In this document: positions 1 through 64,000 of the stretch, one piece after another | Position numbering within the stretch: position 1 is the first letter of the stretch | How the letters are laid out: each line of letters begins with the position of its first letter | Assembly (NCBI GenBank): GCA_026393535.1 | Contig: JAPKZY010000049.1 | Location: 1-64,000 of the forward strand | Length of the DNA stretch: 64,000 nt | DNA from: Actinomycetota bacterium | Lineage (GTDB): Bacteria; Actinomycetota; Acidimicrobiia; Acidimicrobiales; Ilumatobacteraceae | Direction of reading: 5' to 3' | The notes under the pieces: model-generated | Told to the model about the DNA's origin: nothing | The model's input: the letters and a program-made list of their open reading frames with translations, nothing else | Database searches by the model: none | Made by a program: the position numbers and the translations under genes

Positions 1-1
1 T

Positions 2-1021
2 GGTGGCTCGCCAACGTCGTATCGAGTTACTTCAACTCCTGGATCTTTTACGTGCACTGTTACTGGTTCGTCTGGTGATTGCACGGTGACTGGGCTTACG
101 AATGGCACGTCGTACACGTTTAAGGCGACTGCTACGAATGGTGGCGGTACATCTGCTTCGTCGGCTGCTTCTAATGCTGTTACTCCCACTGCACCTGCAA
201 CAACGACGGTGGCACCTGCTTTGTCGATTGTGATTCAAGCACCTGTGACATCAGTGGCTCAAGGTCAGGCATCAGTGGCAACGGTTGCCCCAACGTCCAC
301 CACCACAACTGTTGTGGTCCTTGGCGCTGATGGCAAGCCTGCTCCAACAACAACGACGACCACTTCTACATCGACAATTGCACCAGCAGAATCGAGGATG
401 GTGTCAACAACGGTTGCGCCGATAACAAAGAATGCTGCGTTACCAGCAATTGTGACAACAACGACTATGGGTCCTCCCGTTATCGACAATGTGGCTGCTG
501 GCGAAACAGCAGTGCAGATTGACGGTGTTACAACGGATGCAGTGGTGACTCGTGAGAATAACCAGTTAGTTATAAATGCAGGCCCATTAAACGCAAAATT
601 GTCAAGTGTAGATGATGCAGGCCTTGCGTTGCCTCTGGACTCCGACGGAAACGTGCGTTTGTCGGTTGGCGATGTAATTAAATTATCTGTTGGTGGGTTT
701 GAACCTGGGTCTTTGGTAGAAGTGTGGTTATTCTCAACTCCAACAAAATTAGGTTCGATAGTTGTTCAAGCAGACGGGAAGATTGAGGGTCTTTTTGCAA
801 TTCCTGCTGGAATCAAATCTGGGTCTCACCGAGTGGTGGTGTCCGCCAAATTAGCGAACGGCAAACCGACGACGTTTGCTCTAGGGGTTTTGATAGGAGA
901 GGTCTCCAGGACTTCAACTCTTACTAGAGTACTTATCGCAATTCCGATCTCATTTGCAGTTGTGTTCGCGTTCATTCTTCCTACGCAACTACGTCGCCGC
1001 AAAAAAACAGTTGTTGCGTGA
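2..1021 (+). CDS. FN3-domain cell-surface protein, C-terminally membrane-anchored (5' end outside window)
   Basis: The frame is open from base 2, so the gene begins upstream and 339 residues are visible. The visible start is the end of a fibronectin type III domain, with the characteristic VTGLTNGTSYTFKATATN strand pattern ending in SNAVTPT. A Thr/Ser/Pro-rich low-complexity linker follows (about residues 60-170), then an Ig-like beta domain (GFEPGSLVEVWLFSTPT) and a C-terminal hydrophobic helix followed by RRRKK, which fits a membrane anchor with the bulk outside. This architecture is common in Acidimicrobiia surface proteins; the exact role (adhesion or envelope scaffold) is unknown. The long Thr run is natural low complexity, not a frameshift. 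Confidence 0.8.
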   Translation, partial: GGSPTSYRVTSTPGSFTCTVTGSSGDCTVTGLTNGTSYTFKATATNGGGTSASSAASNAVTPTAPATTTVAPALSIVIQAPVTSVAQGQASVATVAPTSTTTTVVVLGADGKPAPTTTTTTSTSTIAPAESRMVSTTVAPITKNAALPAIVTTTTMGPPVIDNVAAGETAVQIDGVTTDAVVTRENNQLVINAGPLNAKLSSVDDAGLALPLDSDGNVRLSVGDVIKLSVGGFEPGSLVEVWLFSTPTKLGSIVVQADGKIEGLFAIPAGIKSGSHRVVVSAKLANGKPTTFALGVLIGEVSRTSTLTRVLIAIPISFAVVFAFILPTQLRRRKKTVVA

Positions 1022-1108
1022 ACAATTCTAAATCCCACGTCAAACGCTTACGGGTACTAAGGTGAGCAGTCCATGATGTGTGCAGAATCAAAGATTTGAG
1101 AACTGCAA

Positions 1109-1657
1109 ATGTTTAGGAGAAGGCACAAAAGCTCTAATTCGGGTGAAGATGGTGCAGGGTGGATCTATGCCGACCTGTTCTTGGCTCTGATGATTGTTGG
1201 TCTTGGGTCTGCTGTAATCACGTCGTCGTCTCCAACATCAGGTGCGGCGACTACAAGCGCGCCTCCAACATTTCAATTGAGTTGCGCTGAGTTCCCTGTA
1301 CGGGTGCCAAGTAATTTGTCGCGCACTAGCGGTGGTGCACAAATTGAAGCTGTCATTACATCTGAGATCAGCAAGCGCGGTTGGAGCGGCGAGAGTGCCA
1401 AGCCAGGCCTTGTCATCGTGTTCGGCGGATTTTCTGGCAGTGAAACTGCCGGAGCAGGAGACAGGCGAGCACAAAACTTACGTGCCGCTCTTCGTGCTGC
1501 CGTGCCCCCATTTCAACAAGTAGAAATGCGCACAGGCGGTGCACAAAATGTCACAGTCAACGGCGTGTCGTCTGATGTAGGTGGCGCTGGCTCTTTTCTG
1601 CTTGTCGTCTATCTATTGTTCAATGGTGCAGCTCTCACAGAAGATTGCACCCGTTAA
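1109..1657 (+). CDS. Single-pass membrane protein with MotB/ZorB-like N-terminus and possible degenerate OmpA-like domain
   Basis: This 182-residue protein has a basic N-terminus, one transmembrane helix (WIYADLFLALMIVGLGSAV) and an exported domain. An acidic residue at the start of the helix (YADLF) followed by a hydrophobic run is the layout of MotB/TolR/ZorB stator subunits. The region around GGFSGSETAGAGDRRAQNL resembles the OmpA-C pattern (G-x-T/S-D-S...N..L...RA), though weakly. The stop lies just upstream of the next gene's ribosome site, so the two genes probably form one transcript. No family could be named with certainty. The stator comparison is an inference from short motifs and needs profile searches. 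Confidence 0.6.
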   Translation: MFRRRHKSSNSGEDGAGWIYADLFLALMIVGLGSAVITSSSPTSGAATTSAPPTFQLSCAEFPVRVPSNLSRTSGGAQIEAVITSEISKRGWSGESAKPGLVIVFGGFSGSETAGAGDRRAQNLRAALRAAVPPFQQVEMRTGGAQNVTVNGVSSDVGGAGSFLLVVYLLFNGAALTEDCTR

Positions 1658-1665
1658 GGAGTTAT

Positions 1666-2199
1666 ATGCCTAATTCACCACATGCCCATGCTGATGCAGT
1701 CACAGCCGTTGAAAAATGGCTAAGCGTTTCAAAACAAACTTCGTCACTTGGTGCAAGCGCCGGACAGTTCGTTGATGACCTCCGCAACAACCAAAAGACA
1801 CGTGAGTGGTCAAAGGTCAACGTTGAACAGATCTTGCCGTTCAAGAGCGAGACTCCTCGTCTGTTGTTGGTAGTACGTGCCGGAGCAATGTTTTTGCCAA
1901 TTTTGTTGACATGGCTTGCACTTTCACAGGTAATCGGCCCGTTCTCGCTGTACCTGCAAAACCAACAAGCAAGTGCCAACTTTTTGTGGTTCTGGAACCA
2001 GAACCCAGGGAAGTCTTTTGCTGGTGTGTGGAAGTTGAGCCACGTGGCTCTTACTGACGCAGCTATTTTGGCGTTTCTTACGGTTCTTGCAATGCGCATC
2101 GCGTGGTGGGAAACCTCACGAGCAGAACAATCTGAAGCTAGATACACCGAGATGTTGTCTGCACTTGAGTTCTACTTCGTTTCTTCGCGCGATAACTAA
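1666..2199 (+). CDS. Small two-helix membrane protein, partner of the preceding gene
   Basis: The start is the ATG at 1666, preceded by AAGGAG at 1656-1661; a longer in-frame reading from 1645 would overlap the previous gene. The 177-residue product has a soluble N-terminus of about 60 residues, a first hydrophobic segment (LLVVRAGAMFLPILLTWLAL), a short loop containing NPGKSFAG, and a second helix (AAILAFLTVLAMRIAWW) followed by a charged tail. It has no recognisable catalytic motif. Its tight coupling to a MotB/ZorB-like single-pass protein suggests they form one membrane complex, but it is too short and too divergent to be called a MotA/ZorA homologue by eye. Confidence 0.65.
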   Translation: MPNSPHAHADAVTAVEKWLSVSKQTSSLGASAGQFVDDLRNNQKTREWSKVNVEQILPFKSETPRLLLVVRAGAMFLPILLTWLALSQVIGPFSLYLQNQQASANFLWFWNQNPGKSFAGVWKLSHVALTDAAILAFLTVLAMRIAWWETSRAEQSEARYTEMLSALEFYFVSSRDN

Positions 2200-2213
2200 G
2201 TAGGTACGTGGCG

Positions 2214-2219
2214 TATTGT
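2214..2219 (+). promoter_or_regulatory. -10 hexamer TATTGT, leaderless-type promoter
   Basis: TATTGT ends 7 nt before the ATG at 2227 and no ribosome site is present, so transcription probably starts at or next to the start codon. Confidence 0.45.
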
Positions 2220-2226
2220 TCGCCAT

Positions 2227-3120
2227 ATGACTTTTACAACTCACCATGCGTTGGTGAACAACGTAGATATTGCGTATTGGCATGAGCGTTCTGAAGGCGC
2301 ACATAAAGTTTTGGTGTGCGTACATGGATGGCCAGAGTCAAAACGCATTTTTTCGCGCGCTGTTGGGCCGTTACGAGATGCTGGTTTTGATGTTGTGGTG
2401 CCAGACCTGCGTGGGTTTGGTGAGTCGGGTTTAGCTCCAGATGGTTTTTACGATGTGGTGTCACATGCACGCGATATTGAATCACTGGTGTTTGATCATC
2501 TCGGGTACGAGTCTTTTGTTCTTGTTGGCGGCGACCTAGGTGGTCCTGTCATTCAAGAGATGGCATTGCGGAATCCAAATCGAGTGGAACGCATGGTGCT
2601 GTTTAACTCGCCGCTTCCAATGGACAAAGAACGGATGGCCGGCATGCGGACTCGCCCACCCGTCGAGGTGATGGATTATTTCATTCGGCAGGGGACTGAT
2701 GCGGATGCGCTTGCTTCAGAACTAGATACTGAAGAAAAGCGAGCCGAATACATCGCTGCGTTTTATTCCACGCGCTTGTGGGCACACCCTGGTGCATTCA
2801 ATCCGGATGACATTGCATGGCATGTTGAACCATTCCGTGACGCGCAGAAACTACGCGCGTCGTTTGCCAATTACGAGTCGGCGTTCGATGCGACAAAGCG
2901 TGCAGAGAAACCCTTGTATGGCAGAAATTCAGTAACTCCAACGCTGATTCTTTTCGGAACCAGTGATCATGTGATTTATCCAGATTTTGATCTCATGGCG
3001 GCAACGGTGTTCGACATTCACGATGGGCCAATTCGTATTGAGAACTGCGGTCATTTTGTGCCGTGGGAGGCTGTGGAAGAATTTATTTTTCGTACAGCTG
3101 AGTTCTGTCGAGAAAACTAA
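2227..3120 (+). CDS. Alpha/beta hydrolase, epoxide hydrolase/haloalkane dehalogenase type
   Basis: This 297-residue cytoplasmic enzyme carries the alpha/beta-hydrolase signature set. The oxyanion-hole motif HGWPES is near residue 33, the nucleophile elbow VGGDLGG near 98 has Asp as nucleophile (the epoxide hydrolase/dehalogenase form), an acid sits in FGTSDHV, and the catalytic His is in CGHFVPWE near the C-terminus. HGWPES together with an Asp nucleophile favours an epoxide hydrolase. The substrate cannot be read from sequence. It appears to be transcribed alone and converges tail to tail with the next gene with no spacer. Confidence 0.85.
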   Translation: MTFTTHHALVNNVDIAYWHERSEGAHKVLVCVHGWPESKRIFSRAVGPLRDAGFDVVVPDLRGFGESGLAPDGFYDVVSHARDIESLVFDHLGYESFVLVGGDLGGPVIQEMALRNPNRVERMVLFNSPLPMDKERMAGMRTRPPVEVMDYFIRQGTDADALASELDTEEKRAEYIAAFYSTRLWAHPGAFNPDDIAWHVEPFRDAQKLRASFANYESAFDATKRAEKPLYGRNSVTPTLILFGTSDHVIYPDFDLMAATVFDIHDGPIRIENCGHFVPWEAVEEFIFRTAEFCREN

Positions 3121-3465
3121 CTATTCGTTCTGTGACATCTTTTCGGCAATGGCGCGATCTCGGCGAATGACATTTCGAATCAAGACTGAAGAAACGACAC
3201 CGACACCAGCAATCATGACAAGGAATACCGTGTACTGCATCCAGCCTCCACGATCGCCTGAACTCTGCGGCTTCTTTCCACAATCGGGGCGCGGGTTTGA
3301 ATTGATGCATTCGGATGGTTCGTTTACCAAGTCATACACATACGTTGAGTCCGTCACCTCAGCAACGGTGGAGTCGGGGGGGGTGTCTGCTGCATGTGCG
3401 GCGGAGAGTCCGAATGGTGCAAGCGTGAGAAGAACGGCACAGGTGATGGGGGCAATACGGGGCAT
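3121..3465 (-). CDS. Small exported membrane-anchored protein, unknown function
   Basis: The 114-residue product has a clear signal peptide ([19 protein letters not shown] with an AHA-A type cleavage region), a short exported segment with two Cys ([15 protein letters not shown]) that could form a disulfide, and a C-terminal transmembrane helix ([19 protein letters not shown]) followed by a basic cytoplasmic tail. The family is not recognised. It converges with the hydrolase gene and is divergent from guaA, with only 38 bp between the two start codons. Confidence 0.65.
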
Positions 3466-3487
3466 GGGACTATCGTCTCACGCGAAC

Positions 3488-3493
3488 TAAGGT
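3488..3493 (+). promoter_or_regulatory. Possible -10 hexamer TAAGGT for guaA
   Basis: TAAGGT ends 10 nt before the guaA ATG inside the 38-bp divergent gap. It would give a leader of only a few bases. No Shine-Dalgarno sequence is seen. Confidence 0.3.
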
Positions 3494-3503
3494 TTACAAA
3501 GCC

Positions 3504-5069
3504 ATGAGTACAAAGTCACATCCCGCCCAGCACGATGTAGTGCTCGTTGTTGATTTTGGCGCTCAATATGCCCAGCTCATTGCGCGTCGCGTGCGCGAAG
3601 CGCGTGTGTATTCAGAAATCGTCCCGCACCGCATTACGGCAGCAGAAGTAGTGGCTAAAGCGCCAAGGGCAATCATTTTGTCGGGAGGCCCGAAGAGCGT
3701 GCATGTCGATGGTGCCCCGTTGCTAGACCCTGCTATTTACGAATTGGGAATTCCCATTCTTGGTATTTGTTACGGCTGTCAGTTGGTTGCACAACAATTA
3801 GGTGGAGTAGTTGCCCGCGGTGGGCGAGGCGAATATGGTCGTGCAACTCTGACGCGTAGTTCTTCCTATTCTCAACTGCTTGGTGACTCAACACCACAGG
3901 TGCATGACGTATGGATGAGCCATTTCGATTTCATTGGTGAAGCACCAGCCGGTTTTGTAGGTACTGCATCTACCCCTGATGCACCGAATGCTGTGATTGA
4001 AGATGATGCTCGTCGTATATACGGTGTGCAATATCACCCTGAAGTCGTGCATACGACCAGTGGTCAAGATTTGTTAGTTCGCTTTCTGGTCGACATTGCA
4101 CAATGCAAACAAGACTGGACAATGGCAAACATTGTTCAAGATCAAATTGAAGCAATTCGTGCGCAAGTCGGAACTGAACGAGCAATCTGTGGTTTATCAG
4201 GCGGGGTGGATTCATCGGTTGCTGCTGCAATCGTGCACCAAGCTATTGGTGCGCAACTCACATGTGTGTATGTGGATACCGGGCTCATGCGTCGCGGAGA
4301 AAGCGAACAAGTTGTAGAGACATTTCGCAAGAGCATGGGCATTGAGCTAATTCACATCGATGCAGGTGACAGATTCTTTGCTGCGCTTGCAGGCATTACA
4401 GAACCAGAAGCAAAGCGCAAAGCTATTGGCGAATTGTTTGTTCGCATCTTCGAAGAAAACACCGGCGGACTGACCGATGCGAAGTTCTTGGTGCAAGGAA
4501 CGTTGTATCCAGACATTGTTGAAAGTGGCGGACACGACGGAACTGCTGCAGTGATCAAGAGTCATCACAATGTTGGTGGACTTCCTGACGATATGACGCT
4601 CAAGTTATGTGAACCATTACGGGCGTTGTTTAAAGATGAAGTGCGCAAAGTCGGTGTTGAAGTTGGGCTCAGCGACGACATTGTGTGGCGTCAGCCGTTC
4701 CCTGGTCCGGGTCTCGGTGTACGCATCATTGGTGAGGTCACACCAGACAAAGTGGCGACCCTGCAACATGCAGATGAAATTGTTCGTCATGAAGTGAAGG
4801 CCGCTGGTCTCGAGCGCGAAATTTGGCAAGCCTTTGCAGTACTCGCCGATATTCGTAGCGTTGGAGTCATGGGCGACGAGCGCACCTATGGCCGTCCCAT
4901 CATCATTCGTGCCGTGACCAGCGACGATGCCATGACAGCAGACTGGGCCCGGTTGCCCTATGACCTCTTGGAAAAGATGTCGAGCCGCATCATCAATGAG
5001 GTGCCAGGCATTAACCGGGTGGTCTATGACGTCACCTCAAAGCCGCCTGGCACGATCGAGTGGGAATAG
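3504..5069 (+). CDS. guaA: GMP synthase (glutamine-hydrolysing)
   Basis: This converts XMP to GMP using glutamine and ATP, the last step of de novo guanine nucleotide synthesis. The 521 residues match the usual length. The N-terminal class I glutamine amidotransferase has the nucleophile Cys in GICYGCQL and the His-x-Glu pair in QYHPEV. The ATP-pyrophosphatase domain has the P-loop GLSGGVDSS, and the C-terminal dimerisation domain ends in the typical KPPGTIEWE. The gene stands alone, and a short GC hairpin overlaps its stop codon. Confidence 0.97.
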
Positions 5070-5081
5070 CCCGAAGGGGCT
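5068..5081 (+). terminator. Short GC hairpin at the guaA stop codon
   Basis: AGCCC-GAAG-GGGCT forms a 5-bp stem with a GAAG tetraloop starting within the stop codon. There is no U tract, so it is at best a weak or factor-assisted terminator. Confidence 0.3.
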
Positions 5082-5115
5082 CATATCCACCCCTGTATGG
5101 CTCTGAACGGGCGCC

Positions 5116-5147
5116 GTCAGGCCATAACGCAACCCAAGTAGCCTGAC
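5116..5147 (+). promoter_or_regulatory. Inverted repeat GTCAGGC-N18-GCCTGAC overlapping the -10 of the NlpC/P60 gene
   Basis: Perfect 7-bp arms lie at 5116-5122 and 5141-5147. The right arm overlaps a TAGCCT hexamer at 5139-5144 that ends 9 nt before the ATG at 5154. This position suits an operator for a dimeric repressor. It could instead be an RNA stem only if transcription began further upstream. Confidence 0.35.
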
Positions 5148-5153
5148 AGGGTC

Positions 5154-6254
5154 ATGTTTTCGACCCGTCACCACCGGGGGCCCTTGCGGTCCGTACTGGT
5201 CTCACTTCTTGCCGTTGGCATCATGGGGGGCACGGTCATTTCTCCAGGGCTGGCCTCTGCCGACTCTGTCGACGACAAGCGTCGCCAGGTTGCAAATATT
5301 GCCGATCAGCTCGAGAACCTGGCTGAGCAGATGGACGCTCTTGGCGAAGATTACGCCCAGTCATTGACCGACCAAGCTGACCTTGCCGTGGAGATTGATA
5401 GAGCTCAAGCAGATGTGGCGGCAGCCGAAGCGCAACTATCGCAAATGCGAGGCACGTTGTACATGTCGGCAGTTACGCAGTTCATGCATGGTGGTCGTAA
5501 TTCAACATTGACAAATCTTTTCGCATCGTCTGGTGGAGTACAAGATGCTTTACAGCGCAGTCAGTTGCTATCAATTGCAATGAACCAAGGGTCACTGACA
5601 ACCGATTCGCTAGATGCAACAGCCACATCACTCACGAAGAAAAAAGCTGCCTTGGAAAAGAAGCGCAAACAAGCAATCAGTATTGGTGCGGTTGCAAATA
5701 AACGCCTAGGAGCTGCAGAGGCTTTAGCGGCACGGTACGAACAATTACAATCAACTGTCCAAGGCGACCTTGTTGATTTGCTACGCGAAGAACGTAATCG
5801 TCGGGAAGCGCAAGCACTCACTGATGCACAACGAGAAGCTGCCGGATACAGCAGTAAGTACGCATCAATTCAAAAGAAGTACGGCAACATTCCAAAGGTT
5901 TCGGCCCGCAGTCAGTCCGTGATTAGAGCTGCTTTGTCTCAACTTGGAGTTCCGTACCGATATGGTATGAGTTCGCCAGGCAAGGCTTTTGATTGTTCAG
6001 GGCTCACCACGTATGCATGGGGCAAGGCTGGGGTTGGTCTGAAACGAAATTCACGTGCACAGTTCAATTCATTGCCGCATATCCCGAAGGAACTGGCGAT
6101 GCCGGGTGACCTCATATTCACAGGGTCTCCCATTCACCATGTTGGTATTTATCTTGGTAACGGAACAATGGTGCACGCACCACGAACTGGAGACGTTGTA
6201 AAAATCGGGCCAATTCGCTGGTGGAAAGTTGTTGGCGTCGTTCGACCTGGTTGA
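5154..6254 (+). CDS. Exported NlpC/P60 peptidoglycan endopeptidase with coiled coil
   Basis: The 366-residue product begins with a basic region and a signal peptide ending in GLASADS. A long coiled coil (about residues 40-230) follows, as in PcsB/RipA-type hydrolases where it holds the enzyme inactive until a divisome partner binds. The C-terminal NlpC/P60 domain has the catalytic Cys in FDCSGLTTYAW, the His in IHHVGIYLGNG and a third polar residue in MVHAPRTGDVV. It would cut D-Glu to diaminopimelate bonds in stem peptides during cell separation. The actinobacterial Rip family is the closest match; the exact orthologue is not assigned. Confidence 0.9.
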   Translation: MFSTRHHRGPLRSVLVSLLAVGIMGGTVISPGLASADSVDDKRRQVANIADQLENLAEQMDALGEDYAQSLTDQADLAVEIDRAQADVAAAEAQLSQMRGTLYMSAVTQFMHGGRNSTLTNLFASSGGVQDALQRSQLLSIAMNQGSLTTDSLDATATSLTKKKAALEKKRKQAISIGAVANKRLGAAEALAARYEQLQSTVQGDLVDLLREERNRREAQALTDAQREAAGYSSKYASIQKKYGNIPKVSARSQSVIRAALSQLGVPYRYGMSSPGKAFDCSGLTTYAWGKAGVGLKRNSRAQFNSLPHIPKELAMPGDLIFTGSPIHHVGIYLGNGTMVHAPRTGDVVKIGPIRWWKVVGVVRPG

Positions 6255-6275
6255 TTAGCGATACGGTCTATCTCC

Positions 6276-7292
6276 ATGCAGGGGATCGATGAAGTCAAAG
6301 TAGAAGCGTGGCTCAACGCCGATATTGAAGGTGCGCAGGGTCCGTATACATACGATCTGATTGCTGGCGGCCGAAGCAACCTCACTTTCCATGTCACTGA
6401 CTCTCATGGCACACAAATGGTGTTGCGTCGCCCGCCAATGGGCCATGTGTTGGCTACGGCTCATGACATGGCGCGCGAACATCGCATTATCTCTGCTGTT
6501 GGAAAGACCAATGTTCCAGTACCTCGCACGCTTGGTGTGTGTACTGATGAAGCAGTCAATGGGGCACCGTTCTACGTAATGGCTTTTGTTAATGGTGTTG
6601 TACTAGATAGCCCAGACAAGGGCCTGTTGTTACCCGAAGCGTTACGCACTTCGGCAGCTGAGAACCTCATTGATGTGTTAGCCGATCTCCATGCCGTTGA
6701 TATTGATGCAGTTGGCCTTGGAGACTTAGCGAAGCGCGAAGGCTACGTTGAACGCCAAGTGAAGCGGTGGAGCACACAGTGGGCTAATTCAAAAACGCGC
6801 GAGTTGCCTGCAGTAGAAGAAGTAGCGCGTTTGTTGGCGGAAAACATTCCCGTGCAACACGGTGTTGCAATCGCTCATGGTGATTATCGCTTTGGAAACT
6901 GCCTTACTGATATTTCAACGGGCAAGATTGCTGCAGTGCTCGACTGGGAACTATGCACACTTGGTGACCCACTCGCAGATCTTGGCTATATCGGTGTGTA
7001 CTGGACTGATCCTGGTGTTCCGATGTTGCGTCATAATGATCCGTCTGGACATCCGGGTTCGTGCACGTTTGATCACTTAGTACAACGCTACGCAACACGT
7101 ACTGGTCGTGATGTTTCAAACATCGGGTACTACAAAGCGTTTTCTAGTTTTCGTTTGGCAGTTATTTCCGAAGGTGTCTATGCGCGGTACCTACACGGCG
7201 CCATGGGCGACCAAGATATTGATCTTGCACCGATGAAGTTGGGAACTGAAACATTGGCTGAGTCTGCACTCGCAGCATTGACGGGGAAGTAA
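6276..7292 (+). CDS. Phosphotransferase family protein (APH/choline-kinase fold)
   Basis: The 338-residue protein has the kinase-like fold used by aminoglycoside phosphotransferases and by the kinase domain of ACAD10/11-type proteins. The Brenner-type motif AIAHGDYRFGNCL holds the catalytic Asp and Asn, and AAVLDWELCTLGDPLADLGY holds the metal-binding Asp. In actinobacteria this subgroup usually sits beside acyl-CoA or lipid genes and is thought to phosphorylate hydroxyacyl substrates rather than drugs. It is followed after 2 bp by a dienelactone hydrolase family gene, so the two are probably cotranscribed. A TACGGT hexamer ends 8 nt before the ATG. Confidence 0.85.
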   Translation: MQGIDEVKVEAWLNADIEGAQGPYTYDLIAGGRSNLTFHVTDSHGTQMVLRRPPMGHVLATAHDMAREHRIISAVGKTNVPVPRTLGVCTDEAVNGAPFYVMAFVNGVVLDSPDKGLLLPEALRTSAAENLIDVLADLHAVDIDAVGLGDLAKREGYVERQVKRWSTQWANSKTRELPAVEEVARLLAENIPVQHGVAIAHGDYRFGNCLTDISTGKIAAVLDWELCTLGDPLADLGYIGVYWTDPGVPMLRHNDPSGHPGSCTFDHLVQRYATRTGRDVSNIGYYKAFSSFRLAVISEGVYARYLHGAMGDQDIDLAPMKLGTETLAESALAALTGK

Positions 7293-7294
7293 CT

Positions 7295-8032
7295 ATGGCT
7301 GTGTTAGAAGGCTGGGTCAAAGGCTCATTTACATCTGCATCATTGACGCGTGACACGTACCGAAAGGGGACTGGCCCAGTTGTCATCGTGGTTCACGAAA
7401 TACCAGGCATCACGCCGGCAGTGGAACGCTTTGCAAACGATGTTGTCAATGCTGGGTTCACGGTTGTGATGCCTGATCTCGTTGGCACACCTGGCCGTGA
7501 AGTGAGTGGAACCTATTTGGCATCATCAATGTTGAAGATTTGCATTGCAAAAGAATTCACAACGTTGGCGCTTCAGAAAACGTCGCCCGTTATCTCTTGG
7601 CTGCGTGCTTTGGCGCGAGCCCTTCACAATGAAATTGGTGGCAAAGGTGTTGGTGCAGTTGGTATGTGCTTCTCCGGTGGATTCGCGCTCGGCATGATGG
7701 TCGATGACATCATGATCGCACCTGTTTTGTCGCAACCATCGTTGCCGTTCGTGGTGGGAAAAGCTCGTGGTGCTGATCTCAATTTGTCTCCTGATGATGC
7801 TGCAGTCATTACTCAACGCGCAGCAGACGGATGTCAGGTTCTAGGTTTGCAGTTCACGCAAGACAAATTAGTGGGCGACCGTTTCGCTTCATTGCGCAAT
7901 CTCATCGGCGATGCTTTCATCGCAGTAGAGATTCCATCACAGTCTCCGAAAGACCACAGCGTGCTCACTGAACAGCGTGACGAAGACAGCGTGCAGCGCG
8001 TTCTTTCGTTCTTCAGTGAAAAACTGAAGTAG
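7295..8032 (+). CDS. Dienelactone hydrolase family protein
   Basis: This 245-residue alpha/beta hydrolase has the Cys nucleophile elbow GMCFSGG (about residue 127), characteristic of dienelactone hydrolases, and an N-terminal VIVVHEIPGITP strand-loop. The C-terminal part contains PKDHSVLTEQRD, where the catalytic His is expected. The substrate is unknown; many family members act on small lactones or esters. The start codon lies 2 bp after the phosphotransferase stop, pointing to translational coupling. It converges with the SDR gene with no spacer. Confidence 0.85.
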   Translation: MAVLEGWVKGSFTSASLTRDTYRKGTGPVVIVVHEIPGITPAVERFANDVVNAGFTVVMPDLVGTPGREVSGTYLASSMLKICIAKEFTTLALQKTSPVISWLRALARALHNEIGGKGVGAVGMCFSGGFALGMMVDDIMIAPVLSQPSLPFVVGKARGADLNLSPDDAAVITQRAADGCQVLGLQFTQDKLVGDRFASLRNLIGDAFIAVEIPSQSPKDHSVLTEQRDEDSVQRVLSFFSEKLK

Positions 8033-8803
8033 TTACTGCGGGCCGCCGTCAACGGGAAGCATTGTTCCAGTTGTGTAACTGCTGGCATTGCTAGCCAAGT
8101 ACAGAGCAGCGCCGACAATTTCATGTGGTTCGCCGCCACGTTGCAACATGTAGCCAGTTTTTGCAGCCTTGTTAAAACGTTCCATATCCCAGGCCTTTGA
8201 GATATCCGTTAAGAAGGGTCCGGGCACGATGCAGTTCACACGTACATGGGGCGCATATGTTCGCGCAAGCCCCATGGTCAAGTTGTTAACAGCTGCCTTA
8301 GCGGCACCGTAGATCACTTCGTTAGGCGATGGTCGCGAACTCGCAATAGATGACACATTGATAATGGAACCCCCACGCACAGTGCCGTCGACATTCTTTG
8401 TAGTCATGTGAGTGCCAATAAGAGCCGACAATCGAAATGGTCCTTTTAAGTTCACGCCAAGAACTTTGTCGTACAAATCTTCTGTGACTTCCACGAGCGA
8501 TGAATACAACGGCGACATGCCTGCATTGTTTACAAGAATGTCAATGTGTCCGAACTCAGCAATGGCAGTAGTGGCCAACATCTCTGCATCAGACCATGAC
8601 GCTGCGTGATACCCAACGGCAAGCGCGCGTCGACCCAACGCACGAACTTCGTTCGCAACTGTTTCGCAGTTTTCAACTTTGCGACTTGCAACAACAATGT
8701 TTGCGCCACGTTCCGCAAACGCCAACGCCATCTCGCGACCAAGCCCACGGCTACCACCGGTGATGATGGCGGTCTTGCCCTCTAGAGAAAAAAGATCTGT
8801 CAT
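8033..8803 (-). CDS. Short-chain dehydrogenase/reductase (SDR)
   Basis: This 256-residue classical SDR has the cofactor motif TGGSRGLGRE, the structural NNAG, the catalytic Ser in INVSSIASS and YGAAK with the catalytic Tyr and Lys, ending in the common LPVDGG. An Arg after the second strand (VVASRKVEN) suggests NADP(H) preference, which is an inference. The substrate is not predictable. Its start overlaps the stop of the upstream YaaA gene by 4 nt, so the two form one transcript. Confidence 0.9.
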   Translation of the reverse strand: MTDLFSLEGKTAIITGGSRGLGREMALAFAERGANIVVASRKVENCETVANEVRALGRRALAVGYHAASWSDAEMLATTAIAEFGHIDILVNNAGMSPLYSSLVEVTEDLYDKVLGVNLKGPFRLSALIGTHMTTKNVDGTVRGGSIINVSSIASSRPSPNEVIYGAAKAAVNNLTMGLARTYAPHVRVNCIVPGPFLTDISKAWDMERFNKAAKTGYMLQRGGEPHEIVGAALYLASNASSYTTGTMLPVDGGPQ

Positions 8804-9528
8804 GTCGTTACCTTTGCTGAATAATCAGGATGTTTGAATGACGCAACGGTACGTCGCACATCTGCATTGGCCGATACCAGAAGGTGACCGGCCAGTAATC
8901 CCTTTGCCGCCTTGGCGTTATGGCCACCCACCACGGCTCCTGAATGCGACACAAGGTCAACGCGGACAACGTTGTCGAGTAGATCCCAATTGATGGCAGC
9001 TCGATGTTCGTTCGGCAATAAGTCCACAACGGTCTTCTTTTTTACACAAGCAACTAGTGCATCGGTGATTGCTTCATTCCACCATTTCGACATCGTGCCA
9101 AATGGTGCAAGACGTGCACCCATCTTGAGTCGATAGTCGGGGATTTGGTCATCAGCACGCACAAGACCGAGTAATCCAGATGGAACAATGATGCGTTTTG
9201 TGAATGCATTGCGCTGTGTTGCGGTGAGCGATGCAAGATCTAGGTGGTCCCATACGACTCCGGTGTAGCGCTGCCATGCAGGAAGACACGGTGCACCAAC
9301 TAGTTGCATGTTGCAAGATTGTGCACGTGTTAGGTGACCGCCATTAACGCCAAGAAGTTTTTGGGTGCCACCCTTTTCTTTTCGTAATTGGACAACGATT
9401 TGCGCGCGGGATGTCTCGAGAGCCGCACCAAAAGCTCCCAACCGAGGGGCCCACGGGCGTGAGGTGTCGCCATCCTTGGCTTTTCCTTCAGAGGGAGGGA
9501 GAAGTAGCACGAAATCTTGTGTCGCCAT
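8800..9528 (-). CDS. yaaA: YaaA/UPF0246 family peroxide-stress protein
   Basis: The 242 residues start with the family hallmark LLLPPSEGK and contain WDHLDLASLT and the DLLPNEHRAAI segment. The family binds DNA in E. coli and lowers free iron under hydrogen peroxide stress; this role is taken from the family, not seen here. It is the first gene of a two-gene unit with the SDR. It is transcribed away from the ferredoxin/P450 pair, with 37 bp between start codons. Confidence 0.85.
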   Translation of the reverse strand: MATQDFVLLLPPSEGKAKDGDTSRPWAPRLGAFGAALETSRAQIVVQLRKEKGGTQKLLGVNGGHLTRAQSCNMQLVGAPCLPAWQRYTGVVWDHLDLASLTATQRNAFTKRIIVPSGLLGLVRADDQIPDYRLKMGARLAPFGTMSKWWNEAITDALVACVKKKTVVDLLPNEHRAAINWDLLDNVVRVDLVSHSGAVVGGHNAKAAKGLLAGHLLVSANADVRRTVASFKHPDYSAKVTT

Positions 9529-9553
9529 CTATGAGATTCTGGCACTTACTGCC

Positions 9554-9559
9554 TAGTAT
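9554..9559 (+). promoter_or_regulatory. -10 hexamer TAGTAT, leaderless promoter of ferredoxin-P450 unit
   Basis: TAGTAT occupies -12 to -7 relative to the ATG at 9566, with no ribosome site, so the mRNA should start at the start codon. Confidence 0.6.
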
Positions 9560-9565
9560 TGTCTT

Positions 9566-9760
9566 ATGCGCGTACACGTAGACCCCTCCAAATGCCAAGG
9601 CCATAACCGCTGTTATGCCTTAGCCCCCGAATTATTCGATGTTGACGATTACGGCAACGCTTTCGAACTCAATGACGGTGTCGTTCCTGCCGGCCTCGAA
9701 GACAAAGCTCGTCTTGCACTTGCCAACTGTCCCGAATTTGCTATCTCAATAGAGGAATAG
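9566..9760 (+). CDS. P450-associated ferredoxin ([3Fe-4S] type, CxxHxxC)
   Basis: This 64-residue ferredoxin has Cys9 and Cys15 with a His between them (CQGHNRC) and a late NCPEF Cys. The usual second cluster Cys is replaced by His, as in actinobacterial and rhizobial P450 partner ferredoxins that hold a [3Fe-4S] or His-ligated [4Fe-4S] cluster. It lies 2 bp upstream of the P450 gene, so it is the probable electron donor. A matching reductase is not encoded nearby. Confidence 0.9.
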   Translation: MRVHVDPSKCQGHNRCYALAPELFDVDDYGNAFELNDGVVPAGLEDKARLALANCPEFAISIEE

Positions 9761-9762
9761 AC

Positions 9763-10995
9763 ATGAGTGAAACCGTTTACGGCCCCGTCACTGACTGGGC
9801 GACAGACTTCGACCACGCGTCACCTGCATACGCAGCTGACATGCACAAAATTTGGGATGACTTAAAAAATTCAGGTTGCCCCATTGCCCACACAGATCGT
9901 TATGGCGGCACATGGTTGCCACTCACGCACGAGTTGGTGCACGAGATTGCTTACGACACCGCTCATTTTTCTAGTCAAGGGCCAGTTGTTGGCCAATTGA
10001 AGCCAAGCGAACTGGAAGATTCGGTGCCTGCACCTATCGGTGGAGCACCTCCAATTTCGTCAGATCCTCCATTCCATGCTGAGGCTCGTCGTTTGCTTTT
10101 GCCAGCCTTTTCGCCAAAGGTCATCGACCCTTGGCGCGAAGAAGTCATCACTATTTGCAACCAACTCATCGATGACATGGGCGATGCAGATCACATTGAT
10201 GCTGCACTGCAGTACTCCCAGCACATTCCTGTCATGGTGATTGCTCGCATGCTTGGTTTACCCGTTGAAGACGGTGACAAGTTCCGCGGATGGGTGAACC
10301 TTGTTCTCAGCGGAATTGGTGAAGAGCGTACAGAAGCTCGTATGCAGCAATTCATGGAATTCAACGAGTATCTCGAGTTCCACGTGAATGATCACATCGA
10401 GAATCCTCGTGATGACCTCATTTCATTTTTGTTGAATGCTGAAATTTTCGGCGAGAAGCTGTCACCACGCCATGTTGCGGGTTCGGTCATCTTGTTGCTG
10501 ATTGCCGGCATCGATACAACATGGAGCGGCATTGGTTCATCGTTGTGGCATCTTGCTACTAACTCAGTTGATCGTCGTCGTTTGGTAGAAAACCCCGACA
10601 TGATTCCAGCAGCTGTTGAAGAATTCCTTCGCGCATATGCGCCTGTCACCATGGCACGTCTTGTGAAAGAAGACATGGAATTCCACGGTGTGCAGATGAA
10701 GAAAGAAGATTGGGTTCTTCTTCCTTTCCCTGCTGCTAACCGTGACGACAAGCAATTTGCAAATGCGCATGAAGTAGTAATTGACCGCGAAGAGAATCGC
10801 CACGCCGCTTTTGGTCTTGGTATTCATCGTTGCCTTGGTTCAAACCTTGCCCGTTTGGAAATGAATGTTGCTGTTGAAGTGTTCCTTCAGCGCTTCCCAG
10901 ACTTCTCAGTCGATGCAAATGAAATAGTCACATGGAGCACGGGTCAAGTTCGCGGACCTCGTTCCTTGCCTTTCGTGGTCAACGCACGCGCATAA
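9763..10995 (+). CDS. Cytochrome P450
   Basis: This 410-residue soluble bacterial P450 carries the heme-binding loop FGLGIHRCLGSNLAR, the I-helix AGIDTTWSG with the acid-Thr pair used in oxygen activation, and the K-helix ExxR in EEFLRAYAP. GAGGAATAGAC upstream of the ATG provides a ribosome site. The protein is cotranscribed with the ferredoxin. The substrate is not predictable, though the general type resembles CYPs acting on terpenoid or fatty substrates. Confidence 0.93.
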   Translation: MSETVYGPVTDWATDFDHASPAYAADMHKIWDDLKNSGCPIAHTDRYGGTWLPLTHELVHEIAYDTAHFSSQGPVVGQLKPSELEDSVPAPIGGAPPISSDPPFHAEARRLLLPAFSPKVIDPWREEVITICNQLIDDMGDADHIDAALQYSQHIPVMVIARMLGLPVEDGDKFRGWVNLVLSGIGEERTEARMQQFMEFNEYLEFHVNDHIENPRDDLISFLLNAEIFGEKLSPRHVAGSVILLLIAGIDTTWSGIGSSLWHLATNSVDRRRLVENPDMIPAAVEEFLRAYAPVTMARLVKEDMEFHGVQMKKEDWVLLPFPAANRDDKQFANAHEVVIDREENRHAAFGLGIHRCLGSNLARLEMNVAVEVFLQRFPDFSVDANEIVTWSTGQVRGPRSLPFVVNARA

Positions 10996-11043
10996 CACCT
11001 CATTCTTCGCGCCGACACAGTCCGCTCGTAAGATGGCGGAACC

Positions 11044-13314
11044 ATGTCAGATCAACTCTTTAGCCCTTCAGGTAACAGCACGCCGCTGAACCCTGATCAA
11101 CAAGAGGCTGTGTATCACCCTGGTGGCCCTCTGCTTGTTGTTGCCGGTGCTGGCTCTGGCAAAACTCGTGTTCTTACACAGCGCATTGCGTGGTTGATTT
11201 CGCAAGGCACCTCGCCGATGGCCATTCTGGCTATCACGTTTACCAACAAGGCAGCTGAAGAAATGCGACATCGCGTCGCTGACTTGGTTGGTCCTACCGC
11301 ACGGTCTATGTGGGTCACCACATTCCACAAGGCCTGTGTTCGTATGTTGCGCCAACATGCCGAACTCATTGGCTACCCAAAGCAGTTCACTATTTATGAT
11401 GCGCAAGATTCAAAGCGACTTGTCGGTTATGTCATTCGCGATATGGGGCTCGATGCCAAAAAGTTTCCAGCCAATGCGGCCCAATCGCGCATCAGTTTGT
11501 GGAAGAACGAACTGATTACTTCGTCTGTTGCATTTGATACCGCGGAACATATTTCTGCGCGACGTAACGCTGAGATTTATCGCGAGTATCAAGCCCGCCT
11601 TATTCGTGCAGGCGCAATGGATTTTGATGACTTGTTGGTCAACGTGGTGCGTCTCTTCGAAGCTCACCCCGAAGTGTTGCGGCAGTATCAAGAACGTTTT
11701 CAACACATTCTCATCGACGAATATCAGGACACTAACCAAGCCCAGAATCGCATTGTCCTGATGCTGGGCGCGTTACATCACAACGTGTGTGTGGTGGGCG
11801 ACAGTGACCAGAGCATTTACAAGTTCCGCGGTGCTGACCTGCGCAATATTGATCAATTCGAAAGCGCATTCGGTGAGGCAACAGTGGTGGTGCTTGCGCA
11901 GAACTATCGCAGCACCCAGACAATCCTTACGGCAGCTAATGCGGTCATTTCGCAAAACGTTGGCAGACGTCCAAAGGATTTATGGACCTCAGCCGGCGAC
12001 GGCGAACGTATTGTTCGCTACTTTGCTGAAAACGAATATGACGAAGCTGCATGGGTGTCGTCAACTGCGCAAGACATTCACACGAAAGAAAAACGTGCAT
12101 GGGGCGATATTGCCATTATGTATCGCACTAACGCGCAGAGCCGTGCCATTGAAGAATCAATGATGCGCTCGGGCATTCCGTACAAGGTTGTGGGCGGTAC
12201 GAAGTTCTATGAACGGCGTGAAGTGAAAGACGCAATTGCGTATTTGAAGGCTGGTGCTAACCCGCTCGATGAAATCAGCATCAAACGAGTGCTGAACGTG
12301 CCAAAACGTGGCATAGGCGACACCAGCATCGGAAAGATTGATCTTTTCGCCACTGCAAATGGCATCTCATTTATTGATGCCATGCGCCGCGCAAGCGAAG
12401 CGGGTGTATCGGGCGGAGCAATCAAAGGAATCGCATTATTTGTCACGTTGGTTGACGAAATGAACGCGGCGCTGGCTGATGGGCCATCAGCTCTGCTGGA
12501 AGTTGCAATGAACAACAGCGGCTACATCACCGAACTTGAACAAGAAGCCACAGTGGAAGCTGCAGGGCGTCTTGAAAATATCTCGGAACTCATTGGTTCT
12601 GCTGCAGAATTCACTCAGGTAGAAGAGTTCCTTGAACAAGTTGCGCTTGTTGCAGACACAGATGACCTTGACGCCGAAAATCACATTGTGCTGATGACAT
12701 TGCATTCTGCAAAAGGTCTTGAGTACCCGGTTGTTTTCTTGGTTGGTTGCGAAGAAGGAATTTTCCCGCACAACCGCGCTTTGCTTGACCCTGCAGAACT
12801 AGAAGAAGAACGACGGCTTGCATATGTGGGTCTTACTCGTGCTCGTGAACGGTTGTTGGTGTCACACGCATGGCAGCGCATGTTGTTCGGCCAATCTCAG
12901 TACAACCCACCATCGCGGTTCTTAGCTGAAGTGCCCGCCGAATTATTTGACCGCCAAGGCAATGTTGATTCCGGCTCAGATCACGGGCGCGTCTTTGGTC
13001 GCACCTCTACTGATTGGAACGATGCAGAACTTCCTGCGTACAAACGCCGCAACGATGAAGATGACGATGATTCGTTTGGTCGCTCATATGGTCGCCGCGC
13101 CGAACGTGCTGTGCGTCCTGCTGCAGAACCTCGTAATACAGACCACCTCGTTGACCTCAAGCCTGGTGACGACGTGATGCACTCGGTCTTTGGCGAAGGT
13201 GTTGTAATCGAGATTAAAGGCACTGGCGACAAGACTGAAGTCACGGTTCGCTTCCGCGACAAGGGCACCAAGCACTTGGCTCTCGCATGGGCGCCGCTGA
13301 CAAAACTTTCGTGA
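11044..13314 (+). CDS. pcrA: ATP-dependent DNA helicase PcrA/UvrD
   Basis: This superfamily 1A 3'-5' helicase is involved in nucleotide excision and mismatch repair and in clearing transcription complexes. The 756 residues contain Walker A AGAGSGKTR, motif II DEYQDTNQ, motif III GDSDQSIYKFRGAD, motif V TLHSAKGLEYPVVF and motif VI YVGLTRARERL. A charged, probably disordered linker (about 650-690) leads to a C-terminal Tudor-like domain (DDVMHSVFGEGVV) which in PcrA contacts RNA polymerase. A TAAGAT hexamer ends 9 nt before the ATG. Confidence 0.95.
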   Translation: MSDQLFSPSGNSTPLNPDQQEAVYHPGGPLLVVAGAGSGKTRVLTQRIAWLISQGTSPMAILAITFTNKAAEEMRHRVADLVGPTARSMWVTTFHKACVRMLRQHAELIGYPKQFTIYDAQDSKRLVGYVIRDMGLDAKKFPANAAQSRISLWKNELITSSVAFDTAEHISARRNAEIYREYQARLIRAGAMDFDDLLVNVVRLFEAHPEVLRQYQERFQHILIDEYQDTNQAQNRIVLMLGALHHNVCVVGDSDQSIYKFRGADLRNIDQFESAFGEATVVVLAQNYRSTQTILTAANAVISQNVGRRPKDLWTSAGDGERIVRYFAENEYDEAAWVSSTAQDIHTKEKRAWGDIAIMYRTNAQSRAIEESMMRSGIPYKVVGGTKFYERREVKDAIAYLKAGANPLDEISIKRVLNVPKRGIGDTSIGKIDLFATANGISFIDAMRRASEAGVSGGAIKGIALFVTLVDEMNAALADGPSALLEVAMNNSGYITELEQEATVEAAGRLENISELIGSAAEFTQVEEFLEQVALVADTDDLDAENHIVLMTLHSAKGLEYPVVFLVGCEEGIFPHNRALLDPAELEEERRLAYVGLTRARERLLVSHAWQRMLFGQSQYNPPSRFLAEVPAELFDRQGNVDSGSDHGRVFGRTSTDWNDAELPAYKRRNDEDDDDSFGRSYGRRAERAVRPAAEPRNTDHLVDLKPGDDVMHSVFGEGVVIEIKGTGDKTEVTVRFRDKGTKHLALAWAPLTKLS

Positions 13315-13353
13315 AGTTCTTTTCAGAGCGCCGTGAGTAGTAGAAATAGTGGC

Positions 13354-13782
13354 ATGAAGGCAGCAATCCTTATCGAAAGTTTCACCGGCAACACGTGGAA
13401 GGCGGGCGAACTCATCGCGGCCAATCTGCAACAAGAGAACTGGTCAATTACCGGTATCTCTTCGATGAAAGATCCGAATCATGCATCAATTCAAGATGCC
13501 GACACGGTCATCGTGGGCACATGGGTTCACGGATTGTTTGTTGTTGGTCAGGCGCCGTGGGCGATTGATCGCTTGCGTCACCTGCCAGCAATGGCCGGAA
13601 AGCAAGCTGTTGCATTTTGCACATATGCGCTGAATCCTGGAAAATCTCTTGATGTCATGACACGTGAATTACAAATGCGTGGCGCAGATGTTGTTGGCGG
13701 ACTTGCGCTACAGCGTGGCCATTTGGCCGAACACGCTGAAGAATTTGCTATTCGCCTCGTCGATTCGGTTCCCGCTAGATAA
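13354..13782 (+). CDS. Flavodoxin-like protein
   Basis: The chosen ATG gives a 142-residue protein beginning directly with the first beta strand, MKAAILIESFTGNTWKAG, whose SFTGNT loop matches the FMN phosphate-binding loop. An in-frame GTG at 13333 would add seven residues and cannot be excluded. Downstream segments VIVGTWVHGLFV and AVAFCTYALNPG correspond to the flavin-contacting loops. It may serve as an electron carrier; no partner is evident. It follows pcrA closely and converges with the next gene with no gap. Confidence 0.75.
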   Translation: MKAAILIESFTGNTWKAGELIAANLQQENWSITGISSMKDPNHASIQDADTVIVGTWVHGLFVVGQAPWAIDRLRHLPAMAGKQAVAFCTYALNPGKSLDVMTRELQMRGADVVGGLALQRGHLAEHAEEFAIRLVDSVPAR

Positions 13783-14286
13783 TTACGGAACTGTGGTGAC
13801 GCTTGCCGTCAACCCACGCAAATCGATATACAGAGTCTTTTTGTTCTCAACAATGGGCCGCACTTCAGACGGCGCCATTAGTTGCGACACCTGAATGGTT
13901 CGTTTTTCGCAATCAGTGAACGTGCGACTGCCTTGAACATGTGTGACAAGGCAACTCGCATCACGGTCGGCAGGGAAGCCGTAATACACCTGCCAGCCAG
14001 TGGCTGGATCTGAACCCTCATGGTCAAGGACGATTGATCGCACGCCGTCAGGGCTTTGTAAGTCGGGCAAGAGTAATGGACCATCGGCCGCAATGGCTTT
14101 TGCCATGGCGGCTACTTTGCCCACTTCAAAGACTCTGTTCCCAATTTCTGAGCCTGGTTCAGCCCGATTGTTGATGGCAGTGGCTATTAGCCATAAACCT
14201 GCAAAGAACAGGGCAAAGAATGCGATACCTCCGAGAACGGGCACAACTGCACGAGCAAGGGGACTGCGAAGACGGGGAAATGCCAT
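13783..14286 (-). CDS. Single-pass membrane protein, unknown function
   Basis: This 167-residue protein has one N-terminal helix (VPVLGGIAFFALFFAGLWLI) and an extracytoplasmic domain with two Cys (DASCLVTH and TDCEKRT) that could pair. The family is not recognised. Segments such as VRSIVLDHEG and GWQVYYGFP suggest a small beta-rich fold. It is transcribed divergently from the B12-binding gene, with 57 bp between starts. Confidence 0.6.
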   Translation of the reverse strand: MAFPRLRSPLARAVVPVLGGIAFFALFFAGLWLIATAINNRAEPGSEIGNRVFEVGKVAAMAKAIAADGPLLLPDLQSPDGVRSIVLDHEGSDPATGWQVYYGFPADRDASCLVTHVQGSRTFTDCEKRTIQVSQLMAPSEVRPIVENKKTLYIDLRGLTASVTTVP

Positions 14287-14343
14287 GTCCCTATTCTGGC
14301 GGGTTGGTACAGAAACCCTCGTACGGCGTAGGGTTTACCTTCT

Positions 14344-14745
14344 GTGAAGCGCCCGTATCGAGTAGTTGTTGCCAAGCCAGGCTTAGATGGTCATGACCGA
14401 GGAGCAAAGGTAATTACCCGTGCTCTTCGCGACCACGGGTTTGAGGTCATCTACACCGGACTGCACCAGACGCCAGAGCAAATTGCAGAAACTGCGATGC
14501 AAGAAGATGCCGATGCTGTGGGTCTGTCACTTTTGTCTGGAGCCCACCTCACCCTGTTTCCGCGCACCGTCGAAGAACTGAAGAATCGCGACTTGGCCGA
14601 CATCCTCATCTTTGGTGGTGGCGTTATCCCCGATGCTGATGCTCGCGCATTACGCGAGCAAGGCGTTGGAAATATTTTTGGCCCTGGTTCATCACTCAAA
14701 GTGATTTGTCAATGGCTTGAAGAAGAACTCGACAATAGGGAGTAA
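14344..14745 (+). CDS. Cobalamin-binding domain protein (methylmalonyl-CoA mutase small-domain type)
   Basis: The GTG start gives 133 residues that form only a B12-binding Rossmann domain. The DxHxxG motif appears as GLDGHDRGAKV (His is the lower axial ligand), followed by LSLLSGAHLTLFP and IFGGGVIPDAD. It matches the C-terminal domain of methylmalonyl-CoA mutase; the catalytic barrel subunit must be encoded elsewhere. It lies 3 bp upstream of sucC, which handles the succinyl-CoA that such a mutase makes. TAGGGT ends 9 nt before the start. Confidence 0.88.
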   Translation: MKRPYRVVVAKPGLDGHDRGAKVITRALRDHGFEVIYTGLHQTPEQIAETAMQEDADAVGLSLLSGAHLTLFPRTVEELKNRDLADILIFGGGVIPDADARALREQGVGNIFGPGSSLKVICQWLEEELDNRE

Positions 14746-14748
14746 CTC

Positions 14749-15894
14749 ATGGACCTTTTCGAATATCAAGGCAAGCAGTATTTTGCGCGCTACGACATTC
14801 CGGTTTCGAAAGGTGACGTTGCTGTCACTGTTGACCAAGCCATTGCTGCTGCAGATGCAGCTGGATACCCAGTCGTCGTAAAAGCCCAGGTACAAGTTGG
14901 CGGTCGCGGTAAAGCAGGCGGCATCAAGTTGGCAAATAATGCCGATGAAGTTCGTACGCATGCCGGAAACATCTTGGGCATGGACATCAAGGGCCACGTT
15001 GTGAAGCGTGTGTGGGTGGAGAATGCTTCAGACATCGCAGAGGAGTATTACGCATCGTTCACTCTTGATCGTGGTGCAAAGAAGCATCTTCTTATGCTGA
15101 GCCGCGAAGGCGGAGTAGAAATTGAAGAAGTAGCAGAGAAGAACCCTGCAGCAATTCTGATGTTGCACATTGACCCAGTCGATGGTCTCCCTGCCGCAGC
15201 TGCAAAAAAGGCGGCTGTTGATGCGAAAATTCCTGAAGCAGCACAACAAGGTGTCGCGGACATTTTGGTGAAGCTATATCGTTGCCTCGTTGAAGGCGAT
15301 TGCGATCTCGCAGAAATCAACCCACTTATCTTGAAGCCAACAGGCGAAGTACACGCGCTCGACGCAAAAGTCAGTCTTGATGAGAACGCTGAATTCCGTC
15401 ACCCTGAATGGGCTGAATTCCAAGCAACAGTTGAACTTGATGCTCGCGAACTTCTCGCACGTGAAAAAGGACTGCAATACATTGGTCTTGACGGCACCGT
15501 TGGCATTATCGCTAATGGCGCTGGTCTTGCAATGAGCACGCTCGACGTTGTGAATCAAGTGGGCGGCAGTGCTGCAAACTTCCTCGACATTGGTGGCGGC
15601 GCAAATGCCGACGTTATGGCCGGAGCACTTGAAGTAATTAACTCTGACAAGAACGTCAAGAGCATCTTCATCAACATCTTTGGTGGCATCACTCGCGGTG
15701 ACGAAGTGGCACAGGGAATTGTGGAAGCTCTTGGTCGTGTTGACTTGCGTGCACCAATTGTTATTCGCCTCGATGGAACAAATGCCGCAGAGGGCCGAGA
15801 CATTCTGAAGAATGCCGGAATCCCCGAATCAAAACTCACCAGTAAGTCAACGATGCTCGAAGCTGCTGAAGCAGCTGTGGCACTCGCGAAGTAA
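14749..15894 (+). CDS. sucC: Succinyl-CoA synthetase, beta subunit
   Basis: This is the ATP-grasp subunit of the TCA enzyme that interconverts succinyl-CoA and succinate with substrate-level phosphorylation. The 381 residues start with [15 protein letters not shown] and include [16 protein letters not shown], the metal-binding [10 protein letters not shown] and the C-terminal [19 protein letters not shown] precedes the ATG. It is the first of the sucC-sucD pair. Confidence 0.97.
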
Positions 15895-15905
15895 GGACCC
15901 CCGTC

Positions 15906-16805
15906 ATGGCAATTTTCGTCGATCAAAACACCAAAGTTATTGTGCAGGGCCTCACAGGCGGCCAAGGCAAATATCACGGACTGCGTAACAAGGCATACGG
16001 CACACAAATCGTTGCCGGTGTTACACCAGGCAAGGGCGGCACAGATGTTGAAGGCATTCCTGTCTACAACAGCGTTGCTGAAGCAGTGAAAGCAACTGGC
16101 GCAACAGCATCATTCGTCACTGTTCCACCAAAGGCTGCTTCTGCTGCAATTCTTGAAGCTGCTGGTGCAGGCGTCACTTTCATCGTGTGCATCACTGAAG
16201 GAATTCCTGCTCAAGACGAAGCTCGTACGTACAACACTTTGGTTCGAGACTTTCCGAAAGTTCGTTTACTTGGGCCAAACTGCCCAGGCATCATCAGCCC
16301 AGGAAAATGCAACATCGGAATTACCGCCGGTGAAATTGCGCAACTGCCCACCGCAAAGGGTCCGAACGTTGGCATCGTGTCACGTTCAGGAACTCTTACG
16401 TACCAGGCGCTGTATGAATTGAAGCAACTCGGTATTGGTGTATCTACATGCGTTGGTATCGGCGGCGACCCAGTTCCCGGAACATCATTTATTGATTGCT
16501 TGCGTGAATTCCAAGCAGATCCAGAAACACACGCCATCATCATGATCGGTGAAATTGGCGGTTCAGCTGAAGAAGAAGCAGCAGAGTTCATCAAGGCAAA
16601 TGTGACCAAGCCAATGTCTGCGTATATCGCAGGTGTTACTGCTCCTGCCGGAAAGAAGATGGGCCACGCAGGCGCCATTGTTTCTGGTGGCAAGGGAACA
16701 GCGCAAGGCAAAATGGATGCACTCCGTGCTGCCGGCGTATTGGTTGGACATAACCCAACAGAAGCCGGCTCTCTCATGGCCGGCATTGTGGCTGGGTTGA
16801 GCTAA
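15906..16805 (+). CDS. sucD: Succinyl-CoA synthetase, alpha subunit
   Basis: This is the CoA-binding and phosphohistidine-bearing subunit (299 residues). It shows [15 protein letters not shown] at the N-terminus, [13 protein letters not shown], the [15 protein letters not shown] helix and the active-site His in [15 protein letters not shown]. It lies 11 bp after sucC. The stop codon is immediately followed by the GTG of purH, so all three probably share a transcript. Confidence 0.97.
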
Positions 16806-18314
16806 GTGCCACGCGCACTACTTTCCGTTTACGACAAAACGGGCATCGTCGAATTTGCGACGTCGCTACATGAACTCGGTTGGTCGTTGCTGTCAAGTGG
16901 CGGAACAGCCGCTGCTATTTCTGCGGCCGGTATTCCCGTAACGGATGTTGCAGAGATTACGGGGCTAGAGCCAATTCTCGATCACCGCGTGGTGACCCTT
17001 CACCCGAAGATTCATGGCGGGATTCTTGCTGACCGCTCGAATCCGGAGCATGTTGCTGAAATGGAAAAGAATGGCATCGAAGGGATTGACCTCGTTGTTG
17101 TCAACTTGTATCCGTTTTCGTCAAAGCCCGGAATTGAACTCATTGACATCGGTGGACCAGCAATGGTGCGCGCAGCCGCAAAGAATTTTGCTCATGTAGG
17201 TGTTGTTGTAGATACTGCTGATTACAGCGATGTTCTCGAAATGATCAGTGGTGATTTTTTCAATGTTGCTGCCCGTCGTCGTTTAGCGCAGAAAGCTTTT
17301 CGAATTACTAGTGCATACGACGCATCAATTTCTTCATGGCTTGCTGACGAAACAAGTGATCGTGAAGATGCAACTGTGCCGCCGATTCTTACTTTGGTTG
17401 CAGAACGCGCCGAAGTTTTGCGTTACGGAGAAAATCCTCATCAAACAGGTGCGCGGTATCGCCTTCCTGGTGTTGAGAGCTGGTGGGATTCCGCAACTCA
17501 ACTCAATGGTAAGGAAATGTCATACCTGAACGTTCTTGATACAGAAGCTGCGTGGCAATTAGTCAGCCGCTTCGACCGTCCAGCCGCAGTAGTAGTGAAA
17601 CATGCGAACCCATGTGGTGTTGCGCTTGCCCCAACAATTTTTGAGGCGTATTCACATGCACACGGTGCAGACCCCATTAGTTCATTCGGCGGAATCATTG
17701 CCGTCAATGGCGAAGTCAACGGCGAAACTGCAACAGAGATCAGTAAGACCTTTACAGAAGTTGTTATAGCTCCGTCGTTTACATCAGATGCGCTTGAAAT
17801 TTTGTGTGCGAAACCATCGCTGCGGGTATTCGAAGCAGTGGCACCTTTTGGTTCGATGGCTATCAACGTTCGTTCAATTGACGGCGGTCTCCTTGTGCAG
17901 TCAGTCGACGAAGTTGATGAACCACTCGATGACTTCACAGTGGTCACTGAACGTGCGCCGAGCGCCGATGAGTGGTCAAGTTTGTTGTTGGCATGGCAAA
18001 CAGTTGCAGCCACATGGAGCAATGCCATTGTGCTTGCACATGGCGACACTGTTGTTGGCATTGGCGGGGGACAGCCAAACCGTATTGACGCAGCACGGTT
18101 AGCTATTGGGCGCGCCGGTGACCATGCTGCAGGTTCGGTCGCAGCGAGCGATGCTTTTTTCCCATTTGGCGATACGGTTTCAGAGTTGGCTGCCGCTGGT
18201 GTCACTGCAATTTTCCAACCCGGTGGCAGTGTGCGAGACGAAGAATCCATCACGGCGGCCAACACTTATGGCATTGCCATGGTGTTCACCGGATCACGCC
18301 ACTTCCGTCACTAG
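16806..18314 (+). CDS. purH: Bifunctional AICAR transformylase/IMP cyclohydrolase
   Basis: This catalyses the last two steps of IMP synthesis: formyl transfer from 10-formyl-THF to AICAR and ring closure. The 502 residues begin with the methylglyoxal-synthase-like IMP cyclohydrolase domain (SVYDKTGIVEFA, SSGGTA). The AICAR transformylase domain with KHANPCGVA and SSFGGIIAVN follows, ending in FTGSRHFRH. The GTG start abuts the sucD stop. It is followed by metF, another folate enzyme. Confidence 0.96.
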   Translation: MPRALLSVYDKTGIVEFATSLHELGWSLLSSGGTAAAISAAGIPVTDVAEITGLEPILDHRVVTLHPKIHGGILADRSNPEHVAEMEKNGIEGIDLVVVNLYPFSSKPGIELIDIGGPAMVRAAAKNFAHVGVVVDTADYSDVLEMISGDFFNVAARRRLAQKAFRITSAYDASISSWLADETSDREDATVPPILTLVAERAEVLRYGENPHQTGARYRLPGVESWWDSATQLNGKEMSYLNVLDTEAAWQLVSRFDRPAAVVVKHANPCGVALAPTIFEAYSHAHGADPISSFGGIIAVNGEVNGETATEISKTFTEVVIAPSFTSDALEILCAKPSLRVFEAVAPFGSMAINVRSIDGGLLVQSVDEVDEPLDDFTVVTERAPSADEWSSLLLAWQTVAATWSNAIVLAHGDTVVGIGGGQPNRIDAARLAIGRAGDHAAGSVAASDAFFPFGDTVSELAAAGVTAIFQPGGSVRDEESITAANTYGIAMVFTGSRHFRH

Positions 18315-18322
18315 GCAAGTCG

Positions 18323-18328
18323 TAGACT
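18323..18328 (+). promoter_or_regulatory. -10 hexamer TAGACT, leaderless promoter of metF
   Basis: TAGACT sits at -12 to -7 from the metF ATG with a 6-nt A-rich spacer and no ribosome site. Confidence 0.6.
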
Positions 18329-18334
18329 AAGTAA

Positions 18335-19195
18335 ATGGCACGTATTGGTGACCTCCTTGCGGCGGGACGAACATTCTCTTTTGAATTTTCGCCTCCCAAA
18401 ACAACCGCTGGTTCAATGTCTCTTGGTCGCACAATCGCCGAACTTGAATCTCTCAGTCCGTCATTTGTGTCATGTACATACGGTGCTGGTGGTTCCACCC
18501 GCGAGAACACTCGTGACACCGTGTTGTGGATTGAACGCGAAACAAACATTCCTGCAATGGCGCATCTCACATGCGTTGGTCATACACGTAATGAAATCGA
18601 AGACATCATTGCTACGTATACGGCAGCCGGAATTCAAAACGTCCTAGCCCTTGCAGGTGACCCTCCGAAAGATCCTGCCGACGCGCGACCAAGCGATTAC
18701 ATGTACGCAACTGACTTAGTTGAGCACCTGCGTGAGATTGCTGATCTGTCAATCGGTGTTGCTGCTCATCCTGAAGGACACCCACGTTCCCCTAATCTCG
18801 CGACCGACCGCCGCCTTCTCGCTGAAAAACTTCGCGTGGTCGACTTCGCTACCACTCAGTTCTTCTTTGACGTTGATCATTACCTGTCGTTGGTTAACGA
18901 CTTGGCAGACCTCGGAGTCACTAAACCCGTTGTGCCCGGAATTATGCCGTGCACTAATATCGCCCAGGTTGAGCGGATGGCTGAATTGTCAGGTGCAGCA
19001 TTCCCCGGATGGCTGCGTGAACGTCTTGAGTCGGGAACGTCGCCAGAAGATGTTCGTCGAATCGGAGTGGAAGCCGCAACGGAATTGTGCTCGCAATTAT
19101 TGGCTGCAGGTGCACCCGGACTTCATTTTTATACGCTAAATAAATCCACAGCTACACGGGAGATCTACGCCCAACTGGGTCTTCCGGTCGCATGA
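18335..19195 (+). CDS. metF: 5,10-methylenetetrahydrofolate reductase
   Basis: This FAD-dependent TIM-barrel enzyme makes 5-methyl-THF for methionine synthesis. The 286 residues contain the catalytic Glu in FSFEFSPPK, VSCTYGAGGSTREN, HLTCVGHTRNEI, LALAGDPPKD and TQFFFDVDHY, all family landmarks. The length is normal for the bacterial form without the regulatory domain. It has its own leaderless-type promoter. Confidence 0.95.
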   Translation: MARIGDLLAAGRTFSFEFSPPKTTAGSMSLGRTIAELESLSPSFVSCTYGAGGSTRENTRDTVLWIERETNIPAMAHLTCVGHTRNEIEDIIATYTAAGIQNVLALAGDPPKDPADARPSDYMYATDLVEHLREIADLSIGVAAHPEGHPRSPNLATDRRLLAEKLRVVDFATTQFFFDVDHYLSLVNDLADLGVTKPVVPGIMPCTNIAQVERMAELSGAAFPGWLRERLESGTSPEDVRRIGVEAATELCSQLLAAGAPGLHFYTLNKSTATREIYAQLGLPVA

Positions 19196-19207
19196 CCCGT
19201 TTCATCC

Positions 19208-21142
19208 ATGAGTAATCAGAACGACCAATACGCAGAACTTGGCGGAACGCCGGCGTGGGGAACGCGCAGAGGGCCTATTGTTCCGTACGTTCCTGCACTC
19301 GATGGCCTGCGAGCACTCGCAGTTATTGCAGTGATTGTGTATCACGCTAATCATCAGTGGTTGGGTGGCGGTTTTCTCGGTGTCGAGGTGTTCTTTGTTA
19401 TCTCTGGCTATCTCATTACGTTGCTTCTCATTGCCGAGCGTGAACGTTCTGGCACAGTATCGCTAAGCAATTTCTGGATGCGTCGTGCTCGACGATTACT
19501 GCCTGCATTGTTCACGTTGTTGCTCGGAACCACTGTGTATTGCGCGTTGTTTGATCGCGACCGTCTGGGCATGTTGCGTGGCGATGTAGTGGGTGGCTTT
19601 CTGTATGTCTCCAATTGGTTCCAAATTTGGAGCGGCTCGTCGTACACGTCTGCATTTGCTTTCGCACCGCTTCGACATCTGTGGTCGCTGGCGGTGGAAG
19701 AGCAGTACTACATCGTGTGGCCGCTCATTATGTTCGTGTTGCTTCGTCGAATCAGGCCGAAGACATTGCCGATATTGGGTCTTGTGTTCACAGCCGTGGC
19801 GATAGCAATTGCTGTAGCCACAGCAATGATTTATCGCTCGGGCCCCATTGATACGTTTGCAACGACACCAGAGCAATTCATGTCGATTTTCGGACATCGC
19901 GTTGTCCGCATTGATTTCCTATACCTCGGCACTATCACTCGAGCTAGCGGATTGTTGCTTGGCGCTGCACTTGCCACGATGTGGAGACCATGGGCGTTGC
20001 GTCGAGGACGAGCTGGTTCAAACGCAAATGGTCTTGACATGGCGGGAGTCCTTGCGTTGATAGCGCTCGGCTTCATGTGCTGGAAGTTTCGTGAAGTGGT
20101 CGATGTGGTCGATGTGGGCATGACTGGATATGACCTGTTGTATCGCGGTGGTTTCATTGCGGTTGGAATTGCCACAGTTGTTGCAATTGCCACCGTGACC
20201 CATCCTCGTTCTCGGTTGGGTAAGTACGTCATCGGAACACCTCTGTTGGTGTGGCTCGGCAAACGGTCATACGGCTTGTATTTGTATCACTGGACTGTTT
20301 TTCAGGCGTATCGCAAGGCTGCAGGAAATTCATTAGATGCACGTGAGTTCATTGCGTTAATGGCCATCACGATTGTCATCACTGAAGTGTCGTACCAGTT
20401 CATTGAAACGCCGATTCGCACCGGAAAGGCATTGGCGACTTATCGTTCGTGGCGTGCACGCGGTGGAACAATGCGTGGCTCATTAGGGATTGTGCTCGGA
20501 ACATTGGCTGTTATTCCAGTATTCAGCGTGGTCAGCATGGCGGGTGCACGTGTGATGCCTGATGACATCACAGCTGGCCTCAACGACAATGAAGGTGCGG
20601 TAACTCGCATCACTACAACAACCATTGCATCTGGGGTCACGACGGTTCCGTTGGGTTCCACGACCACAATTCCTCGCGTGAAGATGGACGTGTTTGCAGT
20701 GGGTGATTCAGTGATGTTGGGATCAGCAAAAAAGTTGAAGTCCTATGGCATCACGGTTGACGCATCGAAGAACAGACAAGTCATAGACGCATTACAGATT
20801 TTCAATTACTACAAGTCGGTAAAAGAATTGGGTGACGTCGTTGTCATCCATTTGGGTACAAATGGCATTACAAAGGCCGCAACATTTGAACGTATTCTCA
20901 AACCACTTTCAGATCTTAAGCGCGTTGTCATTTTGACCATGCATGTGCCAGGCCACGCGTCAGAGAAGTTAAACAACGCGGTCATTAACAATCTTTCGGC
21001 CACGCATTCCAATGTGACCATCCTTGATTGGTACACATTGTCGAAACCGCATCCTGAATGGTTCAATTCAGACGGTATCCACCCCAATGCGGTAGGCCAG
21101 GACAACTATGTTGCATTTATTTTGCAGGCCATTGGCCGATAA
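19208..21142 (+). CDS. Membrane O-acyltransferase (OafA type) with C-terminal SGNH domain
   Basis: The 644-residue protein starts with an acyltransferase_3 domain of about ten membrane helices: LDGLRALAVIAVIVYH with the catalytic His, and LGVEVFFVISGYLI. A Ser/Thr-rich exported linker (about 465-490) leads to an SGNH esterase-like domain with VGDSVMLG (Ser), IHLGTNG (Asn) and DGIHPNAVG (Asp-His). This two-domain layout is that of OatA-like enzymes that acetylate peptidoglycan or surface glycans. The acceptor is unknown. The ATG is 12 bp after metF with no clear ribosome site. Confidence 0.9.
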   Translation: MSNQNDQYAELGGTPAWGTRRGPIVPYVPALDGLRALAVIAVIVYHANHQWLGGGFLGVEVFFVISGYLITLLLIAERERSGTVSLSNFWMRRARRLLPALFTLLLGTTVYCALFDRDRLGMLRGDVVGGFLYVSNWFQIWSGSSYTSAFAFAPLRHLWSLAVEEQYYIVWPLIMFVLLRRIRPKTLPILGLVFTAVAIAIAVATAMIYRSGPIDTFATTPEQFMSIFGHRVVRIDFLYLGTITRASGLLLGAALATMWRPWALRRGRAGSNANGLDMAGVLALIALGFMCWKFREVVDVVDVGMTGYDLLYRGGFIAVGIATVVAIATVTHPRSRLGKYVIGTPLLVWLGKRSYGLYLYHWTVFQAYRKAAGNSLDAREFIALMAITIVITEVSYQFIETPIRTGKALATYRSWRARGGTMRGSLGIVLGTLAVIPVFSVVSMAGARVMPDDITAGLNDNEGAVTRITTTTIASGVTTVPLGSTTTIPRVKMDVFAVGDSVMLGSAKKLKSYGITVDASKNRQVIDALQIFNYYKSVKELGDVVVIHLGTNGITKAATFERILKPLSDLKRVVILTMHVPGHASEKLNNAVINNLSATHSNVTILDWYTLSKPHPEWFNSDGIHPNAVGQDNYVAFILQAIGR

Positions 21143-21192
21143 TTCTCGGGGGAAAATGGCGCTTCCATTGGGAACATGTACCCCACATTGCC

Positions 21193-21198
21193 TACGCT
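21193..21198 (+). promoter_or_regulatory. -10 hexamer TACGCT upstream of mdh
   Basis: TACGCT ends 7 nt before the ATG at 21206, the start that gives the normal MDH N-terminus, and it supports that start over an in-frame ATG at 21176. Confidence 0.5.
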
Positions 21199-21205
21199 TA
21201 GAGCC

Positions 21206-22192
21206 ATGACATCACCAGTTCGTATTGCCGTTACCGGCGCAGCCGGCCAAATTGGCTACAGCCTCCTTTTTCGTATCGCTTCAGGCGCAGTATTCGGCCC
21301 TAATCAGCCGGTCATTCTTCAATTGTTGGAAATTACTCCTGCACTTGGCGCGCTAGAAGGCGTACGTATGGAACTTGACGACTGTGCGTTCCCGCTTCTT
21401 GCTGGTGTCGTATGCACCGACAATGCCGAAACTGCATTCGGTGACATTGATGCTGCGTTCCTTGTTGGCGCAATGCCACGTAAAGATGGTATGGAACGCG
21501 GTGACTTGCTCAGTGCAAACGGCGGAATTTTTAAGCCACAAGGAAAAGCTCTTGGCGTTGCAGCAAAGAAAGACGTAAAGATCTTGGTCGTTGGTAACCC
21601 AGCGAACACCAACGCTGTTATTGCAATGAACAATGCACAAGGTCTTGACCCCAGCCGTTTTACTGCCATGACTCGCCTTGATCACAACCGCGCTATGACA
21701 CAGTTGGCAGTCAAAGTGGGCAAGCCAGTCACTTCGATTACAAAGATGACCATTTGGGGCAACCATTCAAGTACCCAATACCCAGACCTTTTCCATTGCG
21801 AAGTTGATGGCAAGAATGCAGCTGCATTGGTCAACGATCAAGCATGGATCGAAAATGATTTCATTCCTACTGTTGCAAAGCGCGGAGCGGCCATTATCAA
21901 GGCACGCGGTTTGTCATCTGCAGCATCAGCGGCAAACGCTGCGATTGATCACATGAACTCATGGGTTCTTGGCACTGCCCCTGGTGACTGGGTGTCAATG
22001 GCAATTCCATCAGACGGAAGTTACGGCGTTCCTGAAGGCATTATCTCGTCGTTCCCATGTGTATGCAAAGACGGTACGTACAGCATCGTGCAAGGTCTAG
22101 ACATTGATGACTTCAGCCGTTCGCGTATTGATGCTTCAGTTGCAGAACTCGTTGAAGAGCGTGACGAAGTAAAGAAGCTAGGCCTCATTTAA
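21206..22192 (+). CDS. mdh: Malate dehydrogenase
   Basis: This NAD-dependent TCA enzyme oxidises malate to oxaloacetate. The 328 residues from ATG 21206 start with [17 protein letters not shown], the Rossmann motif of the cytosolic-type MDH family. [15 protein letters not shown] gives the substrate Arg, [10 protein letters not shown] the cofactor loop, and the LDHNRAM and [11 protein letters not shown] segments the Asp-His pair. An upstream in-frame ATG at 21176 would add ten residues and place the -10 box inside the gene. The stop overlaps the next ATG by one base. Confidence 0.95.
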
Positions 22193-22905
22193 TGAGCGTC
22201 GCGGCACTCGTCGATACAGACAGGTGGCCGCTAGATAGTGCTGAATTGCACAGGGAACTGAGCGACACATTCACAAAAGAAAACATTGCGATTCTTCCTG
22301 GTTTCATTCGCGATAATGCGATTCCAGGGCTTATTGCGGAATGTGATGAATTAGCAAAAGTGGCGTATCACACCACTGTAAATGCAGATCTTGAAGTAGT
22401 TGCGTACGACCAATTCCCATCAGACAGTGTGATTCGCTCAGTGTATGAATGGGATCCGCTGATGGATTTTGTTGCAAAAATTCTGGGCCAAGAGAAATTG
22501 TTTCGTTATGCAGATCCATTCGGTGCATTGAATCTTGCTGTCATGCGAGATGGTCATGAACTGGGTTGGCATTTTGATCAGACAGACTTCGTCGTTTCCA
22601 TTGCATTACAAACGTCCTCTGAAGGTGGACATTTTGAAAATGCATCGCGCATACGCTCCGCCTCCAATGAAAATGTAGACACAGTTGCCGCCGTTCGCCG
22701 TGGTGATCGTCCTGACTTGGTTCGGACCGAGCCAATGACACCCGGAACACTCATGGTGTTTAACGGACGCAATAGCTATCACCGTGTGTCTCGCGTGTCA
22801 GGAACTGTTCCACGCCATGTTGCATTGCTTGCATACGACACGAAGCCAGGCACCAATTCAAATGATGAATTGCGCATGGGCCGTTACGGCAGGTTGCCAT
22901 CATGA
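22192..22905 (+). CDS. 2-oxoglutarate/Fe(II)-dependent oxygenase (HalD/ArpA-like)
   Basis: This 237-residue protein has the double-stranded beta-helix iron site: His and Asp in GWHFDQTD (about residue 124) and the distal His in NSYHRVSRVSG, with an Arg shortly after for 2-oxoglutarate. Because the carboxylate of HxD is present, it should act as a hydroxylase or demethylase rather than a halogenase. The substrate is unknown. It overlaps mdh by 1 nt and the Fae homologue by 4 nt, so the three are cotranslated. Coupling to Fae suggests that its reaction releases formaldehyde; this is an inference. Confidence 0.8.
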   Translation: MSVAALVDTDRWPLDSAELHRELSDTFTKENIAILPGFIRDNAIPGLIAECDELAKVAYHTTVNADLEVVAYDQFPSDSVIRSVYEWDPLMDFVAKILGQEKLFRYADPFGALNLAVMRDGHELGWHFDQTDFVVSIALQTSSEGGHFENASRIRSASNENVDTVAAVRRGDRPDLVRTEPMTPGTLMVFNGRNSYHRVSRVSGTVPRHVALLAYDTKPGTNSNDELRMGRYGRLPS

Positions 22906-23393
22906 AGATTGGTGAAGGTTTTGTTGGCAATGGCGCCAATGCAGCGCACATCAATGTTGTTCTCGGACTTCGCGATGGCCCTGTTGGCACTGCATGGGCC
23001 ACAGCACTTGCAACTCCGCGTGAAGGACATGTTCCGTTTGTGGCAGTCGCACAACCAAACATTCCAGTGGTTCCATTTACATTGTTTGTTAACAAAGCAG
23101 CAATCGCAAATGATCGTCATGGTGAACTGACCTGGGGTGGCGCTCAAGCCGGTGTTGCTGCCGGGGTCGGACTTGCGCATCAGGCATCGCTATTTGATGG
23201 CAACGTCGATTCGCTCGTTCTCATTGTTGCGGTATGGGTGAATCCATCTGCTGATAACGAAGAAGTGATTTTCGCAAACAATCGAGACGCCACATTTGCT
23301 GCGCTCCAACAGGCTCGTGATGCTGGCCCTGACATTGCTCAGGCACTCGCTGCAATGGCTAATCCGTCAAACCCGTATTTCCGAACCACGTAA
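22902..23393 (+). CDS. fae: Formaldehyde-activating enzyme (Fae) family protein
   Basis: The 163 residues align along their length with Fae, which condenses formaldehyde with tetrahydromethanopterin. GEGFVGNGANAAHINVVLG holds the catalytic His, followed by DGPVGTAWATAL, GHVPFVAV, NKAAIAN, WGGAQAGVAAGV and VNPSADNEEVIFANN. The core is divergent from methylotroph Fae, for example LTWGGAQAG where the classical form has FGPAQ. The cofactor and true activity are therefore uncertain, and no tetrahydromethanopterin genes lie in the window. The ATG overlaps the end of the oxygenase gene. Confidence 0.8.
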   Translation: MKIGEGFVGNGANAAHINVVLGLRDGPVGTAWATALATPREGHVPFVAVAQPNIPVVPFTLFVNKAAIANDRHGELTWGGAQAGVAAGVGLAHQASLFDGNVDSLVLIVAVWVNPSADNEEVIFANNRDATFAALQQARDAGPDIAQALAAMANPSNPYFRTT

Positions 23394-23397
23394 TTCT

Positions 23398-23787
23398 TTA
23401 CTCGTACGTGGTCAGCGCGCGCACGGCTTCGAATGCGGCGTCAAGGGCAGCAAAGACAGGCACAGCATCCATGAGGCACTGAGTATCGCCGGTAATGCGT
23501 ACATGGCCCTTGATGAAGGCTTCTTGCGCTGGCATTGACCCAGTCGCAACTCCGACTGCTGTCTCCCAGGTCTGTTCCATGCGGACATCTTCCTCGGGCG
23601 CAGGCCCAGAGGCAAAGCGGGCAAGGCCTTTTCCCACCTGCAAGTGATATAGAACGGAGCCTTCAGGACCGTCTGTAACGACCTGTGTGACACCAATGGA
23701 ATGTGTTGAGGCAAGGTCTGCCAGTGACTCACTTGAGGCCACCTGGGCCTGCATGGCACCGATCCAATCGAGGCTGAGATATCGCAT
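23398..23787 (-). CDS. SCP2 sterol-transfer family protein
   Basis: This 129-residue small alpha/beta lipid-binding domain has the pattern VLYHLQVGKG followed by MPAQEAFIKGHVRITGD, typical of SCP-2 proteins of actinobacteria. Such proteins bind acyl-CoA or sterol-like lipids; the ligand is not predictable. It lies 16 bp downstream of the DedA gene on the same strand and converges with the Fae homologue. Confidence 0.82.
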   Translation of the reverse strand: MRYLSLDWIGAMQAQVASSESLADLASTHSIGVTQVVTDGPEGSVLYHLQVGKGLARFASGPAPEEDVRMEQTWETAVGVATGSMPAQEAFIKGHVRITGDTQCLMDAVPVFAALDAAFEAVRALTTYE

Positions 23788-23803
23788 GGTGTTCTGCCCT
23801 TAG

Positions 23804-24433
23804 TTACTTGCTTGTGGAGCGACGATGTTTGACGAATTCAATAATCACTGGCAACAGCGACACAAGAACGATGGCCAAGATTGCAACTTCGATGTTGTTC
23901 TTTACGAAATCAATTTTTCCGAGGAAATAGCCAAGAAGGGGAATGCCTGCACCCCATGCAAGTCCGCCAATGATGTTGAAGCGGACAAACGTTTTGTAGT
24001 CCATCTCGCCGACACCAGCAACCACTGGAACGAATGTACGAACGACAGGAACAAAGCGGGCGAGGATGATGGTGCGCGAACCGTACTTGGCAAAAAATTC
24101 ATTAGCGCGAACAACATGTGCAGGATCAAACAGACGCGATTTCGGACGTGCAAACACTGCCGGCCCCAACTTCTTTCCGATGAGATAACCAACTTGATCG
24201 CCGATAATTGCCATCGCCGCGGCAACTGCCATCACGATCACAATGTTTGGCAAGACATCTTTTCCTGTTGCTTCTCGACCTGCTGGACTAGCGAGAAAGC
24301 CTGCGATGAACAGCAGTGAGTCGCCGGGTAGAAAGAATCCGATCAGTAACCCTGACTCTGCAAACACAATCGCTGCAAGAAGAAAAATGCCTCCGCTAGT
24401 GAGGAGACTTTCGGGGTTCAAGAGAGCAAGCAT
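23804..24433 (-). CDS. DedA family membrane protein
   Basis: This 209-residue protein has the family features: an N-terminal GLLIGFFLPGDSLLFIAGFLAS re-entrant region, FARFVPVVRTFVPVVAG with the conserved Arg pair, and GAGIPLLGYFLGK. DedA proteins are membrane transporters or scramblases linked to undecaprenyl phosphate recycling and membrane potential. The gene starts 7 nt after a TAACCT hexamer and probably includes the SCP2 gene in its transcript. Confidence 0.9.
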   Translation of the reverse strand: MLALLNPESLLTSGGIFLLAAIVFAESGLLIGFFLPGDSLLFIAGFLASPAGREATGKDVLPNIVIVMAVAAAMAIIGDQVGYLIGKKLGPAVFARPKSRLFDPAHVVRANEFFAKYGSRTIILARFVPVVRTFVPVVAGVGEMDYKTFVRFNIIGGLAWGAGIPLLGYFLGKIDFVKNNIEVAILAIVLVSLLPVIIEFVKHRRSTSK

Positions 24434-24440
24434 TTAAACG

Positions 24441-24446
24441 AGGTTA
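24441..24446 (-). promoter_or_regulatory. -10 hexamer TAACCT (minus strand), DedA gene
   Basis: Read on the minus strand, TAACCT ends 7 nt before the ATG at 24433, with no ribosome site. Confidence 0.45.
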
Positions 24447-24459
24447 GTTCGGAAAATAC

Positions 24460-24490
24460 AAAAGGCCCGAGCACACGGCTCGGGCCTTTT
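24460..24490 (-). terminator. Rho-independent terminator after hppA
   Basis: AAAAGGCCCGAGC, loop ACACG and the exact complement make a 13-bp stem, GC-rich in the core with flanking A/T runs. On the minus strand it ends in TTTT 14 bp after the hppA stop. It is symmetrical enough to work from either side, but only hppA reads into it. It also insulates hppA from the DedA promoter. Confidence 0.92.
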
Positions 24491-24503
24491 GATGAGTTGT
24501 TAT

Positions 24504-26846
24504 TTAGTTAGTTGCTGGACCAAAAGTTGTTTTTTGGCGAGATGAACGAATCACCGATGCAGCAAGAACTACCAAAGCAGCAGCTGCAATGAGCAGGCGC
24601 TGGCCATCGTTGTTCTGAGTACTGATGATTGCGGGAAGTACCAACAACGACACAAGGTTCATCACCTTGATCAGCGGGTTCAATGCAGGACCTGCTGTGT
24701 CTTTGAATGGGTCACCAACAGTGTCGGCAACAACTGCAGCCATGTAAGAGTCTGAACCCTTACCGCCATGGTTGCCGTCTTCGATGTACTTCTTTGCGTT
24801 GTCCCATGCACCACCAGCATTGCTGAGGTAGTTCGCCATGAGCTGACCAACCAAGATGACAGCAGCAAGGAATCCACCAAGTGCTTGCCAACCAATTCCG
24901 AAACCAACGATGACTGGTGTCAACACTGCGAGTAGGGCAGGTGTTGCCAACTCGCGAAGTGATGCTTCAGTACAAATGTCAATGACGGGGCCGTACTCTG
25001 GCTTCTTTGTGCCAGCCATGATCATTCCGTCAGCGAACTGACGACGAACTTCCTGAACAACAACACCAGCTGTTCGGCCAACGGCGCGAATAGAAAGTGC
25101 TGAGAACAAGAACGGCACAGAGCCACCGATGAGAAGACCAATGAAGATCTTCGGGTCAGCAACGTTGATAGCAAGCTCTGGTGCTTTGAAAACACCGTCA
25201 GCGAGGTTCTCTGCTTTGATCAGTAATTCAGCACCGGCTGTTTCAATGAATGAAGCGAACAACGCAACGGCAGCGATAACAGCTGAACCGATGGCAAAGC
25301 CTTTGGTTACTGCCTTAGTGGTGTTACCGACTGCGTCGAGAGCAACCATGATTTTTTGTGGCTCGCCATGGAATTCGCCAGACATTTCTGCAATACCTGC
25401 AGCATTATCTGATACCGGACCAAAGGTGTCTTCCGACACGATGACGCCCGTAGTTGCGAGCATTCCCATTCCGCACAATGCAACGAGGTAGAGCGAGAAC
25501 GTAAGGTTTCCGCCACCAAGAGCTAATGCAACACCAATGGCAACTGCAATAGCAAGCACTGCGTAGACGCTTGATTCAAGACCGTATGCGGTTCCCGAAA
25601 GAATCGCAGTCGCAGGACCTGTTTCTGTTGACCGTGCTATTTCTTTAACAGGACCATGATGAGTTGCTGTGTAGTACTCAGTAAGTCGGCTCACAAGTTG
25701 CGCAAGAAGCAGACCAACTGCAACCGCACCAAATACACGCCAACCGGCTCCACCCATCAACTTGACGCCTTCGCCAGCGACACCTTTGTCGTTACCGACA
25801 TACGTCAGTGACAATGTAAGAGTTCCGGCAAGTGTCAGTACGCCAGCTACAAGGAAGCCCTTGTTGATTGGCTTCAGTGCGTCTGTTTCGTCTGGCTTTG
25901 CCTTAACTGCGAACACACCAAAGATTGATGCGATCACGCCAATTGCGCGAGCAGCAAGTGGGAACACGAGTCCCATTGCTGGGTTCAAACAAATTGAGTT
26001 GAATGCTGCAACACCAAGAATGATCGAAGCAACAAGTGTTACTTCGTATGACTCGAAGAGGTCAGCTGCCATTCCGGCACAGTCACCAACGTTGTCACCA
26101 ACGTTGTCGGCGATTGTTGCTGGGTTACGTGGGTCGTCTTCAGGAATTCCTGCTTCGATTTTTCCTACGAGGTCAGCACCAACGTCTGCAGCCTTGGTGA
26201 AGATTCCTCCACCAACACGCAAGAACAATGCAAGAAGTGAGCCACCAAAACCAAAGCCAATGAGAATGACGCTTGAGGTGTTCTGGAACACCATGATGAT
26301 TGCTGTTGCACCGCTGAGTCCGAGACCAACAGTGAACATTCCAGCAACGCCACCTGTGCGGAAAGCAACAGTGAGAGCGTCAGGCATTGAACCAGTCAGA
26401 GCAGCTGCGGCCGTACGAACATTGCCTCGAGTTGCAAGAGTCATACCGATATAACCGGTAAGACCAGAAGCAGCACAGCCAAGAATGAACGCGAGTGTGC
26501 GCCAAATTCCTGATTGCATAAACGAGAGAGCTTCAGTAGCCTCAGCACCTTCGCCTCTCATGATTGCGGTTGACGTGACGAACACAATCGCTGCAAGTGG
26601 AATAAGAATCATGATGATGGTTTTGAACTGGCGCTTCAAGTAGGCGAGTGCACCTTCTTGAATTGCGAGTGCAATTTCTTTCATCTTTGGCGTGCCTTCG
26701 TCGGCAGCCATGACTAAACGGGCGAGAAAGAACCCAACAGCGATAGCAAGCACGGCCGCTGCAGCTGAAAGCCACAACACCGCCCATTCTCCGCCCTTGA
26801 GCACGAACTCTTGATAGCCGCCTTCGGCAGCAAATAATCCTGACAC
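24504..26846 (-). CDS. hppA: K+-independent H+-translocating pyrophosphatase
   Basis: This membrane-bound pump couples pyrophosphate hydrolysis to proton export. It has 780 residues with about 16 helices. The catalytic acidic cluster is in the region DVGADLVGKIEAGIPEDD and in NVGDNVGDCAGMAADLFESY. The segment GNTTKAVTKGFAIGSA has Lys where K+-dependent enzymes have Ala, so K+-independent proton pumping is expected. The GTG start is supported by AGGAG 8 nt upstream. It is transcribed alone and ends at a strong terminator. Confidence 0.96.
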   Translation of the reverse strand: MSGLFAAEGGYQEFVLKGGEWAVLWLSAAAAVLAIAVGFFLARLVMAADEGTPKMKEIALAIQEGALAYLKRQFKTIIMILIPLAAIVFVTSTAIMRGEGAEATEALSFMQSGIWRTLAFILGCAASGLTGYIGMTLATRGNVRTAAAALTGSMPDALTVAFRTGGVAGMFTVGLGLSGATAIIMVFQNTSSVILIGFGFGGSLLALFLRVGGGIFTKAADVGADLVGKIEAGIPEDDPRNPATIADNVGDNVGDCAGMAADLFESYEVTLVASIILGVAAFNSICLNPAMGLVFPLAARAIGVIASIFGVFAVKAKPDETDALKPINKGFLVAGVLTLAGTLTLSLTYVGNDKGVAGEGVKLMGGAGWRVFGAVAVGLLLAQLVSRLTEYYTATHHGPVKEIARSTETGPATAILSGTAYGLESSVYAVLAIAVAIGVALALGGGNLTFSLYLVALCGMGMLATTGVIVSEDTFGPVSDNAAGIAEMSGEFHGEPQKIMVALDAVGNTTKAVTKGFAIGSAVIAAVALFASFIETAGAELLIKAENLADGVFKAPELAINVADPKIFIGLLIGGSVPFLFSALSIRAVGRTAGVVVQEVRRQFADGMIMAGTKKPEYGPVIDICTEASLRELATPALLAVLTPVIVGFGIGWQALGGFLAAVILVGQLMANYLSNAGGAWDNAKKYIEDGNHGGKGSDSYMAAVVADTVGDPFKDTAGPALNPLIKVMNLVSLLVLPAIISTQNNDGQRLLIAAAALVVLAASVIRSSRQKTTFGPATN

Positions 26847-27037
26847 TTAATTGTCTCCTGGCAAGTTCTGGGGCGACCTGACTGTCAGGCGCCCGCTGTA
26901 TGGAACATCGCAACAGTAGTAAAAAGAGTCACGCCAGAGCGAAATGGTAAAGTTGTGGTCACGGGGGTCTCTCGGGGTACCGTTTCAAGTGCAGTTGCAC
27001 AGCCGGCCTGCCCGGCCCGCAGGGAGACATTATTTAC
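26847..27037. promoter_or_regulatory. Divergent intergenic region hppA/sdhC with a 13-bp palindrome
   Basis: This 191-bp stretch holds both promoters. CCTGAC-T-GTCAGG at 26877-26889 is a perfect palindrome around one central base, 31 bp upstream of the hppA start, and suits an operator. AGGGAG at 27021-27026 is the ribosome site of sdhC. No RNA gene or riboswitch-like fold is apparent. Confidence 0.45.
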
Positions 27038-27817
27038 ATGGCACAAGTAGTTACATCTCACCGGGGCCCGGTCACCGGCACCGCTACCCACAAGCGTAAG
27101 AAACGCCCATTTCTCCTCGACCTCTATTCCACAGCGGTGGGCAAGAAGTACGTCATGGGAATCACGGGCGTCGCCATGATGGGTTTTGTCCTGTTCCACA
27201 TGATCGGGAACCTCAAGATGTATGCCGGTGCAGCAGGTCTTGACCACTATGCCCATTTCTTGCAGACATTGCTGTATCCCCTCGCGCCAAAAGGCTGGGT
27301 TCTCTGGATTCTTCGTGGTGGTCTTATTTCCATGCTGTTCCTCCATCTCCACGCGGCGTGGTCATTGACCCGTTTGAATCGCCATGCACGGCCTATGAAA
27401 TACCAAAGCAAGCGGGATTATCAGATTGCCAATTTCGCTAGCCGCACCATGCGGTGGACAGGAATCATTGTTCTGGCATTTCTCGTCTGGCACCTACTCG
27501 ATCTGACTTTTGGAGTCGTGAACTCTGAGACTGGCAAGATGATTACGCATCCGGGTGATGAGGAATCGGTGAAGGCGGTCTATGCCAGCATCGTGTACTC
27601 ATTTCAGCGCACTCCAGTTGCCTTCTTTTATGTCGTTGCAAATATTTTGTTGGGAATCCACTTGTTCCACGGTGCATGGAGCATTTTTCAGTCCTTTGGC
27701 TTGAACAACCCTCGCTTCAACAGTTGGACTCGTGCATTTGCTACTGGCTTTGCCTCAATTGTCGTTATCGGCAACGTTTCATTCCCTATCGCTGTAATGG
27801 CTGGCATCGTCGGCTGA
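27038..27817 (+). CDS. sdhC: Succinate dehydrogenase cytochrome b subunit (type B)
   Basis: This 259-residue membrane anchor has five predicted helices and His residues in [29 protein letters not shown] and [12 protein letters not shown] that fit the two b hemes of the single-subunit (type B) anchor found in Bacillus, Wolinella and actinobacteria. It passes electrons to menaquinone. The gene leads an sdhCAB operon, 31 bp before sdhA. Confidence 0.93.
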
Positions 27818-27848
27818 CCGACACGCCTCGAAGAAGAAAGACACGATC

Positions 27849-29801
27849 ATGACTCTCACTGATGAACTGTTCGCAAAGAACACGGTCACGCTTGACAGCA
27901 AAATTCCTGAAGGCCCCGTTGCAGACAAATGGGACAACTACAAACAAAACATGAAGTTGGTGAACCCCAACAACAAACGCAAATTCAAAGTCATTGTTGT
28001 AGGCACCGGTCTTGCTGGCGCATCAGCCGCAGCAACACTTGCCGAACTCGGATATCAAGTTGATGCGTTTACATTTCATGACTCGGCCCGCCGCGCTCAC
28101 TCCATTGCTGCACAAGGTGGCATCAATGGTGCAAAGAACTACAAGGGTGACGGCGACAGCGTTCATCGTTTGTTCTATGACACCGTCAAAGGTGGTGACT
28201 TCCGCTCACGCGAGGCAAACGTGCATCGCCTGGCACAAGTCAGCATCGACATTATTGACCAAATGGTTGCCCAAGGAGTGCCATTTGCGCGTGAATACGG
28301 TGGTCTTTTAGATAACCGTTCATTTGGTGGCGCTCAAGTCAGTCGTACTTTTTACGCCCGTGGCCAAACCGGTCAGCAATTGCTACTTGGCGCGTATCAG
28401 CAGTTCTCACGCCAAGTTGGTCTTGGTGGAATCAGTTTGTATAACCGCACCGAATTGATTGACATAGTCGTTATTGATGGACGCGCATCAGGCATTGTTG
28501 TTCGCGATCTCGTGACCGGCGAAATCTCATCACATGCAGCACATGCAGTGGTTTTGGCTACAGGCGGATACGGAAACGCATTCTTTTTGTCAACAAATGC
28601 AATGGCATGCAATGTCACCGCTGCATGGCGCGCACATCGCAAGGGTGCATTGTTTGCGAACCCGTGCTACACACAAATTCACCCAACCTGCATTCCTCAA
28701 AGTGATGACAGCCAGTCAAAACTCACGTTGATGTCAGAGTCGTTGCGTAATGATGGCCGCGTATGGGTTCCTGTTAATCCAAACGAGACACGTCTTGCTC
28801 GCGATATTCCAGAAGAAGAACGTGACTATTACCTCGAGCGTTTGTATCCGTCGTTCGGCAACTTGGCTCCGCGTGACGTTTCCTCGCGTGCAGCAAAACG
28901 TCTTGTTGACAATGGACAAGGCGTCGGTGCAAAGAAGAATGGTGTGTACCTTGACTTTTCCGAAGCAATTGAGCGCCTCGGACATGACGTGGTGCAAGAG
29001 CGCTATGGCAACTTGTTCGAAATGTACGAACGTATTGCGGGCGAGAATCCATACGAAACACCAATGCGTATTTACCCAGCGAGCCATTACACAATGGGCG
29101 GTTTGTGGGTTGACTACGAGTTGCAAACAAACATTCCTGGTTTGTACGCAGCTGGCGAAGCAAACTTCTCTGATCACGGCGCAAACCGTCTTGGCGCTTC
29201 TGCACTGATGCAAGGTCTTTCAGATGGATACTTCGTATTGCCGTACACAATCGGAAACGGACTTGCTCCGTTGTTGAACAAACCAATGCCAGGCATCGAT
29301 CATCCTGAGTTCAAAGCCGCTGAAGAAGCTGCACGTGTGCGTTACAACGCATACCTTGCAATTAACGGAACAAAATCACCTGATTACTTCCACCGTGAAC
29401 TCGGAAAAATCATCTGGGATTACTGCGGAATGGAACGTACTGAAGAAGGATTGAAAAAGGCATTGGAACTTCTTCCTGCGCTCTATCAAGAATTCAAGAC
29501 AGACCTACGCGTAACCGGTGATGGTGACAGTCTGAATCAGACCCTAGAAAAAGCTGGTCGTGTTGACGACTTCTTCCAATTGGGCATGCTGATGTGTCGC
29601 GATGCTCTTGACCGTAATGAGAGTTGTGGTGGCCACTTCCGTTCTGAATACCAGACCGACGAAGGCGAAGCACTTCGTGACGATGTGAACTACTGCCACG
29701 TTGCCGCATGGCAATGGGGCGGCGACCCAATGACACCAAACCTGAACGTTGAACCACTTGAATTTGAAACAGTTCACCTCGCGACCCGGAGTTACAAATG
29801 A
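27849..29801 (+). CDS. sdhA: Succinate dehydrogenase/fumarate reductase flavoprotein subunit
   Basis: The 650-residue catalytic subunit has the FAD Rossmann motif [19 protein letters not shown], the covalent-flavin His in [14 protein letters not shown], and active-site residues around [14 protein letters not shown] and [11 protein letters not shown]. The C-terminal [15 protein letters not shown] is typical of the type B group. AAGAAAG serves as a weak ribosome site. The 3' end overlaps sdhB by 4 nt. Confidence 0.96.
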
Positions 29802-30574
29802 GTAATCACCTCAAAAACATCACATTGCGCATTTGGCGTCAGGCTGGTCCTGCAGCAAAGGGTAATTTCGAAACCCACGTGGTCGACGAAATAACTGACG
29901 AAGCCTCGTTCCTGGAGATGCTCGATCTCTTGAACGACAAACTCATCACAGAGGGCAAAGAGGCAGTGGTATTCGACCATGACTGCCGTGAAGGTATTTG
30001 CGGTACATGTTCACTCATGATTGACGGACAAGCACACGGACCACAACGCGGAACAGCATCATGTCAATTGCACATGCGTCAGTTCAAGAGCAACGACACC
30101 ATCACAATCGAGCCATGGCGCGCTTCAGCATTCCCCATTATCAAAGACCTCATGGTTGACCGTTCAGCATTTGACCGCATCATTGAATCGGGTGGGTACA
30201 TCACTGCCGAAACCGGCGGAGCACCAGACGCGAACTTGATTCCCATTTCCAAAATTGTGGCCGACGCCGCGATGGACTCAGCTGCATGTATTGGCTGTGG
30301 AGCATGCGTTGCTGCATGCCCGAACGGCGCTGCCAACTTGTTCACAGGTGCAAAAATTGCCCACCTCAGCCGTCTGCCTCAGGGTCAGGCTGAGAGGTAT
30401 TCACGCGTTGAAGCCATGGTGGAAACCATGGACGAGAAATTCGGTTCGTGCACCAACCATGGTGAATGTGAAGCAGCATGCCCGAAGGAAATTTCCATCG
30501 ACGTCATTGCCCTCATGAACAAGGACTACCGCAAGGCCAAGTTTGCTAACCGCAAGGATCTTGCTCGCAAATAA
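29798..30574 (+). CDS. sdhB: Succinate dehydrogenase iron-sulfur subunit
   Basis: This 258-residue electron-transfer subunit has the [2Fe-2S] motif [15 protein letters not shown] (about residues 65-80) and two C-terminal cluster motifs, [15 protein letters not shown] and [12 protein letters not shown], for the [4Fe-4S] and [3Fe-4S] centres. It completes the three-gene type B complex. A short GGGCT/AGCCC hairpin follows the stop. Confidence 0.96.
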
Positions 30575-30586
30575 GTCGTTTCGGCT

Positions 30587-30604
30587 GGGGGCTCAGTAGC
30601 CCTC
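30587..30604 (+). terminator. Short GC hairpin after sdhB
   Basis: GGGGGCT-CAGT-AGCCCTC forms about seven pairs including one G-T, with a tetraloop and no U tract. The same AGCCC/GGGCT core occurs at the end of guaA. It may be a weak terminator before the promoter of the next gene. Confidence 0.35.
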
Positions 30605-30609
30605 TCGGG

Positions 30610-30615
30610 TACTGT
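30610..30615 (+). promoter_or_regulatory. -10 hexamer TACTGT upstream of the MoxR-like gene
   Basis: TACTGT ends 7 nt before the ATG at 30623. No ribosome site is present. Confidence 0.5.
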
Positions 30616-30622
30616 CGATTCC

Positions 30623-32047
30623 ATGACAATTCCTGCTGTCCCCGCATCTCTTCCTGTCACCCTGGCGGCACTTCGTGCCTCAGGCTGGAAATCCATTCCT
30701 GTCAAGGAAGAATTGCGCGCTAACGCCGTACGCAATATCTCTGCTGGCCTGCCTTTGTTTGAAGGTGTCATGGGATACGAAAACACCGTGATGCCACAAC
30801 TGGAAAATGCGTTGCTTGCAGGACACGACGTTGTGTTCCTCGGTGAACGCGGTCAAGCAAAGACACGAATGATTCGTTCGCTCACTGATCTTCTCGACGA
30901 ATGGATGCCAATCATCGCAGGTAGCGAAATAAACGATGACCCATACAACCCAGTCTCTCGTCACGCCCGTGACGTGATTGCAGCAGAGGGCGAGAACGCT
31001 CCTATTTCATGGGTGCATCGCAGTGAACGATTCGGTGAAAAATTGGCAACGCCAGACACATCAATTGCTGACCTCATTGGTGAAGTTGACCCCATCAAAG
31101 TTGCAGAAGGTCGTTACCTCAGTGACGAACTCACATTGCATTACGGCCTAGTTCCTCGTACGAACCGTGGAATTTTTGCCATCAACGAATTGCCAGACCT
31201 TGCAGAGCGAATTCAAGTTGGTTTATTAAACGTTCTCGAAGAACGCGATGTGCAAATTCGCGGTTACAAGATTCGTCTTCCGCTTGATGTCATGTTGGTT
31301 GCGTCTGCAAACCCAGAGGACTACACAAACCGTGGTCGCATCATTACGCCGCTGAAAGACCGTTTCGGTAGCCAGATTCGCACGCATTATCCGCTGGAAG
31401 TCGACACCGAAATTGCCATCATGCGTCAAGAGTCGCGTGCGGCTTCAATTGGCGATGTCAAAGTCACCATGCCTGAATTCATGGAGCGCATCATCGCCAC
31501 GTTCTCTCACCAAGCTCGCGTCAGCAGTCATGTCAATCAGCGCAGCGGTGTGAGCGTGCGTTTGTCAGTGTCCAACTTCGAAATTCTTAGTGCCAATGCC
31601 GTACGACGAGCATTGCGAGCAGGGGAGCGCGAAGTAGCGCCACGCATTAGTGATCTTGATGCCTTGGCATCGTCTACTGGCGGAAAAGTGGAAATTGAAT
31701 CACTAGAGGAAGGCCGTGAAAGTGGCATTCTTCAACAGCTCATTTCTGGCGCAGTTCTCACTGTGTACAAGGAACTGGCTCCTGGTGAAATGATGCGTGA
31801 TGTTCTCACTGCATTCGAAGAAGGCGCAGTCGCGCATGCCGGCGAAGACATTTCGTCTGGCGAATTGATTGCACTTCTCACTCAGATTCCAGCGCTCATG
31901 CCACCAGTGAAAGTTCTTACAGGCGGTAATGAATCACCTGCCATGTTGGCAAGCGCTGTTGAGTTCATTCTTGAGGGATTGCATCTCACGCGACGTCTGA
32001 ACAAAGACGCATCGGGCTCAAAAGCCACGTATCGCTCGCGCAGTTAG
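30623..32047 (+). CDS. MoxR/magnesium-chelatase-like AAA+ ATPase
   Basis: This 474-residue AAA+ protein of the ChlI/MoxR clade has Walker A GERGQAKTR (about residue 75), Walker B with sensor in FAINELPDLAERIQ, and ASANPEDYTNRGRIITPLKDRFG with the arginine finger. It matches the actinobacterial ATPase that is always paired with a VWA protein (Rv0958/Rv0959 type in mycobacteria). The partner follows 0.6 kb downstream, interrupted by a divergent cyclase gene. The pair is thought to act as a chaperone or metal-insertion machine; the client is unknown. Confidence 0.88.
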   Translation: MTIPAVPASLPVTLAALRASGWKSIPVKEELRANAVRNISAGLPLFEGVMGYENTVMPQLENALLAGHDVVFLGERGQAKTRMIRSLTDLLDEWMPIIAGSEINDDPYNPVSRHARDVIAAEGENAPISWVHRSERFGEKLATPDTSIADLIGEVDPIKVAEGRYLSDELTLHYGLVPRTNRGIFAINELPDLAERIQVGLLNVLEERDVQIRGYKIRLPLDVMLVASANPEDYTNRGRIITPLKDRFGSQIRTHYPLEVDTEIAIMRQESRAASIGDVKVTMPEFMERIIATFSHQARVSSHVNQRSGVSVRLSVSNFEILSANAVRRALRAGEREVAPRISDLDALASSTGGKVEIESLEEGRESGILQQLISGAVLTVYKELAPGEMMRDVLTAFEEGAVAHAGEDISSGELIALLTQIPALMPPVKVLTGGNESPAMLASAVEFILEGLHLTRRLNKDASGSKATYRSRS

Positions 32048-32050
32048 TTG

Positions 32051-32602
32051 TTACAGAACGAACGGCGAACGAGTCCACAGTTCGCCGGTGTCGTTGCGAG
32101 CTGCGTTTGTAGCTTCGCCAGTCAGTGAGACCACGGGGATTGCTTCGTTGAGTCCACGTAAAGACATCGGTGCATGAGGGGTCACAATCACGCCTTCTGG
32201 CAGGTTCTCGATGTGCTCGCTTGGGATGATGACCTCGAATGACCCGGCGGCGTCACAGAGGCGAGCAGCCATGTTGACAGCAGTTCCGATGTAGTCGTCG
32301 CCCTCAAACAGCAAGGCCAGCCCAGAAGCCATGCCAACGCGGATGGACAGAGGCGCACAGGCGGCTCCAGAGCGCTTCTGAAGCTCGAGAGCGAACGTAA
32401 TGGCATCTCGCTGGTCAACAGCAACAATCATGCAGCCATCGCCCAGCCACTTGGCAATACGGACACCGGTCTCAGAGGCCACATCTCGGGTAACGGCACG
32501 CCATGAGGCAAGGAGGCGCCCTGCGGCATCATCGCCGTTCTCATTTGTGAAGTTGGTAAACCCCGAAATATCGACGAATACAAAAGTTCGTGGCACTCGC
32601 AT
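32051..32602 (-). CDS. Class III adenylate/guanylate cyclase
   Basis: The ATG at 32602 gives 183 residues that form a single cyclase catalytic domain without visible sensor. Metal-binding Asp residues are in FVDISGFT and WLGDGCM, and the transition-state Asn/Arg pair is in VNMAARLCDAAG, so it should be active as a dimer. Fifteen more residues are open upstream to 32647 but would overlap the divergent gene. It sits between the MoxR and VWA genes in the opposite direction, with a TAAGGT hexamer 10 nt upstream. Confidence 0.88.
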   Translation of the reverse strand: MRVPRTFVFVDISGFTNFTNENGDDAAGRLLASWRAVTRDVASETGVRIAKWLGDGCMIVAVDQRDAITFALELQKRSGAACAPLSIRVGMASGLALLFEGDDYIGTAVNMAARLCDAAGSFEVIIPSEHIENLPEGVIVTPHAPMSLRGLNEAIPVVSLTGEATNAARNDTGELWTRSPFVL

Positions 32603-32637
32603 AGTCCCCAACACCTTAGAGCAACTAAGTTGCGGAT
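32603..32637. promoter_or_regulatory. 35-bp divergent promoter between cyclase and VWA genes
   Basis: On the plus strand TAAGTT (32626-32631) lies exactly 6 nt before the VWA ATG. On the minus strand TAAGGT (32618 to 32613) lies 10 nt before the cyclase ATG. The two -10 boxes are only 7 bp apart, so both genes cannot easily be transcribed at the same time. CTTAGAGCAACTAAG between them is a near-palindrome. Confidence 0.5.
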
Positions 32638-34644
32638 ATGCCTGCACGGTTCACTTATTCACGTTGGGACGGCACCCAAACGGGATTCAGCCTCGATGCC
32701 GAGGGAATCCTCGATGAATTGACCGATGATTTGCTGTATCACGGAGACCTAAACGCTGCATTGCGTCGTTTGATGCGTGACGGAATGACAGACCCTGATG
32801 GAAACCAAATCGAAGGTCTTCGCGACATGATGCAACGCATTCGCGATCGCAAGAAAGAACTTGAAGAAAGCGGCGACCTTGGCGGTGTGTATTCAGAAAT
32901 TGCTGATGCTCTGAAAGACATCATCGATGAAGAACGTCATGCGGTTGAAAACTCTGTTCGTGAAGCTGAAGCATCGGGTGATGAACGACGCGCAGATACT
33001 GCACGAGATGCAGCAATGGAACGCAATTTCCGCCTTGACATGATGCCGAATGACCTTGCTGGCATGGTGCGTGAGATGCAGAGTTATGACTTTGAATCAA
33101 GCGAAGCACAACAACGTTTTGAAGAACTGATGGACAAACTGCGTCAAGAAATGATGCAGCAATTTGTTGATCAAATGTCTGAAGGAATGCAGAACATGTC
33201 TCCAGAAGACATGGCGCGCATGAAAGACATGATGGCTGCATTGAACGGCATGATCGAAGCACGCGAACAAGGCGAAGATCCGCAGTTTGAAAAGTTCATG
33301 GAACAGTTCGGAGATTTCTTTCCCGAGAATCCTCAGACGCTTGACGAACTTCTTGAGAACATGGCAAAGCGCATGCAAGCAATGCAAGCACTCATGGATT
33401 CACTCACGCCAGAACAACGCTCACAAATGCAGCAGTTGTCTGAACAGCTGATGGAAGACATGGACCTCAATTGGCAGGTGCAGCAACTCAGCGAAAAATT
33501 ACAGAGCATGTTCCCGCAACCGGGCCAAGGCGAGGGCCAGGGCTACAACTTCCGCGGTGAGCCATCGATGGACATGCAACAGGCCATGGACGCCATGCAG
33601 GAAATGGGCGAATTGAACGAAATGGAAGGCATGCTTCGTCAGGCCACCAACCCCGCTCAATTGGCCGAAGTCGATATCGACAAGGTCCGCGAAATGCTCG
33701 GAGAAGATGCCGCAAAGTCCATGGAGCGGCTTGCTGAGATGACCAAGATGCTTGAAGAAGCAGGGCTCATCAATCTCAAAGAGGGAAAGATGGAACTCAC
33801 CGCGCGCGGACTTCGAGCCATTGGCAACAACGCCCTTCGTCAGTTGTTTAACAACCTGGCAAAAGACAAGTTCGGCCAGCATCGCATTGCACGCGACGGC
33901 AGTGGCCACGAGCGCACATACGACTCAAAGCCATACGAATTTGGTGACCCGTTCCGACTTGATTTGCAGCGCACTATACGCAACGCCATCTCACGTAATG
34001 GCAGTGGCACGCCGGTGAAATTGTCACCAGAAGATTTTGAAATTGAGCGCACCGAACACAACACGCGTTCGTCCACAGTTCTCATGATTGACTTGTCGAT
34101 GTCAATGCCAATGCGTGGCAACTTTGTTCCTGCCAAGAAAGTGGCAATGGCCCTGCATTCATTGATCAGCTCGCAGTTTCCGCGTGACTATTTAGGCCTT
34201 GTTGGTTTCAGTGAAACAGCGCACATAATGACCCACGAGCAGTTGCCCGAAGTCAGCTGGGATCTTGCGTATGGCACCAATATGCAGCACGGCCTTCGAC
34301 TAGCTCGCCAGTTACTTGCTCGCCAAACAGGCACTAAGCAAATCATCATGATCACCGACGGTGAACCGACAGCCCACATCACTCAATCGGGAGACGTATA
34401 TTTCAATTATCCGCCGGTACGTGAGACCGTGGAAGCCACATTGCGCGAGGCCATGCGATGCACGAAGGACAACATCACCATCAACACATTTGTTCTTGAT
34501 GCAACAGGTCCGTTACGCCACTTTATTGAGCAAATGGCCCAGGTGAATCATGGCCGCGCCTTCTTCACAACCCCCGAGACGTTGGGTGATTATGTCTTGG
34601 TCGATTTCCTCGAAAACCGTCGCAGAACGAGTCGCGCCCGGTAG
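32638..34644 (+). CDS. VWA-domain protein, partner of the MoxR-like ATPase
   Basis: The 668-residue protein has a long, Met- and Glu-rich helical region (about 80-330) rich in coiled-coil character, then a C-terminal von Willebrand factor A domain. The MIDAS metal site is visible as DLSMSMP plus a Thr/Asp region near IIMITDGEPTAH. It resembles the Rv0959 family. With its AAA+ partner it probably remodels or loads a cofactor onto an unidentified target. It has a leaderless-type promoter of its own. Confidence 0.85.
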   Translation: MPARFTYSRWDGTQTGFSLDAEGILDELTDDLLYHGDLNAALRRLMRDGMTDPDGNQIEGLRDMMQRIRDRKKELEESGDLGGVYSEIADALKDIIDEERHAVENSVREAEASGDERRADTARDAAMERNFRLDMMPNDLAGMVREMQSYDFESSEAQQRFEELMDKLRQEMMQQFVDQMSEGMQNMSPEDMARMKDMMAALNGMIEAREQGEDPQFEKFMEQFGDFFPENPQTLDELLENMAKRMQAMQALMDSLTPEQRSQMQQLSEQLMEDMDLNWQVQQLSEKLQSMFPQPGQGEGQGYNFRGEPSMDMQQAMDAMQEMGELNEMEGMLRQATNPAQLAEVDIDKVREMLGEDAAKSMERLAEMTKMLEEAGLINLKEGKMELTARGLRAIGNNALRQLFNNLAKDKFGQHRIARDGSGHERTYDSKPYEFGDPFRLDLQRTIRNAISRNGSGTPVKLSPEDFEIERTEHNTRSSTVLMIDLSMSMPMRGNFVPAKKVAMALHSLISSQFPRDYLGLVGFSETAHIMTHEQLPEVSWDLAYGTNMQHGLRLARQLLARQTGTKQIIMITDGEPTAHITQSGDVYFNYPPVRETVEATLREAMRCTKDNITINTFVLDATGPLRHFIEQMAQVNHGRAFFTTPETLGDYVLVDFLENRRRTSRAR

Positions 34645-34742
34645 CCATTTCAGGTAGCCATTGGTCCCGAAATGGGAAAGATGGCGACTGTTCATTTTGG
34701 ATTCCCCATATTCCATTTGCATTTTGTGGAAATATTTGCGAC

Positions 34743-34760
34743 AATTACACCGCTGTAATT
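34743..34760. promoter_or_regulatory. Operator-like palindrome upstream of whiB
   Basis: AATTACAccgcTGTAATT has perfect 7-bp arms around a 4-bp centre, 60 bp upstream of the whiB ATG. Just before it (about 34707-34733) an imperfect ATATTCCA...TGGAAATAT pair lies in AT-rich DNA. The 176-bp gap 34645-34820 otherwise holds only the promoter and the GGGAGG ribosome site of whiB. Confidence 0.5.
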
Positions 34761-34820
34761 ACAAGACATATTTCAAGATCTCTCGGGACTCGGATATGGC
34801 TGTAGCTGGGAGGCAAAAGC

Positions 34821-35099
34821 ATGCACGGAGATTCTGATTCATTAAGCCAAGAACGTGGTTGGCAAGACCAAGCCAACTGCCTCGGTGTCGACCCCGACCT
34901 GTTTTTCCCTGAGCGTGGTGCAAGCACCCGTGAAGCTAAAGAAGTCTGCAAAGGTTGTGTTGTTCGCGGAGATTGCCTCGAGTACGCACTTGCTAATGGT
35001 GAGAAGTTCGGAATCTGGGGCGGCTTGTCAGAGCGCGAGCGCCGTCGCTTGCGCCGTCAACGCGCCCAAGATGGCCGTCGCGTCATCATCAACGGTTAG
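34821..35099 (+). CDS. whiB: WhiB-family iron-sulfur transcription regulator
   Basis: This 92-residue protein has the four cluster Cys (NCLG, then VCKGCVVRGDC), the GIWGG turn and a basic C-terminal helix (SERERRRLRRQR) for DNA binding. It resembles the WhiB1/WhiB2 group tied to division and redox response; the subgroup is not certain. GGAGG lies 7 nt before the ATG. Its 3' end overlaps the convergent glutamate formimidoyltransferase gene by 11 nt. Confidence 0.93.
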   Translation: MHGDSDSLSQERGWQDQANCLGVDPDLFFPERGASTREAKEVCKGCVVRGDCLEYALANGEKFGIWGGLSERERRRLRRQRAQDGRRVIING

Positions 35100-35871
35100 T
35101 TAATCGCCACTTAATTGTTTGTTCCACGGACAGATCTAGGTCCTCCCACCGGTCCCGTGGAATAGTTGCAAGAACAGAAGCGGGGAGTAGTCCTACTAGT
35201 TCTGCATGGTGCACTGTTGCGTGTTGTGAGACTGCGCTGAACACATCATTTGGGCCTGAAATCATTGGCTGAATGAGGTTGACGCTCACTTGCGTGAACG
35301 TCCCTACTTGCAGGCCTAACGTGCGGATATTGGTAGTACGAACAGCCGCTGCAATTCGGCGCGTAGTTGTAAGGTCAACATCTTCTAGCCATAGGTTGTA
35401 TGCAACTAATGGTTCGCGCACGCCGACACACATTGCGCCAGCAGTGGGGTGGGGAGCATGTGATCCAACGTCGGGCATTAACGAAGTCCACGCTTCTTTT
35501 CGAATGTCGGGAAGTGTGCGTTCCGCGCCGTAAAGAAAGCAAGGAACGTCTAATTCTGAAGCAGCCCATGTTGCGAATTCATCGCGAGCAATGCGTGCAT
35601 CATGCATTGTGGAATTAACGAGTGGCACAAAAGGAACAACATCGACAACACCAATTCGCGGATGAACGCCGGAATGATCGTTAAGACTCAATGCTGAAAC
35701 TGCAGCGCGCGCCAGTGCTCGAGGGGCGTCAACTCCAACCATGGTGAACACACTGCGGTTGTGGTCTGGGTCTGAATGAATATCAAGAAGGTCGCCCGCG
35801 CATGATTGAGCAAGAGAATCGAGGATGGCGTGGTGACGCCCCTCGCTTACATTGATGACACATTCGAGCAC
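35089..35871 (-). CDS. Glutamate formimidoyltransferase
   Basis: The GTG start gives 260 residues that match the formiminotransferase domain of FtcD: ECVINVSEGR at the N-terminus, DPDHNRSVFTMVG with catalytic His, and GVHPRIGVVDVVPFVP. It transfers a formimino group between formimino-glutamate and tetrahydrofolate in histidine degradation. The cyclodeaminase domain of the bifunctional enzyme is absent, which is common in bacteria. No other hut genes are in the window. Confidence 0.9.
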   Translation of the reverse strand: MLECVINVSEGRHHAILDSLAQSCAGDLLDIHSDPDHNRSVFTMVGVDAPRALARAAVSALSLNDHSGVHPRIGVVDVVPFVPLVNSTMHDARIARDEFATWAASELDVPCFLYGAERTLPDIRKEAWTSLMPDVGSHAPHPTAGAMCVGVREPLVAYNLWLEDVDLTTTRRIAAAVRTTNIRTLGLQVGTFTQVSVNLIQPMISGPNDVFSAVSQHATVHHAELVGLLPASVLATIPRDRWEDLDLSVEQTIKWRLTNR

Positions 35872-35905
35872 CCCTCGTGCTTACCAAAGAAGCGCCCCTT
35901 CCTGC

Positions 35906-35911
35906 TACCGT
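35906..35911 (+). promoter_or_regulatory. -10 hexamer TACCGT upstream of tatA
   Basis: TACCGT ends 7 nt before the ATG at 35919, supporting that start over an upstream in-frame codon at 35877. Confidence 0.45.
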
Positions 35912-35918
35912 CAGGAAC

Positions 35919-36092
35919 ATGATTTCGTTTCTCGAAGGCCCAGAGCTCATTATCGTTCTAGTTGTCGTGCTGGTGCTGTTCGGCGGTGCACAACTTCCAA
36001 AGCTCGCCAAGAACCTCGGCTCGGCTCAAAAAGAGTTCAAGAAGGCAATGGACGAAGGCAAGTCTGACGACTCTTCGTCTGATTCACAGTAA
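35919..36092 (+). CDS. tatA: Sec-independent translocase subunit TatA
   Basis: This 57-residue protein has one hydrophobic helix after an FLEGPELIIVL start, the FGGAQLPKLAKNLG amphipathic helix with the conserved Phe-Gly hinge, and an acidic Ser-rich tail. It forms the pore of the twin-arginine export system. tatB and tatC are not adjacent. The reading frame is open to 35877, but the promoter and usual length favour ATG 35919. Confidence 0.9.
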   Translation: MISFLEGPELIIVLVVVLVLFGGAQLPKLAKNLGSAQKEFKKAMDEGKSDDSSSDSQ

Positions 36093-36097
36093 AAAGG

Positions 36098-36388
36098 TCA
36101 GACCGCGATACCGCGGCGCCTCTTCAAAATTCTGCGACGTTCACGTTCGCTACAACCGCCCCACACGCCATGATCAATTCGTTCGGCAAGGGCATATTCA
36201 AGACACTTGTTGCTCACTGGGCACCCCTTGCAAATTGCACGGGCCCGATCTACACCCACTCCGTCTGACGGGAAAAAGGTGGCAGGCGGGTAGTTACGGC
36301 AATTGCCGTCGCCCATCCAGGATGTCGGTGAGTCGTCGAACGGAAGGTTCGTGACTGGTGCACTCGTAACTTGAAGTTGTACTTTCAT
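36098..36388 (-). CDS. Second WhiB-family regulator
   Basis: The chosen ATG at 36388, with GAGGA 5 nt upstream, gives 96 residues. ATG codons at 36469 and 36451 are also in frame and would add up to 27 residues. The cluster Cys are in GNCRNYPP, ICKGCPVSNKC, followed by GVWGG and the basic SERERRRILKRRR helix. It differs in the N-terminal part from the WhiB at 34.8 kb, so the two are not a recent duplication. It converges on tatA with 5 bp between stops. Confidence 0.88.
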   Translation of the reverse strand: MKVQLQVTSAPVTNLPFDDSPTSWMGDGNCRNYPPATFFPSDGVGVDRARAICKGCPVSNKCLEYALAERIDHGVWGGCSERERRRILKRRRGIAV

Positions 36389-36507
36389 GGCTGTCCTCGC
36401 TTCATCTGAAACAGATGCTCTTGGTTCGATGTCTGTATGACGCCGAGTCATGGCGGGAAGTTCCCGCAATTCCAGTCAAGCACGAGAGTGTCGCCGCATG
36501 CGGTCGG

Positions 36508-36529
36508 GTTCGGTAAAGGTTTGGTAAAG
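36508..36529. promoter_or_regulatory. Tandem 11-bp direct repeat in the whiB/88-residue gene gap
   Basis: GTTCGGTAAAG and GTTTGGTAAAG are adjacent and differ at one base. An 11-bp period is one helical turn, as used by OmpR-family regulators. The gap 36389-36676 (288 bp) also holds A-rich DNA, one sequence matching the DnaA box (36537-36545) and the GGAG ribosome site of the following gene. Confidence 0.45.
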
Positions 36530-36676
36530 ATGTCACTTATCCACAGGACTTGCCTCAAAAAAGGCTCAAAAACCGCTAAAAATGGCCAGAAGTCGTCGTG
36601 CAAGTGCCCCGATAGGCTATTCAGAGTTCGCTATTGATTCACACTTGCAACCATCGCATTGCAGTCCGGAGACACC

Positions 36677-36943
36677 ATGACAGATATTCAGATTCCTCAG
36701 GCCCCGAAGGCACATGCTCGCATCGCATTTCTTGGTGCAGTGTCTCCTCATTGGGAGGTCTATGCAGACTGGGGCGACCAAACCCTCCTCGATGAATTCC
36801 GTTCGCGCGTTCTTGCCCGCTTGGTGTTGCTTCCTCGTGACGACCCACAATTTCGTCGCAACATGGCTCGTATCGTTCGCGATGCTGAGCGTGAACTCAT
36901 TTCCATTGAATGGGATATGGGCGACCCTGACTACGAGTTCTAA
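36677..36943 (+). CDS. Small soluble protein, unknown function
   Basis: The ATG at 36677, with GGAG 5 nt before it, gives 88 residues; a start at 36659 is in frame but lies upstream of the ribosome site. The product is mostly helical with charged segments (FRSRVLARLVLLPRDDPQF, FRRNMARIVRDAERELI) and an acidic end (GDPDYEF). No domain is recognised. It stands between a whiB and ppk, with 105 bp before the latter. Confidence 0.6.
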   Translation: MTDIQIPQAPKAHARIAFLGAVSPHWEVYADWGDQTLLDEFRSRVLARLVLLPRDDPQFRRNMARIVRDAERELISIEWDMGDPDYEF

Positions 36944-37048
36944 TTCGAGGTCGTGGGTAACACTCACATCACAGCACGGTAAACACACGGCGAACTCTTC
37001 CAGTTGCCCTCCACAAGTCCGGCGCTTTTTTCACTACCCTTATTTCTC

Positions 37049-39124
37049 ATGAGTCGTCTCATTGGCAATCGTGAACTGAGTTGGCTCGATTTCAATGAGC
37101 GTGTGCTCGCGCTTGCTCGCGAAACATCGGTACCACTGCTTGAACGCATCAAATTTTGTGCCATCTTTTGCTCGAACCTTGATGAGTTTTTCCAGGTTCG
37201 CGTTGCGGCACTGAAGGGTCAAGTCGCTGCAGGTGTCCATTCGTCATCTTCAGACGGACTCTCGCCAACGCGCCAACTCAATGAGATTGCGCATCGGGTT
37301 GATTACTTGGTATCTGAGCAGGAGAACTTACTCCTGAATGTGCTTTTCCCGCCCCTTGCCGAGCATGGTGTTGATATTTGTCGCTGGGCAGACATCACAC
37401 CAGAAGAACAAATTGCCATGAAGCAGTTCTTCGAGCGACAGTTATTTCCGGTACTAACGCCACTTGCAGTTGACCCATCTCACCCGTTTCCCTACATCTC
37501 AAACATGGCCATCAGTCTTGGTGTTCTGGTGCGCGATTCTTCTACTGGTGAACAACGTTTTGCTCGGGTAAAAATTCCTACCTTCCTGAAGAGATTCCAC
37601 AAAATGTCTGAAGGCCGCTATGTGATGATTGAAGATGTCATTGCAGCCAATGTTGCGGACCTATTCGTCGGAATGGACATTGTCCATGTCAGTGCATTCA
37701 GAGTCACGCGTAACGCAGACCTCACGCTTGACGACGAAGACGCAGATGACTTGCTCGCAGCGGTCGAAATGGAATTACGCCGTCGCCGCTTTGGGCGTGC
37801 AGTTCGGCTTGAAGTTGATCACCACATCAACCCCGATGTGCTCGACATGTTGCTGGAAGAACTTGATCTGGAAAGAACAGATGTTTCATTTCATACGGCT
37901 CCACTTGCATTGTCTTGTTTGTGGGAACTGCACGAATTAGACGAACCAACACTGAAAGACACGCCGTGGCGTTCTGTCACAGCGGGTCGCCTTGCCGCGG
38001 CAGATGGCAACGACCAATCAATGTTTAGTGTTTTGCGGCAACGCGACTTATTGGTGCATCACCCGTATGAATCGTTTTCATCTTCGACAGAAGAGTTCTT
38101 AGAACAAGCTGCGAACGATCCTCGGGTACAAGGAATCAAAATCACTTTGTACCGCACGTCAGGAGATTCGCCCATCGCGCGCAGTCTTATCAAGGCAGCT
38201 GAATTAGGGAAACAAGTTGTTGCACTCATTGAGCTAACCGCGCGATTCGATGAAGCTGTCAATGTCACATGGGCAAAGGAACTTGAACGTGCTGGTGTTC
38301 ATGTGGTGTACGGCGTTGTGGGGCTAAAGACGCACTGTAAGTGTGTGTTAGTTGTTCGCCAAGAAGAATCTGGCCTACGTCGTTATGTTCATGTTGGTAC
38401 CGGTAACTACAACTCCAAAACAGCGCGCACCTACGAAGACATCGGGCTCTTCACATGCGATGAAAAAATCGGAGATGACGTTTCGCACTTGTTTAATTCG
38501 TTAACAGGTTTTGATCGTGATCATGATTACAAGCGTCTCATTGTGGCTCCCCGCTACCTACGAAACACCATGATTCAACTCATTAAGAACGAAATCACTT
38601 TTGGGTCAGAAGGGCACATGGTTATCAAGATCAACGGTCTCGCTGATGCTGAAATTATTGAGTTGCTGTACCAAGCAAGTGAAGCCGGCGTACGTATTGA
38701 TCTCATTGTTCGTGGTGTCTGTTGCATGCGACCAAGTTCTGATCACGAAAAGAACGTTCGCATCAGGTCAGTTCTCGGTAGATACCTAGAACATTCTCGT
38801 ATGTATCACTTTGCACATGGTGGCGACAACAATGAGCCTGTGTATTACATCGGATCAGCAGACATGATGCCTCGCAACTTAGACAAGCGAGTTGAAGTTC
38901 TTATTCCAGTAGAGCATCCGAAACATCGAGCATGGATTGAAGAAGTCTTTGCAACACTCCTTTCCGTCGATGTTGTGGGATTCGAGATGAACCGCGAAGG
39001 CAATTGGCGTCGTGTCGGCCCCGCCGAATATGTACCCGCTAGTGATGCTCAGTATCGAATCCATCAGCGGGACTCGGAATCACAGTTGAAATTGGGCTTG
39101 CCAGAGGGCACTGTTTCTCAGTAA
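37049..39124 (+). CDS. ppk: Polyphosphate kinase 1
   Basis: This makes and degrades polyphosphate from ATP. The ATG at 37049 gives 691 residues starting MSRLIGNRELSWLDFNERV, the standard N-terminus; 15 more codons are open upstream. The phosphorylated His lies in GLKTHCKCVLVV. YVHVGTGNYNSKTAR and YIGSADMMPRNLDKRVEV are the phospholipase-D-like motifs. It lies just upstream of phoU and the two-component pair, consistent with phosphate control. TACCCT ends 8 nt before the ATG. Confidence 0.96.
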   Translation: MSRLIGNRELSWLDFNERVLALARETSVPLLERIKFCAIFCSNLDEFFQVRVAALKGQVAAGVHSSSSDGLSPTRQLNEIAHRVDYLVSEQENLLLNVLFPPLAEHGVDICRWADITPEEQIAMKQFFERQLFPVLTPLAVDPSHPFPYISNMAISLGVLVRDSSTGEQRFARVKIPTFLKRFHKMSEGRYVMIEDVIAANVADLFVGMDIVHVSAFRVTRNADLTLDDEDADDLLAAVEMELRRRRFGRAVRLEVDHHINPDVLDMLLEELDLERTDVSFHTAPLALSCLWELHELDEPTLKDTPWRSVTAGRLAAADGNDQSMFSVLRQRDLLVHHPYESFSSSTEEFLEQAANDPRVQGIKITLYRTSGDSPIARSLIKAAELGKQVVALIELTARFDEAVNVTWAKELERAGVHVVYGVVGLKTHCKCVLVVRQEESGLRRYVHVGTGNYNSKTARTYEDIGLFTCDEKIGDDVSHLFNSLTGFDRDHDYKRLIVAPRYLRNTMIQLIKNEITFGSEGHMVIKINGLADAEIIELLYQASEAGVRIDLIVRGVCCMRPSSDHEKNVRIRSVLGRYLEHSRMYHFAHGGDNNEPVYYIGSADMMPRNLDKRVEVLIPVEHPKHRAWIEEVFATLLSVDVVGFEMNREGNWRRVGPAEYVPASDAQYRIHQRDSESQLKLGLPEGTVSQ

Positions 39125-39137
39125 CCGCGCAGAACAA

Positions 39138-39181
39138 GTTCACTTTTCGTTCACAATATGACAGACTGTTATTCACGTGCT
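39138..39181 (+). promoter_or_regulatory. PHO-box-like 11-nt direct repeats upstream of phoU
   Basis: GTTCAC occurs at 39138 and 39149, and ATTCAC at 39171, in register with an 11-nt period (the unit at 39160 is degenerate). This copies the Streptomyces PHO box, in which 11-nt units begin with GTTCACC. It sits 50-93 bp before the phoU ATG and is a probable site for the response regulator encoded two genes downstream, giving autoregulation. Confidence 0.7.
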
Positions 39182-39230
39182 CGTTCCTACGGTGGAGTCG
39201 CTCGCAACTATTTGTTTCTCAGGGGGAATT

Positions 39231-39968
39231 ATGGACGAACTTCGTAAAGGTTTTCACCAACAACTTGATGACGTCCGCACTGAACTAGTGCGCTTGGCAG
39301 CTTCTGTAATTGAAGCCATTCCTCGTGCCACAGCGGTCATTCTCAATGGTGATTTGGAAGGCGCTGATGCGCTGATTCAGTTCGATGATGAGATTGATTC
39401 GCTTTCACTGGAACTTGAGGAACGTTGCTATCAGATTCTTGCCTTGCAAGCTCCAGTAGCTGGCGACCTTCGCCAGGTCGTATCGGTTGTAAAGATGATC
39501 GCTGAAATTGAACGGTCTGCAGACTTGGCGGTCAACATTTGCAAGGCAGCTCGTCGTATCTATGGCCATGATCTTGATCCACGCCTTCGTGGGTTGATTG
39601 CGCGCATGGGTGAGCAGGCTGAACAACTGTGGGAATCTGCTCTTGAGTCTTTCCAAGAAAATGATGCTGCGAAGGCTGCCGCCATTGATGACATGGATTC
39701 GTATCTCGATAGTTTGCAGCGTGAATTCGTTCAGGCAATCCTTGAGAGCCATTCAGAAAACACAATTGACTTGCAAGTAGCAATTCAGCTTGCAGTTGTA
39801 GCCCGTTTCTACGAACGTATTGGTGACCATGCGGTCAATATCGGCGAGCGTGTGCGTTATTTAGTAACAGGCTGGTTGCCAGAACACAAAGGTGCTGCTC
39901 GATTCCGACAAAAATCTGGCGAAGATGACACTGATGGCATTCCTTTCTTCACCACCAAAGAAAGTTAA
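39231..39968 (+). CDS. phoU: Phosphate signalling protein PhoU
   Basis: The ATG at 39231, preceded by AGGGGG, gives 245 residues starting MDELRKGFHQQLDDV; a longer open frame from 39177 would run into the regulatory repeats. Two three-helix repeats carry the metal-binding acidic patterns (FDDEIDSLSLELEERC and DDMDSYLDSLQREF, with ERSADLAVNI and ERIGDHAVNI). PhoU links the Pst transporter to the sensor kinase to switch off the phosphate response. It heads a phoU-kinase-regulator unit. Confidence 0.94.
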   Translation: MDELRKGFHQQLDDVRTELVRLAASVIEAIPRATAVILNGDLEGADALIQFDDEIDSLSLELEERCYQILALQAPVAGDLRQVVSVVKMIAEIERSADLAVNICKAARRIYGHDLDPRLRGLIARMGEQAEQLWESALESFQENDAAKAAAIDDMDSYLDSLQREFVQAILESHSENTIDLQVAIQLAVVARFYERIGDHAVNIGERVRYLVTGWLPEHKGAARFRQKSGEDDTDGIPFFTTKES

Positions 39969-39989
39969 GTCCGCTAGGTCGGCATCGAT

Positions 39990-41102
39990 ATGTGGTGGTT
40001 GATTGTCGGCATTGTTTGTGGAATAGGCGCGGGTTTTTTCATTCGTGACCGTACTCGCACCCCTCAAATTATTTCGACTCCTGTTGTCGCTGAACCAGAG
40101 TTGGTGCCAGATTCAGAAGCAGAAATCAGGGGCCTACTTGACGCACTTCCAATGGGCGTTGTGGTCCTTCTCCCTGACGGGCAAGAGCGTTTTCGAAATA
40201 CTGTTGCAATGTCGATTGCGGGCGCTCGTCATGCTGACGTACTTATAGAAGTGGCGGCAGAACGGTTGCTTAATGTCGCATTGAGAGGTCTCGAAAGTCG
40301 TGAGCAGATTCAATTAGCTGGTCCTCCGCAACGTGTTTTAGAAGTGCGCGCAATTCCACTTGCAGATGGCGGAGCAATTGCGATTATTGATGATGTTACG
40401 GACAGGTGGCGAATCGACCAAGTACGTACTGACTTCGTCGCAAACGTTAGTCATGAACTCAAAACTCCCATCGGTGCAATTTCAGTGTTGGCAGAGACCA
40501 TTGAAGGCGAGTCTGACGACGAACTGGTATTGCGACTGACTGGTCGCATGGTGATTGAAGCTCAACGCATGTCGCGCACAATTGATGACCTGCTGGAATT
40601 ATCGCGTATCGAATTAGGCGGCGAAATGTTGATGGCTGACATCGACATGGCAGATGTAGCGGCCGAAGCTATTGAGCGGGTGAGTCCTATTGCAATGCGT
40701 AAAGGTGTGCCTTTGTTACTCAAGGCCGACAAAGGCATCGCAATAGTTTCTGGCGATTTCTTTCAGTTGGTGTCAGCTCTTGCAAACCTGGTGGAGAACT
40801 CAGTGAAGTACAGCGATCAGACCCATCAAGTTGACGTTCGGGTCGTCACCTCAGATACAACAGTCTCTGTCGAGGTGGAAGATAGGGGTATTGGAATCCC
40901 TGCTGACAGCATTGATCGCATTTTTGAACGCTTCTACAGAGTTGATCGAGCTCGTAATAGGGCCACCGGCGGAACTGGCCTCGGGCTCTCGATTGTGCGC
41001 CATGTGGCTACCAATCATGGCGGGGAGGTGAACGTACGGTCTCGGGAAGGTGAAGGTTCGACGTTTATTCTCCAGATACCGCGTGTTCTGGGTCCACAAT
41101 GA
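39990..41102 (+). CDS. Sensor histidine kinase, SenX3/PhoR type
   Basis: The 370-residue protein has an N-terminal membrane helix (WWLIVGIVCGIGAGFFI), a PAS-like domain (about 40-135), the HisKA box NVSHELKTPIGAIS and an ATPase domain with N box LVENSVKYS, DRGIGIPADSIDRIF and GGTGLGLSIV. Like SenX3 it has little outside the membrane and would sense phosphate through PhoU and Pst. It lies 21 bp after phoU and 16 bp before the regulator gene. Confidence 0.93.
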   Translation: MWWLIVGIVCGIGAGFFIRDRTRTPQIISTPVVAEPELVPDSEAEIRGLLDALPMGVVVLLPDGQERFRNTVAMSIAGARHADVLIEVAAERLLNVALRGLESREQIQLAGPPQRVLEVRAIPLADGGAIAIIDDVTDRWRIDQVRTDFVANVSHELKTPIGAISVLAETIEGESDDELVLRLTGRMVIEAQRMSRTIDDLLELSRIELGGEMLMADIDMADVAAEAIERVSPIAMRKGVPLLLKADKGIAIVSGDFFQLVSALANLVENSVKYSDQTHQVDVRVVTSDTTVSVEVEDRGIGIPADSIDRIFERFYRVDRARNRATGGTGLGLSIVRHVATNHGGEVNVRSREGEGSTFILQIPRVLGPQ

Positions 41103-41118
41103 GGCAACATAGGGGCGC

Positions 41119-41844
41119 ATGGTGAACGCACGGACAGCAACAGGTATCCCAACGGTGTTGGTAGTAGAAGACGAAGAGTCATTCATTGAGGCGTTGCAGG
41201 TCGGATTAAAGCGCGAAGGATTCCGTGTCGAGGTTGCCCGGGATGGTTTGCAGGCTCTTGAGATGTTCGATCTTGTTCAGCCAGATCTTGTTCTGCTTGA
41301 TGTGATGTTGCCAAAAATGTCTGGCATTGATGTGTGTCGCCAATTGCGTAAGAAGACCACAACCCCCATCATCATGGTGACTGCGAAAGGTGCAGAGATT
41401 GACACTGTTGTTGGTCTTGAAGTCGGAGCAGATGATTATGTCACAAAGCCCTACCGCCTTCGTGAATTAACAGCACGGATGCGCGCAGTAATGCGCCGCG
41501 TGCCACATGATCGTGGCGGAGAACTTTCCGGAGCTTCTATTGAAGTTGGTGATGTGGCACTTGACCCTGACCAACACGAAGTAATCATTCGTGGAGAAGC
41601 ACAAGCGTTGCCGCTGAAGGAATTTGAACTGCTTCATATTTTGCTCGCCAATGCCGGACGAGTATTGCCGCGCGAAACACTGATTGACCGTGTGTGGGGC
41701 AGTGATTATGTGGGCGATACGAAGACCCTTGATGTTCATGTCAAGCGTCTCCGTTCAAAAATTGAAGATGATCCGGCTAATCCCACGCGCATTGTCACTA
41801 TTCGTGGCCTTGGGTACAAGTACGACAAACAACGTTCGGCGTAG
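41119..41844 (+). CDS. Response regulator, RegX3/PhoB type
   Basis: This 241-residue OmpR-family regulator has a receiver domain with the acidic pocket VVEDEES, phospho-acceptor Asp in LVLLDVMLPKMSG and Lys in DDYVTKPYRL. The C-terminal winged helix contains PLKEFELLHILL, WGSDYVGDTKTLDVHVKRL and RGLGYKY. It is probably the factor that binds the 11-nt repeats before phoU. Its TAG stop is also the first part of the -10 box of the next gene. Confidence 0.94.
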   Translation: MVNARTATGIPTVLVVEDEESFIEALQVGLKREGFRVEVARDGLQALEMFDLVQPDLVLLDVMLPKMSGIDVCRQLRKKTTTPIIMVTAKGAEIDTVVGLEVGADDYVTKPYRLRELTARMRAVMRRVPHDRGGELSGASIEVGDVALDPDQHEVIIRGEAQALPLKEFELLHILLANAGRVLPRETLIDRVWGSDYVGDTKTLDVHVKRLRSKIEDDPANPTRIVTIRGLGYKYDKQRSA

Positions 41845-41847
41845 TAT
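41842..41847 (+). promoter_or_regulatory. -10 hexamer TAGTAT using the stop codon of the regulator gene
   Basis: TAGTAT begins with the TAG stop of the response regulator and ends exactly 6 nt before the GTG start at 41854, a leaderless arrangement. Confidence 0.55.
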
Positions 41848-41853
41848 CGCTGC

Positions 41854-43089
41854 GTGGTCACGCGGCGTAAAACTAAACCTCTAGAGAATGGCGGTTTGCC
41901 CCCCGTCACTACTTTTCAGAGGCTGTCGCGTACACACTCACTAATGGTGGCCGGCGAGACCGCCATGACATTGGCGTTAGCTGACTCGCTCTTTTTATCA
42001 ATTAGTCCCGATGCCGCTCGAACCAAAGTTATTTTGTTTCTTGCTGTGAGTATGGCGCCATTCGCAATTGTCGCCCCGTTCGTTGGGCCGCTCGTTGACC
42101 GCATGCGCGGTGGGCAACGCATGGTGGTGTTGATGGTGGCTATCTTGCGCGCACTTGTGCTGATCGGCATGATGCAGTCACTTGATTCACTGACACTCTT
42201 CCCATTGGCATTCGCATCACTCGTCCTCGCAAAAACATATTCCATAGCAAAATCATCTTTAGTTCCCAGCACAATTTCTGGTGCTGATGGGTTGGTAGAA
42301 GCAAATAGCAAACTTGGGCAAGTTGCAGGAATCACTGGATTCATAGTCGTAATTCCCGTTGGTCTTCTGCAACTTATTAGTTCTCAAGCTGCGCTCGGTT
42401 TTGGAGTCATTGCATTTCTTGGTGCAGCACTCAACGCAAAACGACTGCCAAAGAGTGTGGTTGCTACAACACCAGCAGATGCATTAGAGACCGAGGAATT
42501 ACATTCCGCAAGTGTCGTGGCAGCCGCAAATGCAATGCGTGTGTTGCGAGGGATTGTTGGCTTCATGTTCTTCCATTTGGCGTTCTGGTTGCGTCGTGAG
42601 ATAGCCGGAACTGCGTGGTTTGGATTGGCGATTGGATTATCGGGTCTTGCGACACTAGGTGCAAACTTTGCGGGTCCGTCCTTACGTAAGAAGATGCGCG
42701 TAGAGACCATGCTTCTGCTTGCGCTTGTCTCTGTGGGAATGGTTGGCATAGGAACCGCATGGTACGGACGAATCACCGGCGGAATTCTGTTGGCTGCTGT
42801 TGTCAACGCAGCTGCTGCAATAGGACGTCTGGCATTTGAGGCAACTGTTCAAAGCGGTGCACCGGACGCAAATAGAGGTCGTGCATTTTCACGCTTTGAG
42901 ACTCAGAATCAAATGGCCTGGGTTGCTGGTGGACTGATACCGGTGATCTTCGCACCAGCTGGATGGGTGGGGTTTGCCGTAGTTGGCGTTGTCGGTATCG
43001 CGGGAGCAGTGATGTACGCGCGAATGCGCGGGATGACTATTGGATCTCGAGGCGGGCGAGCCACAGACCGGGCGCGTCGATCTCACTAG
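41854..43089 (+). CDS. MFS transporter
   Basis: The GTG start gives 411 residues with about 10-12 hydrophobic segments. The cytoplasmic loop between helices 2 and 3 appears as GPLVDRMRGGQRM, the MFS G-x-x-D-R signature. The substrate is unknown, and its place after the phosphate regulators may be incidental because it has its own promoter. Its 3' end overlaps the convergent zincin gene by 53 bp. Confidence 0.85.
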   Translation: MVTRRKTKPLENGGLPPVTTFQRLSRTHSLMVAGETAMTLALADSLFLSISPDAARTKVILFLAVSMAPFAIVAPFVGPLVDRMRGGQRMVVLMVAILRALVLIGMMQSLDSLTLFPLAFASLVLAKTYSIAKSSLVPSTISGADGLVEANSKLGQVAGITGFIVVIPVGLLQLISSQAALGFGVIAFLGAALNAKRLPKSVVATTPADALETEELHSASVVAAANAMRVLRGIVGFMFFHLAFWLRREIAGTAWFGLAIGLSGLATLGANFAGPSLRKKMRVETMLLLALVSVGMVGIGTAWYGRITGGILLAAVVNAAAAIGRLAFEATVQSGAPDANRGRAFSRFETQNQMAWVAGGLIPVIFAPAGWVGFAVVGVVGIAGAVMYARMRGMTIGSRGGRATDRARRSH

Positions 43090-44215
43090 GCGTAGGCAAA
43101 TTTCCTGTCGCCGAAACAAGAGATGGCAATAACGCTGCGGCGTCGCGCTCTACGACACCCTGAATAAACGCACGGCCGCGTTGTTGTTGCGCACGAGTCT
43201 GAGAGATGCCGAGAAGTTGTTCTACGAGATGAGAGTTAGTGCCGTTTTGCACACGACGTCGACGGACGGCTTCGGCAATGGGCGATGCCCCGCCTAAGAG
43301 TCGTGCACTGACAGAGTCAACGACGTAGTCGATATAACCAGAAATAGCAGCCACATGAGCATCAAGAACAGGGGCAAGAGCTTCTTGTTCAGCAGTCCGT
43401 GAGGCGCCCATCATGACCATTGGGTTAGAGAACAAATTTTGTACAGCAGCCATTGCATCTGTATCTGTTGGGTCAAGATCTGAGAGAGACGACATCAATG
43501 CATCAGGGTCTGGTCGAAACGCTGATACATGCGCCTGGACCAATGTGGTAAGACCATCTGCAATTGCTGGTGCTGCTAGAACAGCATGTGATGCAAGTTC
43601 ATGAATGAGCACCCACATGCGTAGGTCATCTTTTGGAATTTCCCATTCCGTCGCGAATGCATCAACAGATGAGGCCACGATGAGAATTTCTGATGCGTGT
43701 GGGCGAGCAAGTGGAATTTCATATTGACCAAGTGCATGACTGGCGAGTGCGCCGATCATCGAACCGACAGACATTCCCATCATGGCGGGGGCCATCATGG
43801 TGGAAAGGTTCGCCATCATTGCTGTCATCGGATCATCGGGAACGTCACCGTCAGTGTGCTGTGATTGAAGTGCCGTTGCAAGATTTGTAAACAATGGCCG
43901 CAGATCAGTCAGGGTGCGATGTGCCCACCGTGCTCGCGTCGTTGTGAGAATTTCGGTATGCGTATCGTTTGATCCGGTGGAAAGCGAGGTAACCGCCCGA
44001 ACATGCATATCGGCAATGTCTGCAAGGGAATTGAACGCTAAACGAGTGGCCGTATCTGGTTCTGAATCTGGTGAATCACCGACTGCACCGAGTTGTGCAA
44101 ACTGTTGCGCCAAATCCCAATTGAGCGGACCTTGTCCGGCCATTGCCCGCATCATGTCGTTAAAGAAGGGAATACCACCGAAGGGATTGGAAGCATTCAT
44201 GTCGCCGTCAGCCAT
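43037..44215 (-). CDS. Zincin-like metallopeptidase family protein (TIGR03624-type putative hydrolase)
   Basis: The 392 residues start with NPFGGIPFFNDM and GPLNWDLAQQFA, hallmarks of an actinobacterial family annotated as putative hydrolase or zinc-dependent metalloprotease. The putative active-site helix reads WVLIHELASHAVLAAP; the classical HExxH is not intact because a Ser precedes the second His (HExxxH). Activity is therefore doubtful. An alternative start, MNASNPF, is at 44200. It has a TATCAT hexamer 6 nt before the ATG at 44215. Confidence 0.8.
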   Translation of the reverse strand: MADGDMNASNPFGGIPFFNDMMRAMAGQGPLNWDLAQQFAQLGAVGDSPDSEPDTATRLAFNSLADIADMHVRAVTSLSTGSNDTHTEILTTTRARWAHRTLTDLRPLFTNLATALQSQHTDGDVPDDPMTAMMANLSTMMAPAMMGMSVGSMIGALASHALGQYEIPLARPHASEILIVASSVDAFATEWEIPKDDLRMWVLIHELASHAVLAAPAIADGLTTLVQAHVSAFRPDPDALMSSLSDLDPTDTDAMAAVQNLFSNPMVMMGASRTAEQEALAPVLDAHVAAISGYIDYVVDSVSARLLGGASPIAEAVRRRRVQNGTNSHLVEQLLGISQTRAQQQRGRAFIQGVVERDAAALLPSLVSATGNLPTPSEIDAPGLWLARLEIQ

Positions 44216-44221
44216 GTACTC

Positions 44222-44227
44222 ATGATA
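44222..44227 (-). promoter_or_regulatory. -10 hexamer TATCAT (minus strand), zincin gene
   Basis: Read on the minus strand, TATCAT lies exactly 6 nt before the ATG at 44215, which supports that start. Confidence 0.55.
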
Positions 44228-44251
44228 GGAGGACTGACGTGCGTTACATCG

Positions 44252-45049
44252 TCAGGGTTGTCGTACGAAAGAGCGAATCATGCTGATTATTGAGGCCTTG
44301 TTCAGCATCCATACAGAGTGATCGCGTCGCACCACAATCCCTACTAATTGTCCTTGAGAATCGCGAACAGTTGCAAGACCGTGAATTGGGTCAGTGGAAT
44401 TGATTGGCACGTCGGTTGAATCATTGTCTGTGGAGAAACTGGGTTGAGGAACAAATGCAACTGAAGCGGCTGTGTCAACAACTCGGTACTGCGACAGATC
44501 CAATATTTGGGTGGGATCAATCAGATGGCTCAAATCTGGGGCAGTGCCCCAGGCTGACTTGTCCTCGGAATGAACAAGGGCTAATCCGGTGGCAGGATCT
44601 TGCGCAACGATTTCAACCGTGACCCTTAATCCGGACTCCGAAGTGACCCAGAGCGATGTTGCTGTGGCAATGTCGTCACCAGCTGCGATCCACGTGCCAT
44701 TACCGAGTGAGAATGCCGACGTTGTGCCGGCATCGCTCTTGATGACGACCATCTCCTTCAGTGAGTAATTTTTGACCCGTGCAACGGTGACGCTTGGCGA
44801 TATTTGAAGCACGGCATCGATGTCTTCTCGGTATGTAGAGATTCCCTTTGGAATAGCGACGGCGAGGACTGTTACTGATGCAATCAAGCTGATGCCCGCT
44901 GTAAAAGCGGTCAAGCGACGACTAATTTTTGGAGGTGTAGCAAGGAAATCCGTGCGTGCAGCGTCTGCCATCTCAGCCGGGTGACGCCACGTGCGTTCGT
45001 ACGCGGGCACCGGTGCTGGATTTTGGTTCTCAAATTCGTCAGCGCTCAC
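44252..45049 (-). CDS. Membrane-anchored degenerate trypsin-like (HtrA-fold) protein
   Basis: A GTG at 45049 gives 265 residues and lies 9 nt after a TAGTGT hexamer; a TTG at 45058 would add three. The protein has a cytoplasmic WRHPAEM segment, one helix (AFTAGISLIASVTVLAVAI) and an exported domain with the strand order of S1C proteases. The expected catalytic positions are missing: IATATSLWV where IVTNNHVV is usual, DPATGLALV for DPxTDLAVL, and no GNSGGP. It is probably a binding or scaffold domain rather than an enzyme. Confidence 0.65.
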   Translation of the reverse strand: MSADEFENQNPAPVPAYERTWRHPAEMADAARTDFLATPPKISRRLTAFTAGISLIASVTVLAVAIPKGISTYREDIDAVLQISPSVTVARVKNYSLKEMVVIKSDAGTTSAFSLGNGTWIAAGDDIATATSLWVTSESGLRVTVEIVAQDPATGLALVHSEDKSAWGTAPDLSHLIDPTQILDLSQYRVVDTAASVAFVPQPSFSTDNDSTDVPINSTDPIHGLATVRDSQGQLVGIVVRRDHSVWMLNKASIISMIRSFVRQP

Positions 45050-45122
45050 AAGTGACAAACACTAATCGTGATGGGTACGCAAGTGTCGGCGCCATCACAA
45101 GCCCTGCCCAGCGCCGTGAGAG

Positions 45123-45128
45123 TACGAT
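45123..45128 (+). promoter_or_regulatory. -10 hexamer TACGAT, leaderless promoter of moaE
   Basis: TACGAT ends exactly 6 nt before the ATG at 45135. No ribosome site is present. Confidence 0.6.
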
Positions 45129-45134
45129 TAACCC

Positions 45135-45617
45135 ATGCCTGCACCGTTGCTCGGAGAAGAGTGGTTCGAATTGACCGCCTCAGAACTTCCCATCGGTGAC
45201 ATCTATCAGTGGGCAGTACGGCCAGACTGCGGTGCCGTGGTTCTGTTCTCGGGCACCGTGCGAGACCATGCTGATGGTCGTACAGATGTCACCTCGCTTG
45301 AGTACGAGGCGTACGAAGACGCAGTCATTCCGTCGTTTGCAAAGATTGCCAATGAAGCGCGAGTTCGTTTCGTAGATGCTCGGCGAATCGCAATTCTGCA
45401 TCGCACCGGAAAATTGTCATTAGGCGAATCGTCGGTTGTTGTTGCAGTCTCTTCCGCGCATCGTCCGATCGCGTTTGACGCGGCACGTTTTCTTATTGAT
45501 GCATTGAAAGAGTCAGCACCGATCTGGAAAAAGGAAAACTGGGATGGCGGATCTGATTGGGGCACTGCTGCTCACAACATCACAACTCCACAACAAGTTG
45601 CGAGTAATCCTTCATGA
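45135..45617 (+). CDS. moaE: Molybdopterin synthase catalytic subunit MoaE
   Basis: MoaE forms the dithiolene of molybdopterin using the thiocarboxylate of MoaD. The 160 residues include GAVVLFSGTVRDHADG, SLEYEAYEDAV, ILHRTGKLSLGESSVVVAVS and the active-site Lys in APIWKKENW. moaD and the other cofactor genes are not in the window. It has a leaderless-type promoter and overlaps the next small gene by 4 nt. Confidence 0.92.
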   Translation: MPAPLLGEEWFELTASELPIGDIYQWAVRPDCGAVVLFSGTVRDHADGRTDVTSLEYEAYEDAVIPSFAKIANEARVRFVDARRIAILHRTGKLSLGESSVVVAVSSAHRPIAFDAARFLIDALKESAPIWKKENWDGGSDWGTAAHNITTPQQVASNPS

Positions 45618-45823
45618 TTGCGCTTTCTTTTTTCACTGGTCTTTTTTCTTTCTTTGCAATTGTCTCGGGCTCAACGTTGCTCGTCATGATTTATCTTGAT
45701 AATCGCAATGTGCGCATTGATGATGGAATTGCAAACTTCCGTCGACACATCGATGCGTTGTCGCCTGAAGCGAGACAATCATCAGTGCATCGCAATAATC
45801 AAGAAGACCGCCGTAATCAATGA
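45614..45823 (+). CDS. Small single-helix membrane protein
   Basis: This 69-residue protein has an N-terminal hydrophobic segment (LFSFFAIVSGSTLLVMIYL) and a charged cytoplasmic tail. The family is not recognised. It overlaps moaE by 4 nt and lies 33 bp before mreB, so it could belong functionally with either. The translational coupling makes it a real gene rather than a chance frame. Confidence 0.6.
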   Translation: MIALSFFTGLFSFFAIVSGSTLLVMIYLDNRNVRIDDGIANFRRHIDALSPEARQSSVHRNNQEDRRNQ

Positions 45824-45856
45824 GCACAACTCGCATCTCCATAGAAGGACCTAACC

Positions 45857-46861
45857 ATGGCTCGTGACCTCGCAATTGACCTCGCTACCGCCAACACTTT
45901 GGTGTACATGAAGGGCAAGGGCATCGTGCTTAATGAGCCTTCAGTCATTGCAGTAAATCGCCAATCGGGTGAGGTATTGGCCACCGGCCACGATGCGTGG
46001 GACATGATTGGTCGTACGCCTAGTTACATCGTCGCCGTTCGCCCATTACGCGGTGGTGCAATCACGGACTTTGATATCACCGAACGCATGATTCGTTTGT
46101 TGCTGCAACGTGTTGGTGTTTCGCGATTCACGCGCCCCAAAGTTGTTATTTGTGTTCCGTCTGCAATTACTGAAGTGGAACGTCGTGCGGTAACAGATGC
46201 CACACGTCGTGCCGGCGCATCTGATGCGCAACTCATTGAACAACCGATGGCAGCAGCTATTGGCGCCAACCTTCCCATTGATGAACCTGTTGGCAACATG
46301 GTGATTGACATCGGTGGTGGCACAACGGAAACTGCTGTTATTAGTTTGGGTGGCGTAGTTGCACTTGAAGCAATTCGTGTTGGCAGTTTTGATATTGATG
46401 CAGCTATACAAAGTTATGTGCGCCGCGAACATGGTGTAGCAATTGGTGAACGCACTGCTGAAGAAATCAAGATTCAAATTGGTTCAGCTGAACCAGGCCC
46501 ACAAGATCGTAGTGCAGATATTCGCGGACGAGACCTGGTAACTGGATTACCAAAGACTGTTCGCTTGACTGCAGAAGAAGTGCGATTCGCAATCGATGAA
46601 CCAGTTGCTGCCATGGTGCTGTCTGTGAAGCGTTGTCTTGCTAAAGCCCCACCTGAATTGGCTCAAGATTTCCTTGCACGCGGCATGTACTTAGTAGGCG
46701 GTGGCGGAATGCTGCGTGGGCTCGCTGCTCGAATCGAACGTGAAACTGAAGTGCCTGTCAAGATGTCACCACAGCCACTTGAGGCAGTGGTGCTGGGCGC
46801 AGGTCACTGTATTGAGAATTACCAGGCCCTACGAGGCATGTTTATGGGGACTCGCCGCTAA
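45857..46861 (+). CDS. mreB: MreB-like actin homologue
   Basis: This 334-residue actin-fold protein has the phosphate 1 loop AIDLATANTLVY, GGAITDFDITERMIRLLL, phosphate 2 VIDIGGGTTETAVISLGG and the adenosine motif YLVGGGGMLRGL. It guides lateral wall synthesis in rod-shaped cells. mreC, mreD and rodA are not adjacent here, unlike the usual operon. AAGGA precedes the ATG. MreB is absent from many actinobacteria but retained in Acidimicrobiia and spore-formers. Confidence 0.93.
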   Translation: MARDLAIDLATANTLVYMKGKGIVLNEPSVIAVNRQSGEVLATGHDAWDMIGRTPSYIVAVRPLRGGAITDFDITERMIRLLLQRVGVSRFTRPKVVICVPSAITEVERRAVTDATRRAGASDAQLIEQPMAAAIGANLPIDEPVGNMVIDIGGGTTETAVISLGGVVALEAIRVGSFDIDAAIQSYVRREHGVAIGERTAEEIKIQIGSAEPGPQDRSADIRGRDLVTGLPKTVRLTAEEVRFAIDEPVAAMVLSVKRCLAKAPPELAQDFLARGMYLVGGGGMLRGLAARIERETEVPVKMSPQPLEAVVLGAGHCIENYQALRGMFMGTRR

Positions 46862-46864
46862 GGC

Positions 46865-47725
46865 TTATTCATTAGGCCTAACTCGAATGAGGCCCTCTTG
46901 AACAACGGTGACGGCCAAGTGTCCGTCTTGCGTGAAGATTGAACCACCGGCAAGACCACGTGAGTTAGATGTTGAGATTGCATGCTGGTCGTACAAATGC
47001 CATTGGTCTGCGCGGAATGGGCGATGAAACCACATTGCGTGGTCGAGGCTTGCCATCTGTATTCCGCCTTCGTTCCAGCCGAGGCCATGAGGCAACAAAG
47101 CCGTGTCCAGAAGGGTCATATCGCTTGCATATGTTGCAATGCATGCATTCAGAACTGGGTCATCGGGCAATGTACCGTCAGCACGTAACCACACACGTTG
47201 GCCAGACGATTCAATGCCAGAGCGGTTGATTGGTTCACCATCGGGATAGCGCAAGTCAATAGGGCGAGGATGGTCGTACCAATCACCGATTTCTTCTTTA
47301 TGCGGTTCCATGCGGGTCTTGAAGTCAGGAAGAGTTTCTGGATCAGGAAGACCAAGAGGAGCGGGTATCTGCCAATCAAGACCTGGTTCAAATGCATGAA
47401 AACTTGCCTGCAAGTTAAAGATGACTTCACCGTGTTGAATGGCAACGACGCGTCGAGTGGTGAAACTTCTGCCATCGCGCAGACGATCTACCTGATACAA
47501 AATTGGTGCGGCTGGGTCACCTGGACGCAAGAAATAAGCGTGGAGTGAATGAACATGTCGTGCATTTTCATCGACCGTGCGTGATGCGGCTACGAGTGAT
47601 TGACCAGCAACTTGACCGCCGAACACACGAACCCGATTTTCAATGGGGGAGACTCCGCGAAAGAGATTTACTTCAATTGATTCCAGATCGAGCAATGTGA
47701 TGAGTTCATCAAGTGGTGTAGCCAT
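46865..47725 (-). CDS. tesB: Acyl-CoA thioesterase II
   Basis: The ATG at 47725, placed exactly 6 nt after TACTAT, gives 286 residues with two hotdog folds: VFGGQVAGQSLVAASRTV and HSLHAYFLRPGDP in the first, SLDHAMWFHRPF and HAISTSNSRGLAGGSIF in the second. It releases fatty acids from acyl-CoA. An open frame continues to 47767 but would bury the promoter. It is divergent from the methyltransferase gene. Confidence 0.93.
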   Translation of the reverse strand: MATPLDELITLLDLESIEVNLFRGVSPIENRVRVFGGQVAGQSLVAASRTVDENARHVHSLHAYFLRPGDPAAPILYQVDRLRDGRSFTTRRVVAIQHGEVIFNLQASFHAFEPGLDWQIPAPLGLPDPETLPDFKTRMEPHKEEIGDWYDHPRPIDLRYPDGEPINRSGIESSGQRVWLRADGTLPDDPVLNACIATYASDMTLLDTALLPHGLGWNEGGIQMASLDHAMWFHRPFRADQWHLYDQHAISTSNSRGLAGGSIFTQDGHLAVTVVQEGLIRVRPNE

Positions 47726-47731
47726 CACCCC

Positions 47732-47741
47732 ATAGTAGGGT
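47732..47741. promoter_or_regulatory. Overlapping divergent -10 boxes (TACTAT and TAGGGT)
   Basis: On the minus strand TACTAT (47737 to 47732) lies 6 nt before the tesB ATG. On the plus strand TAGGGT (47736-47741) lies 6 nt before the methyltransferase GTG. The two hexamers share two bases, so only one polymerase can bind at a time. Confidence 0.65.
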
Positions 47742-47747
47742 CGAATC

Positions 47748-48392
47748 GTGTCAATTTCGCCGCTCAATTCAGAACTACGCCGTCATGCGTTAGCAGCGCA
47801 AGGTTTTATGCCAGAAGATGAGGGTGATGCCTTGTATGTTGCAGCAGTGCATGCCGCACAAGCAGTACCAAATGCACCCTTTGTCGAAGTTGGTTCATAT
47901 TGTGGTCGTTCAACAGTGTGGTTGGGCGGAGCTGCACGAGAATCCAAGACGACGTTATTTACAATTGATCATCACTTTGGCAGTGAAGAGAACCAACCGG
48001 GATGGGAATGGCACGACACGTCATTGGTTGATCCACGCACGGGTCGCATGGATACGCTTCCATTTTTTCGCGCCACAATTCTTGATGCAGGACTCGCAGA
48101 TTCAGTAGTCACGATGGTTGGTGATTCGCCGACCATCGCGCGTCATTGGACAACGCCTCTTGCTTTTTTGTTTATTGATGGTGGGCACGGGGTTGAACCA
48201 GCCACATTGGATTACCAATTGTGGACACCACGAGTCGCACAGGGTGGAACCCTTGCCATTCATGACGTGTTTCCGAACCCTGCTGATGGTGGTCGGCCGC
48301 CGTATGAAAATATTTATCTTCCTGCAATCGAAAGCGGATTGTTTGAAGATGTCAGTACAACGGGTTCGTTGCGCGTATTGCGTCGACTCTAG
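47748..48392 (+). CDS. Class I SAM-dependent methyltransferase (Methyltransf_24 type)
   Basis: The GTG start gives 214 residues with the SAM-binding strand FVEVGSYCGRSTVWL and a later FLFIDGGHGVEPATLDYQLW segment typical of macrocin O-methyltransferase-like proteins. The substrate is probably a sugar or glycan, suggested only by the neighbouring glycosyltransferase. It converges with the alpha/alpha-barrel gene with a 4-bp overlap. Confidence 0.82.
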   Translation: MSISPLNSELRRHALAAQGFMPEDEGDALYVAAVHAAQAVPNAPFVEVGSYCGRSTVWLGGAARESKTTLFTIDHHFGSEENQPGWEWHDTSLVDPRTGRMDTLPFFRATILDAGLADSVVTMVGDSPTIARHWTTPLAFLFIDGGHGVEPATLDYQLWTPRVAQGGTLAIHDVFPNPADGGRPPYENIYLPAIESGLFEDVSTTGSLRVLRRL

Positions 48393-49465
48393 AGAGCGCG
48401 AACTTTTAAGTGTGCGTTACGACGCGCCATTGGTTGCGTAAACAATGTTGAAGCAGGAGATCCGCCGCTAATTGCATCTGCAGCAAGAATGATGGCAGCT
48501 GCGGTGTACGCACTGTATTCATCGGCAGGAAAACGAACAATCATTTTTTCTGGTTCTGCTGGATACACAATGCCGGTCCAATATGCACCGTCTTCACGGC
48601 GGTGAGGCATGGTCCACAAAATGAGTTCACGAGCGATGTCGCGATCGCCAGCTGCGCAATGGGCAATCGCGCATTCACTTGTTTCTGCTGCAGTGACCCA
48701 TTGTTCGTCATCGACACAACGCACGCCTCGGTCATCGAGAACGAAACGGTCCCATCCTTCGGCGAGTCGCGCTTTTGCGTGAGCTCCGGTCATAGCGCCG
48801 GTGAGTACGGGGTAGTACCAGTCCATTGCCCATCGAGCCTTTGGCTCGAATGCATCAAGATTGGAAGTGATGAGTACATCAATTGCATCAGCCGCAGCGG
48901 TCCATTCTGGCTGGGAGTCACCAAGAAGGTCTCCCAGTGCAGCGCCGCAATGAAGTGCGTGACGAATACTCGAACAGCCGGTCAGTAGTGCATAGTCCCA
49001 TGGTTGTGAATCAACTTCTCTGGCCCAAACGATAGATCCATCTTCACGACGCATTGACAAAACCCATTGAAGGGCTTTTCGTACAGTTGGCCACAAGGCA
49101 GATACCGCGGCAAGATCGCGGGTGCATAACCAATGGGTCCACACGCCAACTGCAATGTATGCATTGACATTTGTATCGAGTTTGGCGTCTTCGATTGTTG
49201 TATCTGGCATGTAGTAGTTAAACCATGAACCATCTTCATGTTGAATGTCGGCAAGCCATTTGTATGCAGAAAGAGCAGCTTCGTCACGGCCCATGATGTT
49301 GAGAGCCATTGCTGTTTCAACGTGATTCCACGGGTCGCAATGGCCATTTGGATACCACGGAATCATTCCGTTTGGTAATTGCAATGCCTGAATTGAATCT
49401 GCAGTGCGCGCAAGGTCAGCGGTGGTAAGAATTCCTGGAAGGTGAGGCATGGAACGTGTGGTCAT
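48389..49465 (-). CDS. Alpha/alpha-barrel (prenyltransferase-like) protein
   Basis: This 358-residue protein has repeated helix pairs with Gly/Trp-rich turns such as NGMIPWYPNGHCDPWNHVE, HEDGSWFNYY and REDGSIVWARE, as in terpenoid cyclase, prenyltransferase or glycoside hydrolase toroids. Many actinobacterial proteins of this kind are labelled prenyltransferase without proof. It overlaps the upstream methyltransferase by 4 nt, so it belongs to the GT4-methyltransferase unit and more likely acts on a glycan. Confidence 0.65.
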   Translation of the reverse strand: MTTRSMPHLPGILTTADLARTADSIQALQLPNGMIPWYPNGHCDPWNHVETAMALNIMGRDEAALSAYKWLADIQHEDGSWFNYYMPDTTIEDAKLDTNVNAYIAVGVWTHWLCTRDLAAVSALWPTVRKALQWVLSMRREDGSIVWAREVDSQPWDYALLTGCSSIRHALHCGAALGDLLGDSQPEWTAAADAIDVLITSNLDAFEPKARWAMDWYYPVLTGAMTGAHAKARLAEGWDRFVLDDRGVRCVDDEQWVTAAETSECAIAHCAAGDRDIARELILWTMPHRREDGAYWTGIVYPAEPEKMIVRFPADEYSAYTAAAIILAADAISGGSPASTLFTQPMARRNAHLKVRAL

Positions 49466-50199
49466 ACAGATGCTCCGACGGTAAGTGGTTTGCGTGAGTA
49501 GACAACAAAGCTTTTACCCATAAGTGGGCTCAGTGCGCGCTCGGCAACTTGCATTGAGCGCGGCTGGGTCATGATGTCCCATTCAAGGAATTCGCGGTAC
49601 TTTTTCACTAATGAATGGTCGTTATTGCGAGGGCCAACTGCACATTTCAACCACCAATAAGGGGAGTGTAAAGCGTGAGCGTGATGGCTATCTGTAACTT
49701 CAAGTCCGGCAGAACGAAGTTTTGCCTTCAGTTCTGTAGCTGAGTAGATACGAACGTGGCCACCAACACTTTTTGGTGCGTGGTATTCATCAGACAACAT
49801 CCAGTTGATTTTTTCTGGCCACCACGATGGAACGGTGACACCAAGTGAACCACCTGGTTTTAAGACGCGATGTAGTTCTGAAATGACACTGACATCATCT
49901 TGAATATGTTCGAGAACTTCTGATGTGACAACACAATCAAAAGTGTTGTCTTCGAAGGGGAGCTTGGTGGCATCCCCGCGGAGTACTCCGCCGTATACCT
50001 TTTCCGTAATTTGTTTGGCTTCCAACATCGCGCCGAAGGTATTACGTGTGGTGACTACCTCTTCTGCTGCATAATCAAGGGCGAACACAGTTGCGCCTTG
50101 GCGAGCTGCTTCAAATGCGTGACGACCAAATCCGGCTCCTGCATCAAGAAACTTGTCTCCGGGACGAAGACCCAGACGATTAAAACGAATTGTCAACAT
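49462..50199 (-). CDS. Class I SAM-dependent methyltransferase
   Basis: This 245-residue protein shows motif I DAGAGFGRHAFEAA, the acidic strand FALDYA, and FDCVVTSEVLEHIQDDV, typical of small-molecule or quinone/glycan methyltransferases. It lies 1 bp downstream of the glycosyltransferase gene and overlaps the barrel gene, giving a tight three-gene unit. The target is unknown. Confidence 0.88.
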   Translation of the reverse strand: MLTIRFNRLGLRPGDKFLDAGAGFGRHAFEAARQGATVFALDYAAEEVVTTRNTFGAMLEAKQITEKVYGGVLRGDATKLPFEDNTFDCVVTSEVLEHIQDDVSVISELHRVLKPGGSLGVTVPSWWPEKINWMLSDEYHAPKSVGGHVRIYSATELKAKLRSAGLEVTDSHHAHALHSPYWWLKCAVGPRNNDHSLVKKYREFLEWDIMTQPRSMQVAERALSPLMGKSFVVYSRKPLTVGASV

Positions 50200-50200
50200 A

Positions 50201-51487
50201 TCAGCGACGCTTTTCTAGTTTGGTGCGATTATGGGGCATGTCGAGCACTTCGCGATATTGCTCAACGGTGAGTTCTGCACATTGTTTCCACGTCCAGCGT
50301 GATACGACTCGTTGACGACCTGCTTCACCAATTCGGGCGCGAAGTTCTGCACTGTCAAGACCAGTAGCAATCACTGCTGCCAGTGCTTCGGCATTTGCAG
50401 CTGGGCATTGCAACACGGTCTCATTGTGTGTGCCCGTTACTTCGGGCAAGGCGCCACCGTCTGTTGCAACAAGGCAGATACCGGTGCTCATGGCTTCAAT
50501 TGCAGGAAGACTAAATCCTTCATACAAGCTAGGTACAACGGCAAGTTCAGCTTCTGCATACAGCTCAACGATGCGCTCATCAGTAACCCCGGACACGAAG
50601 TCAATATGTGGGCGTAATCCGAGCGAATCAATGAGGTCCATGCTGTGCCCGGGACGAGGCTTACCGATAATGGTGAGGCGGATATCGCGATCTTTGCGCA
50701 AAAGGGCCATTGCTTCAAGTAGATATGACAAACCCTTCAATGCAACGTCAGCTGATGCTGTAGTAATTAATCGACCAGGTTCGCGTGCGATATGAGGCAG
50801 TGGTTTGAAAAGGTCAGGATCAACTCCGACGGGCACAAGACGCATACGGTCGCGGGATACGCCCATATCTTTGTTGATGTCAGTGATGCTGTTCTCACTA
50901 ACAACAACAATACGAGGCATTTTGCTTGCAACTTTGCCTTGCATGTCTACGAATGAATACCAACGGCCAACAGAGCGGCGCTTCCAGCGGTTCGGTGCAT
51001 GACTCATTTCCAATTCACGATCTTTCGTGATGGGGTGGTGCAACGTGACGATTGTCGGAATGATCTTTTCAATTTTCAAGATGTCCCAACCAAGGCACTG
51101 GTTGTCATGGACAAGATCGAAGTCATTCACCCGGGGAGTCAGTGTGCGAAGTGCACGCTTTGAAAATGCAAGTGGTTCAGAAAACTGACCTGTCATGTAC
51201 CGCGCAGTCTCCACAACGTCTGGCCATGTTTTGATCTCCCAGTATGCGGGCATTCGCCCTGGGTATGCATCGTTGAAAATATCAAGGCTCGGTAGTTTGT
51301 GCATCGCGATGCGATCATCAAGAACTGGGTACGGCTGTCCGCCGAAAACTTCAACAGTGTGTCCGAGATCTGCGAGTGCTTTAGTGAGGTGACGTGTGTA
51401 TACGCCTTGTCCGCCAACATGTGGTTTACCGCGATACGTAAGGTATGCAACACGCAACGGGCCATTGGGGTCGTAGGTGCCTGACAT
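50201..51487 (-). CDS. GT4-family glycosyltransferase
   Basis: This 428-residue GT-B enzyme starts with VAYLTYRGKPHVGGQGVYTRHL (glycine-rich acceptor loop) and has the retaining GT4 signature PSLYEGFSLPAIEAM with the E-x7-E motif near residue 330. It leads a unit with two further genes. The set recalls mycobacterial polymethylated-polysaccharide loci, which pair a GT4 with methyltransferases; this is only an analogy. It follows lnt after 12 bp. Confidence 0.88.
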   Translation of the reverse strand: MSGTYDPNGPLRVAYLTYRGKPHVGGQGVYTRHLTKALADLGHTVEVFGGQPYPVLDDRIAMHKLPSLDIFNDAYPGRMPAYWEIKTWPDVVETARYMTGQFSEPLAFSKRALRTLTPRVNDFDLVHDNQCLGWDILKIEKIIPTIVTLHHPITKDRELEMSHAPNRWKRRSVGRWYSFVDMQGKVASKMPRIVVVSENSITDINKDMGVSRDRMRLVPVGVDPDLFKPLPHIAREPGRLITTASADVALKGLSYLLEAMALLRKDRDIRLTIIGKPRPGHSMDLIDSLGLRPHIDFVSGVTDERIVELYAEAELAVVPSLYEGFSLPAIEAMSTGICLVATDGGALPEVTGTHNETVLQCPAANAEALAAVIATGLDSAELRARIGEAGRQRVVSRWTWKQCAELTVEQYREVLDMPHNRTKLEKRR

Positions 51488-51499
51488 AGGCAGTAGAGG

Positions 51500-52939
51500 C
51501 TAACTGGCACCAATCCGAAAGGCTCGGGCACGGCGTCGGGCTAGCCAGGCAAATGCAATCAATAAAGCCCAGATATAGACCGCATTCCCCATGCGTGAAT
51601 ACACGGTACGGCCCGATCGAAGCTGAATAGAGCGTTCAACCACATGTTGTTCGCTAATTGATGTGCGGTCGTGAACAACACCAGAAGAATCAATAAAGGC
51701 GCTAAAGCCGGTGGGGGAAATTTGTGCTACATCACGGCCTTGTTCTCGAGCCCGCAATTGAGATGCCGCTATTTGTTGTGTCTGCAGAATTGTCCATGTG
51801 TAACTAGAACCATTAGTGGGATTAATGATGAACGTTGCTCCATCAGCAATTCCTTCATTGACGCGTCCACCAAAAAATATTTCCCACGAAATTGCAACAC
51901 TCGCGCGAGTGTCTGCAACATCAAGCCAGCCGCGCGAATCACCAGCTCGTGCATCGCGCGGTACTAAGTCGGTAGGCGCACCAAGTGCTTTCAACAATGG
52001 TCGTAACGGCATGTATTCACCAAACGGGACTCGCCGTACTTTGTCGTAACGGCCACTTACTGACCCATCGATGTTTACGACAACTTGCGCATTCGTAAAT
52101 TGACGCGGACCAGCATCTTCGGTGATACCCACAACGAACGGCACATTCAGGCGCTTTGCTTCTTGTGCAATTTCTGTGTACTCGGGACTATCAAAAAAGA
52201 GTCCGTGGTTTGTAATGCTGATGGCATTCTCTGGCCAGATCACGGCATCACGTTCTTGGTTGGGTTGGAGAGTTTTCGTTGCAGCCATGTGAACATCAAA
52301 CACAACACGCGGGTTCGTATCAACTGCGTGAGTTCCTTGTTCTCCACCACCTTGAATAATGGAAAGATTCAAGTTTCGTCCTGTGGAGTGGGTGCTGTTC
52401 CAAGTATTTCCCAGAAGAACCAAAACACCAACGATACAAATTGCACGAAACTTTCGGTGAGTTAATGCGAGATACAACGTTGCGGTTGAGATACCAATGA
52501 CACCCATCAACGGGGCAAGATCAGCAAGAGGACCTGAAACTTGTCCGATAGCGAGAGTGGCTAACGGAACGCCACCGAATGGAAATGACAACCGCACTAC
52601 TTCTGCAAGCGAATGACAAATGATTAACGCTGATCTATGGGAATTATCGTTTGTCGACAGTTTGGATGCGATGTAACTGGCGATGCCATGCATCACGCAG
52701 AAAATCAGGATTGCAACTAGGTAGCCAGGCGCTGTGAGAAACCACATCCACGCCATAGACGGCAAGAACCATGCGGCTGCAAAAAGAGAACCAGTCGAGA
52801 AAGATTTTTCTTTCCGCCGTACCGCCACCGAGCCATACATCGCAATTCCCACAAAGCCAAGCGGCCACCAACCCCAAGGAGGCATTGATGCTGCAACCAA
52901 AAGACCGGCGAATACAGGAAGAAACGAACGCCGTCTCAT
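51500..52939 (-). CDS. lnt: Apolipoprotein N-acyltransferase homologue, catalytic Cys replaced by Ser
   Basis: The ATG at 52939 gives 479 residues; further upstream codons are open but run into hemY. An N-terminal multi-helix membrane region is followed by a nitrilase domain. The catalytic Glu is in VIWPENAIS and the Lys in YDKVRRVPFGEY. The position of the catalytic Cys (ICYE in E. coli) reads ISWE, with a TCG Ser codon at 51887-51889. Lnt would add the third acyl chain to lipoproteins; with this change the activity is in doubt. Confidence 0.85.
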   Translation of the reverse strand: MRRRSFLPVFAGLLVAASMPPWGWWPLGFVGIAMYGSVAVRRKEKSFSTGSLFAAAWFLPSMAWMWFLTAPGYLVAILIFCVMHGIASYIASKLSTNDNSHRSALIICHSLAEVVRLSFPFGGVPLATLAIGQVSGPLADLAPLMGVIGISTATLYLALTHRKFRAICIVGVLVLLGNTWNSTHSTGRNLNLSIIQGGGEQGTHAVDTNPRVVFDVHMAATKTLQPNQERDAVIWPENAISITNHGLFFDSPEYTEIAQEAKRLNVPFVVGITEDAGPRQFTNAQVVVNIDGSVSGRYDKVRRVPFGEYMPLRPLLKALGAPTDLVPRDARAGDSRGWLDVADTRASVAISWEIFFGGRVNEGIADGATFIINPTNGSSYTWTILQTQQIAASQLRAREQGRDVAQISPTGFSAFIDSSGVVHDRTSISEQHVVERSIQLRSGRTVYSRMGNAVYIWALLIAFAWLARRRARAFRIGAS

Positions 52940-52944
52940 GTCAT

Positions 52945-54339
52945 TTACGAATGAAGTGTGGCAAGGTGAGTAAGTGTTGCCTCGGCTGCAGTGCGTGCTT
53001 GTTGTACACACGCGGGAATTCCGATACCTCTGTAACTTGCACCAGCAAAGACTATTCCAGGAGCAGCAGAACCAAGCGAGTGTTCAAGTTCAGCAAGCCG
53101 TGCGAAATGATGTGGCCTGTATTGCGGAAAGGATTCTGCCCAGCGGCTGACGCGAATTTCTGATGGCGTCATATCAACACCGAGATGGAGTTTCATATCC
53201 GCAAGCGCAAGATTGATGAGCTTGTCATTATCGAAATGCATCACTTCAAGTCCGTCGCGGCCCAATGACACACGAAGAATCATGGAACCGTCGTCGGGGC
53301 GCCAGTGTTCCCACTTGTTTGAACCAAATGATGCAGCTGACACCCAGCGTTGATCAGGTTTTGGAACTAAGTACCCACTGCCCTTGAGGCGGGCTGGCCA
53401 TTGTGATGCAGGGATTGCCATGGTGATCAATACCACTGAAGCATGAGACCATTGGCCAAGAAGGTCGGCGGCACGAGCATCAAGCGGGCGAACGAAGTTT
53501 GAACTCGGTTTTGCTGGCGATGCAACAACGATTGCATCAGCACGGTGTTGGCCTCGCGAAGTTGACACGGTGTATCCGGTGGTTTCTTTTTCGATTGCCG
53601 ACACGCTTTCACCGGTAAGTATGCGACCGCCAAGCGCTGTTACTCGTTGTGTCAATAATTCGATGAGCGCACCAATTCCACGGATGGGAGTTGCAAAAAT
53701 TGGACCAGCAGGATTTTTTGTTGCGGTGGCTCGTGCTTTGCCGGCCGCTAACAACATGCTGCGGCTTGCAGTGAGTGAAGCAATCTGTGGAACTGCAGCC
53801 ATTGAGAAGTTGTCAGAATCTGTTGCGTAAATGCTTCCGATGAGTGGGTCCACAAGACGTTCTTGAATTTGATTACCAAATCGGCTGCGCACGTATTCAC
53901 CAATGGAGTCGGTGTCTGTAGTGGCGGGCAGCAGCGGCTCTATAGCTGCTCGTAGTTTGCCAAGAGGAGAAATAAGGCCTGACGTTGCGAATGCACGAAT
54001 TTTTGCAGGGACACCAAGCATGAGATCGCCGGGAATGTTGTGCATGCCATTGTGCCAAATAGAAGCATGTGCATCAGTAGGTGATGTCATTGATGCACCG
54101 AGTCCTAATTCAGATGCAAGTTGCGTAGCCCATGGGACACGTGCAAGAAATGCGTCGGGACCCTCATCGATCGCAGGTAATCCAGCAAATGGTGTTGTGC
54201 GAATTTGACCACCAACAGTTGAGCCTGCTTCAAGCACGGTCACGTTGACTGGTTCAGACGAATTAGTAAGGAGGGTGAGCGCGCTAGTTAGTCCTGCTAC
54301 GCCTGCACCGATGATGACAACTTGACGGGGTTCGCTCAT
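52945..54339 (-). CDS. hemY: Coproporphyrinogen/protoporphyrinogen oxidase
   Basis: This 464-residue FAD enzyme begins with VVIIGAGVAGLTSALTLL and has GEYV and C-terminal GIVFAGASYRGIGIPACV segments of the HemY family. In Gram-positive bacteria HemY usually oxidises coproporphyrinogen III in the coproporphyrin-dependent branch. It follows hemH with a 4-nt overlap, giving hemE-hemH-hemY in pathway-related order. Confidence 0.93.
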   Translation of the reverse strand: MSEPRQVVIIGAGVAGLTSALTLLTNSSEPVNVTVLEAGSTVGGQIRTTPFAGLPAIDEGPDAFLARVPWATQLASELGLGASMTSPTDAHASIWHNGMHNIPGDLMLGVPAKIRAFATSGLISPLGKLRAAIEPLLPATTDTDSIGEYVRSRFGNQIQERLVDPLIGSIYATDSDNFSMAAVPQIASLTASRSMLLAAGKARATATKNPAGPIFATPIRGIGALIELLTQRVTALGGRILTGESVSAIEKETTGYTVSTSRGQHRADAIVVASPAKPSSNFVRPLDARAADLLGQWSHASVVLITMAIPASQWPARLKGSGYLVPKPDQRWVSAASFGSNKWEHWRPDDGSMILRVSLGRDGLEVMHFDNDKLINLALADMKLHLGVDMTPSEIRVSRWAESFPQYRPHHFARLAELEHSLGSAAPGIVFAGASYRGIGIPACVQQARTAAEATLTHLATLHS

Positions 54340-55265
54340 GCAGAGATAAGTCTACGAGCCAGCGCAGCCATGACCAATGAGTCACTGTTGACACACGTTG
54401 TGCGCGCAAACGCCATGCCGTATGACGCTGCTCGTTGAGACGCCTCAAGATCTAAGTCGTAGAGAACTTCGAGATGATCAGCTACGAAACCACATGCACA
54501 CACAACAACGCCATCAACTGATTCGTCGGTGTCACGCATTGTTGCCATTTGATCAATAACAGCAAGGATGTCTGGGCCAATCCATGGCTCCGGAGTGCGT
54601 CCTGCAGATTGCCACGCGATGGACCATTGCGACCAACGCGTTAGCGATGCCTTACTTGCAACGAGTTCTGCAGTGGCACGAAGTTCTTCTGGGTACGGAT
54701 CACCAGCGTCGATGATTCGTTGCGGCAACGAGTGTGCTGTAAACAACACCTTCGTGCGCTCTGGCATGTTTGACAACTTTGTGCGCAGATCAGCAGCTAA
54801 GAAATCAATGAATGCATCTTCACGTGCCCATGTTTCAACGGCGCGCACTTCAATATTGTGAGGTGCTGCAGCAGCCCGTACCCGGTCTGTGTATTGACCA
54901 ATGGAATATGTTGAATAGTGCGGAGCGAGCACAAGGCAAATGATGCGTGTGAAACCGAGACCCGCAACTTCAGCGACAGATTCCTCAATAAATGGTGTGG
55001 CATGTTTAAGACCAAGAAATACTTGGTAGTGACCAGGGTTAATGAGGTCGAGTTGTTCTTGGAGTGAGTCTCGCTGCGCTTCTGTGAGTTGCTTTAACGG
55101 AGACAAACCACCAATGGCTTCATATCGCTTGATGAGATCGTTCAGTTGTTCGTCAGTAGGTGCACGTCCACGACGAATGTCTGTGTAATACGGCAAAATT
55201 TCTTCTTTGGTGCGTGGCGTGCCATACGCCATCAACATCACTGCAGTACGAGAGGTGTTACTCAT
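54336..55265 (-). CDS. hemH: Ferrochelatase
   Basis: This 309-residue enzyme inserts iron into (copro)porphyrin. It has VMLMAYGTPRTKEEILPYY at the N-terminus, the metal-binding His in VLFTAHSLPQR and the acidic DHLEVLYDLD region. In this gene order the substrate is probably coproporphyrin III, but hemQ is not in the window. It overlaps hemE and hemY by 4 nt on either side. Confidence 0.94.
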   Translation of the reverse strand: MSNTSRTAVMLMAYGTPRTKEEILPYYTDIRRGRAPTDEQLNDLIKRYEAIGGLSPLKQLTEAQRDSLQEQLDLINPGHYQVFLGLKHATPFIEESVAEVAGLGFTRIICLVLAPHYSTYSIGQYTDRVRAAAAPHNIEVRAVETWAREDAFIDFLAADLRTKLSNMPERTKVLFTAHSLPQRIIDAGDPYPEELRATAELVASKASLTRWSQWSIAWQSAGRTPEPWIGPDILAVIDQMATMRDTDESVDGVVVCACGFVADHLEVLYDLDLEASQRAASYGMAFARTTCVNSDSLVMAALARRLISA

Positions 55266-56299
55266 TTTGTTGTCTTTTCGTGAACGTAGGCCACAATGTC
55301 GGTGAGAACGCTGGGGTCTGTGTCGGGTTGCACCCCGTGGCCGAGGTTGAAGATGTGACCAGCGTGTCCTGCATTGTCTGCAAGCACTGTTTCTGTACCA
55401 GAAAGTGCAATGGCAGAACCTGCTAAAACAAGAGCCGGGTCAAGATTTCCTTGCACAATTGTGTCAGCACCAAGGCGAGTACGCGCATTTCGAATTGTTG
55501 TCCTCCAGTCGAGACCAATGATTGCGTTACCGACTGAGTTCATTGATTCCAATAAGTGATCGCAACCGATTCCGTAGTGAATGCCAGCAACACCAGGATG
55601 TCGTTCAGCCAACTGTGAGAACACTGCAGTTGTATGTGGCTTTACATATGTGTCGTAGTCGGAACGAGATAGTGCACCAGCCCATGAATCAAATAGTTGA
55701 AATGCTTCAGCACCAGCAGAAATCTGTGCAGAGATGAATTCAACAGAATGTTGAGCAAGATGTTCCATGACGTCATGCCATAACACTTCGTCTTCACGCA
55801 TTAACCGTTTTGTGTTCTCATAAGTACGGCTTGGTCGTCCTTCAATGAGGTAACTAGCAACAGTGAACGGTGCTCCTGCAAATGCCAGAAGTGGCACTTT
55901 CAGTTCCTTTACTAATGCGAGCACTGTGTCAGTGACGTACTCAATGTCTTCGTGATGCAGTGGGCGAAGGCGTGCAAGGTCATTACGGGAACGAAGAGGG
56001 GACGGGGCTACTGGCCCAGTTCCGGGTGCAACGTCGATACCGAAACCAACAGCATGAGCTGGTACAACAATGTCGGAATAGAGAACTGCTGCATCAACGT
56101 TGTGACGGCGAACGGGTTGCAATGTGAACTCCGCTGCAAGTTCTGGCTTCTTGATTGCGTCAAGGATGCTTCCTTCACCACGCAACGCTTTGTATTCAGG
56201 AAGGCTGCGTCCTGCTTGGCGCATGAACCAGACAGGGGTGTGGATGGCCTGTTGGCCTCGGGCGGCGGCAAGAAAAGGGTCGTTGGGGAGGCTGGTCAT
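55262..56299 (-). CDS. hemE: Uroporphyrinogen decarboxylase
   Basis: This 345-residue cytoplasmic enzyme removes four carboxyls from uroporphyrinogen III. The N-terminal PVWFMRQAGRSLPEY carries the substrate Arg pair, followed by YSDIVVPAHAVG with the catalytic Asp, FAGAPFTVASYLIEG, and the C-terminal FNLGHGVQPDTDP. It is the first gene of the hem unit that runs through hemH, hemY and lnt. Confidence 0.95.
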   Translation of the reverse strand: MTSLPNDPFLAAARGQQAIHTPVWFMRQAGRSLPEYKALRGEGSILDAIKKPELAAEFTLQPVRRHNVDAAVLYSDIVVPAHAVGFGIDVAPGTGPVAPSPLRSRNDLARLRPLHHEDIEYVTDTVLALVKELKVPLLAFAGAPFTVASYLIEGRPSRTYENTKRLMREDEVLWHDVMEHLAQHSVEFISAQISAGAEAFQLFDSWAGALSRSDYDTYVKPHTTAVFSQLAERHPGVAGIHYGIGCDHLLESMNSVGNAIIGLDWRTTIRNARTRLGADTIVQGNLDPALVLAGSAIALSGTETVLADNAGHAGHIFNLGHGVQPDTDPSVLTDIVAYVHEKTTK

Positions 56300-56335
56300 G
56301 AGGTGGTTGTTCCCTTGCGCGTCATGGGTTTCACG

Positions 56336-57250
56336 CTATCGGTGGTTGCCCCGAGGCATTTGGCGCAGTTGCGCATCGATACGGGCAATTCGGGTGCGGG
56401 CGGGCGGGTGAGCAGTGATAAGACGGTCTTTCCACTGGGAGGACCTTTCGCCTTGGCCTTGTTCCACCACGATGCGCAGTGCATTGAGTAACTGACGACC
56501 AAATCCCATAGCGACGACGGTTTCATCTGCTTTGAATTCTGCGCCCTTACCGACTGCATTGCCAATGTATTGCGACACAGTGATCATGGACAGAAAAAGC
56601 CACGAAATAATCGTGATGAACCCAGTGAGTGTTTTTCCGACAAGGGAACCCAATGATGATTTCGTGATGAACACGTCAGTTGCGGCGTGTGCAACATTCT
56701 GTAACAAGAAACCAATTTTGGCGAGCAGCACAATGGGAATTGTTAGCCACTGTCCAATGGTCAGTGCAATCGTGTGCATCCCTAAGTGGTGACTGAGTTC
56801 ATGAGCGAGAACTCCACTGAGGTTGTCTTGCGACAAGTTCTCTATGGCCCAACTTGACACCACAACAAGGTGACCGCCTGAAGCAAAGGCATTCAAGTCT
56901 TCTGAATCAGCAACAGCGAGAACAAACTTTCCCGGTGGAATGTGATTTGCTTGAGCCACGATGTGCCATGAACGTTGCAATGTGTCGCGCTCTGCTCGCG
57001 TCGGCGTGCGTGCGCCAAGTAAGCGTTGAAGAGCAAGACGTTGAATTGGACGGACAAAGAGCAAGCCACCAAGCAGAAACCACACGATTGCAAAGAGGGC
57101 GAACGGTATGTAATAGAACTGCACGAATGCCCACCAGAATGCAGCGACGGCAATGAGCCAGGCCGGCACAAGTGCGATGACTGGAGCAATGGCAGCCACC
57201 GCGTATCCGTCAATCTTGCGTTGACGTTGGGGTTGATCAGCGCGGACCAT
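56336..57250 (-). CDS. M48-family membrane metalloprotease
   Basis: This 304-residue protein has two N-terminal helices, the zinc motif LAHELSHHLGMH (HExxH) and the third ligand Glu in EFKADETVV, with further hydrophobic segments between them. It resembles HtpX-like proteases in membrane quality control. It lies 36 bp upstream of hemE on the same strand, so it may drive that unit. A GGACT-CCT-AGTCC palindrome touches its start codon. Confidence 0.88.
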   Translation of the reverse strand: MVRADQPQRQRKIDGYAVAAIAPVIALVPAWLIAVAAFWWAFVQFYYIPFALFAIVWFLLGGLLFVRPIQRLALQRLLGARTPTRAERDTLQRSWHIVAQANHIPPGKFVLAVADSEDLNAFASGGHLVVVSSWAIENLSQDNLSGVLAHELSHHLGMHTIALTIGQWLTIPIVLLAKIGFLLQNVAHAATDVFITKSSLGSLVGKTLTGFITIISWLFLSMITVSQYIGNAVGKGAEFKADETVVAMGFGRQLLNALRIVVEQGQGERSSQWKDRLITAHPPARTRIARIDAQLRQMPRGNHR

Positions 57251-57320
57251 GGACTCCTAGTCCACCAGCATCTGCGCCTCGGGTCAAACTCCCCGTCGTA
57301 GCCGTGCCAAAGGTCTCACC

Positions 57321-57326
57321 TACACT
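57321..57326 (+). promoter_or_regulatory. -10 hexamer TACACT, ferredoxin gene
   Basis: TACACT ends 7 nt before the ATG at 57334 and supports that start over the GTG at 57304. The 83-bp gap shared with the M48 gene holds both promoters. Confidence 0.5.
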
Positions 57327-57333
57327 GAACGAG

Positions 57334-57645
57334 ATGACAGGCACACGGATCGAGCGCATTGAGACTCACGAACGAAATCCGAAGTGGAAACTTGCTCCGA
57401 TGCGCATCGAGATGTCCGAATGCATCAACTGTGATGCATGCCTTCGTCATTGCCCCCCTCAACTGGGAGCCATCTTCAATGTCGGTACCGATGTGGTGAT
57501 TATCCCGGAACTCTGCAGCGGGTGCGACAAGTGCCTTCCTGTCTGCCCCGTGAACTGTATTTATTCTTTTCCAGAGTGGGAAGAATCCGAGGTGCCAACC
57601 GAATGGTGGGAACAGCCTGGCTCTGACAATGACCCCTACGATTAG
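57334..57645 (+). CDS. 2[4Fe-4S] ferredoxin
   Basis: The ATG at 57334 gives 103 residues. Two cluster motifs, CINCDACLRHCPP and CSGCDKCLPVCPVNC, fit a two-cluster bacterial ferredoxin with a 30-residue N-terminal extension and acidic tail. A partner enzyme is not evident. It is followed by an esterase gene after 21 bp. Confidence 0.88.
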   Translation: MTGTRIERIETHERNPKWKLAPMRIEMSECINCDACLRHCPPQLGAIFNVGTDVVIIPELCSGCDKCLPVCPVNCIYSFPEWEESEVPTEWWEQPGSDNDPYD

Positions 57646-57666
57646 TTCGAACGAAAGGACGTCACC

Positions 57667-58425
57667 ATGACCGCACCAACAATTCCAGGAGCAGAGGCCT
57701 ACTCTCACATTGGCAATGGCGATGTCGGGGTTCTCGTCCTCCACGGTTTCACTGGCAATCCTGGCTCAATGCGGGCACTTGCTGAGGCATGTGCAACTGC
57801 TGGTTTTCATGTCGAACTTCCACAACTTGCCGGTCACGGCACTGCAATCGAAGACATGATCCCCACTCGATGGGCTGATTGGAGCGGAGATGCCGAGAAG
57901 GCGTATCAGGTTCTTTCGAAGCGCGCGAAAAAAATTGTTGTGATGGGTTTGTCGATGGGTGGCGCTTTGACATTGTGGATGGCCGCTCAACATCCGGAAG
58001 CGTGCGGCATTGTTTGTGTCAACCCAGCGACGCAACCGCAAACATCTGACGTGATCGACATGTTGCAAGGAATGATCGACGCAGGAACCGTGATGGTGGA
58101 AGCAATTGGTTCTGACATTGCAGACCCAAGCGCGCACGAGACTGCGTATCCTGGCACTCCGCTTGCTGCAATGAAGTCATTTTTGTCTGAAGGTCTAGCA
58201 CCGCTTGCGCCACGTTATCCATCAATCAAAATGCCGATGTTGTTGTACACCTCAACGCAAGACCATGTTGTGCAACCAAGCGATAGTGATGCAGTAGCAG
58301 CAACGTATGGCGGCCCTGTAGAGCGCATCATTCTTGAACGCAGTTATCACGTTGCAACGCAGGACTACGACAAAGACATCATCTTCACGGGTGCTGTTGC
58401 ATTCGTACACCGCGTCACCGCATGA
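57667..58425 (+). CDS. Alpha/beta hydrolase, carboxylesterase Est30-like
   Basis: This 252-residue serine hydrolase has the oxyanion segment VLHGFTGNPGSMR, the nucleophile elbow GLSMGGAL (about residue 99), the acid in STQDHVVQP and the catalytic His in ERSYHVATQD. It resembles Est30 and monoacylglycerol lipases. AAAGGA precedes the ATG. It overlaps lgt by 4 nt. Confidence 0.88.
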   Translation: MTAPTIPGAEAYSHIGNGDVGVLVLHGFTGNPGSMRALAEACATAGFHVELPQLAGHGTAIEDMIPTRWADWSGDAEKAYQVLSKRAKKIVVMGLSMGGALTLWMAAQHPEACGIVCVNPATQPQTSDVIDMLQGMIDAGTVMVEAIGSDIADPSAHETAYPGTPLAAMKSFLSEGLAPLAPRYPSIKMPMLLYTSTQDHVVQPSDSDAVAATYGGPVERIILERSYHVATQDYDKDIIFTGAVAFVHRVTA

Positions 58426-59264
58426 CAATTGAATTCCTTCTTGGAGTAATTCCGAGTCCATCATCCGGTTCGATTCATCTTGGGCCATTGCGCCTCAATG
58501 CGTATGGGTTGATGATTGCACTTGGCGTCATTGTTGCTGTACGTATTGCTGGGCGTCGCGCAGAAAACAAGGGCGTCGGCACAACGGAAGATATTTCTTC
58601 CATTGCAATGTGGGCCGTTCCTGCTGGAGTTATTGGCGGTCGGGCGTATCACGTACTGACCGATTATCAGCGATTCCAAGGCCAGTGGTTTGATGCCATA
58701 AAGATTTGGCAAGGCGGCCTGGGTATATGGGGTGGCGTCACGGTTGGCGTTGCCGTTGGTTGGTGGTGTGCTCGTCGTCGTGGACTTGATGCGTGGTGGA
58801 TTATTTCATGCGCTGCACCTGCCATTGCAATTGCGCAGGCAATTGGTCGGTGGGGCAATTGGTTTAACCAAGAACTATTTGGTCGGCCGACAACCCTTCC
58901 GTGGGCATTGAAGGTGTCTGGAGATATCGCAGTGAAAGCTGGGTACACCGCGGGTACAACATTCCACCCGACCTTTCTCTATGAGTCGGTGGGGTGCATC
59001 GTGCTGGCGTGGCTCCTTATTCGTCTTGAGGGTCGCATCGCCCCGGCCCGTGGCCGATTGTTTGCGTGGTATGTGGCCGGATACACCGTTCTGCGGTTCG
59101 GAACAGAGAGCCTTCGTATTGATGCCAGCCACAATGTTGGCGGCATGCGATTGAACCAGTGGGTGGCTATCTCAGTATTCGCAGTGGCGGTCCTGTTTTT
59201 GGCTGTTGATCGTCTGCGTTCTCGGAAGACTCCTGAAGCGTCTACGGTCTTAGACCATGAGTGA
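58422..59264 (+). CDS. lgt: Prolipoprotein diacylglyceryl transferase
   Basis: This 280-residue polytopic membrane protein transfers diacylglycerol to the lipobox Cys. It has LNAYGLMIALGVIVAVRIAG, the GRWGNWFNQELFG signature and FLYESVGCIVL. The GGLGIWGG segment replaces the GGMSFHGG of E. coli, as is usual in actinobacteria. It starts the lipoprotein path that lnt (about 6 kb away) would finish. Its end overlaps the next gene by 8 nt. Confidence 0.94.
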   Translation: MTIEFLLGVIPSPSSGSIHLGPLRLNAYGLMIALGVIVAVRIAGRRAENKGVGTTEDISSIAMWAVPAGVIGGRAYHVLTDYQRFQGQWFDAIKIWQGGLGIWGGVTVGVAVGWWCARRRGLDAWWIISCAAPAIAIAQAIGRWGNWFNQELFGRPTTLPWALKVSGDIAVKAGYTAGTTFHPTFLYESVGCIVLAWLLIRLEGRIAPARGRLFAWYVAGYTVLRFGTESLRIDASHNVGGMRLNQWVAISVFAVAVLFLAVDRLRSRKTPEASTVLDHE

Positions 59265-60060
59265 ATGTCTATATGAAGTCCTAGAGCCCGGAATCGGTCT
59301 CATCACGTTTAACCGTCCTGATCGCTTGAATGCGTGGACGGGTCGCATGGGTAATGAATATTTTGCTGCCCTCGATGCTGCAAATGCAGATCCGAAGGTG
59401 CGGGTCATTGTTGTTACCGGTGCAGGCAAGGGTTACTGCGCTGGCGCAGACATGGGAACACTGCAAGCCATTCCATCAGGTGACACTGCGAAGAACGATG
59501 ACGGCCCAAGCATTGTTGAAGGTCGCATGCAAGACGAGATCACTCGGTTACCTAAACCAGTCATCGCTGCAGTTAATGGTGCCGCCGCTGGTCTTGGCAT
59601 GGTGCAAGCACTGATGTGCGATATGCGTTTCTGTGCTGACACCGCAAAGTTCACTGTTGCGTTTTCAAAGCGCGGACTGATTGGTGAGTACGGCATCTCA
59701 TGGGTGTTGCCACGCTTGGTTGGTCAGGCAACAGCACTTGACCTCATGATGTCAAGCCGCATTGTCATGGCGCAAGAAGCTCTCGAAATGGGAATGGTGA
59801 ACAAAGTTGTTCCTGCAGACCAACTCATGAAAGTTGTTCTTGAATACGCATCAGATCTTGCGATGAACGTGTCGCCGTCGTCGATGGCGGTCATGAAGCG
59901 CCAGGTCTATTCCGACTACGGCAAAGACGTGGCAACCGCAAGTAAGGACGCTCTTGTTTTGATGCAGAAGTCGTTCACTCGGTCGGACTTTAAAGAGGGC
60001 GTTCAGAGCTTTCTTCAGAAGCGCCAGGCTGAATTTCCGCCTGTTCACCCGAACGCCTAA
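59257..60060 (+). CDS. Enoyl-CoA hydratase/isomerase family protein
   Basis: This 267-residue crotonase-fold enzyme has the oxyanion loop GAGKGYCAGADMG, AAVNGAAAGLGMVQALMCD, and the GEYGISWVLPRLVG segment, where catalytic acids are expected. The chain length and reaction are not predictable. A TACGGT hexamer within lgt ends 8 nt before the ATG. Confidence 0.88.
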   Translation: MSECLYEVLEPGIGLITFNRPDRLNAWTGRMGNEYFAALDAANADPKVRVIVVTGAGKGYCAGADMGTLQAIPSGDTAKNDDGPSIVEGRMQDEITRLPKPVIAAVNGAAAGLGMVQALMCDMRFCADTAKFTVAFSKRGLIGEYGISWVLPRLVGQATALDLMMSSRIVMAQEALEMGMVNKVVPADQLMKVVLEYASDLAMNVSPSSMAVMKRQVYSDYGKDVATASKDALVLMQKSFTRSDFKEGVQSFLQKRQAEFPPVHPNA

Positions 60061-60107
60061 GTTTCGTTTTCGCCTTTCCGTATCAGAGGCTCGTAGGCTG
60101 AGAAGCC

Positions 60108-60419
60108 GTGAGCCCATCTGGTACCCCCATATCCGCAGCTGATGTAGCCAAAGTCGCTCGTCTTGCACGCCTCGACATTGACGAGGCCAGTGTCGTGCAC
60201 TTCACCGAGCAACTCGCAAAAGTCATGGGTCATTTCAGTGACATCGATGCGCTTGATTTGTCTGACGTTGGTCCAATGACTCAACCGTTCCCACTTGTCA
60301 ATGTGTTGCGTGAAGATGTCGAGCAGCCCTGTCTCGACACTGACGAAGTATTAGATGCAGCGCCATCTTCTGACCAACGACGTTTTCGTGTTCCACCAAT
60401 CATCGGATTGGACGATTAG
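60108..60419 (+). CDS. gatC: Glutamyl-tRNA(Gln) amidotransferase subunit C
   Basis: The GTG start, 8 nt after a TAGGCT hexamer, gives 103 residues with [28 protein letters not shown] and [10 protein letters not shown], all typical of GatC. It steadies GatA and GatB. It leads gatCAB. Confidence 0.93.
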
Positions 60420-60421
60420 TC

Positions 60422-61861
60422 ATGGCCACTATTCCAACAACTGCATCGGGCATTGCTGCAGCAATCGCATCAAAACAAATCACTGCTCGCGAAGTAATTG
60501 ATTCGTATCTTGCACAAATCACTGCTCGCGAATCAGACATTCATGCTTTCAATCTCGTAACAGCAGATGCAGCTCGTGCTCACGCAGATGCAATTGATGC
60601 TGACATTGCAGCAGGTCGACCAATTGGCCCACTCGCCGGTGTACCTATTGCTTACAAAGACAACATGTGTACTCATGGCATTGAGACAACATGTTCCTCC
60701 AAGATTCTTGAAGGTTGGAAGCCTCCGTACGATGCCACTGTCGTGTCTCGCTTACGCGATGCCGGTGCCATCATGGTCGGCAAAACAAACCTTGATGAAT
60801 TTGCAATGGGTTCCAGTACTGAAAACTCAGCGTTTGGTCCTACTCGTAACCCACTAGATACGTCACGTGTTCCTGGTGGTTCAAGTGGCGGTAGCGCAGC
60901 AGCAGTTGCTGCTGGTTTTGCTCCTGTCAGTCTTGGCAGTGACACGGGTGGCAGTATTCGCCAACCCGCAGCATTGTGTGGCGTTGTTGGCGTGAAGCCC
61001 ACGTACGGATTAGTCAGTCGTTACGGCTTGTGCGCATATGCGAGCTCACTCGACCAGATTGGTCCATTCGCCACAACAGTCGCAGACGCTGCATTGATTA
61101 CCGAAGCAATTGCTGGTCATGATGCAATGGATTCAACATCTATTCCACAACCAGCACCTGCACTTGTTGCATCTGTGTCACAGGGTGTTGCAGGTATGCG
61201 CATTGGTCGCGTTACAGATCTTCCTGCCGGTGCAGAACCAGAAGTCATTGCGCGACTCACTGAAGCGTTTGCAGCACTTGAGGCTGCCGGTGCCACCATC
61301 GTCGACATCACGTTGCCAAGTTTGTCGTACGCGCTCACGGCGTATTACCTCATTGCCCCAGCAGAGGCCAGTAGTAACTTGGCTCGCTACGACGGCGTGC
61401 GGTACGGACTACGTGTCAACGCTGTTGATACCAATTCAATGTATGGCGCTACTCGTGCTGCCGGTTTTGGTGACGAGGTAAAGCGACGCATCATGCTTGG
61501 CACGTATGCATTGTCTGCCGGTTATTACGATGCGTATTACGGCAAGGCTCTGAAAGTGCGTCGTCTGATTGCAGAAGATTTTGAACGTGCGTATGCACAA
61601 GTAGATGTAATTCTCACGCCCACTTCTCCCGTAGTTGCGTTTCCATTCGGTGACAAAGTTGATGACCCAATGGCTATGTACTTGTGCGACATCTACACAA
61701 TCCCTACCAACCTTGCCGGGCACCCCGCCATGAGTGTGCCGTTTGGTACTGGTGCACATGGCATGCCAGTTGGAATTCAAGTTCTTGCACCCGCGCTTGG
61801 TGAAGCACCAATGTTCCGCGTTGGTGGCGCCCTTGAAAATGCTGCAGGAGGAGTGAAATGA
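60422..61861 (+). CDS. gatA: Glutamyl-tRNA(Gln) amidotransferase subunit A
   Basis: This 479-residue amidase-signature enzyme releases ammonia from glutamine. The catalytic Lys is in PIAYKDNM, and the Ser-Ser pair in [14 protein letters not shown] and [15 protein letters not shown]. It lies 2 bp after gatC and overlaps gatB by 4 nt. Confidence 0.96.
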
Positions 61862-63327
61862 CACAAGATCCACTCAGTTCCATCATCGCAACAGACGAGC
61901 AAATGCTTGAGGGTGGTTGGGAACTCATCGTTGGCCTTGAAGTCCACGTTGAACTTGCAACTAAAACAAAGTTGTTTAGTGGTTCACCAAACCGTTTCGG
62001 CGACGAACCAAATACCAATATCGACCCTGTCACGCTTGGCTTGCCTGGTGCATTACCTGTGCTGAACAAACAAGCAGTCGAACTTGCTATGCGTATTGGC
62101 ATTGCATTGAATTGCCGTATTCAGCCCTGCATTTTTCACCGTAAGAATTATTTCTATCCAGACATGCCAAAGGCGTACCAAATCAGCCAGTACGACATTC
62201 CGTTGAATATCGACGGGTTTCTTGTGTTGCCAAGCGGAACTCGCGTTGGTGTTGAACGTGCTCACCTTGAAGAAGACACCGGTAAGAGCACACATGTTGG
62301 TGGCGCCACCGGGCGAATTCACGGAAGTGATTACTCACTGATTGACTTCAACCGCGCTGGTGTGCCTTTAGTTGAAATCGTGTCACGTCCTGACATTCGC
62401 ACCAGTGAACATGCCAAGGAATATGTCGCTGAATTGCGCGCGATTCTTGAAGTCATTGGCGCATCAGACGCCAAGATGGAAGAGGGCTCAATGCGAGTCG
62501 ATGCAAACGTGTCAGTGCATAAGCCCGGCACCTTGTTCGGAACTCGCTGTGAAATCAAAAACGTGAACTCCATTCGTGCTCTTGGGCGCGCAATTGATTA
62601 CGAGGCTCGTCGCCAAATAGATGTTCTTGATTCGGGTGGCACTATTCGCCAAGAAACTCGACACTGGGATGACGCAGAAGGCCGCACACATACATTGCGT
62701 GTGAAAGAAGATGCAGACGATTACAGATACTTCCCAGAACCAGACCTCGTGCCACTGGCGCCGTCTGCTGAATGGGTCCAAGCTGTTCGCGACAATTTGC
62801 CGATGCTTCCCGCCGCACGTCGCACTGCATTGTCTGCGCTAACTGGGTATGACACTCAGTCAGAAGCGGTCATTGTTGTTGTTGAACGTGGCCAACATGA
62901 TTACGTGCAGGCTGTTGTTGATGCCGGTGGTGACGCAGTGCGAGCACTGATTTATGTGCAACAAGGTTTTGCAGATGCTGGTCCAGTTCCTGCTGTGCCT
63001 GCTGCTGACCTTGCCACACTCACCGTGCTCGAGCGCGATGCAAAACTGTCTGCAACGCAAGCCAAAACAGTTCTCGCTGAATTGGTGGAACATGGCGGCG
63101 GCGACGCTGCAGCAATTGCTGCTGCAAAGGGCTTCGAAGCCATGGATACGTCCGCAGTCGAAGCCATGGTTGATGAGGCCATTGCTGCTGATCCTGGTGC
63201 ATGGGCCAAGTACATTGCAGGCGATGAAAAAGCATCAGGTGCCATCGTGGGTCGCGTGATGAAAGCCTCACAAGGCAAGGCAGACGGCAAAATCGTCACT
63301 GCCATCATGCAGTCTCGTCGCGGCTAA
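61858..63327 (+). CDS. gatB: Glutamyl-tRNA(Gln) amidotransferase subunit B
   Basis: This 489-residue subunit activates the misacylated tRNA. It has [56 protein letters not shown] and the C-terminal tail domain with [17 protein letters not shown] is within the end of gatA. It completes the operon and converges with the next gene with 4 bp between. Confidence 0.96.
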
Positions 63328-63331
63328 GTAT

Positions 63332-64000
63332 TTACGCAGTCACCACGTAGCGCCACAAGATGGTGTTATCAATCTCGAGATCTGACGTCCAAATAAGTTG
63401 CGCATTTGATAACCAAGAGATGTTGTTGTAGCCATCCTTCACGCCCACTTGTTCTTTCGAATAGGTGTTGGCAGTAGGCCACGATGAATCATTGAATGAA
63501 GTTTGTGTCCACCCCGATGGTTCTGTAGCAATTCGTGACGTGCAATCGACTTCTGGCTTTGTTGACTTTTCGCACGATGTATTGAGTGGAGCTTGGTGAA
63601 TTACTAATCCACGCCAAGAACTATTGGTAAGTGCCACAACTTTTCCGGTGGCGTTGTCAGTGAACTGAGCGACGAATCCTCCGTCACCCATTTGTTGGCG
63701 GTCTGTTCCGATGTATTCAAGACCTGTGTCATTTTGTTTGAAATCCTTTGTCACCATTGCGATTGTGAAGGGGTACGAAGCAGTGAAGGTGATTCTCTCT
63801 GAATTGAATGACTTCTCAGTTGTTATCGAAACAGAATCCTCACCAACTAATTTGCCATTGATATACAAAGAGAACCAGTTATCAGCCCAGACTTCGGCCG
63901 TAAACGAAGTCAATTTCGCCGTCATGGAAGTTGTGGATGGTGTCACTGTGTTCGATGAATCGTCGGGCATTACTGCCGCAACACTGGTACTGGTAGATGA
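63332..64000 (-). CDS. Exported jelly-roll surface protein, N-terminus outside window
   Basis: The frame is open to the window end, so an in-frame ATG at 63970 is unlikely to be the start; 222 residues are visible. A Ser/Thr-rich segment leads to a galactose-binding-like domain with DNWFSLYINGKLVGEDSV, ADNWF/LIWTSDLEIDN and ILWRYVV, plus two Cys (TSCEKST, VDCTSR) that may pair. Similar domains occur in secreted proteins of aquatic bacteria. Function is not known. Confidence 0.7.
   Translation of the reverse strand, partial: SSTSTSVAAVMPDDSSNTVTPSTTSMTAKLTSFTAEVWADNWFSLYINGKLVGEDSVSITTEKSFNSERITFTASYPFTIAMVTKDFKQNDTGLEYIGTDRQQMGDGGFVAQFTDNATGKVVALTNSSWRGLVIHQAPLNTSCEKSTKPEVDCTSRIATEPSGWTQTSFNDSSWPTANTYSKEQVGVKDGYNNISWLSNAQLIWTSDLEIDNTILWRYVVTA

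Follow-up and report, generated by a model that had tools for sequence, protein, structure and literature searches.

To our knowledge, the Cys residue of the nitrilase triad is generally regarded as indispensable. The lipoprotein N-acyltransferase of E. coli, hereafter abbreviated as Lnt, is described as working by a ping-pong reaction that proceeds via a thioester (PMC6971011, PMC8048626). Its His425 is described as adjoining the nucleophile Cys387 and as able to help remove its proton, Ser411 as hydrogen-bonded to Cys387 (PMC5500888) and the residues from D413 to F416 as part of the lining of the active-site cavity (PMC5500890). The C387S mutant of the same enzyme, used as a negative control for Lnt, is reported still to carry out the first step and to form an oxygen-ester acyl intermediate, the following transfer being the step that fails (PMC6828757); elsewhere the mutant is described as having 'low activity' (PMC10313180). 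The initial annotation of the locus considered here had stated that Cys-to-Ser inactivates E. coli Lnt, a premise that is to be softened in view of these two reports.

A natural Cys-to-Ser homologue of Lnt has previously been noted, as a probably inactive second copy, by Brulle and colleagues in BCG_2279c, a second mycobacterial Lnt homologue. In the case of the four lipoproteins tested, this protein did not take over from the Cys Lnt, and its authors favour a contributive role while leaving room for Lnt activity under other conditions (PMC3850990). Among the matches listed by literature searches there was no paper on the Lnt of Acidimicrobiia or on a natural nitrilase with a Ser nucleophile, and none describing a lineage whose sole Lnt carries Ser. 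We describe here an Lnt homologue, the only one found in its genome, in which Ser at the nucleophile position together with the retained catalytic core suggests a natural switch in the chemistry of a well-known enzyme.

An Lnt Homologue with Serine at the Nucleophile Position

The window, namely the whole stretch of 64,000 nucleotides that we have analyzed, derives from a member of the Ilumatobacteraceae (Acidimicrobiales, Actinomycetota) and carries the lnt homologue and its upstream neighbors as follows.

51500..52939, minus strand: lnt homologue of 479 aa, its LNT_N membrane domain being joined to a CN_hydrolase domain (open reading frame, domain scans and fold)
52945..54339, minus strand: hemG/hemY for protoporphyrinogen oxidase, with 5 bases between it and the downstream lnt (family scan)
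54336..55265, minus strand: hemH, ferrochelatase (family scan)
55262..56299, minus strand: hemE-like open reading frame (named from sequence; homologues in 50 of 79 relatives' loci)

The ATG of lnt lies 5 bases past the stop codon of hemG. The previous description of the gene as following hemEHY holds for hemH and hemG (of HemY type), which are recognized by family scan, whereas hemE has been named from the sequence of its reading frame only.

The protein scores 182.5 bits with TIGR00546, against a curated cut-off of 132.9, and contains both PF20154 (LNT_N, 64.5 bits) and PF00795 (CN_hydrolase, 53.9 bits) above their cut-offs. Its AlphaFold2 model, built from 38 aligned sequences that all carry Ser, has a mean pLDDT of 93.1 and a pTM of 0.93, and matches 20 Lnt entries of E. 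coli and P. aeruginosa along almost its entire length (Z 38.0-40.3), the best match being E. coli Lnt (Z 40.3, rmsd 2.5, 462 residues); with solved nitrilases and amidases the Z values are about 24-26, as for a fold of the nitrilase superfamily. The gene, which had been reported to appear intact, indeed has an open frame of full length and a dN/dS ratio of 0.07-0.13 in comparison with the six closest of the relatives compared, more distant ones being too diverged at silent sites, and is under purifying selection. The window protein is thus a full-length Lnt homologue by descent, domains and fold, but lacks the catalytic Cys; TIGR00546 accepts it as Lnt regardless of the nucleophile.

Alignment to E. 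coli Lnt places the residues of the active site as listed below, all on the minus strand.

51887..51889, minus strand: Ser351 (TCG), aligned with the nucleophile Cys387
52229..52231, minus strand: Glu237 (in WPENAIS), aligned with the catalytic base E267
52040..52042, minus strand: Lys300 (in YDKVRR), aligned with K335
52016..52018, minus strand: Glu308, aligned with E343, the 'fourth catalytic residue' (PMC5500890)
51881..51883, minus strand: Glu353, aligned with E389
51815..51817, minus strand: Thr375, aligned with Ser411 (Thr in every row of at least 400 aa in the window lineage, 256 of 256)
51809..51811, minus strand: Gly377, aligned with D413
51773..51775, minus strand: Gln389, aligned with His425
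51704..51706, minus strand: Phe412, aligned with I448

In phmmer searches of PDB sequences, the segment AISWEIFF of the window protein pairs, with no gap near the site, with the E. coli Lnt segment AICYEIIL (6nwr) and also with AISYEIIL in 5vrh, the entry for the mutant C387S. The claims that the ICYE motif of E. coli reads ISWE here, with TCG at the catalytic Cys codon, and that the Glu and Lys of the triad are present are therefore borne out, the window protein having Glu-Lys-Ser in place of the Glu-Lys-Cys triad of nitrilases and retaining the equivalents of all four other residues, Glu267, Lys335, Glu343 and Glu389. Reading the whole protein reveals no compensating Cys in the nitrilase domain, since its only Cys residues (81, 108 and 168) all lie ahead of this domain and none is near enough for another alignment to place it at the nucleophile. 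Trp237 of E. coli Lnt is not matched either, its position corresponding to Ala in one alignment and to a gap in another. This residue does not define the family in this phylum, because the loop aligns poorly and Trp occurs at position 237 in just 1 of 91 Cys rows (in one alignment).

Distribution and Conservation of the Serine Form

In a sample of the family, 111 of 121 genomes have an Lnt above the cut-off, with two copies each in G026 and G054. Ser is present in the main Lnt of all 111, in the additional copy of either of these two genomes and also in two below-cut-off fragments at contig ends (G032 and G120); the reading of the site covers these 111 genomes and two fragments, the remaining eight genomes having weaker matches only. 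The alignment of relatives proposed in the initial annotation has thus extended the observation beyond what was first noted. A read error at the codon, the other caveat raised there, is excluded by relatives with 87-93% identity (L095-L099) that carry the same Ser. Sequencing error, misalignment or a decaying gene, for which we found no support, can be dismissed with practical certainty in view of the unanimity of the family, the open frame, the dN/dS values and the gapless site.

Across 409 aligned rows, the column of the nucleophile contains Ser in 318 and Cys in 91, and no other letter. By source, the rows comprise the window protein (1 Ser), its family (115 Ser), the order (91 Ser, spread over 37 families, and 2 Cys), the named genome contigs (79 Ser, a set biased toward this residue because one search pattern contained it), E. 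coli (1 Cys) and a non-random selection, made of the best 30 loci per search and of hand-chosen stretches, from the class (28 Ser and 42 Cys) and the phylum (4 Ser and 46 Cys). These rows are not equivalent to distinct genomes, a few of which are counted twice, and the named contigs may duplicate other sets; the count excludes two plain nitrilases of the genome of the window (L002 and L003), a further nitrilase that scores below the cut-off (L422), and L001 and L234, which duplicate the window gene. All main copies read in family and order have Ser but one, L286.

The nearest named relatives of the window protein are records of Ilumatobacteraceae and Acidimicrobiales. Six records titled as a 'Bifidobacterium breve' metagenome-assembled genome (L095, L098, L126, L127, L133 and L138) carry Lnt proteins of this lineage with up to 91% identity, as do two records titled 'Acidobacteria' (L111 and L165), and these titles are probably mislabelled. 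In a sample of the order, the window protein is matched in 213 of 248 genomes; the absence of any match in the other 35 indicates that the step is not indispensable there. Within one genus of the order (family f4, genus g32), the near-complete genomes G167, G212 and G271 are without a TIGR00546 match and others have weak ones only, so that members of this order can lose the step.

The residues around the switched nucleophile are strongly conserved. Among Ser rows that have a letter at the respective position, E267 is kept in 313 of 314 (the exception being Gln in L004, a second copy), K335 and E343 in 316 of 316 each and E389 in 318 of 318; Thr or Ser occupies position 411 in 316 of 317. Within the lineage of the window protein, Ser is kept in each of the 256 rows of at least 400 aa, in which 21 columns are at least 99.5% conserved, including Ser351, Glu237, Lys300, Glu308, Glu353 and Thr375; the lowest identity among 3000 sampled pairs of the lineage is 27%, and its Ser codons belong to both the TCN and the AGY blocks.

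This conservation bears on the question of whether these proteins are enzymes. A pseudoenzyme that binds lipid or lipoprotein, acting as a scaffold or chaperone, would agree with the abolished or strongly lowered activity that Cys-to-Ser reportedly causes in E. coli (PMC6828757, PMC10313180), with the contributive role ascribed to BCG_2279c (PMC3850990) and with the additional E267Q change of the second copy L004. However, a scaffold should need none of the equivalents of Glu237, Lys300, Glu308 and Ser351 that are invariant in all the long rows, and neither Ala nor Gly nor Thr ever occupies the nucleophile site in the 409 rows; we consider this possibility quite improbable. Of the three options initially put forward for the protein, a Ser nucleophile is favoured by the presence of Ser together with the four retained residues, while a scaffold is disfavoured because the triad shows no drift in main copies; a new acceptor or activity may still apply.

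Evolution of the Switch and Second-Shell Residues

Parsimony on a tree of 69 rows requires six changes of the nucleophile, gains and losses pooled. The grouping of all Ser rows in one clade does not survive the AU test (p 1.2e-9), which was run on a quick tree of 69 representatives hand-picked after the first trees and likewise pools gains and reversions; hence, the nucleophile has changed more than once. The same test does not reject one clade uniting the order (group A) with other families of the class and L309/L313 (group B), with a p value of 0.40 that was obtained with the Cys rows L049 and L286 included, and we do not therefore claim separate switches in A and B, which may share one. FastTree places group A beside the Cys Lnt proteins of families f69, f64, f73 and f76, and the quick tree of IQ-TREE places it differently.

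Cys occurs in only two rows of the order, L264 and L286. The former is a second copy in G537, the other copy of which (L420) has Ser, and sits elsewhere in the tree; the latter is nested in the Ser lineage and is the sole row with K335E and E389D, E267 and E343 being kept. The Cys rows of family f32 fall inside the second Ser group, with the same residues at positions 413 and 425 and the same Cys pair, so that reversion would be one reading of their origin. Some second copies with Ser (L294 and L295) are without the TN motif and located in another part of the tree. Another second copy in a member of the family (L004, on contig G026:C122) combines E267Q with Ser at the nucleophile and also has a separate position in the tree, and thus looks like a true pseudoenzyme.

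The Ser-Lnt proteins of group B (for instance L194, L200, L207, L216 and L226) possess an invariant Cys pair at the equivalents of residues 201 and 205 of the window protein. The pair is present in all 27 rows of at least 400 aa, right after QGxxP, in the loop that holds W237 in E. coli; the Cys rows L049 and L054 share it, and L309 and L313 have a similar pair with different spacing. It may form a disulfide near the mouth of the active site or have a role in acyl transfer. Such a pair, together with the retained Lys and Glu residues, would be compatible with a reaction in which Ser351 is not acylated, the acyl chain passing directly from phospholipid to amine with Glu237 as base or via another nucleophilic residue. 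Yet the nitrilase domain of the window protein is without Cys and such a reaction leaves the invariance of Ser unexplained, which makes it very unlikely in our view.

Several of the positions at which Ser and Cys rows differ most clearly (390, 391, 410, 413, 425 and 448) are near the nucleophile in sequence. His425 is present in 72 of 91 Cys rows versus none of the 318 Ser rows, and Asn or Asp at 413 in 76 of 91 versus 2 of 318; position 448 is Ile or Val in 67 of the 91 Cys rows and Phe or Tyr in 274 of the 318 Ser rows. Gln425 is already found in 13 Cys rows and thus the change from His is by itself no marker of Ser; the loss of His425 may have predated the switch in the window lineage. The correlation of these residues with the nucleophile is confounded by descent, because four supported independent pairs are too few as proof, and from these four a link of residue 413 with the nucleophile beyond descent does not emerge.

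Genomic Context and Partners of the Pathway

A single Lnt above the cut-off is present in the genome of the window, which is 94% complete. The initial annotation had suggested searching for a second Lnt with Cys, and the TIGR00546 search returned none in this 94%-complete genome. Its other two matches are below the cut-off and correspond to plain nitrilase homologues, with Cys at the usual motif as judged by motif reading. The gene for the first step of the pathway lies in the window:

58422..59264, plus strand: lgt for prolipoprotein diacylglyceryl transferase (search match)

It is 5.5 kb from lnt, and lspA is on another contig. In a sample of 21 genomes, 19 have an lgt match and 6 of these have it within about 6 kb of lnt (the genome of the window, G001, G002, G003, G005 and G009). 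Inspection of five substrate-binding proteins of the same genome found a lipoprotein signal in two, by pattern in L361 and by eye in L362 (VGVAC-GG), and not in the other three; with the lipobox of these two proteins, likely substrates for the pathway are present. Within the window, a strict scan for lipoboxes yielded a single match, which by eye looks ferredoxin-like and not like a lipoprotein.

In the loci of 79 relatives, the length of the flanks limiting the counts, lnt is accompanied by a hemG homologue in 64, a downstream GT4 glycosyltransferase in 68, a methyltransferase-like gene in 60 and lgt in 9. The GT4 gene and the methyltransferase-like gene, the latter named from its sequence, lie at 49462-51487 in the window and accompany lnt in the loci L095-L173; their vicinity makes a link of lnt with glycosylation of the envelope or of lipoproteins possible.

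Ser351 could be an active nucleophile that serves an acceptor other than the apolipoprotein amine. The protein would then be an esterase of phospholipids, or else an O-acyltransferase whose target is some other molecule of the envelope, such as one produced through the GT4 and methyltransferase-like genes. The frequency of these neighbors, within the limits of the flanks, and the report that C387S keeps step 1 while losing step 2 (PMC6828757) both point in this direction. On the other side, gene neighborhood is by itself weak evidence, the full architecture of Lnt is retained with its membrane domain, and lgt and lspA are present, lgt being nearby in several genomes; we thus regard a different acceptor as unlikely.

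A Possible Oxyester Mechanism and Its Significance

We favour, with somewhat better than even confidence, the view that the window protein is the Lnt of this organism, an active enzyme that uses Ser351 as its nucleophile, passes through an oxyester intermediate and is adapted for step two. In such a reaction, Glu237 would deprotonate Ser351, which would attack an acyl chain held in ester linkage by a phospholipid of the membrane, while Lys300, held by Glu308, and the backbone of the elbow would provide the oxyanion hole. An oxygen-ester acyl-enzyme would replace the usual thioester, and the amine of the diacylglyceryl-Cys of the apolipoprotein would then accept the acyl chain. Since C387S is reported to manage step 1 but not the transfer, natural Ser-Lnt proteins would need to solve step 2, and the changed second shell (413, 425, 448 and 390/391) might render the oxyester reactive enough for it. 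From the sequences and the cited studies we infer the acylation of Ser351, the apolipoprotein as acceptor and the enabling of step 2 by the second shell.

An active Ser-Lnt has its basis in the Ser itself, the retained residues and their strict conservation, purifying selection, the lack of a second Lnt in the genome searched, the pathway partners, the proteins with lipobox, the Lnt fold and the oxygen-ester intermediate reported for C387S. Against it stand the inactivity or low activity of C387S, the failure of BCG_2279c to substitute for the Cys Lnt with the four lipoproteins tested, the less canonical copies L004 and L294/L295, the occurrence of Gln425 in Cys rows too, the small number of independent pairs and the genomes of the order without any match. 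We give about even chances to the wider proposal that nearly the whole order, together with one or more other groups of the class, has moved from thioester to oxyester Lnt, having active enzymes of the nitrilase superfamily with a Ser nucleophile that would be the sole lipoprotein N-acyltransferase and in which second-shell compensation would enable the step failed by C387S.

A natural Ser version with an intact core, extending over an order, is an evolutionary experiment in nucleophile swapping and suggests which residues might restore the transfer. It makes testable whether an oxyester acyl-enzyme can acylate an amine in this fold, and whether these bacteria have triacylated lipoproteins; Lnt inhibitors directed at thiols would probably miss these enzymes.

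Comparison with Known Systems

With E. coli Lnt (TIGR00546; PF20154 and PF00795) the window protein shares the whole fold, E267, K335, E343, E389 and a Ser or Thr at position 411, but has Cys387, Tyr388, His425 and Asp413 replaced by Ser, Trp, Gln and Gly, respectively, with no Trp aligned at 237. The C387S form of the E. coli enzyme (PDB 5vrh and 8b0m) has the same fold with Ser at the nucleophile position, and an oxygen-ester acyl intermediate is reported for it (PMC6828757); it is, however, a laboratory mutant, inactive or of low activity overall, that retains His425 and Asp413, whereas in natural Ser rows the former is absent and the latter nearly always so. BCG_2279c and its counterpart Rv2262c-Rv2261c in slow-growing mycobacteria share the natural Cys-to-Ser change at the same position but this protein accompanies a functional Cys Lnt as an additional copy and is split in M. 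tuberculosis (PMC3850990), whereas the Ser of the window protein is in the sole Lnt found in its genome.
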